Assembly: GCA_002170165.1 (NCBI GenBank)
Contig: NHFY01000094.1
Span: forward strand, 100,486 to 164,485
Length of the DNA stretch: 64,000 nucleotides
Origin: Flavobacteriales bacterium TMED123
GTDB taxonomy: Bacteria; Bacteroidota; Bacteroidia; Flavobacteriales; BACL11
Direction of reading: 5' to 3'
Shown: positions 1-64,000 of the stretch, piece by piece
Layout of the letters: the number at the start of each line of letters is the position of its first letter
Position numbering within the stretch: the first letter of the stretch is position 1
Made by a program: the position numbers and the translations under genes
The notes under the pieces: generated by a model
Database searches by the model: none
Told to the model about the DNA's origin: nothing
Seen by the model: the letters and a program-made list of their open reading frames with translations, nothing else

Positions 1-1
1 T

Positions 2-490
2 AATCAAGATGATTTAGTAGAAGAAATAAGCAGATTGTTAAAAACAAAGGATCTAGTGCAGAGTATAAGCAATTTGATATCATCAAATAAAAAACAAGAA
101 AAAGAGCTGCAAAAATTAAAATTAACTCAACTAGATGCTTTTGCGGAGGAGTTATTTGCTAAATCTGAGAAGGTTAATAAGGTAAATGTAATTGCTGAAA
201 AGGTAGATTTAGATGCTACATCCATGAAGAACATAGCTTTTAAATTGAAGCAAAAAGAAAATTTACTGCTAGTGCTTGGTGCGGAATCACAAGGCAAAGC
301 AATTATTTCAATCATGCTTACGGATGATTTAGTCCAAAAAAACAAGCTTTCTGCTAAAATATTAGTTAGTGAAATTAGTCCTCTAATTCAAGGTGGGGGC
401 GGTGGGCAAGCACATTTCGCAACTGCTGGAGGTAGCAATCCAAAGGGGTTACAAAAAGCTTTAGAGAAAATAAAGCAAATTATTGTATAA
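2..490 (+). CDS. alaS: Alanine--tRNA ligase, C-terminal fragment (5' end outside window)
   Basis: Only the last 162 codons are present; the frame is open from base 2 and ends with TAA at 488-490. The fragment starts in a charged, probably coiled-coil stretch and ends in the DHHA1/C-Ala domain. That domain is recognised by the glycine run GGGGGQ followed by AHFATAGG, about 30 residues from the end. C-Ala binds the elbow of tRNA-Ala and links aminoacylation to editing. The catalytic and editing domains lie upstream of the window. A strong terminator directly follows the stop, so this is the last gene of its transcript. Confidence 0.93.
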   Translation, partial: NQDDLVEEISRLLKTKDLVQSISNLISSNKKQEKELQKLKLTQLDAFAEELFAKSEKVNKVNVIAEKVDLDATSMKNIAFKLKQKENLLLVLGAESQGKAIISIMLTDDLVQKNKLSAKILVSEISPLIQGGGGGQAHFATAGGSNPKGLQKALEKIKQIIV

Positions 491-519
491 AAAAAAGCCA
501 GCATTAGCTGGCTTTTTTT
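491..519. terminator. Bidirectional intrinsic terminator between alaS and the 535 gene
   Basis: A GCCAGC / GCTGGC stem with loop ATTA (497-512) is flanked by an A run on the left and seven T on the right. It can therefore stop transcription from alaS on the plus strand and from the convergent membrane-protein gene on the minus strand. Confidence 0.88.
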
Positions 520-534
520 CTTTAAATCAGTTCT

Positions 535-993
535 TTAGAAGCGATATCCCAATCCTAGATTGAAAGAGTTTTCTCTATCACCATCTGCATCTTTTTCAGT
601 TGACATCATGTAGTTAGGCTCAATGTAAAGAGAATTCCATATATTTATAGAATATCCTACACCAATACTAGTTCCTTCATTGTCACCTGTTGCCATTTGT
701 AAAGATAAATACAGGTCATCTTGAAAGTTGTAACGAGCAAATAAGTCGAAGCTTTCATCATCTGCATCTCCATTGTCGTGATCATGACCATCATCTTCAT
801 GATGCATTACTCTAACAAGTCCTACTGTTATTTTGTCATTGATCTCATAACCTACTCCTATGTTAGCAGTTAACTTGTCCATTGTCTCTTCTTGGTCATC
901 ATCATAGGAAGTTAATACCATGAATTGAGCAGATGCAAACATAGTTGTAAATGCAAAAGCTGCTGTTAAAAGTACTTTTTTCATTTTTTTCAT
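535..993 (-). CDS. Small outer-membrane beta-barrel protein, function unknown
   Basis: A protein of 152 residues with a clear Sec signal peptide (lysine start, hydrophobic core, cleavage near FASAQ at about residues 20-23). The mature part is made of alternating strands ending in a terminal Phe (LGLGYRF), as in outer-membrane barrels. At about 120 residues it would be a small barrel of some 8 strands. One loop is rich in His and Asp (HHEDDGHDHDNGDADD, residues 64-79) and could bind metal, but that is inference. ATG at 993 is used here; a second in-frame ATG lies at 984. Its leader resembles that of the neighbouring 1157 gene. I do not recognise a named family. Confidence 0.75.
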   Translation of the reverse strand: MKKMKKVLLTAAFAFTTMFASAQFMVLTSYDDDQEETMDKLTANIGVGYEINDKITVGLVRVMHHEDDGHDHDNGDADDESFDLFARYNFQDDLYLSLQMATGDNEGTSIGVGYSINIWNSLYIEPNYMMSTEKDADGDRENSFNLGLGYRF

Positions 994-1102
994 ATTTTTT
1001 GGTTAATACTGGGTGCAAGATAAAGATGTTTTAGTTAAATTCTTAAAATAATTTTTTCCAGTTGTTAACAGTAATTTGTTAGTGGTCCTTAGTTATAATA
1101 AT

Positions 1103-1135
1103 AAAAAAAAGAGCCTCAATTTGAGGCTCTTTTTT
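1103..1135. terminator. Intrinsic terminator downstream of the 1157 outer-membrane gene
   Basis: GAGCCTCA / TGAGGCTC stem (1111-1129) with a very short loop, with A8 on the left and a T run on the right. On the minus strand it follows the stop of the gene at 1157-2206; the flanking A and T runs would let it work in both directions. Confidence 0.85.
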
Positions 1136-1156
1136 ATTCTGTTGTTATTTATCTAA

Positions 1157-2206
1157 TTACGGAGTAACAGATAAAGTTAACCACATATACTTAGTCTCAG
1201 TATCAGTACCATTATCATCAGTAGCATACTTAACACCTACATTAGCGTTATCACTCATTGTGTAGCTTAAGTTAGCTTCAGTTACTTTTCTGTCATTTAC
1301 ATTAGCTTCGTTAGTTACAGTATGCATAGCAATTCCTAAATTAAAATCACCCATAGCGTAAGATGCGCCAAAAGCCATGTCTTCATCATTAGCAGCTAAG
1401 TAACCCATATTTCCATGAGTATTCCATGAATCAGCTCCACCTATATTAGATCCAGTCATTGAAAATCCACCTTCACCATAAGTAGTTCTAGTAGCATGAA
1501 CAGATAAGTCATCATTTACATTGTAAGTAGCACCAATTGACATCATATCCATATCTTCTTCAATCATATCATCAGAAGCTGTGTTGTAGCTTACAGCTAA
1601 ATCAAGATCACCATCCATCAAAGCATAACCTATATCTAGTCCCATAGCAGTTGACTTACCGTTTTCTTCTCCGTTATCATTACTAAGGTAAAGAAGATTC
1701 ACACTCCAGTCACCATCAGACTTAGAAGCGTTTACAAAATAATTAGTAGTACCATCTACATCCTCACCACCATTATTATTTCTGTAAACACCAAGATCAA
1801 GTCCTAGCATGTCATTGTTGATAGCAAATACACCACCATCCCAAGTATTTGGATTAGCAGCCCAATCATTGCTTCCAACAATAGCTCCACTACCATAATC
1901 AAGTGCTTGACGACCAACAGTTACAGTAGCGTAACCCATAAGGTCAGTAGTAGCGTTAGCTTCATTCCAGCTCATTGTAGAACCGCTAGTACCAAGATCA
2001 TAGTTATGATTAGCACTAACATTGATTCCCCAACCATTTCCTCCCCAGTTTACACCAAGAGAAGTTCTTTGTTCCGTTTGGAACCTGTCATTATCACCAC
2101 CCATGTCAACTCGAGTTCTAGAGTTAGCATCCCAAGTTTGGGCAGTAGCGATAATTGTTACAAATCCTAACGCAAGCGTCAAGAAAATTCGTAAATTCTT
2201 TTTCAT
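1157..2206 (-). CDS. Porin-like outer-membrane beta-barrel protein
   Basis: A protein of 349 residues. ATG at 2206 is chosen because it gives a standard signal peptide (MKKNLRIFLTLALGFV, cleavage after ATAQ). The longer reading from 2254 would run through the promoter. The mature chain is a series of short Gly/Asn/Asp-rich strands and turns with repeated aromatic and DLAVSYN / LNLGIAM-type strands, as expected of a 14-18-stranded general porin or alginate-porin-like barrel. It is very acidic, with many DD and DED loops, which fits a surface protein of a saline habitat (inference). It could carry nutrients, but no substrate can be named. Confidence 0.75.
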   Translation of the reverse strand: MKKNLRIFLTLALGFVTIIATAQTWDANSRTRVDMGGDNDRFQTEQRTSLGVNWGGNGWGINVSANHNYDLGTSGSTMSWNEANATTDLMGYATVTVGRQALDYGSGAIVGSNDWAANPNTWDGGVFAINNDMLGLDLGVYRNNNGGEDVDGTTNYFVNASKSDGDWSVNLLYLSNDNGEENGKSTAMGLDIGYALMDGDLDLAVSYNTASDDMIEEDMDMMSIGATYNVNDDLSVHATRTTYGEGGFSMTGSNIGGADSWNTHGNMGYLAANDEDMAFGASYAMGDFNLGIAMHTVTNEANVNDRKVTEANLSYTMSDNANVGVKYATDDNGTDTETKYMWLTLSVTP

Positions 2207-2236
2207 AATTAATTTTTTATTTTGGTTAATACGGGG

Positions 2237-2267
2237 CAAAAATACGCATATCAAATATTATGCACAA
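2237..2267 (-). promoter_or_regulatory. Bacteroidota-type promoter of the 1157 porin gene
   Basis: Read on the minus strand, the -7 element TATTTTTG (2244-2237) fits the consensus TAnnTTTG, and a TTG (2267-2265) lies 20 bases upstream. The leader that follows contains GTATTAACCAAAA, almost the same as in the 535 gene. Confidence 0.7.
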
Positions 2268-2418
2268 CAAAAGTAAGGTGCTTTTTTAACATTTAATTGT
2301 TCAAATAGGATTTAGAGTACACAAAATCAATTAGTTATATAGTATATTTTTCGCCTTATTTTGGGCTGTATTTTAGTCTAAAAAGTGAAAAAAAGCAAAA
2401 AAATGAGCTTTTTCAGAG

Positions 2419-3690
2419 CTATCCTTTAAAGGTGAGCCATTTCCATAGCTCCTTGTAAGAGGCTTTCTTTCCATACATCAGTATGCCGGTTCGGTAAATT
2501 TTAGCAGCCAAAGTAGTAGTAGCTAAAAATCCTAATACTAGTAGTGAGATAGACATTATCAGCTCTGTATTACTTACACCAAAAGGTAATCGGACCATCA
2601 TAATAATAGGAGAAGTAAAAGGAATAAGTGAAGTCCAATAAGCCAATACACCATCTGGGTTGTCCATTATGGGTTGCATCAAAATAAAGGATAGTATAAG
2701 CGGAATGGTTACCGGTAAAATGAATTGTTGGGTATCTGCTTCTGCATCTACTGCAGCACCTACTGCAGCAAATAGAGCGCTATAAAGTAAGTAGCCTCCT
2801 AAAAAGTAAAACAAAAAAGCAACTAAAAGTTGAGGAATGTTGATCCCCGCAACTGCTTTTAGCATTTCACTAAAAATTACAGATTGCTCTTTGCTCATCT
2901 CTCCTGCCTCAGTAGCTAATGTACTTGCATCAAAAAATAAAATTTCTGCAAAAGAAGAAATGATGAGTGTTAGCAAAATCCAAAGTAAAAATTGTGTGAG
3001 ACCTACTAGAGCTACTCCCATAATTTTACCCATCATCAATTGAAAAGGCTTTACAGAAGAAATAATCACTTCTACAATTCTACTTGTTTTCTCCTCAATA
3101 ACTCCTCTCATCACCATGGTGCCATACATAAAAATAAACATATAAATAAGGATTCCACACATAAAAGCAATGCCAAAACTCACTTCAGCATTTCCAGTTG
3201 TTTCTCCTTCTTCACCAATTATTATAGTTTCCACTTCAACTGGCGTATTGCTTTTTTGTAAAATTTGCAAATCAATTCCAGCTTCCTTAAGTTTTTGATG
3301 TTGTAAAATGTTTGCTATTTTATCCTGAATTTCTTCTTTTATACTCAAACTTACTTGCTGATTGGAGTAAAGCGTAAAGTTCTCATCATCTTTTATATCT
3401 AGTAAGGCATAATATGGGCTATTACCAATATCTTTTTTCAAAAAGCTTACTTCCTCAAAAGGAATTTTTACAAAATTCAAATCATCACTATCTTTTAAAG
3501 AAGAGAAAAATGCAGTGTTTTCTTCATATAATGCTATGCTTCTTTCATCATGTCCTTGCATGGCCAAATAAGTAGGTAGAATGATGATTGCTGCCATCAA
3601 TATTGGACCTAAAATTGTCATTATGATAAATGATTTTTTCCGAACCCTTATCAAATATTCTCTTTTTATGATGAGCCAAATTTTATTCAT
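2419..3690 (-). CDS. ABC transporter permease, NatB / ABC-2 family
   Basis: A membrane protein of 423 residues. There is one N-terminal membrane helix (about 21-43) and a large extracytoplasmic domain (about 45-180). A cluster of five or six membrane segments then ends in the cytoplasmic tail. This is the layout of NatB-like ABC-2 exporters; the stretch IEEKTSRIVEVIISSVKPFQLMMGKI (split here as IEEKTSRIVEVI and SSVKPFQLMMGKI) is characteristic of the family. The first codons overlap the end of the ATPase gene by 8 bp, so the two are translationally coupled and form one exporter. The substrate is unknown; Na+ or peptide/drug efflux are family precedents only. Confidence 0.88.
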   Translation of the reverse strand: MNKIWLIIKREYLIRVRKKSFIIMTILGPILMAAIIILPTYLAMQGHDERSIALYEENTAFFSSLKDSDDLNFVKIPFEEVSFLKKDIGNSPYYALLDIKDDENFTLYSNQQVSLSIKEEIQDKIANILQHQKLKEAGIDLQILQKSNTPVEVETIIIGEEGETTGNAEVSFGIAFMCGILIYMFIFMYGTMVMRGVIEEKTSRIVEVIISSVKPFQLMMGKIMGVALVGLTQFLLWILLTLIISSFAEILFFDASTLATEAGEMSKEQSVIFSEMLKAVAGINIPQLLVAFLFYFLGGYLLYSALFAAVGAAVDAEADTQQFILPVTIPLILSFILMQPIMDNPDGVLAYWTSLIPFTSPIIMMVRLPFGVSNTELIMSISLLVLGFLATTTLAAKIYRTGILMYGKKASYKELWKWLTFKG

Positions 3691-4579
3691 CTTTCACTGC
3701 TTTAATAAAAATATCTTCCATGCTTGGTATTTTCTCCTCAAAGGAGATGATTTCCTCATTTTTTATCAGTTCATTTAGTAAATCGTTTGCAGTAGTATTT
3801 TCTTTTAATTGTATTTGATAATGATTTCCTTGCTGATCTAAAATTTTAAAATTATTAGATAATATCAAGTTGTCAGCTTTTAACTTCACTGAAAAAGTGT
3901 TATTTCTAAAATCATTCTTTATTTTTTCAATAGGTCCTTGTAAAACAGTTTCCGCATTATTAATAAGCGCAATGTGATTGCAGATTTCCTCTACTGATTC
4001 CATACGGTGAGTAGAGAAAATAATTGTCGTTCCATTTTTACTCAACTCTAAAATCTCATTTCGGATAATCGCAGCATTTATAGGGTCAAATCCTGAAAAA
4101 GGCTCGTCAAAAATCAAAAGTTTAGGATTATGAATTACTGTTACTACAAACTGAACTTTTTGTGCCATTCCTTTACTGAGCTCCTCCACTTTTTTATGCC
4201 ACCAATCTAGAATGTCCAATCTGCTAAACCAATATTTTAGTTTTTCAATTGCCTCATGATGTGGCATTCCTTTTAATTTGGCTAGATAAAGGGCTTGTTC
4301 ACCTACTTTCATTTTTTTGTAAAGCCCTCGTTCTTCAGGTAAATAACCGATTTTTGCTATATCTTCTCTTTTTAAGGGGTTGCCATCAAAAATAAGTCTG
4401 CCACTATCAGGGGCAATAATTTGATTGATGATGCGCATAAGGGTAGTTTTACCAGCACCATTTGGTCCTAATAGTCCAAAAATACTCCCTTCAATAATTT
4501 CAATATTCACATGATTTAAAGCAGTGTGATTGCCGTATTTTTTGACAATGTCTTTTGCTATTAAAATGTGTTTTTGCAT
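3683..4579 (-). CDS. ABC transporter ATP-binding protein, NatA-like
   Basis: A protein of 298 residues with all nucleotide-binding landmarks: Walker A GPNGAGKT at 38-45, ABC signature LSKGM at 134-138, Walker B LLIFDEP at 154-160 and the switch histidine in STHRM. A C-terminal DUF4162-type domain (about 215-298) is typical of ATPases that pair with ABC-2 permeases. It overlaps the permease gene by 8 bp and starts 1 bp after dnaJ stops, so it is part of the grpE-dnaJ transcript. The link to the chaperone genes suggests constitutive or stress co-expression. Confidence 0.92.
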   Translation of the reverse strand: MQKHILIAKDIVKKYGNHTALNHVNIEIIEGSIFGLLGPNGAGKTTLMRIINQIIAPDSGRLIFDGNPLKREDIAKIGYLPEERGLYKKMKVGEQALYLAKLKGMPHHEAIEKLKYWFSRLDILDWWHKKVEELSKGMAQKVQFVVTVIHNPKLLIFDEPFSGFDPINAAIIRNEILELSKNGTTIIFSTHRMESVEEICNHIALINNAETVLQGPIEKIKNDFRNNTFSVKLKADNLILSNNFKILDQQGNHYQIQLKENTTANDLLNELIKNEEIISFEEKIPSMEDIFIKAVKDE

Positions 4580-4580
4580 G

Positions 4581-5699
4581 CTAGCCGAACATTTCTCTTA
4601 TTCTATCAAAAAAGCTTTTGTCGTTTTTTGTAGGCTTTGGATTGAAGTTTTCGGTATTGCTACATTTTTCAAAGAATTTCTTTTCTTCTTTACTTAAATT
4701 TTGAGGTGTCCAAACATTGATATGTACTAGCAAATCGCCTTTTCCGTAAGCATTTACTGAGGGCAATCCTTTCCCTTTTAATCTCAAGATTTTACCAGAT
4801 TGCGTTCCACTTTCTAATTTTATTTTGGCTTTTCCATTTATGGTTGGAATCTCTACAGATGTTCCTAGAGCTGCATCAGCAAAACTGATATAATGTTCAT
4901 AATGCAAATTCTGCCCATCTCTAATAAGGTTCTCATCTTCCTTAATATTGATAAGTACAATCAAATCTCCATTAATACCATCAAAAGGAGCCGCATTTCC
5001 TTTTCCGCCTACTTTTAATTGCATACCGTCTTCAACTCCTGCTGGAATAGTAATTTTGACTGTCTCTTCTTTTTTAAGCATTCCATTTGCATCAGTGCCA
5101 GCTGGCTTACTATCAATTATCTTTCCAGTCCCATTACAATGAGGACAAGGGCTAGAAGTTTGCATTTGACCAAGAATAGTATTACTCACTCTAGTTATCT
5201 CACCAGTACCGTTGCAATGAGGGCAAGTTTTATAATTAATCCCCTCTGCATTTTTAAGTCGATTAACCTTTATTTTTTTCTCTACTCCCTCAGCAATTTC
5301 TTTGAGGGTTAAAGTGATGCGAATTCTAAGGTTTGTTCCTTTTACCACTCTTTGCCTACCTCTTGATCCACCTCCAAAAAAACTTTCAAATGGATGTGAG
5401 CCTCCAAAAATATCTCCAAACTGACTAAAGATATCATCCATATTCATTCCTCCTCCTCCAAATCCGCCTGCACCACTCATTCCAGCATGACCAAACTGAT
5501 CGTATCTTTGTTTTTTCTCAGGATTGCTTAAAACTTCATAGGCTTCAGCAGCTTCTTTGAATTTTTCCTCAGCAGCTTTATCCCCTGGGTTTTTATCAGG
5601 ATGGTATTTTAATGCAAGTTTCCGATATGCTTTTTTGATTTCCTTAGCATCAGTATTCTTACTTACTCCCAACACCTCATAATAATCTCTCTTTGCCAT
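4581..5699 (-). CDS. dnaJ: Chaperone protein DnaJ with reduced zinc-binding domain
   Basis: A co-chaperone of 372 residues that stimulates DnaK ATPase. The J domain has HPD at 33-35, followed by a Gly/Phe-rich linker (about 74-112, including GGFGGGGM), the cysteine region, and two C-terminal substrate-binding domains. The cysteine region holds only two CxxCxGxG repeats (Cys159/162 and Cys185/188) where the E. coli protein has four. They align with repeats 2 and 3, which build zinc centre II; centre I is absent. I recall the same form from flavobacterial DnaJ proteins, so it is probably clade-typical rather than damage. It is preceded by grpE (10 bp gap) and followed by the ABC genes. Confidence 0.95.
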
Positions 5700-5709
5700 T
5701 TTCTTTTTT

Positions 5710-6252
5710 TTAATTAGCCACTACTACTTTGGCATGTCTAATTACTTTTTCTCCTAGTAAATATCCCTTTTCTACCATGTCAATAATTTTATTTTTTTGC
5801 TTCTTTTTTTGAGCTGGAACCATGCTTATTGCTTCATGCATTTCGGTATCTAATTCCTTGCCAATAGGATTTTCTATTTCCTTTAATCCTTTTGCTTCCA
5901 ATGAAGATTTCAATTTATTGTAAATCAGAAATACTCCATGTTTTTCGTCATATTCGTTGGCCTGAATAGCTCTTTCCATATCGTCCAATATTGGCAGTAA
6001 AATAGACATTATGTCCTTTCCAGCTGTAGCAAAAAGAGCGATTCTTTCTTTTGCTGTTCTTTTTCTAAAATTTTCAAATTCTGCAAAAAGACGCAAATTT
6101 TTATCTTTTTCAATTGCTAGTAATTCTTCTATTGTAGGAGGGTTTTGTTCTACTTTCTCTTTTTTTTCTTCTGATTTTTCATCAGTAACTTCTGCTTCAG
6201 GCTTTTTAACTTCTTCAGGATTTTCCTGTACTTTAGTTTTCTTTTTACTCAT
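5710..6252 (-). CDS. grpE: Nucleotide exchange factor GrpE
   Basis: A protein of 180 residues. There is a long Lys/Glu-rich N-terminal arm (residues 1-40), the GrpE long helix with FRKRTAKE at about 63-70, and the beta domain with the conserved [16 protein letters not shown] end. It exchanges ADP for ATP on DnaK. It is the first gene of the grpE-dnaJ-ABC operon. A TAGCTTTG (6300-6293, minus) that fits the -7 element lies 41 bp upstream, but no well-spaced TTG goes with it. No CIRCE-like inverted repeat is visible in the leader. Confidence 0.95.
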
Positions 6253-6322
6253 AATTATATTCTGTTTTTTGCTTATATTGCAAAAAGGTTGCCAAAGCTA
6301 GAAAATAAGTCAAAATGTCAGT

Positions 6323-6835
6323 TTATTTTTTTTGTGATTCCAAAAATCGGTGCAGTGATTGACCTTTCAGATTTTTTGCAATAATTATTCCATCTCCATC
6401 TATCAATACATTTGAAGGAATAGAACTAATATTGTATTTTCTTGAACCTTCTGATTGCCAACCTCCCAAGTCCGACACATGATATTGCCAAAAAAGTTGA
6501 TCTTGATTAATGGCTTTTAGCCAGACTTTTTGCTTAGAGTCAAGCGATAGGCTATAAATTTCAAATCCTTTTCCGTTTTTGAATTTTTTCTTTGTAAATT
6601 TTTGATATGCACTTACCAAATTCGGATTTTCTCTCCTGCATGGTCCACACCAAGATGCCCAAAAATCAATCAACACTAATTTTCCTTTTAATTCAGATAA
6701 TTTCATGACTTTCCCTTTCGGATTACTATAAGCCAATTCAGGAGCTTTATCTCCAATTTTTAAGCCAATTTCTTGTCCAAATGCGAAAGAAAGCATAAAG
6801 CAATTTATAAATGTAAATAAAAGTAGCTTTTTCAT
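6323..6835 (-). CDS. TlpA-like thiol-disulfide oxidoreductase (exported)
   Basis: A protein of 170 residues with an N-terminal signal sequence (MKKLLLFTFINCFMLSFAFG). A thioredoxin fold follows, with DFWASWCGPCRREN; the active-site CGPC is at 63-66. The cis-Pro region is SSIPSNVLID. This is the AhpC/TSA-TlpA branch, which acts on periplasmic thiols or in cytochrome maturation; the exact partner is not shown here. It lies 28 bp downstream of murA on the same strand. The leader contains TTAACCAA, as in several other envelope-protein genes of the window. Confidence 0.88.
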   Translation of the reverse strand: MKKLLLFTFINCFMLSFAFGQEIGLKIGDKAPELAYSNPKGKVMKLSELKGKLVLIDFWASWCGPCRRENPNLVSAYQKFTKKKFKNGKGFEIYSLSLDSKQKVWLKAINQDQLFWQYHVSDLGGWQSEGSRKYNISSIPSNVLIDGDGIIIAKNLKGQSLHRFLESQKK

Positions 6836-6863
6836 GAAATAATTAGGTTTGTTTATTGGTTAA

Positions 6864-8171
6864 TTAGTCAATGCGCTCAATTTTTGCGCCAATGGCATTT
6901 AGACGACTGTCGATATTTTGATAGCCTCTGTCAATCTGCTCCACATTGTGAATGGTGCATTCTCCATCAGCAGCTAGGGCAGCAAGTAAAAGCGAAACAC
7001 CTGCACGAATATCCGGAGAAGTCATTGTTGTAGCTTTGAACTTAAATTTATGATTAAGCCCAATTACGGTTGCTCTATGCGGATCACAAAGAATAATTTG
7101 CGCACCCATATCAATGAGTTTATCTACAAAGAAAAGCCTTGATTCAAACATCTTTTGATGAATTAATACTGATCCCTTTGCTTGAGCGGCAACTACCAAA
7201 ACAATACTGAGTAAATCAGGAGTAAATCCTGGCCATGGTGCATCAGCAATTGTTAAAATTGAGCCATCAATAAAAGACTGAATTTCATAACTCTCTTGTG
7301 ATGGAATGTAAATATCATCTCCTTTACGCTCCATTTTTATGCCCAACTTTGAGAAAACAGAAGGAATTACACCAAGCTTATCATAAGCTACGTTTTTAAT
7401 GGTAATTTCCGATTTTGTAATGGCAGCAAGCCCAATGAATGAGCCTATTTCAATCATATCAGGTAGGATTCTGTGTGTGCAAGCTCCCAAATAATCAACT
7501 CCTTCAATGGTTAGAAGATTAGAGCCTAATCCAGTAATTTTGGCTCCCATAGAATTAAGCATTTTACACAATTGTTGCAGATAAGGCTCACAAGCAGCAT
7601 TATAAATCGTTGTGCTGCCTTTTGCCATAACAGCCGTCATTACAATATTAGCAGTTCCAGTAACTGATGCCTCATCCAATAACATTTTTGTTCCTTTTAG
7701 CTCATCAGCAGTTACCCTATAGAATTCTTCCTTACTATCATAAACAAACTTTGCGCCCAAATTTTCAAAACCTATAAAGTGAGTGTCTACCCTTCTTCTA
7801 CCTATTTTATCACCACCAGGTCTTGGGATATATCCTTTCCCATAACGAGCCAAAAGTGGGCCTACTATCATAATAGAACCTCTTATCCTACTACTTTTTG
7901 CTTTATAATCTTCTGAGGACAGATAATTGATATCAACATTATCTGCTTTGAAACTATAAGTAGATTCGTCAAGTTGATTTACTTTAACATTCAAATCCCG
8001 CAAAAGATCAATAAGGATATTTACATCACGGATATTGGGTACATTTTCCATGATTACTTCTTCAGGGGTTAGCAATACAGCGCATAATACTTGAAGGGCT
8101 TCATTCTTAGCCCCTTGCGGGTGTAAATCTCCTTTTAGTTTGTATCCGCCTGTTACTTTAAATGTTGCCAT
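6864..8171 (-). CDS. murA: UDP-N-acetylglucosamine 1-carboxyvinyltransferase, Asp variant
   Basis: An enzyme of 435 residues that transfers enolpyruvate from PEP to UDP-GlcNAc, the first committed step of peptidoglycan synthesis in the cytosol. The KNEA motif (22-25) and the inside-out alpha/beta barrel repeats are present. The catalytic loop reads RPGGDKIGRRRVD, with Asp121 where E. coli has Cys115. Cys-to-Asp at this site is the known basis of fosfomycin insensitivity in mycobacterial and chlamydial MurA. The gene starts directly after the DUF4290 stop codon, a pairing I recall from many Bacteroidota. Confidence 0.96.
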   Translation of the reverse strand: MATFKVTGGYKLKGDLHPQGAKNEALQVLCAVLLTPEEVIMENVPNIRDVNILIDLLRDLNVKVNQLDESTYSFKADNVDINYLSSEDYKAKSSRIRGSIMIVGPLLARYGKGYIPRPGGDKIGRRRVDTHFIGFENLGAKFVYDSKEEFYRVTADELKGTKMLLDEASVTGTANIVMTAVMAKGSTTIYNAACEPYLQQLCKMLNSMGAKITGLGSNLLTIEGVDYLGACTHRILPDMIEIGSFIGLAAITKSEITIKNVAYDKLGVIPSVFSKLGIKMERKGDDIYIPSQESYEIQSFIDGSILTIADAPWPGFTPDLLSIVLVVAAQAKGSVLIHQKMFESRLFFVDKLIDMGAQIILCDPHRATVIGLNHKFKFKATTMTSPDIRAGVSLLLAALAADGECTIHNVEQIDRGYQNIDSRLNAIGAKIERID

Positions 8172-8795
8172 TTATCTTTTCTTAAAGTTTTTTTTATGTT
8201 TGAAGTTTTTGCCTTTCTTCTTAAGTTTTCTGTAGATTTTTGGTTTTTGAATGTCTTTATCATTTATTAACTTAAAATCTGCATGGGGTTTTAGCTTTCC
8301 ATTAGATAACTGCTTAAGATGATTGAATATTGTATCATCATCAACAAATGCTTTGTTCCAATTAAGATAATCTTTTTTCATATGATTAGCAATCATTCCA
8401 GCCATAATTTCTTTCAGCTCTCCATCTTGCATTTCACAGGCATGTGCTATCATCTTTTCAATATTTATCCCATAAAAAGGAAATTTTATTTTTGTTTTAG
8501 GATAAGGCATCTTCTCTGGTTTTGCTTCTAGTTTTTCCTTCTCTGGCTTTGTATACGGCGATTCAACATCAATTTCAAAATTGGACATGATAAACAGATG
8601 ATCCCAAAGTTTGTGTGTAAAATCTTTAATATCTCTTAAGTGTGGATTTCTAGCCCCCATAAAAGCGATAATAGCCTCTACACATTTTTTTCTTTCTTTT
8701 TCGTCTTTTATTCCTGTGGCGTGTTTTACCATTTTCTGTACATGTCTGCCATATTCTGGTATTATGAGTTGATCACGCCCTGTATTGTATTCCAT
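8172..8795 (-). CDS. DUF4290 family protein
   Basis: About 207 residues. The start MEYNTGRDQLIIPEYGRHVQKM is split by family memory into MEYNTGRDQL and IPEYGRHVQKM; the latter is the recognisable DUF4290 signature. ATG at 8795 is chosen for that reason; another ATG lies at 8804. The tail is strongly basic (KLKKKGKNFKHKKNFKKR), which suggests binding to nucleic acid or to an acidic surface. It has no signal peptide, so it is cytosolic. It is directly coupled to murA. A TATTTTTG box (8824-8817, minus) is placed to serve as its promoter. The function of the family is unknown to me. Confidence 0.85.
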   Translation of the reverse strand: MEYNTGRDQLIIPEYGRHVQKMVKHATGIKDEKERKKCVEAIIAFMGARNPHLRDIKDFTHKLWDHLFIMSNFEIDVESPYTKPEKEKLEAKPEKMPYPKTKIKFPFYGINIEKMIAHACEMQDGELKEIMAGMIANHMKKDYLNWNKAFVDDDTIFNHLKQLSNGKLKPHADFKLINDKDIQKPKIYRKLKKKGKNFKHKKNFKKR

Positions 8796-8910
8796 AAAAA
8801 TCAAATTTATGCCAGCAAAAATAATGAATTGAAATTAGTTATGAGTTGATAGGCTATTGTTTTTAGATAATTCCAAAAACTACAGAGTAAAATATTAAAT
8901 ACAGATTAAA

Positions 8911-10611
8911 TTATTCAATAATAATTCTTTTACCTACACTTCCATCCTCATATATGTAAAACAGTGGAATGTTTTTTTGTTTATTTTCTTTAACTTCTCT
9001 TCCTAAGATATCTACAATTTTTATCACTTTTTTTTCTGAATTTGTCAATTCAAAAATAGTGGAAGTGCCACTTGCAGATATATTAATATTGTCTAAAAAT
9101 AGATTGTTTTCATAGTCGTTTACATTTCTGAACTTAAGCATAAAGTCATCTTCTGCAGTATAATTGTTTAAATTAATGGTTTCGGAATCCCAATCATTAT
9201 TTGATGATGGTATCCAAGCTGCTCCAGTAAAAATAGGATTAGTAGTTACCAGGCTTGCACCTGACTTTTCCCATATCTTTTGCCAAGAACTACCACAATC
9301 ATCCGATACCCAAATTTGTAAAGTGTCCGACCAAACCTGTGTAGCATTAGGATCAGTCCAAAGCACATAAGCATAATTGAATGAGAGCTCAATATTTGTA
9401 AAAGAAGTAAAATCCATTGGGGGTAAAATCAAATCATCTGTTTCTCCATTAGCAGGATAATCGACATTATTAATGTAGATAGAAGAATTACTGTTAAAGC
9501 CAGCAGTAGTTGTAATTTCCCAAGTTTTGTCATTGTCACCATTATTTACACTCCAATTATTAGGAAGTGTCCCGCTTTGAAAATCTTCTGTAACCGGAGG
9601 TGTTATTGGTGTGCAGGGCTGTGGAGTTGAACCAGCACAAAGGTTGTGATTCAGCAAGTTTGGTCTAGATTGATTGATAGCAGCAATCATTCTGGTTTTT
9701 TGCCCTTGAGTAAACATATTCATACAACCGTCATTGGTATAGTCCATATAGTTCATAAACATATCTCCATTCGCATTTGAAGTTCCACAAGAATTGGCGT
9801 TATGCGGGAAAGAAGGACATCCATAATTTGATTCTTCTTGTGTAGGGGTGTCACTTACATTGTCATTACCACAACTACCAAAACCACTTCCCCATACATG
9901 ATCCAAATTTAACCAATGACCCACCTCGTGTGTTGCTGTTCTTCCTTTGTTGTATGGAGATTGTGCTGTACCAATTGTTCCAAAATATCTGTAACCAACT
10001 ACAACTCCGTCATTTTGACTAACTCCTCCCCAGCCTGAGGGTGGTGTAGCATAACCTAAAATACCCCCAGATAGGTTGCAAACCCAAATGTTTAAATAAT
10101 CAGCATTTGGCCATGCATCTTTTCCGCCAGCTGAACTTGATTTTACATCGTTGCTTTGAAGTGAGAAAGATGAATTAGAAGTTTGTGTTCTTGTAATACC
10201 GTTAGTACTATTTCCATTTGGATCGGTAGTTGCAAGGCAAAATTCTATTTCACAATCGGCTGCAATGGATGCCCAAACACTTGGCGTCATCATGGCATCA
10301 ACATTAGTTCTTCTGTAGTCAGCATTTAACACATTAATTTGAGACTGAATTTGATTATCAGAAATATTTTGTTGTGATGTATTGTAAACTACATGAACAA
10401 CAACAGGAATAGTGATGATTGATTTTTGTTGATGGTTAGGATTCTCACTTATCCACTTTTGAATATCTTTTTCCAATTTTACTCTTTTTTCTATAATCTC
10501 AGGGAATTGTATTTGTAAATCTTGTAGATGTTGTGTTGTGCCACATCTTTCTTGTGCAAACAATTTGGTGCTAAACAGCAATATCAGAATATAGCCAAAT
10601 ATTTTTTTCAT
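8911..10611 (-). CDS. Secreted M43 (pappalysin-like) metalloprotease with T9SS sorting domain
   Basis: A protein of 566 residues: signal peptide 1-19, propeptide-like helix (about 25-65), then a metzincin catalytic domain. The zinc motif HEVGHWLNLDH is at 228-238 and the Met-turn MNYMDY at 286-291. Residues about 345-510 form a jelly-roll, choice-of-anchor-J-like domain. A short C-terminal type IX sorting domain follows (VIKIVDILGREV, then an end in RIIIE). It is expected to be exported by T9SS to the surface or medium and to digest protein. The CTD is on the short side (about 45 residues). A TATTTTTG promoter box lies at 10634-10627. It stands alone. Confidence 0.92.
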   Translation of the reverse strand: MKKIFGYILILLFSTKLFAQERCGTTQHLQDLQIQFPEIIEKRVKLEKDIQKWISENPNHQQKSIITIPVVVHVVYNTSQQNISDNQIQSQINVLNADYRRTNVDAMMTPSVWASIAADCEIEFCLATTDPNGNSTNGITRTQTSNSSFSLQSNDVKSSSAGGKDAWPNADYLNIWVCNLSGGILGYATPPSGWGGVSQNDGVVVGYRYFGTIGTAQSPYNKGRTATHEVGHWLNLDHVWGSGFGSCGNDNVSDTPTQEESNYGCPSFPHNANSCGTSNANGDMFMNYMDYTNDGCMNMFTQGQKTRMIAAINQSRPNLLNHNLCAGSTPQPCTPITPPVTEDFQSGTLPNNWSVNNGDNDKTWEITTTAGFNSNSSIYINNVDYPANGETDDLILPPMDFTSFTNIELSFNYAYVLWTDPNATQVWSDTLQIWVSDDCGSSWQKIWEKSGASLVTTNPIFTGAAWIPSSNNDWDSETINLNNYTAEDDFMLKFRNVNDYENNLFLDNINISASGTSTIFELTNSEKKVIKIVDILGREVKENKQKNIPLFYIYEDGSVGKRIIIE

Positions 10612-10705
10612 TAGTTAATTTTTAGGCAAAAATAGGCAAAGATTTTAGCATGGCACTAGCTTTAAAAATAAATCTTACCCGCTCAAAAAAACAATCTATT
10701 TATTT

Positions 10706-10735
10706 TTGTTAGAGTTAATTAGTTTTATAAATTTG
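10706..10735 (+). promoter_or_regulatory. Promoter of rplU-rpmA
   Basis: TTG (10706-10708), 19-base spacer, TAAATTTG (10728-10735): an exact match to the Bacteroidota TTG-N19-TAnnTTTG promoter. It is followed by GCAGCCC, which recurs behind other -7 boxes in this window. Confidence 0.82.
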
Positions 10736-10761
10736 CAGCCCATTTTGAAAACAGATATAAA

Positions 10762-11220
10762 ATGTACGCAATAGTTGAAATAGCTGGACAGCAGTTTAAA
10801 GTAGAGAAAAATCAACAGATTTTTGTTCACCGATTAGATTCCAAAGAAGGAGATAAAGTAACATTTGATAATGTACTTTTAATAGAAACAGATGGTAAAA
10901 TTAAAGTTGGTGCGCCAAAGGTAAGTGGAGCAAAAGTTACAGCAAAAGTTTTAGAGCACCTAAAAGGAGATAAAGTAACTGTCTTTAAAAAGAAAAGAAG
11001 AAAAGGCTATAGAGTGAAAAATGGTCATAGGCAATATCTTTCAAAGATTGAAATTCAAAAGATAGACGAAAAAGCAGCCGCTAAAAAAGTCGCTCCAAAA
11101 AAGGGAGCTAAGGCAGAGGCAAAACCAAAGGCAAAAAAAGCTCCTGCAAAGAAAAAAGTAGCTAAAAAAACCACTACTAAAAAAACTACTGCAAAAAAGA
11201 CAACTAAAAAAGCGGAATAA
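10762..11220 (+). CDS. rplU: 50S ribosomal protein bL21 with Lys/Ala-rich tail
   Basis: A protein of 152 residues. Residues 1-100 are a normal bL21 (MYAIVEIAGQQFKVEKNQ, and HRQYLSKIEI at the end of the core). Residues from about 105 form a low-complexity tail of Lys, Ala, Thr and Pro (AKKTTTKKTTAKK). Canonical bL21 is about 103 residues, so roughly 50 are extra. A basic tail is common in Bacteroidota bL21 and probably lies on rRNA (inference). It is cotranscribed with rpmA, 19 bp downstream. Confidence 0.96.
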   Translation: MYAIVEIAGQQFKVEKNQQIFVHRLDSKEGDKVTFDNVLLIETDGKIKVGAPKVSGAKVTAKVLEHLKGDKVTVFKKKRRKGYRVKNGHRQYLSKIEIQKIDEKAAAKKVAPKKGAKAEAKPKAKKAPAKKKVAKKTTTKKTTAKKTTKKAE

Positions 11221-11239
11221 TAAATAAAACCTTAAAGTT

Positions 11240-11494
11240 ATGGCACATAAGAAAGGAGCAGGAAGTACTAAAAATGGAAGAGATTCGCACAGTAAACGAC
11301 TTGGTGTAAAAATTTATGGAGGGCAAGCAATTATTGCAGGAAACATTATTGTTCGCCAAAGAGGAACAGTTCATAATGCTGGAGAAAATGTAGGGATGGG
11401 TAAAGATCATACGCTCTTTGCACTTGTAGATGGAAGTGTTAAATTCACTAAAAAAAGAAATGATAAATCCTATGTTTCAGTAATTCCTAACTAA
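11240..11494 (+). CDS. rpmA: 50S ribosomal protein bL27
   Basis: A protein of 84 residues, the usual length, starting [16 protein letters not shown]. The N-terminal arm that reaches the peptidyl transferase centre begins directly at Met-Ala-His. There is no Firmicutes-type cleavable N-terminal extension. It is the second gene of the rplU operon, which is closed by a strong terminator. Confidence 0.97.
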
Positions 11495-11523
11495 GGATTT
11501 CTTATTGTAAAACAGTATGAAAG

Positions 11524-11551
11524 AACTCTTGAGCAATCAAGAGTTTTTTTA
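11524..11551 (+). terminator. Terminator of rplU-rpmA, overlapping the serS promoter
   Basis: A perfect 9-bp stem AACTCTTGA / TCAAGAGTT with a GCAA tetraloop (11524-11545), followed by T run. The TTG inside its left arm (11529-11531) lies 22 bases upstream of TAAATTTG (11554-11561), so the hairpin DNA may double as the -33 region of serS. Confidence 0.88.
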
Positions 11552-11561
11552 TGTAAATTTG
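11529..11561 (+). promoter_or_regulatory. Probable serS operon promoter
   Basis: TAAATTTG at 11554-11561 matches the -7 consensus and lies 23 bases before the serS ATG. The candidate TTG (11529-11531) is within the preceding terminator stem, spacer 22. Confidence 0.65.
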
Positions 11562-11584
11562 TTTCCTTTAAAACATTAGAAGAA

Positions 11585-12850
11585 ATGCTGCATATTCCAA
11601 TTATTAGGCAGAATAAAAAAGAGATTATTGAGCTTTTGAAGATTAGAAACTTTGATGCTTCAAAGCTTATTGATACGCTTTTAGAGCAAGACGATAGTAG
11701 AAAAGAAACGCAAAAAGAGTTAGACGAATTGCTCGCAAAAAGCAACCAGCTTTCTAGGAAAATTGGTGAGCTGTATAAAAGGGGAGAAGTTGAAAAAGCA
11801 AATCAGCAAAAAACAACTTCTGCTGAAATTAAAGTACAAACAAAAAGCCTTCAGGATCAATATGCAGCATTGGAAAAAGAAATTACAGCTAATTTGGTTC
11901 AAATTCCTAATGTTCCGCATCCATCTGTTCCAAAAGGAAACACTGATGCTGATAACAAAACGATTAAAGAAGTAGGTGATGTGCCAACCTTAATTGATGG
12001 AGCAAAACCACATTGGGAATTGACAACTGATTATAATTTGATAGATTTTGGACTGGGAAACAAAATTACTGGTGCAGGATTTCCAGTTTATAAAGACAAA
12101 GGTGCTCGATTGCAAAGAGCACTTATCAATTATTTTTTGGACAAGAATTTAGCGGCTGGATATACAGAATACCTGCCGCCTCATTTAGTAAATGAAGCTT
12201 CAGGTTTTGGTACTGGTCAACTACCTGATAAAGAAGGGCAGATGTACCATATTACAGAAGATAATTTGTATTTAATTCCAACAGCAGAAGTTCCCGTTAC
12301 CAACTTTTTTAGAGATGTTATAGTGAAAGATTTTCCCATAAAATGCACAGCTTACACACCTTGTTTTAGAAGAGAAGCAGGTTCTTACGGGAAGGATGTA
12401 AGAGGATTGAATAGATTACACCAATTTGATAAAGTAGAAATTGTACAAATTCAACATCCTGAAAAGTCATACGACACTTTAAATGAGATGGTGAAGCATG
12501 TTAGTTCAATTTTGGATGAACTAGAACTTCCTTACAAGGTGCTTCAACTTTGTGGAGGAGATTTAGGCTTCACCTCTGCTTTAACTTACGATTTTGAAGT
12601 GTATTCTGCAGGGCAAGATAAGTGGCTAGAAGTAAGTTCAGTTTCAAATTTTGAAAGTTATCAGGCCAACCGATTAAAGCTGAGGTATAAAGATGAAGAT
12701 GGTAAAACAAAGCTTTGCCACAGCTTAAATGGAAGCGCATTGGCACTACCAAGAATATTTGCCGCACTTCTAGAAAATAACCAAAATGAAAGCGGTATTA
12801 AAATTCCAAAAGTGCTGCAAAAATATACAGGCTTTGACACCATAGAATAA
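11585..12850 (+). CDS. serS: Serine--tRNA ligase
   Basis: A class II synthetase of 421 residues that charges tRNA-Ser. The N-terminal long antiparallel coiled coil (about 30-105) is the tRNA-binding arm. Motif 2 is CFRREAGSYGKDVRGLNR and motif 3 is GSALALPRIFAALLEN. The length is normal. The stop overlaps the start of the next gene by 1 base (TAATG), so translation is coupled. It is the first gene of a six-gene plus-strand run to 17996. Confidence 0.97.
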   Translation: MLHIPIIRQNKKEIIELLKIRNFDASKLIDTLLEQDDSRKETQKELDELLAKSNQLSRKIGELYKRGEVEKANQQKTTSAEIKVQTKSLQDQYAALEKEITANLVQIPNVPHPSVPKGNTDADNKTIKEVGDVPTLIDGAKPHWELTTDYNLIDFGLGNKITGAGFPVYKDKGARLQRALINYFLDKNLAAGYTEYLPPHLVNEASGFGTGQLPDKEGQMYHITEDNLYLIPTAEVPVTNFFRDVIVKDFPIKCTAYTPCFRREAGSYGKDVRGLNRLHQFDKVEIVQIQHPEKSYDTLNEMVKHVSSILDELELPYKVLQLCGGDLGFTSALTYDFEVYSAGQDKWLEVSSVSNFESYQANRLKLRYKDEDGKTKLCHSLNGSALALPRIFAALLENNQNESGIKIPKVLQKYTGFDTIE

Positions 12851-14652
12851 TGAAAAGAATATTGCTTTTATGCATGCTTTTAAGCACCTTTGTTGTTGCA
12901 CAAAACAATCAAGGACAATTAGCATATCAGTATTCTCAATCGGGAGAATACCAAAAAGCAATAGCACTTTATCAGGAACTTAATAAAAAGAGTGTTTCTG
13001 CTGCTTATTTTCCACCTTACTTAAATTGCCTACTGCAAATTGAAGACTATAAAACAGCAGAAAAATTAGCGGCTAGAATTGTGAAGAAATTTCCGAAAAG
13101 TTTGCATTATAAAGTAGATTATGGTTTTGTGCAAAAAAAGAATGGAAAAGAAAAAAAGGCAAAACAGACTTATCAATCGGCCATTGATGGTTTGAGCAAA
13201 CAAAGTAATCTAGCAATAAGCCTTGGCAATACTTTTGTGCTGAGGAAAGAATTTCAATGGGCACTCAAAACCTATGAGCAGGCAAAATCTTTAAATCCTA
13301 CATATCCCTTTAATATGCAAATTGCCAATGTGTATAACCAGATGGGAGATGCAGAGCGGATGATTGAATCGTATTTATCATTAATTCAAACACATCCAAA
13401 GCAGAAACAAGCGGTAAAAAATAATTTGCAAATTTTTCTAAATAATGATGGTATTGAAAGTAGTAAAAATTACAATATCCTTAAAAAGCAACTGCTAAAA
13501 TTTGTGCAAAAAGAAAAATCTGGAACGGATTTCTCTGATATGCTGATTTGGCTTTTTATGCAGAACCATCAGTTTGATTTGGCCTTTTTGCAAGCCAAAG
13601 CCATTGACAAAAGAATGAAAGAAGATGGAAGTAGAATCTATGAAATGGTAGATGTTTTCTTAGATAATTCCTATTTTAATTTAGCTATTGATGCTTATAA
13701 ATATATTATAAAAAAAGGACAGGAAAATACTTATTACATTGATGCGCACATTAACAAATTATACGCCTACAATCAACTAATAGAAAAGAGCAGAGATGAG
13801 GAGGATTTACAAAATTTAGATGAACTTTATTTGGAGATAATTGCTGAATTGGGAAAAAACAGAAACACCATTATATTGCTCTCTAACTATGCGCATTTCA
13901 AAGCCTTTTTTCAGCATGATTTAGAAAAGGCGGCTGAGATTTTAGATGAGGCAATGCTTATTCCTCATTTGTATAAAAACGATTTGGCAGCCTGCAAATT
14001 AGAGTTTGCAGACATCATGCTTTTAAGAAATAAAGTGTGGACCGCACTACTTTATTATTCTCAAGTAGAAAAAGAGTTTAAAGAAAATCCATTAGGGCAT
14101 GAGGCAAAATTAAGAAGAGCAAAAATTTCCTATTATCAGGGTGATTTTGATTGGGCACAAGCACAATTGGATGTGCTTAAAGCTTCCACTTCCAAGCTTA
14201 TAGCTAATGATGCTATGAAGCTTTCCTTACTTATTACTGATAATTTAGGATTAGACACTTCTGTTGTTCCTATGCAGACTTTTGCTAGGGCTGATTTGCT
14301 TTTTTATCAAAATAAGTTTGAAAAATGCCAGCTTACCCTTGATAGCATTTTAAGCATTTATACAGGACATACTTTAACGGATGAGATATTGCTTAGAAAA
14401 TCCGAAATTTACCTAAAGACCAATCAGTTGCAAAAGGCAGTTGAAATGCTCGAAAGAATAATCAATGAATTTTCCTATGATATTTTGGCTGATGATGCTC
14501 TTTTTACTATGGCTGATTTGTACCACAAAAAACTGAAAGATAAAGAGAAAGCAAAATCGCTTTATGAGAAAATTCTGATTGAGCATAATGGAAGCATTTA
14601 TACTACAGAGGCTAGAAAGCGATTCAGAAAATTAAGAGGTGATCAGTTGTAA
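12850..14652 (+). CDS. Exported tetratricopeptide-repeat protein
   Basis: A protein of 600 residues with a signal peptide (MKRILLLCMLLSTFVVAQ). A nearly continuous array of TPR-like helix pairs follows, for example the segment around YSQSGEYQKAIALYQEL at the start and around ALFTMADLYHKKLKDKEKAK near the end. It is likely a periplasmic or outer-membrane-associated scaffold. It shares a TAATG junction with serS and lies 14 bp before the DUF4286 gene. I know the serS-TPR-DUF4286-rsmA order from other flavobacteria but no role for this protein. Confidence 0.85.
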   Translation: MKRILLLCMLLSTFVVAQNNQGQLAYQYSQSGEYQKAIALYQELNKKSVSAAYFPPYLNCLLQIEDYKTAEKLAARIVKKFPKSLHYKVDYGFVQKKNGKEKKAKQTYQSAIDGLSKQSNLAISLGNTFVLRKEFQWALKTYEQAKSLNPTYPFNMQIANVYNQMGDAERMIESYLSLIQTHPKQKQAVKNNLQIFLNNDGIESSKNYNILKKQLLKFVQKEKSGTDFSDMLIWLFMQNHQFDLAFLQAKAIDKRMKEDGSRIYEMVDVFLDNSYFNLAIDAYKYIIKKGQENTYYIDAHINKLYAYNQLIEKSRDEEDLQNLDELYLEIIAELGKNRNTIILLSNYAHFKAFFQHDLEKAAEILDEAMLIPHLYKNDLAACKLEFADIMLLRNKVWTALLYYSQVEKEFKENPLGHEAKLRRAKISYYQGDFDWAQAQLDVLKASTSKLIANDAMKLSLLITDNLGLDTSVVPMQTFARADLLFYQNKFEKCQLTLDSILSIYTGHTLTDEILLRKSEIYLKTNQLQKAVEMLERIINEFSYDILADDALFTMADLYHKKLKDKEKAKSLYEKILIEHNGSIYTTEARKRFRKLRGDQL

Positions 14653-14666
14653 TAAAAACAAACGCT

Positions 14667-14978
14667 ATGATAATTTATAATGTAACGGTAAGTATTGATA
14701 AAACAGTTGAAACTGAATGGTTAGATTGGATGAAAAACACACATATTCCTGATTTAATGAATACTGCTTTGTTTTTAGATTGTACAATAAGCAGAGTACT
14801 GGCAGAAGAAATGGGCGGATATACTTATGCCATTGCATATAGTTGCAAAAGCATGGACGATTATAATTTATATAAAGAAAAATTTGCCGCAAAACTACAA
14901 GAAGAACACAGTAAAAAATTTGCAGGAAAATTTGCTGCATTTCGTACGCTTTTAGAAGTAGTACATTGCCATGAATAA
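14667..14978 (+). CDS. DUF4286 family protein
   Basis: A small soluble protein of 103 residues starting MIIYNVTVSIDKTVETEW, with the HIPDLMNT segment that I associate with DUF4286. It is predicted to be a ferredoxin-like alpha/beta fold similar to antibiotic-monooxygenase-like dimers (inference). It has no signal peptide. Its 3' end overlaps the rsmA start by 8 bp, which suggests coupled translation with the rRNA methylase. Function unknown. Confidence 0.82.
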   Translation: MIIYNVTVSIDKTVETEWLDWMKNTHIPDLMNTALFLDCTISRVLAEEMGGYTYAIAYSCKSMDDYNLYKEKFAAKLQEEHSKKFAGKFAAFRTLLEVVHCHE

Positions 14979-15741
14979 AGTAAAACCTAAAAAATATTTA
15001 GGGCAACATTTCTTAAATGATGAAAATATTGCTCAATCAATTACTGATTTGCTCTCATTAGAAACAAGAAAAGTGGTTGAAATTGGTCCTGGTATGGGGG
15101 TGCTTACAAAATACTTGTTGCAAAAGGATATAGATTTAAAGTTAGTAGAGCTAGATAAGGATTCCATTATATATTTAATCTTGCTTTTTCCAGCAATAGA
15201 AAAAAGTATCATTGAGGCAGACTTTTTACAAGTCGATTTGCAAACCACCTTTGATAGTCCTTTTTCAATTATTGGGAATTTCCCATACAATATATCCTCT
15301 CAAATTCTTTTTACAATTTTTGAAAATAAAAACCAAATTCCAGAAGTAGTAGGAATGTTTCAAAAGGAAGTAGCGGAAAGAGTAGTGGCTAAAAAAGGAA
15401 AGCAAAGAGGAATTTTGAGTGTGTTTTTGCAAGCCTATTATGATGTTGAATACTGCTTTACGGTACATGAGCATGTTTTTAATCCTCCGCCAAAAGTAAA
15501 GTCAGGGGTGATAAAACTCAATAGAAATAATATTAAAGAGCTTCCGTGTGAGGAACAAAAGTTCAAGCAAATTGTTAAAGCAGGATTTAATCAAAGGCGT
15601 AAAACTTTGCGAAATGCACTAAAATCCTTTTCTTTGAAAGATGATTCACGCATTGAGCGTCTGATGCAAAAAAGAGCAGAAGAATTATCAGTAGAGGATT
15701 GGATTGCAATAACATTAGCATGTCAGAAAAACCAGAAATAA
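14971..15741 (+). CDS. rsmA: 16S rRNA (adenine1518/1519-N6) dimethyltransferase
   Basis: An enzyme of 256 residues (KsgA) that uses SAM to dimethylate two adenines in helix 45 of 16S rRNA during 30S maturation. The motif GQHFLND opens the enzyme, the SAM-binding motif is VEIGPGMGVLTKYL and the catalytic motif is NFPYNISS. The C-terminal domain carries FNQRRKTLRNALK. It overlaps DUF4286 by 8 bp upstream and mgtE by 22 bp downstream, unusually deep coupling. Confidence 0.96.
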   Translation: MNKVKPKKYLGQHFLNDENIAQSITDLLSLETRKVVEIGPGMGVLTKYLLQKDIDLKLVELDKDSIIYLILLFPAIEKSIIEADFLQVDLQTTFDSPFSIIGNFPYNISSQILFTIFENKNQIPEVVGMFQKEVAERVVAKKGKQRGILSVFLQAYYDVEYCFTVHEHVFNPPPKVKSGVIKLNRNNIKELPCEEQKFKQIVKAGFNQRRKTLRNALKSFSLKDDSRIERLMQKRAEELSVEDWIAITLACQKNQK

Positions 15742-17069
15742 CAACAGCATTTATTCAAGAAATCAGCAAACTTCTTACAGAGGATAATGCTAATGAATTG
15801 GAAAGAATTCTTGCTGATTTGCATATGGCTGATATTGCAGAGATCCTAGAGGAAATTTCTTTAGAGGATGCCAGAAAAATTTACGGTTTAATTGATGAGG
15901 AAAAATCAGCAGAAATTCTTGTTGAGTTAGATGATGATTTAAGGGAAGATTTATTGGCTGATTTAACGCCAAAGGAAATTGCAGAGGAAGTAATCGATAA
16001 TTTAGAATCGGATGATGCGGCAGATGTAATTGGGGAACTTTCTGAAGATAAACAGGAAGAAGTATTATCCCATATAGAAGATGAGGAGCATGCAAGCGAC
16101 ATTGAAGATTTACTTTCTTACCCAGAAGATTCTGCTGGTGGACTTATGGCAAAAGAACTCATTAAAGTAAATGAAAATTGGAACACCCTGCAGTGCCTTA
16201 GAGAAATGCGCAAACAAGCCGAGCATGTAAAGCAAGTACATACCATTTATGTAGTAGACAATAATGATGTGCTTTTAGGTTCTATGTCGCTTAGAAGGCT
16301 ATTACTTACTGAAACCAATACGCCAATTCGGGCAATTATTAAAACTGATATTATTGCTGTTCAGGCTAATGAAGATGATGAGTCAATTGCCAATATCATG
16401 AACAAATATGATTTGGTGGTACTCCCTGTAGTAGATGTACAAAATAAATTGATAGGCAGAATTACTATTGATGATGTAATGGATGTAGTGAAAGAAGAAG
16501 CGGAAAAAGATTATCAGATGGCATCTGGAATTTCGGAAGATATAGAAGCCAGTGATAGCATTTGGACATTAACAAGAGCACGATTGCCATGGCTGCTTAT
16601 TGGTATGCTTGGCGGAATATTAGGCGCTAAGGTGATTGGCATTTTTGATATTGAAAATAATTATCAGTTGGCTTTTTTCATTCCGCTAATTGCTGCAATG
16701 GGCGGTAATGTAGGTGTGCAATCGGCTGCCATTGTTGTACAGGGTTTAGCAAATGATTCTTTGAAAATGGAAAACCTTTTTCAGAAGCTGCTTAAAGAAT
16801 TAGGTGTGGGATTGCTCAATGGGATTATTTGTGCCATCATTATCTTGGGAGCTGCTTGGGTATTAAATTACGGAATGGCATTAAGCGCTACTGTAAGTAT
16901 TTCCCTTTTGGCCGTTATTGTTTTTGCTGCACTTTTTGGCACTTTCATTCCCCTTACTTTAGAGAAATACAAAATTGACCCTGCACTTGCAACTGGTCCA
17001 TTTATCACTACTGTTAATGATGTCTTGGGCTTGTTTATTTATTTTCTTATCGGACAAGCTATTCTATAA
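15720..17069 (+). CDS. mgtE: Magnesium transporter MgtE
   Basis: A protein of 449 residues. ATG at 15720 starts MSEKPEITTAFIQEI; a TTG 21 bases upstream is also in frame but less likely. The order is MgtE N domain of helical hairpins (about 20-125), two CBS domains (about 135-260), a plug helix, and five membrane segments from about 285. The pore motif lies in GGNVGVQSAAIVVQG. MgtE is a Mg2+-gated Mg2+ channel: the N and CBS domains bind Mg2+ and close it. No M-box riboswitch is visible, as expected for an operon-internal gene. Confidence 0.95.
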   Translation: MSEKPEITTAFIQEISKLLTEDNANELERILADLHMADIAEILEEISLEDARKIYGLIDEEKSAEILVELDDDLREDLLADLTPKEIAEEVIDNLESDDAADVIGELSEDKQEEVLSHIEDEEHASDIEDLLSYPEDSAGGLMAKELIKVNENWNTLQCLREMRKQAEHVKQVHTIYVVDNNDVLLGSMSLRRLLLTETNTPIRAIIKTDIIAVQANEDDESIANIMNKYDLVVLPVVDVQNKLIGRITIDDVMDVVKEEAEKDYQMASGISEDIEASDSIWTLTRARLPWLLIGMLGGILGAKVIGIFDIENNYQLAFFIPLIAAMGGNVGVQSAAIVVQGLANDSLKMENLFQKLLKELGVGLLNGIICAIIILGAAWVLNYGMALSATVSISLLAVIVFAALFGTFIPLTLEKYKIDPALATGPFITTVNDVLGLFIYFLIGQAIL

Positions 17070-17072
17070 AAA

Positions 17073-17996
17073 ATGAAAATCCTTTTTGTTGATATCGTTC
17101 ATCCTTTTCTGAAAGAAGAGTTAGAAAAACAAAATCATATTTGTGATACTGCTTATGATCAAAGAAAAGATGAGGTTTTACAAATCATCCAAAATTATGA
17201 TGGACTAATTATTAGAAGTAGATTTTCAATTGATAGTGGGTTTATTGACCAATCTTCTAATTTACAATTTATAGCTCGAGCTGGAAGTGGATTGGAAAAT
17301 ATAGATGTAGATTATGCAGAAGGAAAGGGTATACAATGTTTTAATGCAGCAGCAGGAAATAGGCAAGCAGTAGCCGAACACGCTCTTGGAATGCTACTTT
17401 CCCTTTTTAATAACTTAAATAAATCGGACAAAGAAGTTAGAAATGAAATTTGGCAAAGGGAAGCTAATAGAGGAGAAGAACTTGCAGGCAAAACCATTGG
17501 AATTATTGGCTATGGAAATAATGGCTCTGCTTTTGCAAAACTGCTAAAAGGTTTTAATGTTCAGATATTAGCTTATGATAAATATTTGGAAGATTATCCT
17601 TTCCAATCCGACATGGATACCATTTTTCAAAATGCTGATATACTGAGTTTGCACATTCCGCTCACAGAAGAAACTACTTATTTGTTTGATGAAAATTACA
17701 TCAATCAATTTGAAAAACCCATTTACCTCATCAATACAGCAAGAGGAAAATGTGTAAAAACTTCCGATTTAGTTTTAGCTATGCAACAGGGTAAAATTTT
17801 AGGTGCTTGTCTCGATGTTTTAGAACAGGAGAAAACCTCATTTGAAGCGCTTGCAAAAGAAGAATTATCAGCAGAGTTAAACTACTTATTTACATCTGGA
17901 AAAACTATACTTTCGCCACATATTGCTGGCTGGACTAAGCAAAGCAATCAAAAAATAGCAGCAGTGCTTTTGCAAAAAATTACTGCATTAGCATAA
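17073..17996 (+). CDS. D-isomer-specific 2-hydroxyacid dehydrogenase (SerA-like)
   Basis: A protein of 307 residues. The N-terminal half-domain starts MKILFVDIVHPFLKEEL. The Rossmann core has the NAD loop GIIGYGNNGSAFAK. The catalytic triad is Arg in INTARGK, Glu in LDVLEQEK and His in LSPHIAGW. It lacks an ACT domain, so it is not a full-length feedback-controlled SerA. It could be phosphoglycerate, erythronate or hydroxypyruvate dehydrogenase; sequence alone does not decide. It ends the serS run, 3 bp after mgtE. Confidence 0.88.
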   Translation: MKILFVDIVHPFLKEELEKQNHICDTAYDQRKDEVLQIIQNYDGLIIRSRFSIDSGFIDQSSNLQFIARAGSGLENIDVDYAEGKGIQCFNAAAGNRQAVAEHALGMLLSLFNNLNKSDKEVRNEIWQREANRGEELAGKTIGIIGYGNNGSAFAKLLKGFNVQILAYDKYLEDYPFQSDMDTIFQNADILSLHIPLTEETTYLFDENYINQFEKPIYLINTARGKCVKTSDLVLAMQQGKILGACLDVLEQEKTSFEALAKEELSAELNYLFTSGKTILSPHIAGWTKQSNQKIAAVLLQKITALA

Positions 17997-18023
17997 AAAA
18001 AGTCCTGCAAAGCAGGACTTTTT
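17995..18023. terminator. Bidirectional terminator between the dehydrogenase and the TonB receptor
   Basis: Perfect stem AGTCCTGC / GCAGGACT with loop AAA (18001-18019), with A6 before and T5 after. A second inverted repeat AGAATT / AATTCT follows (18024-18038). Both genes converge on it. Confidence 0.9.
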
Positions 18024-18051
18024 AGAATTGTCAATTCTAAAATTTTAGCAG

Positions 18052-20253
18052 TTAAAATCCTACAGTAAGCCCCACTAAATAGTTGCGAGTTGCTTCAGGA
18101 AAATAAGCTGCTTCATTGTAGCCTCTCTCACTATCAGCATTTACATATGCATTACTTTCTCTTGGATCTTCCCCATCATAAATAAAACGATATACCCAAG
18201 CATTACTTACATATTCATTGTTAAGTATATTGTTTACTTGCAAAGTCAGTTTTGCAACATCAAGCCAATTGTTTTTAATATCGTATGATAATCTTAAATT
18301 ATTGGTTAAATAATCGTCTAGCTTTCTATCGTCAGATGAGGTGTTGTCGATAAATTGCTCTCCAACATATTTAGAAATAAATTCAACATTCATTTTTTCC
18401 GACAATTTTAAGTTAAACTGAGATGCCCAAATTACAGAGGGAGAAAATGCCAAATCAGTATTTGTATGCTCTACTTTTTCTTGTCCCCAGGTATCCCAAT
18501 TGTCAATATACTCAGTAAAAGCAGCAACTTTATTTTGACTTAAAGTCATATTGGCTGCCCAATGCAATCTGTCACCCAATTTTATGGTTCCTTCCAATTC
18601 TACACCTCTTCTGAATGAATTGTCAATATTTGTACGCGTATAAGCGCCAACATCATTTATTTTTCCAGTTGGGGCCAATTGGTTCTTGTAATGCATAAGG
18701 TAGATGTTAGCTCCAAATGAAATCCAATCGTTCAAAAACTGATAGCCCATTTCTACATCATAAAGTGTTTCTTGCAAAGGACGAGAATTAGGGGAGCTTT
18801 CTACAAAGTCATTTCTGTTTGGTTCTCTATTACCAACTGCAACAGATGCATAAATTGCCTGATTGGCATTCAAGCTATTATGAATCCCTACTTTCGGATT
18901 AAAGAAATCTAAGTTTACACTTTGCTCAGCAGTATTTCCTTGCTCATCATTACCTAAAAATTCATACTTTACTTTTCTTTTCTGAAAATCGGCATACAAA
19001 TTGGTATTGTTAAAAAGCGCATAATCTATTTTTACATACAAATTATGATCAAATTTGGTAGCAATATTTCTGTAATATTCGTGCTCATAATTTCCATTGG
19101 ATGCATATTCAGCCCAAATTACATTGCCATAATGTTGTCCAGAATAACGATTGCTAGCTCCACCAAAAGTTAAATTGGCTTTATCCATTTTCTGATTTAA
19201 AGAAAAAACCACACCTCCAAAATCGTTATTCAACCATTTTCTTCTAATCAAGTCAGTAGAGGTAATGGTTTTATCTCCTATTACCACATTATTCAGTCCA
19301 TAATCTGCTAAATCTTCTCCAGCTTTAAATTGCTCATAATAACCCTCACCATGAGTGTAGTGTGCTGAAACATTTATATTGGTATTCTCCCTTGTTTTTT
19401 TGCTGTAGTGCAATTGGTAATGAGTTTGCCCATAATTATCAACCTCATTTTCATAATCGTAAGGATTGTAAGTTCTGTTGCTATCCAAATAATTTAGAGG
19501 AACTCCATACCAAGCTTGATAGGTTCGTTCCTTGCCAGAAAACATTACCGCCTTAAGCATTTCATTTGCCCCAAAATAACCTCCAGAAAGGTAGAAAGAT
19601 TTCAAATCAGAGCTAGCTTTATCCATATAACCATCAGAGGAAATTTGAGATAATCTGCCGTCAAATGCAAATTTTCCGCCAATGAGTCCTGTGCCGAATT
19701 CTGCATTATTTTTAAATGTGTTGAACGAGCCATAACTATTACTACTCCTTACATAAGGATTTTTATTTAATCCTGTTGTTTTCAAATTTACGGTTGCTCC
19801 AAATGCAGACGCTCCATTAGTAGAAGTTCCAACTCCTCTTTGGATTTGAATATTGTCCACAGAAGAAGCAAAATCGGGCATATTTACCCACCAAACCCCT
19901 TGGCTTTCCGAATCATTTAATGGAATGCCATTTACAGTAACATTGATTCTGGTTGGATCCGATCCTCTTACTCTAAATCCGGTATAACCAATTCCGGCTC
20001 CTGCATCAGAAGTAGTAACAACTGATGGAGTGAGGGAAATTAAATAAGGTAAATCTTGTCCAAGATTGCCTTTTTCAATTTCAGCTTCATTAATATTCGT
20101 AAATGCAACAGGCGTTTTTTCATTTGCCCTTAATGCATTTACATTTACTTCATCCAATACTTTATGTACAGAAACCGTATCGGAGTGCTGTTGAGCAAAT
20201 CCTATAAAAGGAATTGCAAGCAGAGCAGCCATGCACTTTTTCTTGTTAAACAT
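18052..20253 (-). CDS. TonB-dependent outer-membrane receptor, TPP-riboswitch controlled (probable thiamine importer)
   Basis: A protein of 733 residues. There is a signal peptide (ending in FIGFAQQ), a plug domain (about 45-160, with GFRVRGSDPTRINVTVNG and GTSTNGASAFGATVNLKT) and a 22-strand barrel that ends in LVGLTVGF. There is no carboxypeptidase-like domain. It resembles FecA-type receptors. A TPP riboswitch sits directly upstream in its leader, and a thiamine-binding protein, a PnuC-like permease and a kinase are upstream on the same strand. The likely cargo is thus thiamine or a thiamine phosphate (inference from regulation and context). Confidence 0.9.
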   Translation of the reverse strand: MFNKKKCMAALLAIPFIGFAQQHSDTVSVHKVLDEVNVNALRANEKTPVAFTNINEAEIEKGNLGQDLPYLISLTPSVVTTSDAGAGIGYTGFRVRGSDPTRINVTVNGIPLNDSESQGVWWVNMPDFASSVDNIQIQRGVGTSTNGASAFGATVNLKTTGLNKNPYVRSSNSYGSFNTFKNNAEFGTGLIGGKFAFDGRLSQISSDGYMDKASSDLKSFYLSGGYFGANEMLKAVMFSGKERTYQAWYGVPLNYLDSNRTYNPYDYENEVDNYGQTHYQLHYSKKTRENTNINVSAHYTHGEGYYEQFKAGEDLADYGLNNVVIGDKTITSTDLIRRKWLNNDFGGVVFSLNQKMDKANLTFGGASNRYSGQHYGNVIWAEYASNGNYEHEYYRNIATKFDHNLYVKIDYALFNNTNLYADFQKRKVKYEFLGNDEQGNTAEQSVNLDFFNPKVGIHNSLNANQAIYASVAVGNREPNRNDFVESSPNSRPLQETLYDVEMGYQFLNDWISFGANIYLMHYKNQLAPTGKINDVGAYTRTNIDNSFRRGVELEGTIKLGDRLHWAANMTLSQNKVAAFTEYIDNWDTWGQEKVEHTNTDLAFSPSVIWASQFNLKLSEKMNVEFISKYVGEQFIDNTSSDDRKLDDYLTNNLRLSYDIKNNWLDVAKLTLQVNNILNNEYVSNAWVYRFIYDGEDPRESNAYVNADSERGYNEAAYFPEATRNYLVGLTVGF

Positions 20254-20318
20254 TGCTTTAATTTTTTAGTTAACATTTACACGCATAATGGGGTTAATGC
20301 ATGCTTATTTAATGAAAA

Positions 20319-20391
20319 CTCATTTCCCTAGGATGAATTACCACCTCAGGTTCAATGGGTATAATCTCAGCCTTACGGCACCCCTTTTAAG
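20319..20391 (-). ncRNA. TPP (THI-box) riboswitch in the leader of the TonB receptor gene
   Basis: Read on the minus strand, the conserved parts follow in order: GGGGTGCC, a minimal P3 (GCC-GTAA-GGC), CTGAGA, ATACCC pairing with GGGGT, TTGAACCTGA, P5 (GGTG / CATC around GTAATT) and TAGGGAA. P1 can form between CTTA (20391-20388) and TGAG (20322-20319). This matches the thiM/thiC consensus closely. The start codon is 66 bases downstream. An ACCCC (20397-20393) upstream and an AACCCCA in the leader downstream (20295-20289) could each pair with the GGGGT of P2 and act in switching (inference). Confidence 0.95.
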
Positions 20392-20416
20392 ATGGGGTAA
20401 AATTATAAAAAAGTAG

Positions 20417-20935
20417 TTAGTTAGGCGTTCTCAGTTGATAGATTTTTTCAATTATAGTTTCCAATCTTCGTTTTCCTTCTACAACATAATAATCATGTCT
20501 CAAATTTTCTAATTCTTTTTTGTAAATCTCAAAAAGTTCACCTCTATTATGTGGGTTTTCTCTTAAAGGATCTATCTCCCAAGGAATATCGGGTTTGCAC
20601 AACAAATAAAATCGCTTTTCTTTTTTGTTTTTTTCAATTTGTTCTAAAATCCAATTGTCGCAATTTCCGTATTTATATTCACTCCAAATTTTAATGGTGA
20701 TTAAATCCGTATCATGTAGATATAGTTGCTGATTGTTAGTTATTAGCTGTTCGGTTTGCAATTGTCCTTTTGCAATTACTAATAAATCATCTTGTGTATA
20801 ATAGCCATCATCTAATTTATTAAGAAATTCTCTGGAAAATTCTGCTGTAAAAGGTATATTAAAATTTTCAGCTAGTGAATTACAAAGGGTTGTTTTTCCG
20901 CTACTCTCAGGTCCTGTTACAATTACTTTAAGCAT
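20417..20935 (-). CDS. NadR-type P-loop kinase, candidate thiamine-salvage kinase
   Basis: A protein of 172 residues. The P-loop GPESSGKTT is at 8-16, and the lid region CKPDIPWEIDPLREN is typical of the ribosylnicotinamide-kinase domain of NadR. There is no adenylyltransferase domain and no DNA-binding domain. It overlaps the PnuC-like gene by 8 bp. PnuC/NadR pairs trap vitamins by phosphorylation after import. Here the vitamin is more likely thiamine, because a TPP riboswitch and a thiamine-binding protein flank the pair. The alternative is nicotinamide riboside kinase. The fold is sure, the substrate is not. Confidence 0.8.
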   Translation of the reverse strand: MLKVIVTGPESSGKTTLCNSLAENFNIPFTAEFSREFLNKLDDGYYTQDDLLVIAKGQLQTEQLITNNQQLYLHDTDLITIKIWSEYKYGNCDNWILEQIEKNKKEKRFYLLCKPDIPWEIDPLRENPHNRGELFEIYKKELENLRHDYYVVEGKRRLETIIEKIYQLRTPN

Positions 20936-21488
20936 TAGGTTTCAGCTTCTTCAGCCAAGCAAAATAACCAAATACAGCAATGATGGTATAGGCAATAAAT
21001 AAAAGTCCAGTTTGTTCCAATTCCCTGCTGTGGTAAAGATAAACGGAAACGGCATCAATTACTATCCAGTAAATCCAGTTTTCAAGCACTTTCTTAGCCA
21101 CCATATAAGTGGCAAACAAGCTAAATACAGTAGTAAAAGAATCCACTAATGGCATTGCTGCATCTGTGTAAGTGCTAAAGTAAAAGCCCATCAAAAAAGT
21201 TAAAAAAGCTCCACTAATGAAAATCATAATATGTTTTTGTAAACGCCATTCCGTTACTGATAAAGTGTTGTCGGCTGTTTTTTTACGCCAATTCCACATC
21301 CCATAAAACGCCATGATTAAATAAAAGATTTGTAAGGCTGTTTCTGGATATAATTTAGCATTGTAGCAAATATAAATATAAAGGGTAACACTTACAGCAG
21401 CTGCTGGCCAACACCAATTGTTTTCCTTAGCTGCTAATATAACATACAAGAGGCTAAAAATAACAGCTATGCTTTCCATAGTAAACAT
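20928..21488 (-). CDS. PnuC-family vitamin permease, probably PnuT (thiamine)
   Basis: A protein of 186 residues with about seven membrane segments and the PnuC-family pattern around YGMWNWRKK and a late WIVIDAVSVYLYHSR. PnuC-type carriers move a non-phosphorylated vitamin down its gradient and depend on a cytosolic kinase for trapping; the overlapping downstream gene encodes one. PnuT variants for thiamine are known beside TPP riboswitches in Bacteroidota. The start at 21488 directly abuts the stop of the thiamine-binding-protein gene (TAAATG). Confidence 0.85.
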   Translation of the reverse strand: MFTMESIAVIFSLLYVILAAKENNWCWPAAAVSVTLYIYICYNAKLYPETALQIFYLIMAFYGMWNWRKKTADNTLSVTEWRLQKHIMIFISGAFLTFLMGFYFSTYTDAAMPLVDSFTTVFSLFATYMVAKKVLENWIYWIVIDAVSVYLYHSRELEQTGLLFIAYTIIAVFGYFAWLKKLKPNA

Positions 21489-21749
21489 TTAGAAGTTGGG
21501 TTTTTCTTCCAAATTACTGTTCATTACTTTTAATGTAAAAACCACTTTATCCTCAGAAAGAAAAATGTTTTCCATTTCCTTATTTATGGCATTCATTACT
21601 CTTATGTAATCCCCAAAAACTTGTGTGCTCATTCCGTTTGTATTCACCTTAATAAAAGGGTGTTTTCTTAAATTTTTGATAAACTGAATGATTGAAGGTT
21701 TGTAGTCTTTATTGAGCGGATACATTGATATTTCTACAGAACAGTCCAT
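21489..21749 (-). CDS. Thiamine-binding protein, MTH1187/YkoF (DUF77) family
   Basis: A protein of 86 residues with the family's SVEISMYPL start and the TNGMSTQVFGDYIRVM core. The MTH1187/YkoF fold is ferredoxin-like and binds thiamine or its pyrimidine part. It has no signal peptide, so it acts in the cytosol. It is flanked with zero spacing by the GGGP synthase and PnuC-like genes, so it is translated as part of one transcript. It strengthens the reading of the locus as thiamine salvage. Confidence 0.82.
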   Translation of the reverse strand: MDCSVEISMYPLNKDYKPSIIQFIKNLRKHPFIKVNTNGMSTQVFGDYIRVMNAINKEMENIFLSEDKVVFTLKVMNSNLEEKPNF

Positions 21750-22487
21750 TTATAAAGAATGCACAGCATTTGCGATTTCTGCAATTAAGTTTTCATCTTT
21801 CTCAATCGCATTGCCAACTACTACAATGTCAGCTCCTGCTTTGCAATTGGCAATTGCTTTTTTGCCATTAATAATTCCTCCACCTATTATTAAAGGCGCA
21901 TCAACAGATTTGCTAACAGCAGTAATCATCTGCTCTGAAATGGGTTTTTTGGCTCCACTCCCGCCATCCATAAAAATGAGTTGTAGCCCAAGCATTTCTC
22001 CAGCCATAGCTGTGCAAGCCGCTACGGCATCTTTATCAGAAGGAATAGGAGTGGTATTACTCATATAGGAAACTGTTGTTGGTTTTCCGCTATCAATAAG
22101 CATATAGCCAGTTGGCAATACTTCCAAAGAAGATTGCTTTAATATAGGAGCAGTAATTACTTGTTTGCCAATGAGCATTTCTGCATTTCTTCCAGAAATT
22201 AACGATAAAAACAAAATAGCATCAGCTTTTTCATTCACTTGCATGGCATTTCCAGGAAATAGAATTACTGGAATATTAGCATGTGCTTTTAATGTCTTGA
22301 GGCAAGCATCTAAACTATCATGCGTGAGTAAAGATCCGCCAACAAAAAAGTAATCTGTTTTTGCTTTTTCTGCCTTTTTAATTATTGAAATGAGTTGTTT
22401 TTCATCTTGCTTATCCGGATCAATCAATAGGGCAAACGATTTTTTATTGGCTTTTTTATTTTCTATAATGTTGTTGTAAATATTCAT
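21750..22487 (-). CDS. Geranylgeranylglyceryl / heptaprenylglyceryl phosphate synthase family protein (PcrB-like)
   Basis: About 245 residues from ATG at 22487; an ATG at 22508 would add 7 residues and overlap the upstream gene by 10 bp. It has the TIM-barrel signatures SFALLIDPDK near the start, DYFFVGGS, the glycine loop FMDGGSGAKKPI and the phosphate-binding IIGGGIINGKKA. The enzyme joins a polyprenyl diphosphate to glycerol-1-phosphate, the first step to archaeal-type ether lipids. Bacteroidota homologues are known; the end product in these bacteria is unclear. No archaeal G1P dehydrogenase is seen in the window. Confidence 0.92.
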   Translation of the reverse strand: MNIYNNIIENKKANKKSFALLIDPDKQDEKQLISIIKKAEKAKTDYFFVGGSLLTHDSLDACLKTLKAHANIPVILFPGNAMQVNEKADAILFLSLISGRNAEMLIGKQVITAPILKQSSLEVLPTGYMLIDSGKPTTVSYMSNTTPIPSDKDAVAACTAMAGEMLGLQLIFMDGGSGAKKPISEQMITAVSKSVDAPLIIGGGIINGKKAIANCKAGADIVVVGNAIEKDENLIAEIANAVHSL

Positions 22488-22498
22488 AAGCAATTTTT

Positions 22499-23080
22499 CT
22501 ATTTGCAAACATACACTAAATAGTGATTATTTATTTTCCGATAGTTTAACTTTAATTGTTCCTGCTTAAAATTTGCAGCAATTTCCCCTTTTTCAGAAAG
22601 AACAAAAGGAGTTAAACAGATGTCTTTTTTAAAATCAACTCCTCCTTTTTGATGCCATTTGAAGATGGCTTCTTTACAGCACCAAATTAAAGTGGCTTTT
22701 TCTAGAGTTAGCTTTTGATGATTGTCTTTTGCAATGAATCTTGATGAAAGGCGTAAAGCTTTTTCACTTATTTGCTCAATATCTAGCCCCACTTTTTTAT
22801 CACTTACAATAATAACAACTAAATTTTTTGAGTGCGAAATAGAAACAAAGTTTCCATCTGATAATGTTGTCGCGCCATACTTATTATAAATAATGGATGT
22901 GTTTGGATGAATTTTTTCAAGCAATAATCTGCTTGCTAAAAATTCTTTTTTTCTTTTTTCCCTTTTAAGTCTCGACAAGTCGTATTGCTCAGACAAATTT
23001 TTGAGCTCATCTAAGGACTCGCACACATCCCAAATTGCAATAGTGCAATTATTTTCTTCTATTTTCTCGATGATTCCCAT
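22499..23080 (-). CDS. 4'-phosphopantetheinyl transferase superfamily protein
   Basis: A protein of 193 residues with the Sfp-type motifs: SISHSKNLV (about 80-88), the Mg2+-binding VGLDIEQI and [10 protein letters not shown]. It moves the phosphopantetheine arm of CoA to a carrier-protein serine, activating acyl or peptidyl carrier proteins. The size suits the compact AcpS/Sfp hybrids of Bacteroidota. It is the first gene of the minus-strand run and starts 65 bp from ahcY, which is divergent. Whether it serves ACP of fatty-acid synthesis or an unlinked pathway cannot be told. Confidence 0.9.
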
Positions 23081-23091
23081 ATACCCAAATA

Positions 23092-23125
23092 TTGATGGCT
23101 AAAATAATAATTATACTTATCTTTG
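23092..23125 (+). promoter_or_regulatory. Promoter of ahcY
   Basis: TTG (23092-23094), 23-base spacer, TATCTTTG (23118-23125) followed by CA. It lies 20 bases before the ATG at 23146 and supports that start, because the longer upstream reading would begin inside the -33 element. Confidence 0.78.
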
Positions 23126-23145
23126 CAATCCGCAAAAAACAAATA

Positions 23146-24453
23146 ATGGAAACAGAAACAATGAATTATAAAGTAAAAGATATATCCTTAGCAGATTGGG
23201 GAAGAAAAGAAATCATATTAGCAGAGGCAGAAATGCCAGGACTGACGTCAATTAGAGAAGAGTATGGTGATAGCAAACCACTTGCTGGAGCTAGAATAGC
23301 TGGTTGTTTGCATATGACAATACAAACAGCAGTCCTTATTGAAACATTGGTTTATTTAGGAGCTGAAGTAACATGGTCTTCTTGTAATATATTTTCTACT
23401 CAAGATCAAGCCGCAGCTGCAATTGCTAAGTCAGGGGTCCCTGTTTTTGCTTGGAAAGGGATGAATGAAGAAGAATTTGATTGGTGTATAGAGCAAACGC
23501 TTCACGCCTTTGCAGATGGCAAGCCACTTAATATGATTTTAGATGATGGAGGGGATTTAACCAATATGGTTTTGGATAGATATCCAGAATTAGTTGCAGG
23601 TATTAAAGGGCTTTCAGAAGAAACTACTACTGGAGTACACAGATTGTACGAAAGAATGGAAAAAGGAACGCTAACAATCCCTGCTATCAATATTAATGAT
23701 TCCGTAACAAAATCAAAGTTCGATAATAAATATGGTTGTAAAGAATCATTAGTTGATGCTATTAGAAGAGCTACAGATGTGATGATGGCAGGAAAAGTTG
23801 CTGTTGTTGCTGGATATGGTGATGTAGGTAAAGGATCTGCTGCCTCCTTAAGAGGTGCGGGAGCTAGAGTTATTGTTACAGAAATTGATCCTATTTGTGC
23901 ACTTCAAGCGGCAATGGATGGTTTTGCCGTAAAAAGAATGGATGATGCTTGTAAAAATGCAGATATTGTTGTGACAACAACTGGAAATAAAGATATCATT
24001 CAGGCGCGTCATTTTGAGAGCATGAAAGACAAAACAATTGTATGTAATATCGGTCATTTTGATAATGAGATTGATGTAGCCTGGTTAAATGAAAATTGGG
24101 GGCATACCAAAAATGAAATCAAGCCTCAAGTTGATATGTATACGTTAAATGGAAATGACATTATTTTACTTGCAGAAGGTAGATTGGTAAATTTAGGTTG
24201 CGCAACAGGGCATCCTTCATTTGTCATGTCTAATTCCTTTACCAATCAGGTATTGGCGCAATTAGAACTTTGGAATCATTCTGGAAAATACGAAAATAAA
24301 GTATATATGTTACCTAAGCATCTAGATGAAAAAGTAGCGCGATTGCACCTTGCTAAGATTGGTGTAGAACTAGAAGCCTTGCGCCCAGACCAAGCAGAAT
24401 ACATTGGCGTAAAAGTAGGAGGGCCGTATAAACCTGAGTATTACAGATACTAG
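23146..24453 (+). CDS. ahcY: Adenosylhomocysteinase
   Basis: An enzyme of 435 residues that splits S-adenosylhomocysteine into adenosine and homocysteine with tightly bound NAD, thus recycling the methyl cycle. It shows [16 protein letters not shown] at the start, the NAD loop [15 protein letters not shown], the [15 protein letters not shown] segment and the C-terminal KPEYYRY tail that reaches the neighbouring subunit. The length suits the bacterial form without the extra 40-residue insert. Promoter evidence selects this ATG. Confidence 0.97.
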
Positions 24454-24480
24454 TATTAGTTATATAGATATTTGATAAAA

Positions 24481-24503
24481 ATCCCGAGAAATCGGTATTT
24501 TTT
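24481..24503 (+). terminator. Weak intrinsic terminator of ahcY
   Basis: CCGA-GAAA-TCGG hairpin (24484-24495) with a GAAA tetraloop, followed by TATTTTTTATT. The stem is short but the U tract is good. Confidence 0.6.
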
Positions 24504-24542
24504 ATTGTATTTTTATAAAACCTAACAACCATCACCTAATAA

Positions 24543-24953
24543 CTAATTATAGATATAAAGAAAATCACCCGATAAATTGTTTGGATATTGTTTTAGAGGT
24601 AGTAGGGCAGGACCATCAATTGTTTGTCCTTCTTGCCCTAGTAGAAACTTTGAATCACAACAGCTGCATATTGCAATACTCGAATTTACTGAGTCAATTT
24701 TAGCACAATTCAAGGAAGGTTGATAGGTGCAATTTCTGTCATAAGTTTTATATATATCAAAAGATTGATGATAAACAATAATTCCTTTTACACCTCCATT
24801 AATAAAAACATGGCTGCCAACTGTTTGTAATTTTGAAAGCTCAGGTAAAGTCAAATTTAAGTCAATATCCACTATTACATTTTGCACATAATCTTCTTCC
24901 TTTTGGCAAGAAAAAAACAGTAAGCAAATAAGGGTTAAAAATCTAATTTTCAT
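24543..24953 (-). CDS. Lipoprotein with Rieske-like but histidine-free cysteine motifs
   Basis: A protein of 136 residues. Lipobox LFFSC puts the lipidated Cys at 16. The layout after the first 50 residues follows Rieske domains: a strand with IIVYHQSFDIYKTYDRNC, a first box C75-T-Y77...C83, a second box C96-S-C98-C99-D-S-K-F, then GPALLPLKQY. In genuine Rieske proteins the boxes read CxH and CxxH; here Tyr77 and Cys99 stand in the His places. Homologues in flavobacteria are, as I recall, often labelled ferredoxin subunit. Cluster binding is unproven; it would need all-Cys ligation. Confidence 0.75.
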   Translation of the reverse strand: MKIRFLTLICLLFFSCQKEEDYVQNVIVDIDLNLTLPELSKLQTVGSHVFINGGVKGIIVYHQSFDIYKTYDRNCTYQPSLNCAKIDSVNSSIAICSCCDSKFLLGQEGQTIDGPALLPLKQYPNNLSGDFLYIYN

Positions 24954-25095
24954 AGGCTTTGCAAGATTGTTATTTTTTTGATATTAAGATGAAATTTCAA
25001 CTGCTTTTTTCTTTTACTTAACTGTTATTATTTATTTCTTTTTATATCTTTACGGCCTTGTTTTTAAAATCGCTATCAAAACAAACTAAAAAAAT

Positions 25096-28000
25096 ATGTT
25101 AAGAAAAATATACTTACTTTTTGCTACTGTCCTTATCTCGACAGTTGGCTTCGCGCAAACAGGCACTCTAAAAGGTACTGTATTGGATGCTATAAGTGGA
25201 GAGGTTATTCCTTTTGCCAATGTTGTTATTGAAAGAAACGGAAGTCAAACGGCAGGAACAACAACCGATTTTGATGGAAAATTTACCATCAAGCCAATTG
25301 ATCCAGGAACTTATACGGTAAAAGCAACTTTTGTTGGTTATCAAACTTATATGATGACCGGGCTGATTATTTCAGCCAATAAAATTACTTTCCAAGATTT
25401 AAAATTATCATCTGGTATTCAAAAAGATGAAATTACAATTGTAGAGTATAAAAAACCACTTATTGATCAAGACAATATAACTGGAGAAACAAAAACAGCT
25501 GAAGAAATTGTAGCTATGCCAACAAGAAGTGTTGCTTCTGTTGCGGCAACAACTGCTGGTATTTATCAAAGAGATGAAGGAGAATCCTTAAATGTTAGGG
25601 GTTCGCGTTCAGATGCAACTGACTATTATATTGACGGTATTAAAGTAAGAGGTAGTTTAGGAGTTCCTCAATCAGCTATTGAACAAATTACAGTAATGAC
25701 AGGTGGATTACCCGCACAATATGGTGATGCAACTGCTGGTATTATTTCCATTACCACTAAAGGTCCTTCTAACAAGTTTTTTGGAGGTGCTGAGTTAGAG
25801 TCTTCTTCTTTGTTTGATAAATACAATAAAAACATTTTTGGACTTAATTTATCAGGACCAATTCTAAAGAAAAGAAATGATGATGGTACAAAAGGTAATT
25901 CCGTTATTGGTTATTTCTTCTCAGGTGAATTTAGAATGGTAGATGATTCTGATCCTTCTGCAATTGGCAACTGGAAAGTGAAAGATAATGTGTTGGCCGA
26001 TTTAAAAGCTAACCCATTTAGACCAGCTCCTAATGTTTCAGCAGGATTTTTGCAAAATGCAGAATTTGTAACAATGGATGATTTGGAAAAAGTACAGGCA
26101 CGACAAAATGTTGCACAAAAAAGAATTTCTGTCTCTGGAAAATTGGATTTCAAACCTACTAAAAACACTTATTTATCCTTAGGTGGGAATTATTACTATA
26201 ATAGAGGGCACTCTTACACAAGGACTTATTCTTTATTCAATTCTAATAATAATGCAGAAAGTATCAGTAATACTTGGAGGGTGTTTGGAAAATTAACGCA
26301 AAAGTTTGGTAATCAAGAAGCTGATGATGATGAAAGTGCATCAATTATTAAAAATGCCTTTTTTACCATTCAAGGAGATTATACTAGAAACGAATACACC
26401 ACGCAAGATGACTCTCACAATGAAAACATTTTTGATTATGGTTATATAGGAAAATTCAAGACCTACAAACAAAACATATACGATTTCGGAGAAATTTATG
26501 ACACAACAAGAAATACTTATTTCACAGGACAAATACATTCTGGTTGGACAGATACACTTTATACCTTTAAGGAAGCAAGTATAAATCCTGATGCAGCTGT
26601 TTACACTTCAAAGTACTATGATATGTTTGAGGACTATGGAATGACTTCATATATTGATGGTTATGGTATGGATGGCGTTATCCGTACACCATTGGATTTG
26701 CAAGGGGTTGGACTTAGAAATGGCGAACGCTCACAATCGGTTTATTCACTTTGGTATCCTTTTGGAAGAGAGTATAATTATTATGGATATTCTTATTACA
26801 GCCAAAGTACATTTAAGGCTTCTGGTTCTGCCGATATTAAAGATCATGAGCTTTCTTTTGGAATGGAGTATGAGCAAAGAACAGATGCTTCTTGGGGAGT
26901 TAATCCTGTAGGACTTTGGGGATTGATGAGACTATTGACAAATAAACACCTAACACAATTGGATTTAAACAACCCTCATCCAGTGTTTGATGAAAATGGT
27001 ATTTATAAAGATACCGTGAATTACGACCGCCTTTATGTAGCGGAAGAACAAGCTGAATTCGATAGAAATTTAAGAAATAAATTAAATAAAGGCAAAGTTG
27101 AATGGATTGATGTAGATTCTTATACCCCTGATGTATTTGATTTGAGTTATTTTTCAGCTGATGAACTGCTTAATGATGGAGGTTCTTATGTGAGCTATGC
27201 TGGATATGATTATTTAGGGAAAAGGTATGCAACTAACAAACAGCCTACATTTAAAGATTTCTTGACTGAGACAGACGGAAGGGGAAATCATACGAGACCA
27301 ATTGCTGCATTCCAACCTATCTATACTGCTGGTTATTTGCAAGATAAATTTGCTATTGAAGATCTTATTTTCAATGTAGGTGTAAGGGTTGATAGATATG
27401 ATGCCAATCAGCTAGTACTAAAAGACAAATATTTGTTGTATGATACTTATACAGCTAACTCATCAAAAGCTAGAGAATTAGGTAGTTTATCACAATTTGG
27501 AGGATCACACTATGTGTATGTTGATGATCTTGAAAACCCATCCTCAATTGTTGGGTATAGGAGTGGAGATACTTGGTATGATGAAACAGGATCAGAAATA
27601 TCTACTCCTGATGTACTGATAACAGCTGCAGGTGGAAAAATAGCACCACTTGTAAAAAATAGCACTGCAGCACTAAATGGAGATTTGAGCACAGATGCAT
27701 TTAAGGATTACGATCCGCAAACCGTAATTATGCCAAGAATTGCTTTTTCTTTCCCTATATCTGATGAGGCGCAATTTTTTGCGCATTATGATGTACTTAC
27801 ACAAAGACCTCCTGAAAGAAGTAATTTTAATCCAACAGAATACTATTTTTTAGAGCAGAATATTGGAGGTTTATTGAATAATCCAGATTTGAAACCAGAA
27901 AAAACGGTTGATTATGAAATAGGATTTGCACAAACCCTATCGTTAAAATCAGCACTTACTATTTCTCTTTTCTACAAAGAATTAAGAGATATGATACAAG

Positions 28001-28776
28001 TTATGAACTTACCAGGAGCTTACCCTGGCAGATACATGACTATGCAAAATTTGGATTTTGGGACGGTTAAAGGCTTATCAGTAGCCTATGATTTAAGAAG
28101 AACCAATAATGTGGCGCTTACAGCAAATTATACGCTACAATTTGCTGATGGAACAGGCTCTTCTGCTACTTCAGGCTATAGCTTGGCCAATACTGAACAG
28201 CCAAACTTAAGAACAATGACGCCACTTTCTTTTGACCAAAGACATACTATTTCCTTATCGGTTGATTTCCATTATGGAGCAGGCAAAGACTATAATGGTC
28301 CCGTATTATTTGGTAAAAAGATTTTTGAAAGAGCTGGCTTTAATGCATTGCTTTCGGCAGGTTCTGGTACGCCATATAGCAAACAATCTAATATAACGCA
28401 AGAGGCTGCTTTTGGTATTAACGATCGTTCTACTTTAGAAGGTACACTTTATGGCTCTCGTTTGCCTTGGCAGTCTAGAGTAAGTGCTAAGATTAATAAA
28501 GAATTTGAAATAAAATGGAATGATAAAAAAAACTCGTATGTAAATGTATATTTACAAGTGCAAAATCTGTTTAACGCTAAGAATATTATAAACGTTTATA
28601 GAGCTACAGGAAATCCTGATGATGACGGTTATCTTTCAGCATCTGCATCTCAAAATGAGATTAACACAACAAATAATCCTGAATCATTTGTGGACCTTTA
28701 TAGGATTAAGGTAGACAATCCTTCTCATTATTCTTTGCCAAGAATGATGAATTTAGGATTAACTATTAGTTTCTAA
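25096..28776 (+). CDS. Large TonB-dependent receptor with carboxypeptidase-like N-terminal domain
   Basis: A protein of 1226 residues. Signal peptide 1-20 (cleavage after GFAQ); carboxypeptidase-regulatory-like beta-sandwich about 22-110 (GTLKGTVLDAISGEVIPFANV, here cited as GTLKGTVLDAISGEV and PFANV); plug about 130-225 with SLNVRGSRSDATDYYIDGI; then a very large barrel that closes with PRMMNLGLTISF. It is more than 250 residues longer than usual SusC-like receptors, mostly in extracellular loops between about 440 and 860. No SusD partner follows; instead the next two genes encode a giant secreted protein and a PorV-like protein. Substrate unknown. Confidence 0.92.
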   Translation: MLRKIYLLFATVLISTVGFAQTGTLKGTVLDAISGEVIPFANVVIERNGSQTAGTTTDFDGKFTIKPIDPGTYTVKATFVGYQTYMMTGLIISANKITFQDLKLSSGIQKDEITIVEYKKPLIDQDNITGETKTAEEIVAMPTRSVASVAATTAGIYQRDEGESLNVRGSRSDATDYYIDGIKVRGSLGVPQSAIEQITVMTGGLPAQYGDATAGIISITTKGPSNKFFGGAELESSSLFDKYNKNIFGLNLSGPILKKRNDDGTKGNSVIGYFFSGEFRMVDDSDPSAIGNWKVKDNVLADLKANPFRPAPNVSAGFLQNAEFVTMDDLEKVQARQNVAQKRISVSGKLDFKPTKNTYLSLGGNYYYNRGHSYTRTYSLFNSNNNAESISNTWRVFGKLTQKFGNQEADDDESASIIKNAFFTIQGDYTRNEYTTQDDSHNENIFDYGYIGKFKTYKQNIYDFGEIYDTTRNTYFTGQIHSGWTDTLYTFKEASINPDAAVYTSKYYDMFEDYGMTSYIDGYGMDGVIRTPLDLQGVGLRNGERSQSVYSLWYPFGREYNYYGYSYYSQSTFKASGSADIKDHELSFGMEYEQRTDASWGVNPVGLWGLMRLLTNKHLTQLDLNNPHPVFDENGIYKDTVNYDRLYVAEEQAEFDRNLRNKLNKGKVEWIDVDSYTPDVFDLSYFSADELLNDGGSYVSYAGYDYLGKRYATNKQPTFKDFLTETDGRGNHTRPIAAFQPIYTAGYLQDKFAIEDLIFNVGVRVDRYDANQLVLKDKYLLYDTYTANSSKARELGSLSQFGGSHYVYVDDLENPSSIVGYRSGDTWYDETGSEISTPDVLITAAGGKIAPLVKNSTAALNGDLSTDAFKDYDPQTVIMPRIAFSFPISDEAQFFAHYDVLTQRPPERSNFNPTEYYFLEQNIGGLLNNPDLKPEKTVDYEIGFAQTLSLKSALTISLFYKELRDMIQVMNLPGAYPGRYMTMQNLDFGTVKGLSVAYDLRRTNNVALTANYTLQFADGTGSSATSGYSLANTEQPNLRTMTPLSFDQRHTISLSVDFHYGAGKDYNGPVLFGKKIFERAGFNALLSAGSGTPYSKQSNITQEAAFGINDRSTLEGTLYGSRLPWQSRVSAKINKEFEIKWNDKKNSYVNVYLQVQNLFNAKNIINVYRATGNPDDDGYLSASASQNEINTTNNPESFVDLYRIKVDNPSHYSLPRMMNLGLTISF

Positions 28777-28786
28777 TTTAATAAAA

Positions 28787-31700
28787 ATGAAAGTAAAGAA
28801 AAATACAATATTTATGAAAAATAGAGTAAAACAACTTTTTGCTATTTCTCTTATATTAATATGTAATGATGTAATCGCAAAAGAGAATGTTGCTGATCCT
28901 GGAGTAAACACAGCTATTCAATCGAGGATTGCATCAGGATGTGCAAATGCTTCTTCACAAACTGATTTGGATGTGAATAATGTAAGGGCTACCATTTTAG
29001 GAGGTGGTGATATGTGGTGGGATTTGAATGATGCACAATATGAGGTGCCAAAAGGAAGTTTTAAAAATTCCTTGTTTGCTGGTGCACTTTGGATTGGTGG
29101 TGTTGATAATGGAGGACAATTAAAAGCAGCAGCACAAACCTATAGACAGTTTGGTGGTAACGATTTTTGGCCAGGTCCACTAGATATAAATACAGCTTCA
29201 ATTACTACTGAGGAATGCTTGGCATACAACAAACATTTCAAAATAGATCGTCCACAAGTAGATGAATTTATCGCAAGATATGTAACTGCACAAGATCCTA
29301 CTTATACTATTCCTGATGAAATTATTGATTGGCCAGCACATGGTGCTCCAGGGCAAGATCCTTACTTAGCACCATTCTATGATGCCAATGGAGATGGTTT
29401 TTACAATCCTTATGATGGGGATTACCCGGATTATAATGTCACAGGTAATAATACTAATAGCAAGCTTTATGGTGACCAAACGCTTTGGTGGGTATTTAAT
29501 GATAAAGGAGGAATACATACGGAAACTCAAGCTGAGCCTATTGGTTTAGAAATTCATGCACAAGCATTTGGTTTTGTGGCTGACAATGAGGTTAATGATA
29601 TGACATTTTACAATTACAAAATAATTAATCGAGGGACACAGCCCCTTACAAAGACTTATTTTGGACAATGGGTAGATCCTGATTTAGGATTCTATTTAGA
29701 TGATTATGTGGGTTGTGATGTTGGTTTAGGACTTGGATTTTGTTACAATGGAGACGCAGAAGATGAGGGTGCTTCAGGTTATGGATTTAATCCTCCAGCA
29801 ATTGGTGTAGATTTCTTTCAGGGGCCAAGAGCTGATGAGTTTGATCAACTTGATAACGATAGAGATGGTTTTATTGACGAGATGGATTCTGTTATTAATC
29901 CAGTAACTGGTCTGTGGGAATATACACAGTATGAGGAAATCATAATGTCTAAGTTTGTTTATTATAATAATAATACTACCGTAACAGGTAATCCTAGTAC
30001 AGGAACACATTTTTATAATTATTTACAAGGTATATGGAAAGATAATGTACCTATGACTTATGGAGGAGATGGAAAAGGAAATGGACCTGGAGCAACTACC
30101 GATTTATGTAATTTTATGTTCCCTGGTTCAACAGATCCTGATATGTATCCTCAAAATGGAGAATGGACTGAGGTAACAGCAGGGAATATTCCAGCTGACA
30201 GAAGATTCCTTCAGTCAGCAGGCCCATTTACTTTATCGCCAGGTGCAATTAATTATATTACTGTTGGTGTAGTTTGGGCAAGAGCTAAAGCAGGAGGCCC
30301 AACAGCTTCAGTACAATTATTAAAAGTATATGATAGAGAAGCGCAAGCACTTTTTGATAACAACTTTAATATCTTAAACGGACCTGACGCTCCCGATTTA
30401 ACAATTAGAGAATTGGATAAAGAATTGATTTTTTCCTTATCAAATGAGGAATCTTCGAATAACTATGAGGAATCCTATTCTGAAAAAGATCCGTACATCA
30501 CAAAACCAGATAATTTACTAAATAGTCCAAACTATGAATTCCAAGGTTATTTAGTGTATCAGTTAGTAGATGCTACAACTTCTGTTACTGATTTAGACGA
30601 TCCTGATAAAGCAAGATTGGTATTCAGATGTGATGTTAAAGATAATGTCACAACTATTGTAAATCAGTATTTAGATCCTGTTCTAGGTGTATACACTCCA
30701 GTAGAGGAAGTAAGTGGTGTATTGAGTGCTGGTATGAAAGGGTCAGTTGATAATGGAGTAGAGTATTCATTCAAAATTACTGAAGATCGATTTGCTTTAG
30801 GAAATACGCGACTGGTGAATCATAAAACTTACCATTATATGGCGCTTTCTTATGCATACAATATGGCAGAAGAGAATGCAGATCCTTATAATGTTGATGA
30901 TCCAGATTATGATGGTCGTAATCAGCCTTATATTGCAGGTAGAAGAAACATAGAAACATATAGTGTAATCCCTCATTTCACCGAGCCAGAAGCAGGAGGA
31001 ACCGTGCTGAATTCCGCTTATGGAGAAGGTGTGAAAATCCAAAGATTAGAAGGGACAGGAAATGGTAATACTGCCATGGAATTGTCAGATGAAACTATTA
31101 CGGAGATTCTCAATTCTTCTTCTCACCGTTCATTAAATCCGATTTACGAAAAAGGATTAGGGCCAATAAATGTTTCTGTGGTTGATCCTGTAGCAGTTAA
31201 AGAAGGTACTTATATTTTCAATTTAGAAGATCCTACTTACACCAATGTTCAGGGAGTTAGCACGATAACTTCTTATGGTAAATGGACGCTAACTAATGAA
31301 GCGACAGGCAATGAAGTAGCTTCATCTACAAAACCAATTGATTTAGGTTCAGAGAAACTAATTGGAAATACTGGATTTTCTATAAAAGTTCAGCAAGGTG
31401 TGAATCCAGCAGAAGACCCCACTATTGTTGCTGATAATGGTTTAATTTCATCTGCTATAGAATTTGAGAACATTAATGATAGATGGCTAACAGGAGTTCC
31501 TGATTATGATGATGAAAATGGATATATATGGGGGTTAAATTGGATAAGGGCTGGTTCTTTTGAAAATGATGACAACAGTTTGCTAAGTGATTATTCCGTG
31601 GATGATGATCCTAATGGTATTTATGAGACGGCTGTAGAGCGTAGTGCGGCAATACCGATTAATAATTTCTTTGGTGGAGGCAACTTTACATTAGAATATA

Positions 31701-33058
31701 CTGGAGGAACTTGGGCACCTTATCATTTGGCTTCTGCGTATAAAGATGGTCCTGGCTATAGTAAATCTACTACCGATCAAGTAAAAATGGCTGATTTACA
31801 TTCTGTTGATATTGTTTTTACAGACGAAAAGTCCCAGTGGTCCAAATGTGTAGTGGTTGAAGCCAATGAAAACAATCCAAATTATGGGGGTGATCCTTTG
31901 CTTGCAGAAGGTGGTCAAATCAAAATGGGATTACGACTAAAACCTTCTGTTGATAAAAATGGTAATACACTAAATGATGGCACTATGGGCATGAGTTGGT
32001 TCCCTGGCTATGCAATTGATATAGAGACAGGAGAAAGATTAAATATCATCTTTGCAGAAGATTCACATTTATCTGAAGATAATGGTAGGGATTTGAAATG
32101 GAATCCTACTTCAAATATTGTTACTTCTCAGGCGCCAATGTACGACCCTCAGTCTAGTACTTTCTATCAAGGGTCTTATCTGTTAGGCGGTAAGCATTTT
32201 ATTTATGTAATTAAAGGATCTGCTGCTGTAAAAAAAGATAGTACTTATCTTGATGGTACAGAAAGTCCGAATTATGATGAATGTGCTTGGATTTACAATC
32301 AGTTAAAAAATTATGTTTTACCTACAGGACAACCAAATCCTGGCTATTCGGCAAACATCTGGCAAGTGTTTCGTAATGCTTCATGGGTAGGCATGCCTAT
32401 TCTTAGTCCAGGTCGTACACTTTTAGCTAATGATGCTACAGTTAAGTTAAGGGTAAGCAAGCCTTACAGGCAATACGTTACTAGAGATGCATCTGCTATT
32501 TTAGACAAAGATGATGATCTTGTATTAGGCTCAACTTATTTTCTAATGGGTGCAAATATTAGTCATAATGGAAATCAGTATGCTCCTGGCGATACTTTTA
32601 CTGCAATGAGCACTTCTTTCTCCGGTAGTAGTAATGCAAGAGCGGTAAGTCCAATTCCAAATAACGAATTTAGTGCTAGGTATCGTTTTTCAACATCTGA
32701 CATAGTTGCTGAGAAAGGAGACCATAAAACAGCTGTCGATGCATTGGACATGATTAATGTAGTGCCTAATCCTTATTATGCTTATTCTACTTACGAAACA
32801 TCTCAGCTCGATAATAGAATTAAAATTACAAATCTTCCTAGAAGAGCCACTATTTCAATTTACACTATCAGTGGAACTTTAGTAAGACAAATAAAAAAGA
32901 ATGATAAACTGACATCAGTCGATTGGAATTTAAAAAATACTTTTGGTATTCCCGTTGCATCAGGGCTTTATGTGATACATGTTGATGCAAAAGGGGTGGG
33001 CGAAAGAGTGCTTAAATGGTTTGGTGTAATGCGACCTATTGACCTTGATACTTTCTAA
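28787..33058 (+). CDS. Giant secreted protein with calcium-loop motifs and C-terminal T9SS/FlgD-like domain
   Basis: A protein of 1423 residues. The N-terminus carries a signal peptide; ATG at 28787 or 28814 are both possible, and the latter gives a tidier one (MKNRVKQLFAISLILIC). Two EF-hand-like loops are seen: DANGDGFYNPYDGD (199-212) and DNDRDGFIDEMDS (356-368). The middle is a series of beta-rich, Asn/Gly-rich segments I cannot assign. The last 100 residues start NVVPNPYYAYS and continue ISIYTISGTLVRQI to KWFGVMRP, a FlgD-Ig / type A sorting-domain-like module. It lies 10 bp after the TonB receptor and 12 bp before a PorV-like gene. It is likely a surface protein working with the receptor; function unknown. 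Confidence 0.85.
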   Translation: MKVKKNTIFMKNRVKQLFAISLILICNDVIAKENVADPGVNTAIQSRIASGCANASSQTDLDVNNVRATILGGGDMWWDLNDAQYEVPKGSFKNSLFAGALWIGGVDNGGQLKAAAQTYRQFGGNDFWPGPLDINTASITTEECLAYNKHFKIDRPQVDEFIARYVTAQDPTYTIPDEIIDWPAHGAPGQDPYLAPFYDANGDGFYNPYDGDYPDYNVTGNNTNSKLYGDQTLWWVFNDKGGIHTETQAEPIGLEIHAQAFGFVADNEVNDMTFYNYKIINRGTQPLTKTYFGQWVDPDLGFYLDDYVGCDVGLGLGFCYNGDAEDEGASGYGFNPPAIGVDFFQGPRADEFDQLDNDRDGFIDEMDSVINPVTGLWEYTQYEEIIMSKFVYYNNNTTVTGNPSTGTHFYNYLQGIWKDNVPMTYGGDGKGNGPGATTDLCNFMFPGSTDPDMYPQNGEWTEVTAGNIPADRRFLQSAGPFTLSPGAINYITVGVVWARAKAGGPTASVQLLKVYDREAQALFDNNFNILNGPDAPDLTIRELDKELIFSLSNEESSNNYEESYSEKDPYITKPDNLLNSPNYEFQGYLVYQLVDATTSVTDLDDPDKARLVFRCDVKDNVTTIVNQYLDPVLGVYTPVEEVSGVLSAGMKGSVDNGVEYSFKITEDRFALGNTRLVNHKTYHYMALSYAYNMAEENADPYNVDDPDYDGRNQPYIAGRRNIETYSVIPHFTEPEAGGTVLNSAYGEGVKIQRLEGTGNGNTAMELSDETITEILNSSSHRSLNPIYEKGLGPINVSVVDPVAVKEGTYIFNLEDPTYTNVQGVSTITSYGKWTLTNEATGNEVASSTKPIDLGSEKLIGNTGFSIKVQQGVNPAEDPTIVADNGLISSAIEFENINDRWLTGVPDYDDENGYIWGLNWIRAGSFENDDNSLLSDYSVDDDPNGIYETAVERSAAIPINNFFGGGNFTLEYTGGTWAPYHLASAYKDGPGYSKSTTDQVKMADLHSVDIVFTDEKSQWSKCVVVEANENNPNYGGDPLLAEGGQIKMGLRLKPSVDKNGNTLNDGTMGMSWFPGYAIDIETGERLNIIFAEDSHLSEDNGRDLKWNPTSNIVTSQAPMYDPQSSTFYQGSYLLGGKHFIYVIKGSAAVKKDSTYLDGTESPNYDECAWIYNQLKNYVLPTGQPNPGYSANIWQVFRNASWVGMPILSPGRTLLANDATVKLRVSKPYRQYVTRDASAILDKDDDLVLGSTYFLMGANISHNGNQYAPGDTFTAMSTSFSGSSNARAVSPIPNNEFSARYRFSTSDIVAEKGDHKTAVDALDMINVVPNPYYAYSTYETSQLDNRIKITNLPRRATISIYTISGTLVRQIKKNDKLTSVDWNLKNTFGIPVASGLYVIHVDAKGVGERVLKWFGVMRPIDLDTF

Positions 33059-33070
33059 ATTATAGATAAA

Positions 33071-34144
33071 ATGAATACAACTCAAATGAATAGAATAAAC
33101 AATTGGCTAAAAGTCATCATGATTGTAGCCCTTATTACAATCCCAGTGAAAGAAAATTTTGCAGGAAATGAGCAAAGGGCTGGTCAATCAGGTGCTTCCG
33201 AATTATTGATTAACCCATGGGCAAGAAGTTCAGGATGGGCAGGAGCAAATGTTGCTTGTGTTAGAGGGCTTGAAGGTATGTATAATAATGTGGCAGGTTT
33301 GGCGTTTACACCAAAAACAGAGCTTATTTTCTCCCGCACCAATTGGCTAACTTATGGCGATAATGAGGCAGTGAGCTACATCAACACTTTCGGATTTTCT
33401 CAGAAAGTTGGAGAGTCAGGAGTTTTGGCACTTGGTATCATGTCTTTGGATTTTGGAGAAATTGAAATTACAACTGAAGAGCTTCCTGATGGCGGTATTG
33501 GAACATTTTCTCCTAAATTTATGAATATAGGGGTCTCTTATGCCAAGACATTTTCTAATAGTATTTACGGTGGATTTACCTTAAAGATGGTATCAGAACA
33601 AATATCAAACGTTCGTGCTGGAGGGGTCGCTTTTGATGCAGGTATTCAATATGTAACAGGAACAAAAGACAATTTGAGATTTGGTATATCATTAAAAAAT
33701 GTTGGGCCAAGAATGAGTTTTTCTGGTGATGGACTTACTTTTAGAGAGTATGTAGATCCTAATTATCAGATGGCAGTAAGCCATAAGTCAGCTGAATTTG
33801 AATTACCATCTCTACTGAATATTGGGCTTTCGTACGATATACATTATTTAAGACATAGATTAACTGGAGCAGGCACATTTACTTCAAATGCTTTCCAGAA
33901 GGATCAGTATCGCTTAGGTTGTGAGTACTCTTTTAAGGATTTGTTTATGGTAAGGTGTGGATATACTATGGAAGAAGGTATTAGAACGCCATCAACAAGA
34001 ACAACTGCCCTAAGAGGGCCAAGCGGTGGTTTTACCATTGAAATTCCAATGGGAGGAGGGAAAACCTTTGGTGTAGATTATTCTTACCGACATACCGATC
34101 CTTTCCAAGGTTCGCACTCATTTGGCGCCAGAATAAACCTCTAA
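33071..34144 (+). CDS. PorV/PorQ-family outer-membrane beta-barrel protein
   Basis: A protein of 357 residues: signal sequence (about 10-32), then GASELLINPWARSSGWAGA, the PorV/PorQ-type start that leads into NNVAGLAF. A 14-strand FadL-like barrel follows and ends in HSFGARINL. PorV is the T9SS shuttle that carries cargo from the translocon to the attachment complex; PorQ and similar paralogues serve in related steps. Encoded next to a giant protein with a sorting-like C-terminus, this one may be a dedicated partner rather than the general PorV (inference). Confidence 0.85.
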   Translation: MNTTQMNRINNWLKVIMIVALITIPVKENFAGNEQRAGQSGASELLINPWARSSGWAGANVACVRGLEGMYNNVAGLAFTPKTELIFSRTNWLTYGDNEAVSYINTFGFSQKVGESGVLALGIMSLDFGEIEITTEELPDGGIGTFSPKFMNIGVSYAKTFSNSIYGGFTLKMVSEQISNVRAGGVAFDAGIQYVTGTKDNLRFGISLKNVGPRMSFSGDGLTFREYVDPNYQMAVSHKSAEFELPSLLNIGLSYDIHYLRHRLTGAGTFTSNAFQKDQYRLGCEYSFKDLFMVRCGYTMEEGIRTPSTRTTALRGPSGGFTIEIPMGGGKTFGVDYSYRHTDPFQGSHSFGARINL

Positions 34145-34165
34145 ATCAAAAAATTAATTTTTAAC

Positions 34166-34190
34166 AAAAAAAGAGGGGATTCTCTCTTTG
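34166..34190 (+). terminator. Weak terminator after the PorV-like gene
   Basis: AAAGAG (34170-34175) and CTCTTT (34184-34189) can pair around an 8-base loop. The T run is short, so the stop may be leaky and let some transcription enter greA. Confidence 0.4.
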
Positions 34191-34208
34191 TGTTAATGCT
34201 ATATTACT

Positions 34209-34682
34209 ATGAGCGATATTAAATATTTTACAAAAGAAGGCTTTGATAAACTAACAGAAGAATTAAATTTTCTAAAACAAGTTGAGCGACCAAGAATTAC
34301 GCAAGAAATTGCTGATGCAAGAGATAAGGGTGATTTGTCGGAGAATGCAGAATATGATGCTGCCAAAGAAGCGCAAGGCATGCTAGAAGCGAAAATTGCA
34401 AAATTGGAAGAGCAACTCTCTCATGCACGAATACTTGATGAAAGTGAGCTAGATACTTCTTCAGTACATCTGCTTACAAAGGTTACCATTAAGAATTTAG
34501 ATAATGGTATGCAACTTACTTATGCTATTGTTCCAGAAGCTGAATCAGATTTAATGGCAAAAAAGATATCGGTAGAATCTCCAATTGCCAAAGGGCTTCT
34601 TGGTAAAAAGGTAGGTGAGATTGCTGAAATTAGTGTGCCTAGTGGAATTGTAAAATTTGAAATAATCACTATATCTACTTAA
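34209..34682 (+). CDS. greA: Transcription elongation factor GreA
   Basis: A protein of 157 residues: an N-terminal antiparallel coiled coil (about 8-75) with the acidic tip NAEYDAAKEAQ, then a C-terminal FKBP-like domain ending VPSGIVKFEI. It rescues backtracked RNA polymerase by stimulating transcript cleavage; the conserved tip acids (DLSENAEYD) are intact. The length equals the E. coli protein. It is followed after 2 bp by the HIT gene. Confidence 0.96.
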   Translation: MSDIKYFTKEGFDKLTEELNFLKQVERPRITQEIADARDKGDLSENAEYDAAKEAQGMLEAKIAKLEEQLSHARILDESELDTSSVHLLTKVTIKNLDNGMQLTYAIVPEAESDLMAKKISVESPIAKGLLGKKVGEIAEISVPSGIVKFEIITIST

Positions 34683-34684
34683 AA

Positions 34685-35080
34685 ATGTCATCTATCTTTT
34701 CTAAAATAGTTACTGGAGAAATCCCTGCTTACAAAGTAGCAGAAGATGAACACCATTTAGCATTTTTAGATATTTCACCCCTTGCTAAGGGGCATTTATT
34801 GGTTATACCCAAAAAAGAAACCGACTACATTTTTGATATTTCTTTAGACGATTTTTCGGCGCTTTGGTGTTTTGCACAAATTGTAGCAAAAGCAATGGAC
34901 AAAGTGTTTGATTGCGAAAGAATAGGAGTAGCCGTAATTGGATTAGAGGTACCTCATGCGCATATTCATTTGGTTCCACTTGAAAAAGGTGTTGCTAATA
35001 TCAATTTTGAAGAACCAAAACTAAAATTTACGCCTGAGGAGTTTAAAACAATCGCTCAAAAAATAAGAAGCGAAGTATGA
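34685..35080 (+). CDS. HIT-family nucleotide-binding protein (HinT-like)
   Basis: A protein of 131 residues with SIFSKIVTGEIPAYKVAE at the start and the histidine triad in VPHAHIHLVPL, where the middle His is the nucleophile. HinT enzymes hydrolyse adenosine phosphoramidates or aminoacyl-AMPs; the true substrate here is open. It is coupled to greA (2 bp) and converges with ruvC. Confidence 0.92.
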   Translation: MSSIFSKIVTGEIPAYKVAEDEHHLAFLDISPLAKGHLLVIPKKETDYIFDISLDDFSALWCFAQIVAKAMDKVFDCERIGVAVIGLEVPHAHIHLVPLEKGVANINFEEPKLKFTPEEFKTIAQKIRSEV

Positions 35081-35087
35081 AGTTTAA

Positions 35088-35639
35088 TTATTTTAACTTA
35101 TCAGGATTATCTTTAATAAAAGCTTTCCAGCCGGTATAACTTTTTTCTTTAACAGATACATCTTCCTGAAAATGATGACAAACTGCAGCAGCTAATCCAT
35201 CAGTTGCATCCAAATGCTTAGGTATTTCTTTAATTGATAAAAGTGATGTGAGCATGGCAGCAACTTGCTCTTTACTGGCATTTCCATTTCCTGTTATTGC
35301 TTTTTTTATTTTTTTTGGTGTGTATTCAAAAATAGGAACATCTCTATAAAGACCTGCTGCCATTGCAACACCTTGTGCTCTTCCCAATTTCAACATGGAT
35401 TGCACATTTTTGCCAAAAAATGGTGCCTCAACTACCAATTCATCTGGCTTATACTCATCTACCATTGCCAAAACTCTTTCAAATATTTTCTTCAGTTTCA
35501 GTTCGTGTGATTTTAACTTAGATAGATGCAGTACTCCCATCTGCATCAGCTCCATATTTTTCCCATTTATCAGAATAAGGCCATAGCCCATTATGGTTGT
35601 TCCAGGATCAATCCCTAATATTATTTTCTCAGTAGGCAA
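35088..35639 (-). CDS. ruvC: Crossover junction endodeoxyribonuclease RuvC
   Basis: A protein of 183 residues that resolves Holliday junctions as a dimer. The RNase H-like fold shows acidic catalytic residues in GIDPGTTIMGYG (first Asp), VVEAPFFG (Glu) and HLDATDGLAAAVCH (two Asp). The extension after residue 160 is slightly longer than in E. coli (173). It is monocistronic and divergent from the membrane protein at 35679; only 39 bp separate the two starts, which must hold both promoters. Confidence 0.95.
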   Translation of the reverse strand: MPTEKIILGIDPGTTIMGYGLILINGKNMELMQMGVLHLSKLKSHELKLKKIFERVLAMVDEYKPDELVVEAPFFGKNVQSMLKLGRAQGVAMAAGLYRDVPIFEYTPKKIKKAITGNGNASKEQVAAMLTSLLSIKEIPKHLDATDGLAAAVCHHFQEDVSVKEKSYTGWKAFIKDNPDKLK

Positions 35640-35678
35640 TTATTATCTTTGAGTATATTTGCAAGACAAAACTAAACA

Positions 35679-36656
35679 ATGCATTCTAAAAAAACACAGA
35701 GCTTACTGTTAAAAATTACAATTGTAGTTTTAGCATTCTATTTTTTGTATCAGCAAGTTGTAACTAAAAAGGCTTTTGATGGATTTGACATACTATTCAT
35801 TAAGCAAACCATGTTCAAGAACCAAGATTTAATCATATTGGTTTTTTTCATGATGTTCTTTAATTGGTTTCTGGAAGCTGTAAAGTGGAAATTTTTGATA
35901 AATAAAATTGAGAAAGTCAGTATTCTTGCTGCTATACGTGCTGTTTTTTCAGGCATTACGGTTTCCGTATTCACGCCTAACAGAGTTGGAGAATATTGCG
36001 GAAGGGTTTTTTGTTTAGAAAGAGCAGATAGAGTCCAGGCTGTTTTGATTACAGTACTAGGCTCTATGGCACAGCTTTTAACCACCATCTTTTTTGGCTC
36101 CATCGGGATACTTTTTTTAAATAATTATATTCCTGAGCTTGAAAAATTATATCATGAAATGGTTTTTGCTTACCCTCTACTTTTTTTCATGCTTTTGTTT
36201 TTGAATATTCTGCTACTACTTCTTTTTCATAATATTTCTGTGATTTCTAATTTGATGGATAAGTTCAATTGGCTTAGTAAGTATAAAAAATACAAAGAGA
36301 TTTTTACTTATTATAATGCACAAGAATTAATGATGGTGTTCTTGCTTTCTATTTTTCGTTATACAGTATTTACTACTCAATTTTTTATATTATTAAAATT
36401 ATTTGCAGTTGATATTTCTTATCTTGATGCTATTGTTTTAACTATGGTTATGCTTTTTGCTATATCTGTAATTCCAACAATAGCTATTTCTGAAATTGGT
36501 GTTAGAGGTTCTGTTGCACTTTATCTATTTTCGCTTGTTTCTGTAAATACTATTGGTATTCTTTCTGCTACTTTCCTACTTTGGGTTATCAATCTTTTAA
36601 TTCCAGCAATTATTGGTACTTTCTTTGTTTTTACACTTAAATTCTTTAGAAAGTAA
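35679..36656 (+). CDS. Lysylphosphatidylglycerol synthase/UPF0104-like membrane protein
   Basis: A protein of 325 residues with about eight membrane segments. It has the family landmarks EAVKWKFLI in the first third, TPNRVGEYCGRV and ISEIGVRGSVALY. Related proteins (AglD/MprF flippase-like) move lipids or lipid-linked sugars across the membrane. The adjacent glycosyltransferase (1-bp overlap, TAATG) suggests a shared lipid-sugar pathway. No soluble aminoacyltransferase domain is present, so it is not a full MprF. Confidence 0.85.
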   Translation: MHSKKTQSLLLKITIVVLAFYFLYQQVVTKKAFDGFDILFIKQTMFKNQDLIILVFFMMFFNWFLEAVKWKFLINKIEKVSILAAIRAVFSGITVSVFTPNRVGEYCGRVFCLERADRVQAVLITVLGSMAQLLTTIFFGSIGILFLNNYIPELEKLYHEMVFAYPLLFFMLLFLNILLLLLFHNISVISNLMDKFNWLSKYKKYKEIFTYYNAQELMMVFLLSIFRYTVFTTQFFILLKLFAVDISYLDAIVLTMVMLFAISVIPTIAISEIGVRGSVALYLFSLVSVNTIGILSATFLLWVINLLIPAIIGTFFVFTLKFFRK

Positions 36657-37756
36657 TGCAGATTATCATTTTTATCATCCTGCTTTTATATGTTTTGCTT
36701 ATTTTAAAATTTACCATTGGGTGGTATAAGATAGAAAAAGCAGAAGACATCAGCTTTACTCCAAAGGTAAGTGTTGTGATTGCTTTACGTAATGAGGAAA
36801 GTCAAGTTGAAAAGTTGCTAAAAGATCTACAATCACTCATTTATCCTACTGATAAAATTGAATTTGTCCTTGTAAATGATCATTCTACAGATAATACATA
36901 TGAGCTGCTACAAAAAAATACAATCGATAATCTAATACTCATTAAATTGAAAGGGGGGCAAGGGAAAAAGCAAGCCATCTCAAAAGCTATAAGTGTAGCA
37001 GGTGGTGAGATTATTATAACAACTGATGCTGACTGCAGTTTTAATCCCAATTGGGTGCAAACTATTGCGTCTTACTTTTCAGATAAAAGGATAAAGCTAG
37101 TTTCAGGCCCTGTCATATATCAAATTCAAAAAAGTGTTTTTCAGAAATTACAATCCTTAGAATTTACCTCTTTAATTGCTAGTGGAGCAGGTGCAATAGG
37201 AAGTGGTAATGCTATCTTTTGCAATGGCGCAAATATGGCTTTTCGAAAAGATGTGTTCTTGGAAGCAAATGATTTGTTAAACAATTCTGCTGTAAGTGGT
37301 GATGATGTTTTTTTATTGCATAGTGTAAAGCAAAAATATCCAAATACAATTGTGTTTGCTAAAGATGAAGATGCTATTGTACGAACAAAGGGGACACCAT
37401 CAATAAAGGAATTTATAAATCAGAGAAAAAGATGGGCAGCAAAGAGTAGTGATTATAAGGATAGCGCAACTATTTACACCTCCTTTTTGGTATTGTTTAC
37501 GAACCTTTCTTTAATATATTTATTTGCAAACTGTATTGCTGATATTTCTGCTTTGCAAATTTTTGGATGCTTTTACATTACAAAGTTTCTTATTGATATG
37601 CTACTACTTTATCCTGCTTTAAAGTTTTTCAAACGAACTGATTTAGTAAAATGGATTTTGCCTTTCGAGATTTTCTATTCTTTTTATATAGTTTTGATTG
37701 TAATTTTATCATTTACCCAATCCTTCAACTGGAAAGGCAGAATACAAAAAAAATAA
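36656..37756 (+). CDS. Membrane-anchored family 2 glycosyltransferase
   Basis: A protein of 366 residues: N-terminal membrane helix (3-20), GT-A domain with VSVVIALRNEE, FVLVNDHSTDNT and the DxD-type TTDADCSFNP. The QRKRW acceptor motif lies near 255, followed by two or three C-terminal membrane segments. This is the processive or lipid-linked GT2 architecture, as in ceramide or polyprenol glucosyltransferases. It starts in the stop codon of the flippase-like gene and abuts the permease gene with no spacer. Donor and acceptor unknown. Confidence 0.88.
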   Translation: MQIIIFIILLLYVLLILKFTIGWYKIEKAEDISFTPKVSVVIALRNEESQVEKLLKDLQSLIYPTDKIEFVLVNDHSTDNTYELLQKNTIDNLILIKLKGGQGKKQAISKAISVAGGEIIITTDADCSFNPNWVQTIASYFSDKRIKLVSGPVIYQIQKSVFQKLQSLEFTSLIASGAGAIGSGNAIFCNGANMAFRKDVFLEANDLLNNSAVSGDDVFLLHSVKQKYPNTIVFAKDEDAIVRTKGTPSIKEFINQRKRWAAKSSDYKDSATIYTSFLVLFTNLSLIYLFANCIADISALQIFGCFYITKFLIDMLLLYPALKFFKRTDLVKWILPFEIFYSFYIVLIVILSFTQSFNWKGRIQKK

Positions 37757-38809
37757 ATGCAAGTAGCTTCATTAAATAAATTGGCATGGCAAAAACTAAA
37801 GCAGAATAATCTTGCTTTTTTTGCATTGTTTTTTATTACGTTGTCTGTCTTTTTAGCACTTTTTGCAGTAGTCATCAGTCCAGATAAAACACCCAAGGCT
37901 AATGAGATGCATATTGAACTAGCTACTCTAAAACCATTAACCAAAGTTACATTTTTCGAAAGCCCAAAAGAGCAAGTTGTTGAAGTGTCATATTTAGAAG
38001 CTATGATATTTGGAAGACCTTCAAAAACAAATAAGATTCCAATTAGCAGTTATGAAGAGGTTGAAAAAGGGGTTTTTTATCTTCCTTATCAATCAGCAAT
38101 GCCGAAAACATATTATGGGGAATTTGAAATTAATGAGCAAACTTTTTGGTTTGGCACAGATAAATATGGAAGAGATTTGCTCAGCAGAATTCTTTTGGGA
38201 ACTAGAGTTTCTCTTGCAGTTGGCTTTATTGCTGTGCTTATTTCCTTACTAATAGGAATTAGTTTAGGTGCTGTTGCAGGTTATTTTAGAGGTAAGGTTG
38301 ATGATGTAATAATGTGGCTAATTAATGTCGTTTGGTCTATTCCTACTTTGCTAATGGTAATTGCTATTTCACTTGCTTTAGGAAAAGGCTTTTGGCAAGT
38401 ATTTGTGGCGGTAGGTTTAACAATGTGGGTTGAAGTAGCTCGTGTTGTAAGAGGGCAAGTACTATTCATTAGAGAACTAGAATATGTCGAAGCAGGAAAG
38501 GCTTTAGCATATCAATCATCTCGCATCATTTTCAAACACATCTTACCCAATGTAATAGGGCCAGTAATTGTAATATCGGCAGCCAATTTTGCAGCTGCAA
38601 TATTGATAGAAGCAGGACTTTCCTTCTTAGGAATAGGCGCTCAACCACCTATGCCAAGTTGGGGAGGAATGATAAAAGACCATTATGCATACATTATTAT
38701 GGATAAAGCCTATTTAGCCATAATTCCAGGTTTGGCTATCATGAGTTTAGTGTTGGCTTTTATGCTTTTGGGTAATGGGCTTAGAGATGCATTTGATGTA
38801 AAAAATTAA
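37757..38809 (+). CDS. OppC/DppC-type ABC transporter permease (orphan)
   Basis: A protein of 350 residues. After membrane helix 1 (about 22-42) comes an enlarged extracytoplasmic part (about 45-135). The permease core has FWFGTDKYGRDLLSRILLGTR, which I cite as FWFGTDKYGRDLLSR, the family signature before helix 2, and the EAA-like loop EYVEAGKALAYQSSRIIFKHI (core EAGKALAY). It ends RDAFDVKN. No OppB, ATPase or binding-protein gene is adjacent, so the partners must be elsewhere. It is probably a peptide importer subunit. It is transcribed with the glycosyltransferase upstream (0 bp) and the DUF2179 gene downstream (4 bp). Confidence 0.9.
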   Translation: MQVASLNKLAWQKLKQNNLAFFALFFITLSVFLALFAVVISPDKTPKANEMHIELATLKPLTKVTFFESPKEQVVEVSYLEAMIFGRPSKTNKIPISSYEEVEKGVFYLPYQSAMPKTYYGEFEINEQTFWFGTDKYGRDLLSRILLGTRVSLAVGFIAVLISLLIGISLGAVAGYFRGKVDDVIMWLINVVWSIPTLLMVIAISLALGKGFWQVFVAVGLTMWVEVARVVRGQVLFIRELEYVEAGKALAYQSSRIIFKHILPNVIGPVIVISAANFAAAILIEAGLSFLGIGAQPPMPSWGGMIKDHYAYIIMDKAYLAIIPGLAIMSLVLAFMLLGNGLRDAFDVKN

Positions 38810-38813
38810 AATT

Positions 38814-39314
38814 ATGGATTTATTTTTTTCGTCACTTATTATTTTCTTATTGAGGTTGGCAGACCAAAGTTTAGGGACATTTAGAGCCTTATTGGTTGGC
38901 AAAAATAGACCGATTTATGCCGCACTTATAGGGCTTATTGAGTCGGCTATATGGATAGTAGCAATCTCTCAAGTTGTAAAAGATATTGATGATCCTGTGC
39001 TGATTAGTGCCTATGCTTCAGGATTTGCAGCAGGCACCATTTTAGGCTCTTACATAGAGCGAATTGTTGGCGTGGGGAATGTTGTGGTGCGCGTTTTTTG
39101 CCCAGCTAATTCTCCTTCTGTTGCCGAAACGCTTAGAGAAAACGGGCATGGTGTAACTGTAATAGATGGAGAAGGAAAAGATGGAGCGGTAAAAATTTAT
39201 TTGTGTGTGATTGCTAGGCAAAAGCTAAAATCAGTGTTAAGTACCATTGAAGAAATCAACCCAAATGCTTATATTACTACCGATATGGCGAATCCTACTT
39301 CTTTAAAAAAGTAA
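38814..39314 (+). CDS. UPF0316 / DUF2179 domain membrane protein
   Basis: A protein of 166 residues with three membrane segments in the first 95 (DUF5698-type, containing RLADQSLGTFRALLVGK). A cytosolic alpha/beta DUF2179 domain follows (about 100-160, with EEINPNAYITTDM), which in YitT-like proteins is a possible ligand sensor. Function unknown. It is the last gene of the 35679 run; its end overlaps that of the convergent fatty-acid transporter gene by 12 bp. Confidence 0.85.
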   Translation: MDLFFSSLIIFLLRLADQSLGTFRALLVGKNRPIYAALIGLIESAIWIVAISQVVKDIDDPVLISAYASGFAAGTILGSYIERIVGVGNVVVRVFCPANSPSVAETLRENGHGVTVIDGEGKDGAVKIYLCVIARQKLKSVLSTIEEINPNAYITTDMANPTSLKK

Positions 39315-40646
39315 TAACCCTCCGATAAAAATTACTACACCAGCAAGCAGTAAGATTAAAGTATAAGGCAAAATTTCTTTGGCTTTTAGTCCAGTAACTG
39401 CAAGCAGTGGTAAAGCCCAAAAGGGTTGTAGCATATTGGTGAGTTGGTCGCCATAAGCTAGTGCCATTACACTTTTTGGGATACTTACACCAAGTTGATT
39501 AGCAGCATCCACTATAATAGGGCCTTGTACTGCCCATTGCCCGCCACCGCTAGGGACAAATACATTTATAATACCAGCACTGATAAAAGTAAAAATTGGA
39601 AAAGTGGTTTCATTTGCAATACTTACAAAAAAGTCAGACATAATCTGCACCATGCCTGAATGATTCATAATACCCATAACACCAAAATAAAGCGGAAATT
39701 GAATTAAAATTCCCGCAGCTCCAGAGATTGCACTATCAACTCCTTTGAGGAAATTAAAGAAACTTTTATGCATGATTATGGCACATCCTAATAGCACCAA
39801 ATTGATATAGTTTGGATTAATTACTTTTAAGGAGATAACCTCAGGCAAGATAAAGGCCTTATAAAAAGCATAGAAAAAAATTATGCCTCCAAACAGATAT
39901 GACAGCATTGTTGAATGATCTAATTTTTCAGCTCCACTTAGCGCTATTTTTTCTGTATTCTCTTCTGTTACTAATTGAAGCCTTTCACCTTCTTTTTGTT
40001 TTCCTAAATAATACATTAGTAGGGGAAGAGCAATCAGTAAAATTATGCTGATACAAATATTCATAGTAGAAAAAACAGTTTCAGCTTGAGAAATTACGCC
40101 AATTTGCTTGGTTAAAAAATGGCCTTCTTCTGCAATTTTTATGGGTGCAGATCCAGAGATGCCACCATGCCATACCATTAAGCCTGAATAGCCTGCTGCA
40201 CCAACTAATGGATAATTTAATTTGACACCTTCTTTAGTGGCATGCTCTCCCACTTTTCTTGCAAAAATTGCTCCAAAAATAAGCCCCAATCCCCAATTAA
40301 AAAATGCAACCAATAGAGTAGAAAAAGTAATAATTGCTGCTGCATTAGCAGTGTTGTTGCAATACTGGGTTCCTTTTGCTATAAGCTTATCTATTGGTTC
40401 GCTTAACGCTAACACATGTCCAAGCACTAGCATCAGCATCATTTGCATAGCAAATAACAAAAGATCAGAATTCCAAAGCCCCTGTTCCCAAAAGCTGAGT
40501 AATTGGATAAAATGATTTTCCTGCTGTTGAGGGCTAGTTAAAAATAGGGCTAATAAAAAGGTAAGAAAAGTGAGCAATACTGCAATTGTAAATGGAGTTG
40601 GCAGTACCGATTTAAATAACTTTTCAAACCGATTAGCAAAGGTCAT
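39303..40646 (-). CDS. Short-chain fatty acid transporter, AtoE family
   Basis: A protein of 447 residues with about 12 membrane helices. It carries the AtoE landmarks KSVLPTPFTIAVLLTFLTF near the start, NWGLGLIFGAIFAR, WHGGISGSAP and the late FVPSGGGQWAVQGPI. The E. coli homologue takes up short-chain fatty acids such as butyrate. It is followed upstream on the same strand by DUF3127 (3 bp apart), a pairing with no obvious functional logic. Confidence 0.92.
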   Translation of the reverse strand: MTFANRFEKLFKSVLPTPFTIAVLLTFLTFLLALFLTSPQQQENHFIQLLSFWEQGLWNSDLLLFAMQMMLMLVLGHVLALSEPIDKLIAKGTQYCNNTANAAAIITFSTLLVAFFNWGLGLIFGAIFARKVGEHATKEGVKLNYPLVGAAGYSGLMVWHGGISGSAPIKIAEEGHFLTKQIGVISQAETVFSTMNICISIILLIALPLLMYYLGKQKEGERLQLVTEENTEKIALSGAEKLDHSTMLSYLFGGIIFFYAFYKAFILPEVISLKVINPNYINLVLLGCAIIMHKSFFNFLKGVDSAISGAAGILIQFPLYFGVMGIMNHSGMVQIMSDFFVSIANETTFPIFTFISAGIINVFVPSGGGQWAVQGPIIVDAANQLGVSIPKSVMALAYGDQLTNMLQPFWALPLLAVTGLKAKEILPYTLILLLAGVVIFIGGLLLF

Positions 40647-40649
40647 TTT

Positions 40650-41012
40650 CTAAAAAGGTAAATCGTCTTCTTCTGAAGCTGGTGCATCAAAAACAGGTGG
40701 TTCTTCTAAGTGCTCATTTTCAGCAATTTCTTCTCCTATTTTTTCAATTTTCCAAGCATCTACATTGTGAAAATACCTGCCATTCCATTCTCTTGAAGAA
40801 AGGTTGAACGACACTTCTACTTGATCGCCAATATTATAATGCTCCAACATAGCGATTTTGTCATCACCAAAAAGTTGGAAACAAATTTCTGGATTGTACT
40901 GTGCTCCTGTATCTAAAAGGAAAGATTGTTTTTTCCATTCTTTTCCAGCTTTTGATGTTCCGCTTTCTACACTTAATTTACTGCTAATTTTTCCTTTTAC
41001 CGATAAACTCAT
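40650..41012 (-). CDS. DUF3127 protein, OB-fold-like with SSB-type acidic tip
   Basis: A protein of 120 residues. The body (about 1-95) reads as a five-strand OB-like barrel (SVKGKISSKLSV, WKKQSFLLDTG, NIGDQVEVSFNLSSREW, FHNVDAWKIEKI). The tail is acidic and ends EEDDLPF. The last residues resemble the DDDIPF tip by which SSB recruits repair proteins. I therefore propose a single-stranded nucleic-acid binder with an SSB-like protein-docking tail; DUF3127 has no function known to me. It has its own leader and precedes atoE by 3 bp. Confidence 0.8.
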   Translation of the reverse strand: MSLSVKGKISSKLSVESGTSKAGKEWKKQSFLLDTGAQYNPEICFQLFGDDKIAMLEHYNIGDQVEVSFNLSSREWNGRYFHNVDAWKIEKIGEEIAENEHLEEPPVFDAPASEEDDLPF

Positions 41013-41071
41013 TTGTTTTGATTTTTAATTTGAAAAGCAAATATAAAACTTAATAATCTTCCTATTTGCTT

Positions 41072-41103
41072 TTGCGAAAAAATGTTAAAAAATAATATAT
41101 TTG
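41072..41103 (+). promoter_or_regulatory. Promoter of tRNA-Leu
   Basis: TTG (41072-41074), 21-base spacer, TATATTTG (41096-41103), then CGCCC. The box ends 12 bases before the mature 5' end of the tRNA. Confidence 0.78.
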
Positions 41104-41115
41104 CGCCCTTAGTTA

Positions 41116-41197
41116 GCGGCTGTGATGGAATTGGTAGACATGCTAGACTTAGGATCTAGTGCCGCAAGGCGTGGGGGTTCGACTCCCTTCAGCCGCA
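41116..41197 (+). tRNA. tRNA-Leu, anticodon UAG
   Basis: A class II tRNA of 82 nt. The acceptor stem GCGGCTG / CAGCCGC is perfect, with discriminator A at 41197. The D-arm contains GGTAGAC. The anticodon stem CTAGA / TCTAG encloses loop CTTAGGA, giving anticodon TAG. The variable arm GCCGC-AA-GGCG is long, as in Leu tRNAs. The T-loop is TTCGACT. CCA is not encoded (the genome reads ACAG), so it must be added after transcription. Confidence 0.96.
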
Positions 41198-41204
41198 CAG
41201 GTTA

Positions 41205-41230
41205 AAGCAAGCATTTTCGCTTGCTTTTTC
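41205..41230 (+). terminator. Terminator of tRNA-Leu
   Basis: Stem AAGCAAGC / GCTTGCTT (41205-41226) with loop ATTTTC, followed by TTTC and a T-rich tract. It ends 8 bases after the tRNA begins its 3' trailer, so the primary transcript is short. Confidence 0.85.
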
Positions 41231-41265
41231 TTTTTTTATGATTTTTCAAATCAGTAAAATTAATG

Positions 41266-41273
41266 TATTTTTG
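41266..41273 (+). promoter_or_regulatory. -7 element of tig
   Basis: TATTTTTG followed by CAGCCC, the same arrangement as at rplU. It lies 26 bases before the tig ATG. No clear TTG is found at the expected distance. Confidence 0.6.
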
Positions 41274-41299
41274 CAGCCCTTTTAAAAACAACATAATTT

Positions 41300-42655
41300 A
41301 TGAAAATCACACAAAGCAAAACCAAAGATTTAATGGCGACCTTAAAGGTTGAAGTAGTGGAGAAAGACTATAGAGAAAATGTAGATAAAATATTGAAAGA
41401 CTATAGAAAAAAGGCGCAAATGCCTGGCTTCAGAAAAGGCAAAACGCCAATGTCAATTATTAATAAACAATACAAAACCTCAGTAACTGTTGAGCAAGTA
41501 AATAGACTAATTCAAGACGAACTGTATAAGCACATAACTGAAAATAAGGTAAAAGTTTTAGGAAGCCCAATGCCTATGAAATCAGAAAAAACAATCGATT
41601 GGGAAAAGGATGTGGATTTTTCATTTGATTTTGAGATAGGTTTATCTCCAGAGTTTGATATAAAGATTACCAAAAAAGACAAACTTACTTATTACAACAT
41701 AAAGGCAGATGAGAAACTGCTTGATCAGTATTGTAATGATATTGCAAAACGATATGGCGCAATGGGAAATGTTGATAAATCTGAGGAGCGAGATTTGGTT
41801 TTTTGTAAAATTGAGCAATTGGATATAGAAGGAAATCTAATGAAAAATGGCATCAAAAATGAGGCTACAGTTTCCATGGAATTTATTGCTGACAAAAAAA
41901 TAAAGCAGCAATTTGTAGGTGTAAAATCAGCAGATACAATAAAAGTAAATGTGATGAAAGCATTTACTAATCATTCCGATTTAAGTGCAATGCTCAATGT
42001 AAAGCATGAGGAAATTCACAATCTGGTATCAGAAGAATTTCAATTTACTATTCAAAACATCAGCCGTTTAACGCCTGCTAAGTTAAATAAAGAGCTTTTT
42101 GATAAAGTATATGGAGAAGGAAATGCAAAAACGCTTAAAGCTTTTCGTGCTAAAATAAAGGATGAGGCAGAAATGAGTTTTGTTGGTGAAAGCGATAGAA
42201 TGCTAAAAAATGATGTGGTTAATTATCTGTTAGAAAAAAATAAATTTGAAATTCCTGATAACTTTTTGAAAAGATGGCTTGTACAAACATCAGAAAAACC
42301 AATAACGCTAGAGCAAGTAGAAAGCGAATACGATATGTATTCTAAAAGTTTGAGATGGCAACTTATTGAGAATAAAATAAGCGAGCATTACGAAATTAAA
42401 ATTGAGCAAGAAGAGATGCTTTCTCATGCAAAGTCGCTAATTTCTGGGCAAATGATGCAATATGGACAGTCGGTTTTAGATGATGAAAAAATGAATGAAA
42501 TTGCAGATAGCATTCTAAAAAAAGAAGAAGAAAGAAAGAAGATAATTGATCAAATTTACGATAAAAAAACACTAGATGTTTATAAATCGAACTTCAAACT
42601 TACAGACAAAGACATTTCTTATGATGATTTTGTTAAATTAGCATCAGAAAAATAA
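41300..42655 (+). CDS. tig: Trigger factor
   Basis: A ribosome-bound chaperone of 451 residues. The N-terminal ribosome-binding domain has MPGFRKGKTP, close to the GFRxGxxP signature. The middle FKBP-like domain (about 150-245) is divergent, as in other Bacteroidota, and lacks an obvious PPIase pocket. The long helical C-terminal domain forms the cradle. The tig-clpP-clpX order is the classic one, here with 47 and 3 bp gaps. tRNA-Leu lies directly upstream but is separated by its own terminator. Confidence 0.93.
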   Translation: MKITQSKTKDLMATLKVEVVEKDYRENVDKILKDYRKKAQMPGFRKGKTPMSIINKQYKTSVTVEQVNRLIQDELYKHITENKVKVLGSPMPMKSEKTIDWEKDVDFSFDFEIGLSPEFDIKITKKDKLTYYNIKADEKLLDQYCNDIAKRYGAMGNVDKSEERDLVFCKIEQLDIEGNLMKNGIKNEATVSMEFIADKKIKQQFVGVKSADTIKVNVMKAFTNHSDLSAMLNVKHEEIHNLVSEEFQFTIQNISRLTPAKLNKELFDKVYGEGNAKTLKAFRAKIKDEAEMSFVGESDRMLKNDVVNYLLEKNKFEIPDNFLKRWLVQTSEKPITLEQVESEYDMYSKSLRWQLIENKISEHYEIKIEQEEMLSHAKSLISGQMMQYGQSVLDDEKMNEIADSILKKEEERKKIIDQIYDKKTLDVYKSNFKLTDKDISYDDFVKLASEK

Positions 42656-42702
42656 ATTCAATTTTCTGAAAACTAATAGCAATTAACAAATAATATATCA
42701 TC

Positions 42703-43377
42703 ATGGATTTCGAAAAAGATTTTAAAAAGTTTGCAACAAAAGATAGAGGAATTAGCTCTATAGCAGTTGATAATTTTACTTCCGCTTACGGCAATTATAT
42801 TTCCCCAACAATTATTGAGGAGCGCCAATTAAACATTGCTACTATGGATGTTTTCTCTAGGTTAATGATGGATAGAATCATCTTTTTGGGAGTGCCGATT
42901 AATGATTATGTGGCCAATATTATCCAAGCACAATTGTTGTATTTAGATTCATTGCATCAGGATAAAGACATCTTAATTTACTTAAATACTCCAGGAGGAA
43001 GCGTTTATGCTGGGCTTGGCATATATGATACCATGCAGTATATTAATTGTGATATTTCTACCATTTGTACAGGAATGGCTGCTTCTATGGGGGCTGTGCT
43101 TTTGTGTGCTGGAGCTAAAGGAAAGCGAACAGCATTAAAACACTCTAGAGTGATGATTCATCAACCAATGGGAGGCGCAAGCGGGCAAGCATCAGATATT
43201 GAGATTACTGCCAAGGAAATTCAGAAATTGAAAAAAGAACTTTACGAAATCATTGCACATCATACAGGGCAAGGCTACAAACAAGTGTGGAAAGATGGTG
43301 ATAGAGATTATTGGATGACCTCAGATGAAGCACTTAAATACGGTATGATTGATGAGGTATTAGTAAGTAGCAAGTAA
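42703..43377 (+). CDS. clpP: ATP-dependent Clp protease proteolytic subunit
   Basis: A serine protease of 224 residues. Catalytic Ser128 is in GMAASMGAV, His153 in MIHQPMGG, and an Asp lies in the HTGQGYKQVWKDGDRD region. An N-terminal extension of roughly 25 residues precedes the usual axial-loop region. It forms a tetradecamer with ClpX as unfoldase. clpX starts 3 bp after its stop. Confidence 0.96.
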   Translation: MDFEKDFKKFATKDRGISSIAVDNFTSAYGNYISPTIIEERQLNIATMDVFSRLMMDRIIFLGVPINDYVANIIQAQLLYLDSLHQDKDILIYLNTPGGSVYAGLGIYDTMQYINCDISTICTGMAASMGAVLLCAGAKGKRTALKHSRVMIHQPMGGASGQASDIEITAKEIQKLKKELYEIIAHHTGQGYKQVWKDGDRDYWMTSDEALKYGMIDEVLVSSK

Positions 43378-43380
43378 AAT

Positions 43381-44619
43381 ATGGCTGATAAAGAAATCAT
43401 AAAATGTTCCTTTTGCGACAAAGATAAGCAAGATACCAATGTGCTTATTGCAGGCATAAATGCACACATTTGTGATTCTTGTATAGACCAAGCAATTGGA
43501 ATAGTTGAAGCTGAAAAATCTGGCAAAGATGCATCAGAACTTTCCGAGCATTTCAAACTACTAAAGCCAAAGGAAATAAAAATCCATTTGGACAAGCATG
43601 TGATTGGGCAAGATGCCGCTAAAAAGGTATTGGCTGTTGCTGTTTATAATCATTACAAAAGATTAATGCAGCCTTTAAAGAAAGAGCAAGAAGTTGAAAT
43701 TGAGAAATCCAATATTATTATGGCGGGAGAGACGGGAACTGGAAAAACTTTACTTGCCAGAACAATTGCTAAGATGTTAAATGTTCCTTTTTGTATTGCA
43801 GATGCTACTGTGCTTACAGAAGCAGGATATGTTGGTGAAGATGTAGAAAGTATACTTTCACGCCTTTTGCAAGTTGCGGATTATGATGTAAAAGCTGCAG
43901 AAAGGGGTATCGTTTTTATTGATGAAATTGATAAAATTGCCCGTAAAAATGACAATCCTTCCATCACTAGAGATGTAAGTGGAGAAGGCGTGCAACAAGC
44001 CATGCTCAAATTATTGGAAGGATCGGTTGTAAATGTTCCTCCTCAAGGAGGAAGAAAACATCCAGAACAAAAAATGATTGCCGTAAATACTGCTAATATT
44101 TTATTCATTTGTGGAGGTGCCTTTGATGGTATTGATAGTAGAATAGGAAGCCGATTGAACACCCAAGCAATAGGCTACAAAAAATCTACCGATAAAACGA
44201 TTGATAAACAAGATATTTTACAATATGTTGCCCCACAAGATTTGAAAAGTTTTGGTCTTATTCCAGAACTTATAGGCAGAATGCCCATACTTACTTATTT
44301 GAAACCTCTAGATAAAAAGGCGCTTAGAGCAATACTTACTAAACCAAAAAATGCTATCATAAAGCAATACGAAAAACTTTTTGAGATGGATGGTATCACG
44401 CTTTCATTTGATGAACAAGCCTTGAATTTAATAGTAGAAAAAGCCATTGAATATAAATTAGGGGCAAGAGGATTGCGATCTATATGTGAGGCAATTATGC
44501 TTGACGCTATGTTTGATATACCTTCTGATGAAAATAAAAAAGAGAAGCTGAATATCAGCCTTTCTTATGCCCAAGAAAAGTTAAATAAAGTATCGCTAAA
44601 AAAATTAAAAGCGGCTTAG
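43381..44619 (+). CDS. clpX: ATP-dependent Clp protease ATPase subunit ClpX
   Basis: An AAA+ unfoldase of 412 residues. The N-terminal zinc-binding domain has CSFCDKDK and CDSC; the Walker A region is [10 protein letters not shown] and the pore loop is [10 protein letters not shown]. The ClpP-docking loop is AIGYKKS, with Tyr where E. coli has Phe (IGF). It delivers tagged proteins to ClpP. The stop codon overlaps the end of the convergent lipoprotein gene by 4 bp (TTAG). Confidence 0.97.
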
Positions 44620-45452
44620 GGTACTACAATCAAATAGCTTTCCTCATTTATAGTAACGGAGTAATCACAATTACATCCATCTATTCCATAATCAATTACC
44701 CTATCTGAATAACCATTAGGACTTACTTTTACTTTTCCGCTTACAATTGCACATCTTTTATTATAGGTTACAGTAGGCAACAAACATCCCAAATTTACCT
44801 CTAAACTATCAGTGATTTCTACAGTAAAATCATTATTGTTGAGCCCATTTCCTGAAGCAGTCCCTACAACTTTATAAACATCATCAAAAGGATTTTGAGT
44901 GGTGTTTTTTCCCTCTGTCCAAATCCTGGTCCTGTTTGAAACCCAATCAATTCTACCAATTTCGGTTGTAATGTTGGCATCAACTGCTATGTCAAAAACC
45001 ATATGTACCTCTGCATTTCTTCCCAGATTTGTAATTGTTCTGCTTCCTTGCACCCAATTTGTGCTATTTACATAATAATGATTGAAGGTAGTAGTAATCA
45101 CAGCTAATGAATCTTGATATGGGGCAGTATAGATTACAATGATTTTCCCCCTTCTTAGTTTGCCATACTCATCTAGGCAATCAACTTCTCCAAAGTCAAT
45201 TATTAAGGTATCTGCATCAGAAGAATCAGCCGCTATGGATTTGTAGTTAGCACAGGAAGATTTGCTCAATCCATTATCATTAAAGCCATCTTCCACTACT
45301 CTATTAATATCGTTAAATATATTTTCAGCAAACAAATGGTCTTGTGATGCTTGTGTACTTGTCTGATTGGGAGTGTTCACTATTTCTTCATCCTTACAAG
45401 CATAAAGTAAAATGCAAAAAATAACAAGCAAAAAAAATGTCTTTGTCCTCAT
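44616..45452 (-). CDS. Predicted lipoprotein, function unknown
   Basis: A protein of 278 residues from ATG at 45452, chosen because it starts a lipoprotein signal ([19 protein letters not shown]). An ATG at 45485 would add 11 polar residues. The mature chain is mostly beta-strand with repeated Thr-rich motifs ([38 protein letters not shown]). Seven or more Cys lie in the second half, including INGCNCDY-like spacing ([12 protein letters not shown]) suggestive of disulfides. The family resembles surface lipoproteins found singly in many flavobacteria. No function can be given. Confidence 0.75.
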
Positions 45453-45516
45453 ATTATGTAGTTTCTTATTTGTGTTTTTGAACATAAATCATTTCATTAT
45501 TTAAATTTTTGTAAAA

Positions 45517-46023
45517 CTACTGATTTTTCTCTAAAGTAATAAAATCAAAATTATAGAGATGTTTTTCATCTGCTTGATTCTGGATTCTTGATATCTCTTT
45601 CCAATCTTTATTCAGTCCTGGAAAAAAAGTATCTCCTTCAAAAGATTGATGCACTTTTGTTAAATAGATCTTATCTACTAAATTTGCTTCTAATGCTAGT
45701 TTATAGATTTGCCCACCTCCAATAATAAACGCTTCATCCTCTCCATTATGTTTAGCAATTTGTAATGCTTCCTCAATTGAGCTGACTACCATACAGCCAT
45801 CCGCCTTATAGGCAGTTTGTCGTGTAATTACCACATTGGTTCTATTGGGCAATGGTCTGAATTTATGAGGAATGGACTCAAAATTTTTTCGTCCCATAAT
45901 CACATGATGTCCCATAGTGGTATCTTTGAAAAAACGCATGTCTTTAGGCAAATGCCAAATAAGGTCATTGTCTTTTCCAATCACGCCATTTTCGGATGCA
46001 GCTACAATTAGTGAAACTTTCAT
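45517..46023 (-). CDS. folA: Dihydrofolate reductase
   Basis: An enzyme of 168 residues that reduces dihydrofolate with NADPH. It starts VSLIVAASENGVIGKDNDLIWHLPKDM (landmarks GVIGKDN and WHLPKDM), has the substrate Asp replaced by the usual DMRFFKDTT context, IMGRKNFESIP and EAFIIGGGQIYKLAL. It lies directly after the saccharopine-dehydrogenase-like gene (TAATG) and is the end of the operon that also contains thyA, whose reaction produces its substrate. Confidence 0.95.
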   Translation of the reverse strand: MKVSLIVAASENGVIGKDNDLIWHLPKDMRFFKDTTMGHHVIMGRKNFESIPHKFRPLPNRTNVVITRQTAYKADGCMVVSSIEEALQIAKHNGEDEAFIIGGGQIYKLALEANLVDKIYLTKVHQSFEGDTFFPGLNKDWKEISRIQNQADEKHLYNFDFITLEKNQ

Positions 46024-47132
46024 TAACTTTTACTTACTTTGTACATTACGCCTCTTTCTGCTAAATAATTTTTTACAAAGTTAAAATGTTCACCCAAATA
46101 TTCAGGAGGAGAGATTCCAATTCGGTTATATGTTCCGTCTGCCACTAAATTGGCAACTGCAGTACAAGTAAATCCTGTGGTGCGTGCCATGGAAATTGTT
46201 CCATCTTTGTATCTGTCTAACAAATCATAACGATAAGTTGTATCCTTCCCATTTTCATTCCCTTTCATGATGATGCACATGACGGTAAAATCTTTTTCAC
46301 CTTCTTTTAACTGCCATTTTGGGAAGAGCAGTTTGGCGGTTAGATCTATCGGTCGTACCTTTTGTCCGTTTACTTCAATCTCCTCATAAGAGAAAAACCC
46401 GCTTGCTCGTAACACCTTCAAATACTCTACACAACCTGGGTAGCGCAACGTTTTTTCAATCATGTTTGGGATGTGTGGCATGGTGTAAATCAAGCTTCTC
46501 AACCCATCCGAATTCCAACTTTCTAAAGTGCCTACTCCTTCAAACTCTATCAGCTCGGTGTCTGATAATGCTTCTTTGGTGATGAGCTGGCTGTTTTGCA
46601 CATAGCGGGCAGGACGAATATATTCTTCAATTACATCAATAGGCGAGAATACCGCTTTGTACTGGTAAGGCCATTCGCGTACTTCTGGCAAACCGCCTAC
46701 CAAACATTCGTAATCCGAAATCTGCATTTGCGCATCATGATGTCCTAAAATGATGTTACCCATGCCTGGAGCAACACCGCAATCCATGACTGCAACCACT
46801 CCTTTTTCTTTAGCTAGTGCATCCAACCCAAAAGGGTCTTCAGGAAAAAAAGAGATGTCTACAATGTTTTTTTCTGCCTCAAAAACAGTTTTTAGCATTT
46901 GATAGCCCATAAAGCCCGGAACAGCACCTATCACTAAGTCAAAATCTTGAATGATTTTGGTTAAAGTATTTTGATCCGATAAATCGGCCTGTATGGTTTG
47001 TATGTTGTGCGCCTGAAGTGGAGCTAAAGCTTGCTCGCTAATATCTACAGAGGTAACAGCATGTTGTTTTGCTAAATCTTTAGCCATTACATTGCCTACT
47101 AGGCCTGCTCCAAGAATAACGATTTTTGCCAT
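46023..47132 (-). CDS. Saccharopine dehydrogenase family protein
   Basis: A protein of 369 residues. The Rossmann start is KIVILGAGLVGNVMAKDL; the middle has VMDCGVAPGMGNIILGHH and SPIDVIEEYIRPAR, which places it near lysine-6-dehydrogenase / saccharopine-reductase-like enzymes (COG1748). Both flanks overlap neighbours by one base (TAATG). The region is richer in G+C than the surroundings. The place between thyA and folA is unexplained; it may act on lysine, or be there by chance. Confidence 0.88.
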   Translation of the reverse strand: MAKIVILGAGLVGNVMAKDLAKQHAVTSVDISEQALAPLQAHNIQTIQADLSDQNTLTKIIQDFDLVIGAVPGFMGYQMLKTVFEAEKNIVDISFFPEDPFGLDALAKEKGVVAVMDCGVAPGMGNIILGHHDAQMQISDYECLVGGLPEVREWPYQYKAVFSPIDVIEEYIRPARYVQNSQLITKEALSDTELIEFEGVGTLESWNSDGLRSLIYTMPHIPNMIEKTLRYPGCVEYLKVLRASGFFSYEEIEVNGQKVRPIDLTAKLLFPKWQLKEGEKDFTVMCIIMKGNENGKDTTYRYDLLDRYKDGTISMARTTGFTCTAVANLVADGTYNRIGISPPEYLGEHFNFVKNYLAERGVMYKVSKS

Positions 47133-47926
47133 TATACTGCTACAATTCCTTTAATGTGTGGGTGTGGATCATAATCAACCAATTCGAAATCTTCATATTT
47201 GAAGTCAAATATATTCTTTACTTCTGGATTGATTTTCATCTTTGGAAGCGGCCTAGGGTCGCGACTTAATTGCAGTTCTGTTTGTTCAAAGTGATTTGTA
47301 TAAATGTGTGCATCTCCCAAGGTATGTACGAAATCACCTACTTCTAAATCACACACTTGTGCCATCATCATCGTTAACAAAGCGTAAGAAGCAATGTTGA
47401 AAGGAACACCTAAAAAGATATCAGCACTTCTTTGGTACAATTGGCACGATAGTTTTCCGTCTGCCACATAAAACTGAAAGAAAGCATGACAAGGAGGGAG
47501 TGCCATTTGCTCAATCTCTCCTACATTCCAAGCGCTTACAATAATCCTTCTGCTATCGGGATTGTTTTTAAGCGCCTCTACTACTTGAGAAATTTGGTCA
47601 ATATGTTTGCCGTCAGGAGTAGGCCAGCTCCTCCATTGGTAGCCGTATACATGCCCTAAATCACCATTTTTATCAGCCCACTCATCCCAAATGCGCACTC
47701 TATTTTCTTTCAGGTAATGAATATTGGTATCTCCTTTTAAGAACCACAAAAGCTCGTGAATGATGGAACGCAAATGCAACTTTTTAGTGGTTACACAAGG
47801 GAATCCCTCCGATAAATCGAAACGCATTTGATGGCCAAATACACTTTTCGTTCCTGTTCCTGTTCGGTCTGCTTTGAGTGTGCCTTCTTGCATCACTCTA
47901 CTCATCAAGTCTAAATATTGTTGCAT
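47132..47926 (-). CDS. thyA: Thymidylate synthase (ThyA type)
   Basis: An enzyme of 264 residues, the E. coli length. It makes dTMP from dUMP with methylene-tetrahydrofolate and yields dihydrofolate for FolA. The catalytic Cys is in [24 protein letters not shown] near the start and the C-terminal [10 protein letters not shown] are standard (the genuine end is usually PxIxMxVAV). It sits 9 bp after the nucleoside transporter gene. Confidence 0.97.
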
Positions 47927-47935
47927 TCTGTCTTT

Positions 47936-49612
47936 TTATAAAATCATTCCCACAATTACGGCTGTAAACAAGGAGGCTAATGTTCCTGCTATCAGCGCAA
48001 GTATTCCTAATTTGGATAAATCTTTGGTGCGTTTAGGCGCTAAAGCACCAATACCCCCTATTTGTATTCCTATGGATGCAAAGTTGGCAAATCCACATAA
48101 AATATAAGTAGCAATAATAATGGATTTTTGCTCAACAAATGCACCTGCCGCTTTCATCTCCCCCAATGATACATAAGCCACAAATTCGTTCAGTACCGTT
48201 TTCTCTCCAATCAATTGTCCCACTAAAAATATATCTTCCTTACAAACGCCCATTAGCCATGCGATAGGAGCTCCAATATAGCCCAGAAGCATATTTAAAG
48301 AGAGTTCAGTATATCTGGTGTTAGCTGCAATCAAGCTGTTGAGTGCTGTCCAATCTCCAATTTTCAGCAGTATGTAATTTGCCATAGAAATCAGAGCGAT
48401 AAATACCAACAGCATTGCGCCAACATTTACTGCTAATCTGAGCCCATCAGTTGTTCCTTTGGATATTGCCTCTAAGGCATTGCTTCCCATCTCAGCTTTT
48501 GTAACTACTAATTCTTCTTCAAATTGTTCTTTTTCTGGCAATAATATTTTGGCTGCAACAACAGCTGCAGGTGCCGACATTACAGATGCTGCTAGTAAAT
48601 GCTTAGCAAACATTATTTGCTGCACTGGGTCAGTTCCTCCCAAAAAACTAATATAAGCGGCCAAAACTCCACCTGCAATGGTTGCCATTCCTCCACTCAT
48701 CAAGCACAGCATTTCCGATAAGGTCATTTTGTTGAGGTAAGGTTTTACTAGTAGTGGCGATTCGGTTTGTCCTAAGAATATATTTCCTGCAGCCGCTACA
48801 CTTTCTGGTCCAGAAAGGCGCAATGTTTTTTTCATCAACCATGCAAATCCGTATACAATTCTTGGTAAAATTCCCCAATAATAAAAGAGTGCGGTAAGTG
48901 CCGAAAAGAAAATAACAGTAGGCAATATCATTACAACAAAATTCATAAGTGGCGATTCAATAATGCCTGTCTCAAAAGACTGGAACAAAAACATTGTCCC
49001 TTCTTGAGTGAAGGAAATGATTTTTGTAAAAATCTTGCCTACAAATTCAAAACCTGCTGATACAAGCGGAACTTTAAGGATTAAAAGAGCAAAAACCAGT
49101 TGTATACCTAAGCCTTTTACAACCAATTGCCATACAATCGTTTTTCTATCTCTGCTGCATAAAAAAGCAATCAGCAGGAGTGACAGAATACCAATAAATC
49201 CTCTAAAAAGAGAGGACATAGAGAAACCTGATGTTGCTATTGTGGTAGGACTAACATCTATTTTTACAAAGGCATAATTAATGCCGTTTTCATTTAATAC
49301 CAAAGTATTTTCATCATTTGTAATATGATAAGTTCTTGTCATTTCTTTTGGTAAAACATAATGAAAAGAAAGCATGTTGTCCGCAATCTCCCATTTCCCA
49401 TCTGCAATTAAATTTTCTGTTGAAATTTCATAATGAAAAGTGCCGTCAGCCTTAATTTGCATTTCATCCTCTGTAGCAATGGGCTTTAGGTTTTCGCCTG
49501 TTTCTAACGTGTCTGGAAGGATGTAATCAAAACGCCAACTTCCTTCAATGTTTTGCGAAAATGAAAAGAAGCTGATAATCGCAAAAAAACATATGAGGAA
49601 AAGTCGCTTCAT
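47936..49612 (-). CDS. CNT-family nucleoside transporter with exported N-terminal domain
   Basis: A protein of 558 residues, about 140 longer than typical NupC. Residues 1-20 are a signal-like helix; 21-118 form a lipocalin-like beta domain (IEGSWRFDYILPD, MQIKADGTFHYEI, LSFHYVLPKEMTRTYHI). The CNT membrane core follows from about 137, with GQTESPLLVKPYLNKMTLSE (GQTESPL is the nucleoside-binding motif) and CGFANFASIGIQIGG. CNT proteins import nucleosides with Na+ or H+. Fusion to an exported binding-type domain is uncommon to my knowledge. The gene abuts the nuclease gene upstream and thyA downstream, which fits thymidine or pyrimidine supply. Confidence 0.88.
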   Translation of the reverse strand: MKRLFLICFFAIISFFSFSQNIEGSWRFDYILPDTLETGENLKPIATEDEMQIKADGTFHYEISTENLIADGKWEIADNMLSFHYVLPKEMTRTYHITNDENTLVLNENGINYAFVKIDVSPTTIATSGFSMSSLFRGFIGILSLLLIAFLCSRDRKTIVWQLVVKGLGIQLVFALLILKVPLVSAGFEFVGKIFTKIISFTQEGTMFLFQSFETGIIESPLMNFVVMILPTVIFFSALTALFYYWGILPRIVYGFAWLMKKTLRLSGPESVAAAGNIFLGQTESPLLVKPYLNKMTLSEMLCLMSGGMATIAGGVLAAYISFLGGTDPVQQIMFAKHLLAASVMSAPAAVVAAKILLPEKEQFEEELVVTKAEMGSNALEAISKGTTDGLRLAVNVGAMLLVFIALISMANYILLKIGDWTALNSLIAANTRYTELSLNMLLGYIGAPIAWLMGVCKEDIFLVGQLIGEKTVLNEFVAYVSLGEMKAAGAFVEQKSIIIATYILCGFANFASIGIQIGGIGALAPKRTKDLSKLGILALIAGTLASLFTAVIVGMIL

Positions 49613-50206
49613 TTATTTTTCATTTCGGCTATTGATTTCATCTCTTATTTCAGAAGCTTTTTCATAATCTTCATCTTCAATAGCCTTTTTTAATATTTTT
49701 TTCAGTTTTGTTGTAGTGAAATCTTTCAATTGTTTCACTTCTGACTTTTTTGTGCCCTCGTCTCCGAAAGGAATATCTTCTTCCAAAGTTTTATCCAAGA
49801 TAATTCCAGCTTTGCTCAGCACTTCCTCATAAGTAAAAATAGGGCATTTGAAACGAACTGCAATAGCTACCGCATCAGAGGTTCTTGCATCAATCTCCAT
49901 TTCCTTTTTCCCCTCTGATTTACAGAAAAAAGATGCATGAAAAATTCCCTCACTCAAAGTGTGTATAACCACTTTGCTCACTGTAATATCAAAACTGTCG
50001 CTAATGCTTAAAAACAAATCGTGAGTAAGGGGTCTTTCAGGAGGATCCGCATCTTCCAAAGCTAAAGCGATAGAACGCGCCTCACACCAGCCAATAACAA
50101 TAGGTAATTGTCTTTTTCCTGCCAATTCATTCAGTAACAAAACATAAGCATTGTTTTGCGAATCACTAGTTTTTAGTGCGGTGATATCAAGTTGAATTAA
50201 ATCCAA
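49613..50206 (-). CDS. Bifunctional nuclease family protein (DUF151) with UVR motif
   Basis: A protein of 197 residues. The DUF151 domain spans about 1-135 (QNAYVLLLNELAGKRQLPIVIGWCEARSIA, landmark LPIVIGWCEARSIA, and TSDAVAIAVRFKCPIFTYEEV with landmark SDAVAIAVR). A UvrB/UvrC-type helical motif is at about 160-195 (LKKAIEDEDYEKASEIRDEI). A related plant protein has DNase and RNase activity. It follows etfA by 3 bp and abuts the nucleoside transporter gene. Confidence 0.88.
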   Translation of the reverse strand: MDLIQLDITALKTSDSQNNAYVLLLNELAGKRQLPIVIGWCEARSIALALEDADPPERPLTHDLFLSISDSFDITVSKVVIHTLSEGIFHASFFCKSEGKKEMEIDARTSDAVAIAVRFKCPIFTYEEVLSKAGIILDKTLEEDIPFGDEGTKKSEVKQLKDFTTTKLKKILKKAIEDEDYEKASEIRDEINSRNEK

Positions 50207-50209
50207 TAC

Positions 50210-51157
50210 TTAGTTTTTAACTTTCTTAATTTCATCAATAAGCCTTGGTATCACATCAAAAGCATCCCCAACTATACCATAATCGGCAGCCTTAAAAAAT
50301 GGAGCTTCCGCATCACTGTTGACGGCTACCATAACTTTAGAAGAATTCACTCCAGCCAAATGCTGAATTGCACCAGAGATTCCAATAGCCACATATAAGT
50401 TTGGCGCTACTGCTTTTCCAGTTTGCCCAACATGCTCTCCATGAGGGCGCCAACCAATATCAGACACTGGTTTTGAGCATGCTGTTGCAGCCCCTAATAA
50501 ATCTGCTAATTCTTCAACCATTCCCCAATTTTCTGGACCTTTCAATCCTCTTCCCGCCGACACAATGATTTCAGCCTCAGCTAAAGAAATTTTTCCAGTT
50601 GCGATTTCCTCTCCTTCAATTGTTACACTTCTAGTTTGAGATGTGCTAATTTGCTCAATATTGCAATCTCCTCCACACTCTATAAGTCCAAAAGCATTAG
50701 GTGCTAATGAGATGATAGTTTTTTCGGTATTCACTATCGCTTTTTCAATAGCTTTTCCAGAAAACGATTTTCTACTTACTGTAAGAGGAGTTGTGCTAAA
50801 AGGAATATCCACTACATTAGAGAGTATTCCTGCTTTTAATTTCGCTGCTAATCTTGGGGCAATCATTTTTGAAGTATAAGTGCTTGCAAAAACAATAACC
50901 TTTACATTTGTAGCATGTTCGGCAAAAAGATTGCTTGTAGCTTGACTATCACCTTTAGCAATTCCACTTGCTGATAATACTTTGCTAGCACCATAATTTC
51001 CTAATTTATTCAACTCATCATCACTCACATCTCCTATAGATAGTGCAACCACATCCATACCTAAAAGTTTAGCAGTTTCTTTGGCATAAGATACTGCTTC
51101 AAATGTACTTTTTCTAAAACTTCCTTTCCAGTTTTCTGTATATACTAATACTGACAT
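50210..51157 (-). CDS. etfA: Electron transfer flavoprotein subunit alpha
   Basis: A protein of 315 residues. The N-terminal ETF domain is followed by the FAD-binding C-terminal domain: SAGRGLKGPENW, GATRPV-like GAATACSKPVSDIGW, HGEHVGQTGKAVAPNLYVAIGISG. With EtfB it accepts electrons from acyl-CoA dehydrogenases and passes them to the quinone pool. The length is normal. It follows etfB by 17 bp. Confidence 0.95.
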   Translation of the reverse strand: MSVLVYTENWKGSFRKSTFEAVSYAKETAKLLGMDVVALSIGDVSDDELNKLGNYGASKVLSASGIAKGDSQATSNLFAEHATNVKVIVFASTYTSKMIAPRLAAKLKAGILSNVVDIPFSTTPLTVSRKSFSGKAIEKAIVNTEKTIISLAPNAFGLIECGGDCNIEQISTSQTRSVTIEGEEIATGKISLAEAEIIVSAGRGLKGPENWGMVEELADLLGAATACSKPVSDIGWRPHGEHVGQTGKAVAPNLYVAIGISGAIQHLAGVNSSKVMVAVNSDAEAPFFKAADYGIVGDAFDVIPRLIDEIKKVKN

Positions 51158-51174
51158 TTCTTTCTAATTTTTTA

Positions 51175-51921
51175 TTAAATAACTTTTGCTTCTTCTTGTA
51201 ATAAACGTACAAGTTCAGCTTCATTTCCTGCTTCTACCAATTTGCATACACTTTTTTCTGCTGGCTTTTCAAATTGCTCAGATGTTGTTAAAGAATCAGT
51301 ATTTGAGGGATCTATCACTTGCAATGGCTTTGTTCTTGCTTGCATTATTCCTCTCATATTTGGAATCCTTAAATTACTTTCTTCAACCAATCCTTTTTGT
51401 CCGCCAATTACAAGTGGTAAGCTAACCGATAGGTTTTCTTTTCCACCGTCAATTTCTCTGCTCAATTTAGCAGTTGTTCCTTCTATTTCTAGTCCATTAC
51501 ATGCATTTACAAATGGAACATTCAAGATTTCTGCAATCATTCCCCCCACAGCGCCTCCGTTATAATCGATAGACTCTCTACCAGTAATAATCAAATCTGC
51601 AGGATTTTCACTCAAGTATTTTGCAATTTCAGTAGCTGTTGAATAACTGTCTTTCGGGTTTCTGTTTATTCTAACCGCCTGATCAGCGCCTATTGCTAAG
51701 GCTTTTCTCATTACTGGTTCAACTGTTGCATCACCAACGGTTATAACTGTCACATTTCCTCCCGAATTTTCTTTTAATATCATTGCTTTTGTTAAGCCAA
51801 ACTCATCATAAGGATTAATTATAAATTGTATTCCTGAGCTGTCAAAAGTAGTGCCGTTTTCGGAGAAATTTATTTTTGAAGTAGTGTCCGGAACACTACT
51901 TATACATACTACAATATTCAT
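51175..51921 (-). CDS. etfB: Electron transfer flavoprotein subunit beta
   Basis: A protein of 248 residues that binds AMP structurally and partners EtfA. It has INPYDEFGLTKAMILKE near the start, KALAIGADQAVRINR and the signature loop LIITGRESIDYNGGAVGGMIAEIL (landmark RESIDYNGGAVG). It is the first gene of a seven-gene minus-strand run down to folA; a TAAATTTG box (51957-51950) lies 29 bp upstream. Confidence 0.95.
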   Translation of the reverse strand: MNIVVCISSVPDTTSKINFSENGTTFDSSGIQFIINPYDEFGLTKAMILKENSGGNVTVITVGDATVEPVMRKALAIGADQAVRINRNPKDSYSTATEIAKYLSENPADLIITGRESIDYNGGAVGGMIAEILNVPFVNACNGLEIEGTTAKLSREIDGGKENLSVSLPLVIGGQKGLVEESNLRIPNMRGIMQARTKPLQVIDPSNTDSLTTSEQFEKPAEKSVCKLVEAGNEAELVRLLQEEAKVI

Positions 51922-51949
51922 TTTGCTTCTATAATATTATTTAAGTCTA

Positions 51950-51957
51950 CAAATTTA
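51950..51957 (-). promoter_or_regulatory. -7 element of the etfB operon
   Basis: TAAATTTG on the minus strand, an exact TAnnTTTG match, 29 bases upstream of the etfB ATG. The nearest TTG upstream is 26 bases away (51986-51984), slightly far for the consensus. Confidence 0.55.
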
Positions 51958-52049
51958 ATGAAAATAAGGAGAATAATTAGAAGGCAATTTTATTTTTTAA
52001 GATGAAAAATAGAAAGTATATTTTTATTTTACAATTTCAATTAAAATAT

Positions 52050-52057
52050 TACTTTTG
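52050..52057 (+). promoter_or_regulatory. -7 element of hppA
   Basis: TACTTTTG followed by CAGCC, the extended form also seen at rplU, tig and (as CGCCC) tRNA-Leu. It lies 47 bases upstream of the ATG. No TTG is at a standard distance. Confidence 0.6.
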
Positions 52058-52103
52058 CAGCCGAAAATTAAAGCTAAAAAATTATTAATAAAATCTAGAA
52101 AAA

Positions 52104-54698
52104 ATGGAAATGATTGTAAATTATTTACCGCTTTTTGGAATCTTGGCTCTAGGCTTTGTGTTCTGGAAAAATGCTTGGGTAGCTAAGCAAGATGAAGGTG
52201 AAGAGAAAATGTCAAGAATTGCAAAAAATATTGCAGATGGTGCAATGTCTTTCTTGAAAGCAGAATACAAAATACTAGCTGTATTTGTAGTTGCCGTTGC
52301 AGTATTGCTATTCTTTAAAGGAAGTTCTGAAGTAGGATCAAATGGAATGGTGGCTGTATCCTTTATTGTAGGCGCTATTTGTTCTGCGTTAGCTGGATTT
52401 ATAGGAATGAAGGCTGCAACTAAAGCAAATGTAAGAACAACTAATGCAGCAAGAAAATCACTTGGAAGTGCTTTAGAAGTGGCTTTTGCTGGAGGGGCTG
52501 TTATGGGCTTAGGTGTTGTTGGTTTAGGTGTTTTAGGACTGAGTAGTTTGTTTATGTTTTATAGTGGTCAAGGATGGGAGATTAATGAGGTATTAAATGT
52601 ACTTTCAGGTTTCTCATTAGGGGCATCTTCTATTGCACTATTTGCTCGTGTGGGTGGAGGTATTTACACCAAAGCTGCTGATGTTGGTGCTGATTTAGTA
52701 GGTAAAGTAGAAGCTGGTATTCCAGAAGATCATCCACTAAATCCCGCAACTATTGCGGATAATGTTGGAGATAATGTTGGAGATGTTGCCGGTATGGGTG
52801 CTGACCTTTTTGAATCTTATGTCGGCTCTATAATTGGAACTATGGTATTGGGTGCAGTTTATGCAAGCTTACCAGAATTTCAAGCTTCATTTGATGGATT
52901 AGGAGCTGTATATTTACCATTAGCTTTAGCGGCTGTTGGTGTTATCATGTCTATTATTGGAACCTTCTTTGTAAAAGTAAAAGATGGAGGATCTCCTCAC
53001 ACTGCATTAAATATCGGTGAATTTGGTTCTGCCGGATTAATGTTAGTTGCATCTTATTTTATAATAAATGGAATGCTTCCCGAAATATGGGTAGAATCAG
53101 GTAAACAATACACTTCAATGGGAGTTTTTTGGGCAACTATTGCTGGTTTAGTAGCTGGTTTGCTTGTTGGAAAGGTAACTGAATATTATACAGGAACTGG
53201 ATCAAAGCCAGTGAGATCAATTGTTGCACAATCTGAAACAGGATCTGCAACTAATATTATTGCAGGATTAGGAGTAGGAATGATGTCTACTGCTATTCCA
53301 ATTATTTTGATTGCTGCTGCTATTTTAGTTTCTCACAGCTTTGCCGGATTATATGGTATTGCAATTGCTGCTGTTGGTATGCTAGCAAACACTGGAATAC
53401 AATTGGCAGTTGATGCTTACGGTCCTATTTCCGATAATGCTGGTGGTATTGCTGAAATGGCTGAATTACCTTCAGAAGTAAGAGAAAGAACAGACAAATT
53501 AGATGCAGTAGGTAATACAACAGCTGCAATTGGTAAAGGTTTTGCTATTGCTTCAGCAGCTCTAACAGCTTTGGCACTTTTTGCTGCCTTTATGAAAACT
53601 GCTGGTGTTGAGTCAATTAATGTTGCTAATCCTCAAGTGATGGCAGGATTGTTGATTGGAGGAATGCTTCCATTTGTATTTTCTGCTCTTTCAATGAATG
53701 CTGTTGGCCGTGCTGCAATGGCTATGATTGAGGAGGTGAGAAGGCAATTTAGAGATATTCCAGCATTGAAAGCTGCTTTAGAAGTTATGCGTAAATACGA
53801 TTCTGACATAAGTAAAGCATCTGATGAAGAAAAAGCAATATTTGCTGCTGCTGATGGTGTTGCAGAATATGATAAATGTGTTGCTATTTCTACACAAGCA
53901 TCAATTAGAGAAATGGTATTTCCAGGACTTTTAGCAATTGCAGTTCCTGTTCTTGTCGGATTTGGAGGTAAATGGTTTGGTATTGGAGGAGCCGAAATGT
54001 TAGGCGGATTATTAGCTGGTGTAACAACTTGTGGTGTGCTTATGGCAATCTTTCAATCTAATGCTGGTGGTGCTTGGGATAATGCCAAAAAAATGATTGA
54101 AGAAGAAGGAAGAAAAGGAACCGAAGCACATAAAGCTTCAGTTGTAGGAGACACTGTTGGAGATCCTTTTAAAGATACTTCAGGCCCTTCATTGAATATT
54201 CTTTTAAAATTAATGTCAGTCGTAGCTCTTGTAATTGCACCTTCTATTGCTATGGATTTTAACAATAATCTTTCAAGTCAACAGATTTCAGATTTTAATC
54301 AAGAATTGATGGATTTAGATCATGATGTCGCATTAATAAAATTAGAATCTGAAGTGTATGATGTATTGTTTGATGGAGAAACTATAGGTATAGAAATAGT
54401 AACAGAAGCCATGATAAGCAAAAGTCCTGATGATATTTTATCATTATTAAGCTATTTTCTCGAAGCTAATGATCGTATTCTAAAGTTTGCTTGTGATGAA
54501 GTACTCTACTACGATAATAATATGTATCAATTTATTGCAGAAGGACAGTTAAGTTCTCAAACAATTCAGTTTTCTTCAGCTCAGTTAGTTTTTAATTATG
54601 AAAAGACAACTAACAGGATAGAAGGCCGCTTAATTTTCGAAAAGCCAGAGATTTTTGAAGATGTTGAAGGAGATAGATTTGTTATTATGTTTAAGTAA
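52104..54698 (+). CDS. hppA: Membrane-bound cation-pumping pyrophosphatase with C-terminal extension
   Basis: A protein of 864 residues with about 16 membrane helices. It couples PPi hydrolysis to export of H+ or Na+. The catalytic loop reads [23 protein letters not shown] (landmark DVGADLVGK), followed by [20 protein letters not shown] (landmark DNVGDNVGD). [11 protein letters not shown] has Ala rather than Lys after GNTTA, which marks the K+-dependent subfamily. The family end is [10 protein letters not shown] at about 716. Residues 717-864 are extra: a soluble, acidic alpha/beta segment I cannot assign. M-PPase C-termini face outwards, so it should be periplasmic. No frameshift is apparent. 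Confidence 0.94.
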
Positions 54699-54718
54699 TA
54701 TAATAATTATATCATTTA

Positions 54719-54750
54719 ATAAAAAAGAGGGTAATTACCCTCTTTTTTAG
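54719..54750. terminator. Bidirectional terminator between hppA and the deoxynucleoside kinase
   Basis: A perfect palindrome: AAAAAAGAGGGTA faces TACCCTCTTTTTT around a small AT centre. A strong stop for both converging genes. Confidence 0.9.
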
Positions 54751-54764
54751 TTTTTTAATTTTTA

Positions 54765-55397
54765 TTAAGAAGTTTTGAATAATCCATGAATTTCAGCATC
54801 AATTTTGTTGATGACTTTTCCTAAGTCTTCTTCATTTTCAGAGAAATTAATATCATCAACATCTATTATAAGTAATTTGCCTTTTGCGTATTCTGAAATC
54901 CATGCTTCATAGCGTTCATTCAGTCTAGTTAAATAGTCAAGGCGAATAGAGTTTTCATAATCTCTTCCTCTTTTTTGTATTTGGCTTACTAAAGTAGTTG
55001 TTGATGCTCTTAAATAAATAAGTAAATCTGGTCCTTGAACAAAAGAATCCATCAAACTAAAAAGTTGTTCGTAGTTTTCAAAATCCCTTGTGCTCATCAG
55101 TCCCATTGAATGGAGATTGGGAGCAAAAATAAACGCATCTTCATATATGGTTCTGTCCTGAATAAAATCCTTTCCGCTCGATTTTATATTTAGTATTTGA
55201 CGAAAACGACTATTCAAAAAATATACCTGAAGATTGAATGACCATCTTTGCATGTCCTTGTAAAAATCATTCAAATAAGGATTATTTTCGACATCTTCAT
55301 AGTGTGCTTCCCATTTGTAATGTTTGGAAAGTTTTGTAGTTAAAGTCGTTTTTCCAGAGCCTATATTTCCAGCAATTGCTACGTGCATATTTCTCAA
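54765..55397 (-). CDS. Deoxynucleoside kinase family protein (paralogue 1)
   Basis: A protein of 210 residues. The P-loop GNIGSGKTTL is at about 10-19; the DRTIYEDAFIFAP segment holds the DRS-type motif that binds the sugar; the lid is QKRGRDYENSIRLDYL. It phosphorylates deoxynucleosides (dA, dG, dC or dT; not predictable here). An alternative start is ATG at 55388 (MHVAIAG). A second, diverged copy lies at 60162. It is transcribed alone. Confidence 0.92.
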   Translation of the reverse strand: MRNMHVAIAGNIGSGKTTLTTKLSKHYKWEAHYEDVENNPYLNDFYKDMQRWSFNLQVYFLNSRFRQILNIKSSGKDFIQDRTIYEDAFIFAPNLHSMGLMSTRDFENYEQLFSLMDSFVQGPDLLIYLRASTTTLVSQIQKRGRDYENSIRLDYLTRLNERYEAWISEYAKGKLLIIDVDDINFSENEEDLGKVINKIDAEIHGLFKTS

Positions 55398-55475
55398 AAT
55401 TTTTGACTAAAATAAAAAAAGAAGATTAAAATTTTAAAGTCCTAATAGCGAATTTGAGAAATCGTTAATAAGTTT

Positions 55476-56987
55476 TTAATTCAGAAGTAAAATTTCCTCT
55501 ACAATTTCTCGGTTATTACTTAATCTTGGGATTTTATTTTGCCCTCCTAACTTGCCTTTTCCTTCTAGCCATTTATAAAAAGTGTCTTTTTTTAAGCACT
55601 CAATTTCTGGTTTTTGTAATATCAAATTATTTGTTCTTTTTGCCTTGTAGTCGGTATTGTTTTCTTGCAAATAGTGATCTAATTGTTCAGTAAAGTTATC
55701 AAGATTATTTGGCATATTCGTAAATTCTATCAGCCACTGATGTGCTCCAGACTGACCCTTATTAATATAAATTGGTGCTGCTGTAAAATCCTTAATTGTT
55801 GCTGCGGTTTTTTTACAAGCAAAAGACAGTGCATTTTCAGCATTCTCAATTACCAATTCCTCACCAAACGCATTGATAAAACTTTTTGTTCTTCCCACCA
55901 CTTTTATTCTAAATGGTTTTAATGAAGTGAACTTTATAGTATCTCCAATTAAATACCGCCAAAGACCAGCATTTGTGGAAATAATAATGGCGTATGTTTT
56001 ATTCAGCTCCACTGCTTGCAGGCTAATAGCATTTCTGCTTCCGTTATTAAATTCATTTATAGGAATAAATTCATAAAATATACCATAATCCAACATCAAA
56101 AGCAACTCATTGCTATTTGGCTGATCTTGAATTCCAAAATACCCCTCTGAAGCATTATAACTTTCCATATAATTCATTTCATTTGAAGGTACCAGTTTTT
56201 CAAATTGTGTTTTGTAAGGGGTAAAACTCATTCCTCCATGCATATACAATTCTAAGTTTGGCCAAACTTCTAAAATATTAGTTGCTTTTGTTTTTTCCAA
56301 TACTTGGTTTAATACAATTAACATCCATGAGGATGCGCCTGTTAAATTGGTAACATCCTCTGTGATGGATTGCTCTACAATCTTTTCTAGCTTTTCTTCC
56401 CAATTTGGATTTAGAGCTGTTTCTAAATCAGGCGTGCGGTGGATATTTATCCAAAAAGGGAAATTGTCAATCAATAGGGCAGAGAGGTCGCCATCAGTAT
56501 AATCAGCAATAGAATTGCTCTCCATTGATCCTCCAAGCATCAAACCTTTTCCATCAAAAACTGTGGTTTGAGGATTATTATTACAGTAAATAGCAAGCAT
56601 GTCTTTGCCTGCTTTATAATGACAATCTTTTAGTGCATCTTCAGTAAAAGGTATGAATTTACTTTTTGCATTTGTAGTTCCTGAAGATTTTGCAAACCAC
56701 TTTGTCTTCCCAGGCCATAAAATACTGTCTTCTCCATTTCTTAATTTTTTGATGTAGGAAAAAATTTCCTCATAAGTTCTTACAGGAACTTTTTTTCGAA
56801 AATCATCATAAGAATTAATAGATGCAAAATCATACTCTACTCCAAATGCAGTATTTTTTGCTGTTTTTAACAAAATGGATAAAACTTCTTTCTGTACAGC
56901 AATTGGATATTTCAAAAACAAATCAATTTGATGCATGCGTTTTTTTAGCATCCATGAAAGAAAAGAATTTTTGAAAGGCAACTTCAT
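55476..56987 (-). CDS. GH3 auxin-responsive promoter family protein (acyl-adenylating)
   Basis: A protein of 503 residues of the GH3 branch of the ANL adenylating superfamily. It shows FAKSSGTTNAKSKFIPFT (the ATP phosphate loop SSGTT), MNYMESYNASEGYFGIQD (adenine-binding motif), LWRYLIGDTIKF and the late INAFGEELVIENAE. Plant GH3 enzymes couple acids such as jasmonate or auxin to amino acids; bacterial GH3 substrates are unknown. It is divergent from the DUF2797 gene, 40 bp between starts. Confidence 0.92.
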   Translation of the reverse strand: MKLPFKNSFLSWMLKKRMHQIDLFLKYPIAVQKEVLSILLKTAKNTAFGVEYDFASINSYDDFRKKVPVRTYEEIFSYIKKLRNGEDSILWPGKTKWFAKSSGTTNAKSKFIPFTEDALKDCHYKAGKDMLAIYCNNNPQTTVFDGKGLMLGGSMESNSIADYTDGDLSALLIDNFPFWINIHRTPDLETALNPNWEEKLEKIVEQSITEDVTNLTGASSWMLIVLNQVLEKTKATNILEVWPNLELYMHGGMSFTPYKTQFEKLVPSNEMNYMESYNASEGYFGIQDQPNSNELLLMLDYGIFYEFIPINEFNNGSRNAISLQAVELNKTYAIIISTNAGLWRYLIGDTIKFTSLKPFRIKVVGRTKSFINAFGEELVIENAENALSFACKKTAATIKDFTAAPIYINKGQSGAHQWLIEFTNMPNNLDNFTEQLDHYLQENNTDYKAKRTNNLILQKPEIECLKKDTFYKWLEGKGKLGGQNKIPRLSNNREIVEEILLLN

Positions 56988-57027
56988 AAATAATGGCTAC
57001 TTTTATTGCCCTAAATTACAAAAAATT

Positions 57028-57849
57028 ATGTTTCGAGATACGCTTAAAAAAATGGATACAAAGTTGGAGGATGTCGTACAGTACTTTTTAGAAATCCATG
57101 GCAAAAGCATCTTTATGAATGATTTGATAGGTAAGCAGATAAAAATTGAATGGAGTGGAGAAGTAATTTGTGCTTGCAAGAAGAAGATGGGGTCTTTTTA
57201 CAGAAACTCAGGCTTTTGTTATAAGTGTTATTGGGAATCTCCACAAGCATCACAATCTATTTTTAAGCCCGAGCTTTGTACCGCACATCTTGGTATTGAA
57301 GAAAGAGATTTGGAGTGGGAAAAGACCTTTCAATTGGCGCCACATTATGTGTATTTGGCAAATTCTTCAGGAATAAAAGTAGGGATTACAAGAGGTTCAC
57401 AAGGTGTTATAAGATGGATGGATCAAGGAGCAAGTCAAGCCATTTTACTTGCTGAGGTACCTAATAGGCGATTCTCAGGAGATATTGAAGTAGTATTAAA
57501 AAGATATGTAAATGATGTAACAAATTGGCGAAAAATGCTATCAGGAAATCCCAATCGTGTTGATTTAGTAAAAATGAAAGAGGATTTATCTGTTTATGTG
57601 CCAGATGAGCTGAAACAATATATTCTACTTGATAATACAGTAACTGAAATTGCTTACCCTGTAAAACAGTATCCTAAAAAAATAAATAGTGTAAAATTAG
57701 AACGAACTTCCATCATTGAGGGGGAATTAATGGGTATAAAAGGGCAATACCTTATTCTAGATAAAGACAGAGTTTTTAATATCCGTTCTCATGAAGGTTT
57801 TATATCAAAATTCTCTTTTCAGGAAGTAGCACAAGGAAGATTATTTTAG
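57028..57849 (+). CDS. DUF2797 domain protein
   Basis: A protein of 273 residues from ATG at 57028. The longer reading from 56935 would overlap the GH3 gene on the opposite strand and is rejected. It has a putative zinc site: CACKKKMGSFYRNSGFCYKC (four Cys within 20 residues), then CTAHLG. A GIY-YIG-like stretch follows: HYVYLANSSGIKVGITRG, with R and W downstream (VIRWMDQGA). The GIY-YIG-like start suggests a nuclease-type fold, but activity is unproven. Its end overlaps sppA by 4 bp. Confidence 0.85.
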   Translation: MFRDTLKKMDTKLEDVVQYFLEIHGKSIFMNDLIGKQIKIEWSGEVICACKKKMGSFYRNSGFCYKCYWESPQASQSIFKPELCTAHLGIEERDLEWEKTFQLAPHYVYLANSSGIKVGITRGSQGVIRWMDQGASQAILLAEVPNRRFSGDIEVVLKRYVNDVTNWRKMLSGNPNRVDLVKMKEDLSVYVPDELKQYILLDNTVTEIAYPVKQYPKKINSVKLERTSIIEGELMGIKGQYLILDKDRVFNIRSHEGFISKFSFQEVAQGRLF

Positions 57850-59606
57850 TTGATTTCCAATTCAAAAGGCATTCTTGCCTGAATTTTTTCTCCTTTCAAA
57901 ATTTGCTCCACAGATTTAACAAATTTACTGTCTATGCCAAAATATTGAGCAATCTGTTTGCTTTTCTTTCCTGACATTTCTTTTATTAGCACTTCTATTG
58001 GATCTTCTTTTTTTGGTAATGAAACTAGCCTATATTCTTTAATTTCAGCAAGATGAGCAGCAATATCAATTGCTGTTTCCAATCCACCCAAAACATCTAC
58101 TAAGCCTAATTCTTTAGCATCATAACCTGTCCACACTCTACCTTGCCCAATATCATCTACAGCTGCTGTGCTCATATTTCTGCTATCAGATATATGATTG
58201 ATAAAAGTTGCGTAAATATCTTCTATACTTTCCTTAATTTTTGCTTTCTCAAAAGAGGTTAGTGCTCTTAAAACACCCATGTCAGCATATTTGTGTGTAT
58301 TCACAGTGTCAATGGTAATACCCAGTTTATTTTTATAAAATTCTTGGAAATTTGGTATGATGCCAAACACCCCAATTGAACCTGTAATTGTGTTAGGATT
58401 TGCAACAATACTATCAGCAGCACAGGAAATATAATAACCTCCGCTTGCTGCCAAATCTCCCATTGAAACTACAAATGGTTTTTCTGCTTTTGCCAAAATG
58501 CTTTCTCTCCAAATTACATCAGAAGCTAATGCACTTCCTCCAGGAGAATTCACACGCAATACAATTGCTTTTACTCTTTCATCTTCTCTAGCTTCTTTGA
58601 TGGCTGTTGCTGTAGTTTCAGAGCCAATAGTTTGAAGACTTCCTTTACCAGAACTTATCTCACCTGTAGCGTAAATGATTGCAATTTTATCTCGGCTAAT
58701 TTTCCCTTCCTTCTTTAGTTTGGCATTGGTGTATTTTGCAAGCGATATGAAGTTCAACTTTTCAACTTCTCCTAATTTACTTTTTAATTTTTCTTCTAAT
58801 TCATCTTGGTAAATAAGCGCATCTACAAAATTATGTTCTAAACATTTCTTAGCCGAATTTAACTCTAATTTATTAGCTAATTCATCTATTTGGGCTAAAG
58901 TTTTTCCTCTTTGGCTTGCAATTGAATCCAAAATATTATCTGAAATAGTTGTAAGTAATAGTGAGATTTGTTTTCTATTTGCCTTACTCATTTTATCCAG
59001 TACATATGGCTCAATAGCACTTTTGAACTTTCCATGTCTAATAACTTGAGCTTCTATATCTAACTTGTCCAATAGCCCTTTGTAAAACATAATTTGAGCA
59101 GATAATCCTTTTAACTCAAAAATACCTTCAGGATGTAAATAAAGCTCATCCGCAACAGAACTAAGGTAATAGCTTTTCTGGCTGTAATATTCTGCAAAGG
59201 AAATGATAAATTTTCCAGAAGACTTAAAATCCAAGAGTTTGTTTCTGATTTCTTCAACATGTGAAAGCCCTGCACTAATAGCTGACACATTCAAATATAT
59301 GCCTTTTATTCTATCATCTGTCTTTGCTTTCTCAATATTGTCTAAGATTTCTTTTATCTCTATAGGTGTATTCATCTCAGTATTTCCTATTGTCAAATAA
59401 TCTAAAGGGTTGTCAGATGCACGTTCAACAATGGGTTTTGCTAATTTGATTTTCAATATCGAATTTACTTCTACTTTACTTTCATCTTTTTTGTCTAAAG
59501 ATGAAACGGCAACACTTATTACGCCAACAAACAATAAGGCTACTACTACAATTGAAAGCACTATTCCTACTATAGTTGATAAAACATTTTTTAAGAATGA
59601 TTTCAT
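57846..59606 (-). CDS. sppA: Signal peptide peptidase SppA, 67K type
   Basis: A protein of 586 residues with one N-terminal membrane helix (about 11-35) and two S49 protease domains. The Lys of the Ser/Lys dyad is K195 in RHGKFKSAIEP and the Ser is S388 in GDLAASGGYY. It digests signal peptides and small membrane remnants. The length equals the E. coli 67K form. The conserved tandem-domain layout is complete. Confidence 0.95.
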   Translation of the reverse strand: MKSFLKNVLSTIVGIVLSIVVVALLFVGVISVAVSSLDKKDESKVEVNSILKIKLAKPIVERASDNPLDYLTIGNTEMNTPIEIKEILDNIEKAKTDDRIKGIYLNVSAISAGLSHVEEIRNKLLDFKSSGKFIISFAEYYSQKSYYLSSVADELYLHPEGIFELKGLSAQIMFYKGLLDKLDIEAQVIRHGKFKSAIEPYVLDKMSKANRKQISLLLTTISDNILDSIASQRGKTLAQIDELANKLELNSAKKCLEHNFVDALIYQDELEEKLKSKLGEVEKLNFISLAKYTNAKLKKEGKISRDKIAIIYATGEISSGKGSLQTIGSETTATAIKEAREDERVKAIVLRVNSPGGSALASDVIWRESILAKAEKPFVVSMGDLAASGGYYISCAADSIVANPNTITGSIGVFGIIPNFQEFYKNKLGITIDTVNTHKYADMGVLRALTSFEKAKIKESIEDIYATFINHISDSRNMSTAAVDDIGQGRVWTGYDAKELGLVDVLGGLETAIDIAAHLAEIKEYRLVSLPKKEDPIEVLIKEMSGKKSKQIAQYFGIDSKFVKSVEQILKGEKIQARMPFELEIN

Positions 59607-59664
59607 TTTTAAAAGGGATTAATTTTAGTCGGCTAAAATTAATAAATAATCATTTCCTATTGTT

Positions 59665-59672
59665 TATATTTG
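59665..59672 (+). promoter_or_regulatory. -7 element of folK
   Basis: TATATTTG followed by GA, 14 bases before the ATG at 59687. It confirms that the in-frame codons from 59576 are not translated. Confidence 0.6.
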
Positions 59673-59686
59673 GATTTTATATTTTT

Positions 59687-60172
59687 ATGAATACAATCTT
59701 TTTACAATTAGGCTCTAATATGGGAGAGCGAGAAGCGTATTTGCAAACTGCAATTGCACTCATTGCTGAAGAAATTGGATCTATTCAAAAAAGATCAAAG
59801 GTTTATGAAAGTGTGCCTTGGGGAGTAGAAAATCAAAACAATTATTTAAATCAGGTGATTCAAATAAAAAGTGATTTTTCTGCTGAAGATGTTTTAGAAA
59901 AAGTATTACAAATTGAGCATAAAATTGGACGAATAAGAAATGAGAAATGGGGGGAGCGCATCATAGATATCGATATCTTGTTTTTTAATGATTTAATTAT
60001 TGAGAAAGAGGGTATTTGTATCCCACACATTCATTTGCATAATAGAAAATTTGTATTAATTCCCCTTAATGAGATTGGTACTAACTTTATGCATCCCAAA
60101 TACAATAAAACAATTAGCGAGTTGCTAATCAACTGCAAGGATATAGAAAGTGTAGAGGAATATGCAATATAA
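59687..60172 (+). CDS. folK: 2-amino-4-hydroxy-6-hydroxymethyldihydropteridine diphosphokinase
   Basis: A protein of 161 residues that transfers pyrophosphate from ATP to hydroxymethyl-dihydropterin in folate synthesis. It has FLQLGSNMGEREAYLQTA, YESVPWGVENQNNYLNQV and ERIIDIDILFF, with the two Asp that bind Mg2+, and PHIHLHNRKFVLIPLNEI. ATG at 59687 gives the family start. It overlaps the following kinase gene by 11 bp, a folK-dNK link known in the phylum. Confidence 0.95.
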   Translation: MNTIFLQLGSNMGEREAYLQTAIALIAEEIGSIQKRSKVYESVPWGVENQNNYLNQVIQIKSDFSAEDVLEKVLQIEHKIGRIRNEKWGERIIDIDILFFNDLIIEKEGICIPHIHLHNRKFVLIPLNEIGTNFMHPKYNKTISELLINCKDIESVEEYAI

Positions 60173-60791
60173 GTTTATTTGTATTGAAGGTAATATTGGG
60201 GTAGGGAAAACATCCTTGGCTCAAAGAATTTCAGCAGATTTTAATGCGCGCCTTGTTTTAGAGGAATTTGCTAACAATCCTTTTTTACCAAAATTTTACA
60301 AAGAGCCCTCAAAATATGCTTTTCCATTAGAACTGTTTTTTATGGCAGAGCGCTATAAACAAATTAAAGCAATCAATGAACAAGAGTTATTTACTGAATT
60401 TACGGTTTCGGATTATTACTTTGTAAAGTCTAGACTTTTTGCGCAAAACAATTTGTCTACAGATGAGTTACAACTATTTTATCGTTTGTTTGATATTATG
60501 CTTTCCTCACTTCCAAAACCAGATTTACTCATCTATTTGTATGCAGATATTCCTACTTTACAAAAAAATATAAAAAAAAGAGCCCGAACTTATGAGCAAG
60601 ATATTTCAGATGATTACCTTTTAAATATTCAAGAGAAATATTTGGATTTTTTCAGAAAACAGAATGATTTTCCGGTTCTTATTCTAGATATTAGTAATGC
60701 TAATTTTGTGCAGAATAAATCAGAATATCAAAAAATTACGGATGCTTTTAAAAAACGATATTTAGCAGGAATACATAGGATCAGTTTATAA
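60162..60791 (+). CDS. Deoxynucleoside kinase family protein (paralogue 2)
   Basis: A protein of 209 residues with P-loop GNIGVGKTSLAQ and lid KKRARTYEQDISDDYL. The substrate motif differs from paralogue 1: VSDYYFVKSRLFA in place of DRTIYEDAFIFA, so the DR pair is lost and specificity may differ. EEFANNPFLPKFY matches the dNK start. It is coupled to folK by an 11-bp overlap. Its stop converges with the sulfotransferase stop in the palindrome TTATAA. Confidence 0.9.
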   Translation: MQYKFICIEGNIGVGKTSLAQRISADFNARLVLEEFANNPFLPKFYKEPSKYAFPLELFFMAERYKQIKAINEQELFTEFTVSDYYFVKSRLFAQNNLSTDELQLFYRLFDIMLSSLPKPDLLIYLYADIPTLQKNIKKRARTYEQDISDDYLLNIQEKYLDFFRKQNDFPVLILDISNANFVQNKSEYQKITDAFKKRYLAGIHRISL

Positions 60792-61682
60792 CCAGTGCGA
60801 TAAATCTTTTTCAATCAATTTTTCCAATTGTAATATATCTGATTTGAAGTGTTTTTCGGTTAATTTCTTTTTTAAATGTTTGTCTAGCTTCTCTGGCTTT
60901 TCATAAACAGCCTTGAATAGCAATCTTATAGCAGATTGTGGTAAATATTTGCTCAATTGAATATTTGGAAGTAGATTGTAATACCTTATCTTCATTAGAA
61001 TCCAGCCTAACATTCCCTTTGGCTTTCCTGACACATTTGTTTTTCTTGAGGTGTCAGGCTTAAAATTAGCATCAACTTCCAGAAAGCTAAAGAGTTTTTG
61101 AGTGCTTTCCATTGGGCTTTTTACTATATCTTCAAATAGCAGAATTTTAATATTCTCCTTTGGAAAAACCTTAAAATATCTTTGTAGTTGTTCAAAGTAA
61201 AAACCTTTCGATTTGTAATGATAAAGCGGACTCCAATTTGCGATTTTTCTTTCATCTTCCAAATCAAATGTTTTTTCAAAATCATTTTCTGCCTCTTTTC
61301 CAGCTCTTTTAGCGTGTAGAAAATTCGAATATGCCCTTTCCACAGGCTGTCTTAAAACAACTATAATCTTTACATTAGGAATTTCTTTTTTTATTAATTC
61401 TGCCGCTTTTTCATTGTAGATATATGAGGGAGAAGCTTCTCCTATTGCACCTTCAGCTTTTACTTCATCAAATAGTGATTTATACTGCTTAAGAGTAGTG
61501 ATTTTTTTTTTATTTGAACCTTTCACAACATACTTATTATCCTGATGATAATTATTGAAAAACATGGGTTCTTTCACTTTTGGCATAAAAATATCAGGGT
61601 GCTGCTTTAAGTAGGTGTAAATGGAAGTTGTGGCCGCTTTCATTGCACCAATAATTATAAAATTAGGAAGATTTTTTTTCAT
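60786..61682 (-). CDS. PAPS-dependent sulfotransferase
   Basis: A protein of 298 residues. The 5'-phosphosulfate loop is in IIGAMKAATTSIYTYLKQHPD (core GAMKAATTSIY); the 3'-phosphate site is VVLRQPVERAYSNFLH. Heparan N-sulfotransferase-like enzymes share this layout. It has no signal peptide or membrane helix, so it acts in the cytosol, probably on a saccharide or lipid-linked precursor. No PAPS-synthesis or polysaccharide genes are nearby. A hairpin just upstream of its start is the terminator of the 61749 gene. Confidence 0.88.
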   Translation of the reverse strand: MKKNLPNFIIIGAMKAATTSIYTYLKQHPDIFMPKVKEPMFFNNYHQDNKYVVKGSNKKKITTLKQYKSLFDEVKAEGAIGEASPSYIYNEKAAELIKKEIPNVKIIVVLRQPVERAYSNFLHAKRAGKEAENDFEKTFDLEDERKIANWSPLYHYKSKGFYFEQLQRYFKVFPKENIKILLFEDIVKSPMESTQKLFSFLEVDANFKPDTSRKTNVSGKPKGMLGWILMKIRYYNLLPNIQLSKYLPQSAIRLLFKAVYEKPEKLDKHLKKKLTEKHFKSDILQLEKLIEKDLSHWL

Positions 61683-61697
61683 TTTAGCTCAAAAATA

Positions 61698-61725
61698 AAA
61701 GAACCCCAAATATATGAGGTTCTTT
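61698..61725 (-). terminator. Terminator of the OmpA/TPR lipoprotein gene
   Basis: Stem AAAGAACC / GGTTCTTT (61698-61705 with 61718-61725) around a 12-base AT-rich loop. On the minus strand it is followed by TTTTATTTTTG. It lies 24 bp after the stop and just 16 bp upstream of the sulfotransferase start. Confidence 0.75.
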
Positions 61726-61748
61726 CAAAAATATATGTAGGATTGAAT

Positions 61749-63422
61749 TTAATTAATAAGTGCATTAAATTCTTGATTTTCTCTATAATTCAAAAACTCT
61801 AGATCCTTAGCAGCTTCTAATTTAAATGTTGAATCAGTAGCAATGGCTTTTGACAAATTCGTTGTAAGCATTTGTAAATTGGCTGATCGTGCACCAACAA
61901 TGGCATTCAAATAATAGCAAGCAGCAGTATTATCTGTGCAGTTGCTGCTATTGTTTCCATTCAATATTTTTGCAAGAGTAGCGTTGTGCGTGTTTGCATT
62001 TTTAAAGTAACGCTCTGCTTTTGCATATTTTCCTTGACGGATATCCAATATTGCTTGATTTTTTTCACTGGCATTTGCTTGATTGAAAAATTGTTGTGCT
62101 TTTGCTAGATTTCCTTTTCTTCCTGCAATAATTCCATAATTCGTTAAAACATCTGCTTGATTTCCACTTATCTCAAATGCTTTGTCCAACCGATTACTAG
62201 CTTCATTCAAATTGTTTTCAGCAAGATAAATACAAGCAATATTATTATGAGCTCTCCAATCATTATGCAGATTAACAGCAGCATTATAAATTTGTAATTT
62301 CACTTGCTTTTTATCTGTAAGTGTAGCTGCAAATAACAACTCTTTAATATCTAAAGAATCAGGATGAGAAACAGCTAGTGCTGCAATATTCTCATCTGTT
62401 CTTTTTGGTTGATAGCTCAACACACTAATTTGTGCTTTTCTAAGTTGAGGAAGGATATTTTTATCAATGGCATCATAAAGCTCGGCCATATCGCGAATCG
62501 CTTGTTCTCTTTTTTCAGGATCTTGAACCGAATTTACAATGTGTAATACCCTTCTTTTATCTTGCATGTCAGAAGCTTTCATAAGCTTATTGAATCCTTC
62601 CCAATCTTCTCCATAAGATATATTGGTATAAAGCTCTTGATTATTAGCTCCATCTAATTTTAATTTTCTAAGGATTTGCTTTGCGTAACGCACAGTTGAT
62701 TTGTTTCTTCTTTCCGAAACATCATCATTTGCATCTACAGTTCCTTCTGGTGAGGCAAAGGACTTGATTTCAATACTGTGAGTTTTATAGCCCAATTGTG
62801 CGAATTCTTTTAGTTTTTGAATGTCATCATCACTTTTTTCGGAGGTTCTAATCGTACTTTGATTTACCAAAAAGTAAATGGTGGCAAATTCCGATAAGAT
62901 GGTTTCTTTCTCATATCCATGATTTGCTATGGCAATTTCTTCTGTATTTTGCACCCTTTGTGAAGTTGCAATTACGCCTTTTGCAACTGTTACAGTGCCC
63001 AATGCTTCAGCATCATCTTTCAACTTGGCTACTGCTTTTATTTTCAAATCAGCATTCATCATCTCTGAAGAATAAGTAATTTCATCTTTGTAAGTAAAGC
63101 CTCCTCCAGACACATATGGGATTGTAGTTTGTCCGCCATTTGCTTCTTCTCCTTGCAAGGTAATGGTTTTGAAAGTTGTTTCAGAATCCTCACTTTTCAG
63201 AACAGGAGTCAAATCAATTGTAGCGTTTTTATGAAAATATTTTTCAGGAATATTGCCGTCGATTTGTAAAGCAACTTTTCCACCATGTACTTGCAAAATA
63301 GGTGGTGTAACAGTATAAAGTACTGTGTCGTATTTGCTAGTCATTTTTGTTAGCCCACATCCACTTATTAGAAAGGCTAAAAAAACGATGGAAAAAATTT
63401 TGTAAATGCTTGCTGATTTCAT
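61749..63422 (-). CDS. OmpA-domain and TPR-containing lipoprotein
   Basis: A protein of 557 residues. Lipobox FLISGC puts the lipidated Cys at about 22. Residues 30-165 are a beta-sandwich-like N-terminal domain. About 175-260 match an OmpA-like peptidoglycan-binding domain (IYFLVNQSTIR, IKSFASPEGTVDANDDVSERR). Residues 370-510 are TPR-like (AHNNIACIYLAENNLNEASNRL, ADVLTNYGIIAGRKGNL). It should tether the outer membrane to peptidoglycan and present a TPR platform. Similar proteins occur widely in Bacteroidota; no precise role is known to me. It has its own terminator and a 149-bp intergenic region upstream. Confidence 0.85.
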   Translation of the reverse strand: MKSASIYKIFSIVFLAFLISGCGLTKMTSKYDTVLYTVTPPILQVHGGKVALQIDGNIPEKYFHKNATIDLTPVLKSEDSETTFKTITLQGEEANGGQTTIPYVSGGGFTYKDEITYSSEMMNADLKIKAVAKLKDDAEALGTVTVAKGVIATSQRVQNTEEIAIANHGYEKETILSEFATIYFLVNQSTIRTSEKSDDDIQKLKEFAQLGYKTHSIEIKSFASPEGTVDANDDVSERRNKSTVRYAKQILRKLKLDGANNQELYTNISYGEDWEGFNKLMKASDMQDKRRVLHIVNSVQDPEKREQAIRDMAELYDAIDKNILPQLRKAQISVLSYQPKRTDENIAALAVSHPDSLDIKELLFAATLTDKKQVKLQIYNAAVNLHNDWRAHNNIACIYLAENNLNEASNRLDKAFEISGNQADVLTNYGIIAGRKGNLAKAQQFFNQANASEKNQAILDIRQGKYAKAERYFKNANTHNATLAKILNGNNSSNCTDNTAACYYLNAIVGARSANLQMLTTNLSKAIATDSTFKLEAAKDLEFLNYRENQEFNALIN

Positions 63423-63561
63423 GATTAAGATTTTGTTTTTTATATGTTTTAATTTGCCGCAAATATATAAAATACACTAACAGGCAGCCCTCATAATTGT
63501 TTTTTTGTGGACGGAAGTTATTAAAAGATTTTGAAACCAACTTCAAAAGAAATTTTTTCTC

Positions 63562-63569
63562 TAAATTTG
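63562..63569 (+). promoter_or_regulatory. -7 element abutting the start codon of the final gene
   Basis: TAAATTTG ends only 1 base before ATGATG at 63571. If this is the promoter, transcription would start in or just after the first ATG. The mRNA would then be leaderless or translation would use a downstream codon. The nearest TTG is at 63531-63533, spacer 28, longer than usual. Confidence 0.45.
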
Positions 63570-63570
63570 C

Positions 63571-64000
63571 ATGATGAAAAATAATAAATTTATTATCAGA
63601 GATACCATTATAATATTGATAGCGATTTTTATGTCTTTTAATATAAAAGCGCAAGGAAAATTATTTCCAAACAAACTTGAAAAATGGTCAATAGGGGCTG
63701 GAGTTGGAGCAGCTGAATTTTATGGAGATTTAGTTTCAGACAAGCTAAGTCCAGGATTTACACTGCAATTAAATACAGTTGTTGATAGTTATCATAGTTT
63801 ACAAGCGGAATTTGTGATGGGTAGACTTACAGGTAATAGGCTGTTTAACTCTAATCAAATTGCGGGGGAGATGTTTGATGCCGAATTCATGGAGTTGGAT
63901 TTTAATTTTCTAATAAATATTTCTTCTTTATTTGATAAAGAGTTAAATTTTGACAATAATAGATTAACAAAAAAATATCAAGACAGAAGTATTAATTTTA
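63571..64000 (+). CDS. Outer-membrane beta-barrel protein, DUF6089-like, cut by window end
   Basis: The frame is open from ATG at 63571 through the last base, giving 143 residues without a stop. There is a signal peptide (hydrophobic IIILIAIFMSFNI, cleavage after IKAQ), then WSIGAGVGAAEFYGDLVSDK and strands such as TLQLNTVVDSYHSLQAEFVMG (core LQAEFVMG) typical of a small outer-membrane barrel. The AEFYGDL motif recalls the DUF6089 / OmpA-N-terminal barrels of Bacteroidota. The C-terminus is unknown, so an OmpA domain cannot be ruled out. The start is very close to a -7 box (see that entry). Confidence 0.8.
   Translation, partial: MMKNNKFIIRDTIIILIAIFMSFNIKAQGKLFPNKLEKWSIGAGVGAAEFYGDLVSDKLSPGFTLQLNTVVDSYHSLQAEFVMGRLTGNRLFNSNQIAGEMFDAEFMELDFNFLINISSLFDKELNFDNNRLTKKYQDRSINF

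Follow-up and report, generated by a model that had tools for sequence, protein, structure and literature searches.

Our analysis suggests that a group of genes in the window, as we call the whole 64,000-nucleotide stretch of DNA that was analysed, very probably constitutes a thiamine salvage system and that its P-loop kinase is a thiamine kinase, forming TMP from thiamine, which was recruited from the NadR kinase family. This agrees with the initial annotation, which had proposed that a NadR-like kinase phosphorylates thiamine and has thus changed its substrate within the family. The predicted activity is supported by the distribution of thiamine genes, as the kinase is present in genomes where the step from thiamine to TMP would otherwise be open, both ThiE and TPK being missing.

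Organization of the locus and its riboswitch

The initial annotation had described a TPP riboswitch, a DUF77 protein and a PnuC-family permease surrounding the kinase. All four elements were found, each of them on the minus strand and two of them, riboswitch and DUF77, with scores under the family thresholds (Table 1), but the riboswitch heads a receptor gene and not the kinase cluster, and this TonB-dependent receptor, which follows the riboswitch, was missing from the earlier list.

Table 1. Features of the proposed thiamine locus in the window
Feature	Position	Strand	Supporting match
4'-phosphopantetheinyl transferase (PPTase)	22499..23080	-	PF01648, E 3e-7
Geranylgeranylglyceryl/heptaprenylglyceryl phosphate synthase (GGGPS)	21750..22508	-	NF003198, 289 bits over cut-off
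DUF77 / MTH1187-YkoF-type protein	21489..21749	-	PF01910, 22.9 bits (cut-off 24.9); PF07615, 19.7 bits
PnuC-family permease, proposed PnuT	20928..21488	-	PF04973, E 2e-54, 184.7 bits
Stand-alone P-loop kinase of the NadR-RNK family (172 aa); proposed thiamine kinase	20417..20935	-	PF13521, E 7e-27
TPP riboswitch aptamer	20308..20395	-	RF00059, 48.2 bits, E 1.2e-8
TonB-dependent receptor, proposed outer-membrane thiamine receptor	18052..20253	-	PF00593 and PF07715

The direction of transcription runs from the PPTase through GGGPS, DUF77, permease, kinase and riboswitch to the TonB receptor. The first five are clustered with the PPTase in first and the kinase in last place, and as adjoining genes overlap or abut (the permease gene and the start of the kinase share 8 bases) they look like a single transcription unit with the kinase at its end. 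The riboswitch is placed directly 3' of the kinase and about 55 bases 5' of the receptor start codon, and the receptor is therefore taken as its direct target.

GGGPS and PPTase, which lie ahead of the thiamine genes (21750-23080), have no evident metabolic tie to thiamine and are not thought to be part of the mechanism. GGGPS is a conserved neighbour, lying near 45 of the 86 stand-alone kinases in the order. PPTase and kinase are separate genes of one cluster in the window, whereas in four genomes of one genus the PPTase is fused to the N-terminus of the kinase (L048:1482-2687, L057:4420-5637, L079:5050-6303 and L081:1232-2461).

A scan of the whole window with Rfam at the gathering score missed the riboswitch because its score lies below the gathering score of 54.3 bits; the full-length match to RF00059 was obtained by a local scan of 321 bases. 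Relatives of the locus score 56–74 bits with RF00059 and thus exceed the gathering score in the subset of loci that was checked with Rfam's own model. In addition, a riboswitch model (R1) was built from 15 riboswitch elements of these loci and matches the window at 20303-20398 with 95 bits; the window sequence itself contributed to R1, whose members match by construction, and Rfam's own model serves as the independent check on a subset of loci. The pair of riboswitch and receptor recurs in dozens of relatives. By eye, most loci of the family also have in common a short AACCC(C) stretch 3' of the aptamer (window minus strand, about 20255-20290), which could pair with the GGGG of the aptamer and thus represent a possible expression platform.

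A stand-alone kinase of the NadR type

The kinase is a member of the Pfam family AAA_28 (95 bits). In NCBIfam it matches best to the NadR profile TIGR01526 (E 7e-21; 74.7 bits, the cut-off being 341), of which only the kinase half, positions 164-319, is covered; the NMNAT domain is absent and there is no HTH. Its AlphaFold2 model (pLDDT 95) matches the RNK domain of NadR (8x7f) with a Z of 22.2 and an rmsd of 1.9 over 170 residues, followed by thymidylate and deoxynucleoside kinases with a Z of 15–16. The window protein is an RNK-type kinase and not a NadR. The TPK catalytic domain (PF04263) is absent from its Pfam matches, and neither TIGR02721 nor an APH-type domain is present among its Pfam and NCBIfam matches.

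In addition to the Pfam domain and the fold, the kinase shares with the RNK domain of NadR (TIGR01526; PDB 1LW7, 6GYE, 8X7F) the Walker A sequence GPESSGKT, Glu32/Arg35, Asp75-Thr76, the lid motif Trp-x-x-Asp-x-x-Arg and a partner permease of the PnuC family. Unlike NadR, it stands without NMNAT and HTH, the NadR-specific TT..Y helix and DG-R lid are replaced, and it is found together with a TPP riboswitch, a proposed thiamine receptor and DUF77.

A comparison of the active site with NadR structures had been recommended by the initial annotation. A comparison of residues with NadR kinase domains revealed that the NadR-invariant Thr-Thr-x-x-Tyr helix residues are replaced in the stand-alone kinases. 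In the Bacteroidota NadR kinase domains of our set, Thr80 and Thr81 of the helix after Asp75 are invariant, Tyr84 of this helix is present in 11 of 12 and the lid mostly contains Gly123. The stand-alone kinases mostly carry Ile81, Trp84, Lys88 and Pro123 instead, and the window kinase departs from the NadR set (Thr80-Thr81, Tyr84, Gly123) by having Thr80-Ile81, Trp84 and Pro123. By analogy to nucleoside kinases, this helix presumably lines the substrate pocket. The residue signature is not universal, as the kinases of family f3 retain Tyr84.

In f3 genomes the kinase makes up the N-terminus of a longer protein with some 700 aa (L073:4969-7089, L059, L060, L068, L072, L074 and L089), the C-terminal 510 residues of which are DUF4301 in L073 (670 bits). 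The genomes concerned belong to genus g12 except for that of L059, which belongs to g61. Also seen were a decayed copy of the kinase, interrupted by four stops, in G131 (G131:C3:155391-155882) and a partial second copy adjoining the locus in G053 (L090:3443-3673).

A tree built from 97 kinase domains puts the window kinase in a clade of 71 rows (SH-aLRT 99) that contains no NadR. A position among NAD-linked kinases, which the initial annotation had named as evidence against a thiamine kinase, was thus not obtained. The kinases of f3, f2, f5 and f10 are placed outside this clade with weak support and have kept some NadR-like residues. When all 79 kinases with a thiamine context were constrained to group together, the resulting tree was 10.7 log units better than that of the free search (AU p 0.63), so that a single origin of these kinases is not rejected; their monophyly as a whole is neither shown nor rejected by the trees. 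Family f51 contains stand-alone RNK-type kinases (L196-L200) which lie outside the thiamine clade and have no pnu gene, NMNAT or TPP riboswitch nearby.

Gene neighbourhood and distribution of the kinase

Relatives of the kinase were searched for in 148 genomes of the order and found in 93 of them. Among 86 stand-alone kinase loci, a pnu gene is nearby in 67, a related TonB receptor in 57, a TPP riboswitch in 57 and DUF77 in 37, all of these counts being lower bounds since some loci had little flank; 83 kinases are near at least one of the four and 3 near none.

True NadR genes, in which NMNAT and RNK are joined, are near a pnu gene in 10 of 12 cases. Adjacency to pnu alone therefore cannot separate thiamine from nicotinamide riboside and was dropped as discriminating evidence. 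The riboswitch does separate them, as it is near none of the 12 NadR loci, and riboswitch association and phyletic pattern were used as discriminators instead.

A thiamine context limited to this genome would, according to the initial annotation, have spoken against its proposal. The context is in fact shared by other genomes throughout the order, by further orders of the class and by Gammaproteobacteria. Among the kinases of these further orders, however, only 4 of 21 have a TPP riboswitch nearby. Gammaproteobacteria MAGs, including a SAR86 cluster bacterium and Pseudomonadales, contain the same parts in a different order and in another phylum, namely riboswitch, receptor, DUF77 and pnuT divergent from the kinase, with RF00059 over the gathering score in L157 and L176.

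The permease tree places the window permease in a branch which holds only kinase-linked permeases, and permeases cluster according to their partner gene (5 changes versus 12.5 in shuffles). The window permease is proposed to be the thiamine transporter PnuT. The DUF77 protein of the window stays slightly below the PF01910 cut-off, and 6 of 10 aligned relatives match Thiamine_BP at an E of 0.01 or better (best 3e-7); it probably binds thiamine or HMP.

Gene presence was read in the 148 genomes with profiles for TPK (PF04263), ThiL (TIGR01379), ThiE (TIGR00693), NadR (TIGR01526) and ThiK (TIGR02721); as the genomes are related, the association statistics are descriptive. Of 112 near-complete genomes of the order, 59 have the kinase only, 41 TPK only, 8 both and 4 neither. 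All 8 genomes with both belong to genus g12, the sole such genus, and the kinase therefore does not always replace TPK. Of the genomes with neither, one measures 0.3 Mb and the other three encode ThiE and ThiL. The exclusion persists when genera g12, g15 and g29 are left out (kinase only 59, TPK only 8, both 0, neither 4), and in other orders of the class 32 genomes with the kinase and 5 with TPK show no overlap, none having neither. In these orders a swap is seen within one family, f18, where G163 has TPK and the other genera have the kinase. An E. coli-type ThiK (TIGR02721) over the cut-off was found in none of the genomes of the order. Finally, in two genomes (L231 and L232) the operon consists of riboswitch, TonB receptor, pnuT and TPK, and in other loci the position behind pnuT is held by the kinase instead of TPK.

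The exclusion is accompanied by a gap in the pathway. Among near-complete genomes without ThiE and TPK the kinase is present in 53 of 54, the exception being a 0.3 Mb genome, and full-length ThiL is kept in 50 of these 53. With ThiE and TPK absent and ThiL kept, TMP must come from thiamine or from import; a thiamine kinase (EC 2.7.1.89) is expected to fill the thiamine-to-TMP gap in such genomes, and this is the pattern found. The genome from which the window originates (G000) is a MAG of 2.1 Mb that is 74% complete. It contains the kinase and, split into two halves that score below the family cut-off, a transketolase which would need TPP; profile searches of this 74% complete genome found no TPK and no ThiE. 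Full-length ThiL was not found in this incomplete MAG and is present in G053 and G099 of the same genus.

These patterns also bear on other readings of the locus. A stand-alone nicotinamide riboside kinase could serve nicotinamide riboside salvage together with a true PnuC, the thiamine riboswitch and receptor being adjacent by coincidence. The close relationship to the NadR RNK domain in sequence and fold and the pnuC genes adjoining true NadR genes would fit this view, but it would leave the TPK/ThiE gap open in 53 genomes and would account neither for the presence of TPP riboswitches at stand-alone kinases but at none of the 12 NadR loci, nor for the loss of NadR-invariant residues, nor for an operon slot that is also held by TPK. 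Moreover, the kinase is found in addition to a complete NadR in G143, G133 and G044, with NadR adjoining its own pnuC in G143 and G133. We therefore regard this explanation as improbable. In G277 and G192 (L204, L207 with L183, L185), a NadR-PnuC pair is accompanied by a separate, stand-alone kinase with no pnu gene adjoining it.

Still less probable is a pyrophosphokinase which, like TPK, makes TPP directly from thiamine. ThiL, kept in nearly all ThiE-less and TPK-less genomes, would then have no substrate, while 19 TPK-bearing reduced genomes do without full-length ThiL; the fold is that of nucleoside/nucleotide monokinases, although the kinase does stand in for TPK in phyletic pattern and operon position. 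That the substrate is a thiamine precursor (HMP or hydroxyethylthiazole) can hardly be entertained: DUF77/YkoF-type proteins of other bacteria have been connected with both HMP and thiamine, but 53 of the 59 near-complete genomes with the kinase only lack ThiE, and without this enzyme the phosphates of the precursors cannot be coupled to form TMP.

Proposed pathway and comparison with known systems

We infer that thiamine is the substrate of kinase, transporter and receptor and that TMP, not TPP, is the product of the kinase. The riboswitch-controlled TonB receptor would carry thiamine across the outer membrane and PnuT would equilibrate it across the inner membrane, facilitated diffusion being the mode reportedly used by PnuT. 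The NadR-family kinase, an RNK-type enzyme with changed substrate acting in place of TPK or an E. coli-type thiamine kinase, would then transfer a phosphate from ATP to thiamine and trap it as TMP, which the housekeeping ThiL would convert to thiamine pyrophosphate (TPP). Via the riboswitch, TPP would turn the receptor down. In the cytoplasm, DUF77 is a probable binder of thiamine or of its pyrimidine moiety and likely acts as a thiamine buffer.

ThiK/YcfN of E. coli has a fold of the aminoglycoside-phosphotransferase type. It would share the conversion of thiamine to TMP with the window kinase, yet both belong to different fold families. TPK (PF04263) takes the same place in metabolism, and also within the operon of L231 and L232, but is an unrelated protein which forms TPP in one step and almost never co-occurs with the kinase. 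Tnr3, the enzyme encoded by tnr3 in Bacteroides, is taken here as a member of the TPK family. Thiamine salvage of Bacteroides thetaiotaomicron involves OMthi and pnuT-tnr3, with Tnr3 named as thiamine pyrophosphorylase (PMC5613172). The OMthi-pnuT-tnr3 operon shares with the present locus the TonB receptor and, as predicted here, a TPP riboswitch, PnuT and a thiamine-phosphorylating enzyme, whereas the enzyme proposed here belongs to the NadR-type kinases, has no relationship to Tnr3 and would depend on ThiL.

Among the papers searched, none ties a NadR-type or COG3172 kinase to thiamine; an earlier prediction may exist. We consider it likely that the kinase represents a third, independently evolved thiamine kinase family, which serves most Flavobacteriales and many other Bacteroidota as their principal enzyme for activating thiamine, has several times changed places with TPK in one operon slot, and also occurs in marine Gammaproteobacteria with riboswitch, receptor and transporter genes.

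Annotation by sequence assigns these kinase genes to the AAA ATPases or to kinases of NAD metabolism, their genomes look unable to activate thiamine, and vitamin B1 salvage would thus be mis-scored in abundant marine and soil Bacteroidota. Correct assignment would close the route to TPP for dozens of thiamine auxotrophs. It would also provide a clean case of a kinase family in which the substrate has switched from one vitamin to another, and predicts that each PnuC-type carrier is paired with the kinase that traps the vitamin it transports.

Follow-up and report, generated by a model that had tools for sequence, protein, structure and literature searches.

A conserved TonB-dependent receptor, giant exported protein and PorV/PorQ-family barrel in Bacteroidota: a possible T9SS-delivered counterpart of SusCD

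Introduction

SusCD systems are well-known nutrient-capture systems, and to our knowledge PorV and PorQ are known solely from the machinery that secretes and attaches proteins. A locus in which a TonB-dependent receptor, a giant exported protein and a member of the PorV/PorQ family are encoded side by side raises the question of whether the three products form one surface machine and, if so, what the barrel contributes to it. No description of such a trio was found in the open-access literature searched.

From a mechanistic point of view, there are precedents for pairs of a T9SS cargo and a barrel, namely PorU:PorV and PorZ:PorQ (PMC5562754), PorU and PorZ being the known T9SS cargoes whose CTD is retained and which PorV and PorQ, respectively, hold in place (PMC5562754; PMC10202324). 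Type B CTD cargoes with dedicated shuttles provide a further precedent (PMC12618676; PMC9143113), and a review has suggested that CTDs are shielded from cleavage by their cognate PorV-like barrels (PMC10202324).

Results

The three-gene block

The window, that is, the whole stretch of 64,000 nucleotides of Flavobacteriales bacterium TMED123 that was analysed, contains three consecutive ORFs on one strand:

25096-28776, + strand: TonB-dependent receptor (TBDT), ORF of 1226 aa (ORF list; Pfam; upstream of the giant in 72/80 named-genome loci)
28787-33058, + strand: giant exported protein, ORF of 1423 aa (ORF list; 22 aligned full-length orthologues; SprA co-occurrence)
33071-34144, + strand: PorV/PorQ-family barrel, ORF of 357 aa (NF033709 match; PorV relatives by structure; own clade)

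The gaps are 10 bp between receptor and giant and 12 bp between giant and barrel, and the positions, lengths and gaps given in a first-pass annotation of this DNA match the ORF calls exactly. A Sec-type signal sequence can be read on all three proteins. From the gene spacing we infer a single transcript, and the statement stays at that level because a scan for promoters and terminators of the sigma-70 type found sites no more numerous than in shuffles.

Divergent from the trio lies a small lipoprotein-like ORF (24543-24953, - strand), which occupies the same position in many Flavobacteriales and Bacteroidales loci and has 52 distinct homologues. It carries a Rieske-like pattern with conserved cysteines at the Rieske histidine positions, and its product may be an Fe-S lipoprotein of a non-canonical kind that is connected with the trio.

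The receptor

Three domains of the receptor were recognized above their Pfam gathering scores:

Receptor residues 24-104: CarboxypepD_reg domain (PF13620)
Receptor residues 133-215: plug (PF07715)
Receptor, running to the C-terminus: beta-barrel (PF00593)

This is the architecture of the Oar subclass of TBDTs. The SusC/RagA models of NCBIfam gave zero matches to the receptor at E up to 1, so that SusC identity was ruled out and the SusC label of the first-pass annotation had to be given up, and with it the puzzle of a missing SusD. Within the three-gene block there is indeed no SusD-like gene, but this is no anomaly, since the receptor is Oar-type and matches no SusC model; in the window's genome, whose assembly is 74% complete, PF07980 (SusD) had no match either. 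The likeness to Oar of Myxococcus xanthus lies in the sequence of CarboxypepD_reg, plug and barrel; in contrast to the window receptor, Oar has no known PorV-family or T9SS partner, and the shared architecture does not imply a secretion role here.

Conservation of the gene order

The giant was present in 78 of 119 relatives, as a rule in a single copy per genome, with full-length identities of 60-66% within the window's family and about 40-53% across the order. In this family of small genomes (about 1.5-2 Mb), the window copy is kept in all those that are at least 90% complete, and every member without the giant falls below 90%; because it is kept despite such small genomes, the function of the trio is probably important. 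The sampled genomes of one group, Flavobacteriaceae-like by guess, lack the giant.

When 80 named-genome loci were gathered with the giant alone from Flavobacteriales, Bacteroidales and Chitinophagales assemblies, TBDT, giant and PorV-family gene were found immediately adjacent and in this order in 71 of them, with greA next in 64. The same order holds for 31/32 order-level loci (greA next in 31), for all six class-level loci (greA next in 6) and for 13/14 loci from other classes, where greA is next in 0. The trio block is thus conserved far beyond chance. In Bacteroidia, the flanking housekeeping genes greA, HIT, ruvC and ahcY are also syntenic. A search for this gene order across Bacteroidota had been proposed in the first-pass annotation, which mentioned similar triads in other members of the phylum and would have taken the lack of a conserved neighbourhood as a refutation. 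The neighbourhood is clearly conserved, and what is new is the phylum-wide spread of the order and its multiple copies outside class Bacteroidia.

Some loci depart from this arrangement. Solo giants without a barrel neighbour make up 9 of the 80 named loci, and solo giants that lack the receptor as well are among the loci seen; most genomes with solo giants carry a window-type barrel elsewhere, and in two genomes none was found. Such solo giants may share a barrel encoded elsewhere, as orphan cargoes of type B do in F. johnsoniae. A Bacteroidales locus, moreover, has a second giant of 1370 aa after the barrel gene, in the order TBDT, giant, barrel, giant, greA.

Dependence on the T9SS

A match to the giant or its CTD was found in 139 of 295 other genomes; for some of those from other classes, it is mainly the CTD that makes the genome count as a carrier. 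SprA was present in 139/139 of these carriers, and none of the 68 SprA-negative genomes had such a match (Fisher 2.6e-23). In the window's own genome, with its 74% complete assembly, SprA had no match, but it is encoded by each of the 15 family members with a complete genome. The strict co-occurrence with SprA, together with the homology of the CTD, argues for export of the giant via the T9SS, as the first-pass annotation had supposed.

The giant and its C-terminal domain

The probable true start of the giant is codon 10 (28814), where most orthologues begin, which would leave about 1414 aa. The 22 sequences of alignment A1 are full-length orthologues with 40-78% identity. The following features are discussed below:

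29381-29416, + strand: calcium-binding-like loop 1, giant residues 199-210, DANGDGFYNPYD (DxDGDGxYxPxxGDYP kept in alignment A1; putative Ca site)
29852-29887, + strand: calcium-binding-like loop 2, giant residues 356-367, DNDRDGFIDEMD (DGIDNDRDGxIDE kept in alignment A1; putative Ca site)
32654-33055, + strand: atypical CTD, the giant's final 134 aa (relatives: the CTDs that PorZ and PorU retain)
33032-33055, + strand: extra C-terminal tail RPIDLDTF, conserved, missing from the type A CTD paralogues

The two EF-hand-like loops had already been noticed in the first reading of the sequence; they are present, and their motifs are kept across the family alignment. No Pfam domain reached its cut-off in the giant, whose resemblance to sorting domains is restricted to the C-terminus, and profile searches matched no recognised enzyme or ligand domain. 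A model of the ectodomain (1198 residues) reached a pLDDT of 81 and a pTM of 0.61, and Foldseek returned weak partial matches to it (TM about 0.15-0.2), among them beta-rich parts of glycoside hydrolases and phosphorylases of the dextran dextrinase, GH116, GH94 and GH65 types. As a weak lead only, these model-based matches would point to a carbohydrate as the ligand.

The C-terminus proved to be sorting-like, as first described, in its resemblance to CTDs, but not at the level of a type A domain. The best CTD match of the window giant is the PorZ model NF052228 (33.3 bits, residues 1306-1400), its FlgD_ig match lies under the gathering score, and type A was ruled out as its cargo class, the score against the type A sorting model TIGR04183 being 20.5 bits versus a cut-off of 23. 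Type B was ruled out as well, since CHU_C gave no match at E up to 1 and the PorP/SprF model gave only 15 bits for the shuttle (cut-off 90.55). Among the 22 members of the giant family, the PorZ model was matched by 12, the PorU model by 2 and TIGR04183, at E up to 0.01, by 17. The CTD is thus of the PorZ/PorU type, with PorZ as the best match in the window giant and most paralogue cargoes, the matches being partial and confined to the CTD. Giants of the window type also have in common the additional tail, which reads RPxDLxxF or nearly so.

Proteins of about 500-740 aa also contain the giant's N-terminal region; they form a secreted family of their own that has no Pfam name. Five of these N-domain paralogues (510-566 aa) were scanned and have true type A CTDs (27-46 bits). 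Short paralogues of 500-570 aa, which have only the N-terminal region in common with the giant, lack the extra tail and have no PorV-family neighbour, and therefore serve as an internal control for the pairing of atypical CTD and barrel. By analogy with PorU and PorZ, and in line with the structure prediction described next, the CTD of the giant would be retained rather than cleaved.

The barrel and its predicted docking

The assignment of the third gene to a dedicated PorV-family member was borne out: the barrel scores 138.6 bits with the PorV/PorQ subfamily model NF033709 (cut-off 90) and stays below the equivalog cut-offs for PorV and PorQ (65.3 and 71.9 bits against 250 and 220, respectively). 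It is a barrel of the 14-strand type, and its best solved relative is PorV (6h3i_F). Since a true PorV and a true PorQ are encoded elsewhere in the window's genome (assembly 74% complete), the window barrel is a third member of the family. In a quick tree, the window-type barrels group together whatever their class (100% SH-aLRT), and this clade is distinct from PorV, from PorQ and from the barrels of other trios. On the basis of the curated cut-offs and this tree, its identity as PorV, PorQ or PorV2 was ruled out.

The giant and barrel genes lie in the same frame, and the construct that was folded runs from the CTD through the stop codon, read as Ser, into the barrel. AlphaFold2 was supplied with 88 related sequences, 28 of which are also naturally in-frame pairs, and folded the CTD-barrel chain, with the cognate barrel only, at a pLDDT of 91 and a pTM of 0.86. 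The barrel accounts for about 65% of this chain, so that an unplaced CTD is estimated to keep the pTM near 0.65, and the value obtained, 0.86 versus about 0.65, therefore speaks for a confident relative placement. The CTD is thus predicted to dock on its cognate barrel, with an interface read from pTM alone. Residue covariation between CTD and barrel showed no excess over the CTD-GreA or CTD-HIT controls. The top Foldseek match is 8gl6_F, a PorV chain from the structure of a T9SS complex with bound substrate. Also among the matches is 9n2d_B, from a complex with BamH in which a FadL-type barrel holds a large extracellular protein over another barrel; this likeness is a general fold resemblance only, and, in contrast to the giant, BamH is a lipoprotein, in a complex that folds outer-membrane proteins.

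Multi-copy trios outside Bacteroidia

T9SS-positive Bacteroidia have 3-6 PorV/PorQ-family genes per genome, and genomes outside this class have 3-26, with a median of 12. The surroundings of such genes were sampled in 40 loci from six other-class genomes, and these loci contain 42 PorV-family genes. The exact order of TBDT, CTD cargo and PorV-family gene was found for 31 of the 42, with gaps of -32 to 103 bp. Among the other 11, some are trios that escaped detection because start codons overlap, and in three the cargo precedes the receptor. In these three variants other genes lie between cargo and receptor, and the PorV-family gene directly follows the receptor. The cargoes of the other-class trios measure 699-1285 aa and combine differing ectodomains with CTDs that resemble those of PorZ and PorU.

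Co-diversification was tested on the 31 paralogous trios by permuting the partners within each genome (5000 permutations). Pairwise distances correlated between TBDT and ectodomain (r 0.871), TBDT and barrel (r 0.845) and CTD and barrel (r 0.772), values reached in 0/5000 permutations in each case; the correlations of permuted partners had means near 0.04 and maxima below 0.6. Within a genome, receptor, cargo and barrel genes thus diversify together as one unit. For receptor and ectodomain, the partial r given GreA and HIT is 0.87. Because the window-type barrels of all classes cluster apart from those of other trios, the window trio is seen as one ancient orthologue of a larger set.

Between classes, the counts of PorV-family genes (Mann-Whitney p 1e-5) and of SusD (p 3e-4) both differ, SusD being less frequent in the PorV-rich classes. 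Within the other classes, SusD and PorV-family counts showed no significant correlation (Spearman -0.12). The anticorrelation is confounded with class and was dropped as proof of replacement.

Discussion

The reading that we consider rather likely is that the giant is a surface partner, delivered by the T9SS and anchored on the barrel, which serves the TBDT. The giant would be exported by Sec and then, by means of its CTD, through the T9SS translocon SprA. The retained CTD would dock on the dedicated barrel, which would collect the giant at the translocon and stay with it as its membrane anchor, as suggested by the predicted docking and by analogy with PorU:PorV, PorZ:PorQ and SprB:SprF; the barrel is accordingly proposed as collector and anchor of the giant. 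At the surface, the ectodomain of about 1250 residues would serve the cognate TBDT as an extracellular capture subunit or lid, and the unit would work like SusCD, with a T9SS-delivered, barrel-anchored partner replacing the lipoprotein SusD. We infer this last step, including receptor contact and a substrate, from the invariant gene order, the co-inheritance and the co-diversification of the paralogous units; likewise, operon conservation and the co-diversification of the three genes are what suggest a placing of the giant next to the receptor by the barrel. In Bacteroidia, the window unit would be the single ancient copy kept beside greA, and other classes would have many paralogous units at work, whose ectodomains differ and presumably bind ligands that differ as well.

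Other explanations have to be weighed against this one. The giant might be a T9SS surface protein with a dedicated shuttle, such as an adhesin, a structural layer or a signalling protein, the receptor being a regulatory or assembly neighbour rather than part of a joint nutrient importer. Type B adhesins of F. johnsoniae have dedicated barrel shuttles too (PMC12618676), and the lack of a recognised enzyme or ligand domain fits such a role; however, the receptor is as conserved as the barrel, it co-diversifies most tightly with the ectodomain, both among the paralogues and in the partial correlation given GreA and HIT, and it is present in dozens of paralogous units, which makes a mere neighbour unlikely. 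A role of the receptor in exporting or placing the giant, with the unit as a secretion or assembly device and the TBDT as energised exporter or gate, finds a parallel in the Oar-type TBDT of Myxococcus, needed for PopC secretion (PMC6434023), whose domain architecture the window receptor shares. Yet this architecture is the commonest in Bacteroidota and no predictor of secretion, and the giant, with a T9SS-type CTD and its occurrence restricted to genomes with SprA, already has an export route, so that an exporter seems quite improbable.

It is also conceivable that three outer-membrane genes have simply been kept by an ancient operon structure beside greA and form no joint machine, given that greA, HIT, ruvC and ahcY are likewise syntenic in Bacteroidia. 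The trio, however, persists without greA in other classes and has many paralogues at other genomic sites, and these co-diversify far above the within-genome permutations; little credence is left for an explanation by neighbourhood. The favoured reading, that of a barrel-anchored partner of the receptor, is the one carried forward below.

Among known systems, the pairs PorU:PorV and PorZ:PorQ, which belong to the attachment complex of Porphyromonas gingivalis, resemble the trio in joining a T9SS cargo with a PorV/PorQ-family barrel, the giant's CTD being closest to those of PorZ and PorU and predicted to be retained and docked in a like manner. The trio differs in its cargo, in its barrel, which falls into neither the PorV nor the PorQ clade, and in the TBDT within the unit, and there is no sign of a lipopolysaccharide-attachment role. 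SprB:SprF and other type B/PorP-SprF pairs likewise consist of a large surface protein and a dedicated barrel encoded beside it, whereas the window barrel is of the PorV/PorQ family, the CTD has no CHU_C match and a receptor belongs to the unit. The likeness to SusCD and RagAB would be one of working principle, a TBDT with a large cognate partner outside the cell, both of which occur in multiple copies and diversify together in certain lineages; in contrast to these systems, the receptor is not of the SusC family, and its partner is neither a lipoprotein nor SusD but a T9SS-type protein with a separate barrel.

Finally, it is possible, and is put forward here as a tentative proposal, that trios of TBDT, retained-CTD cargo and PorV-family barrel constitute an undescribed, phylum-wide class of uptake machines, a T9SS-delivered counterpart of SusCD that dominates (about ten or more per genome) in SusD-poor classes and explains in general why the PorV/PorQ family has expanded. 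The members of this family would then act as dedicated anchors, every one of them belonging to a particular receptor and a particular exported surface protein. If this is true, the T9SS, besides its role in the secretion of enzymes and adhesins, builds nutrient-capture complexes; a receptor could be provided with an extracellular partner in two ways, SusD being one of them; and a testable role would be gained for many proteins whose names now say no more than "PorV/PorQ family" or "T9SS sorting domain protein".
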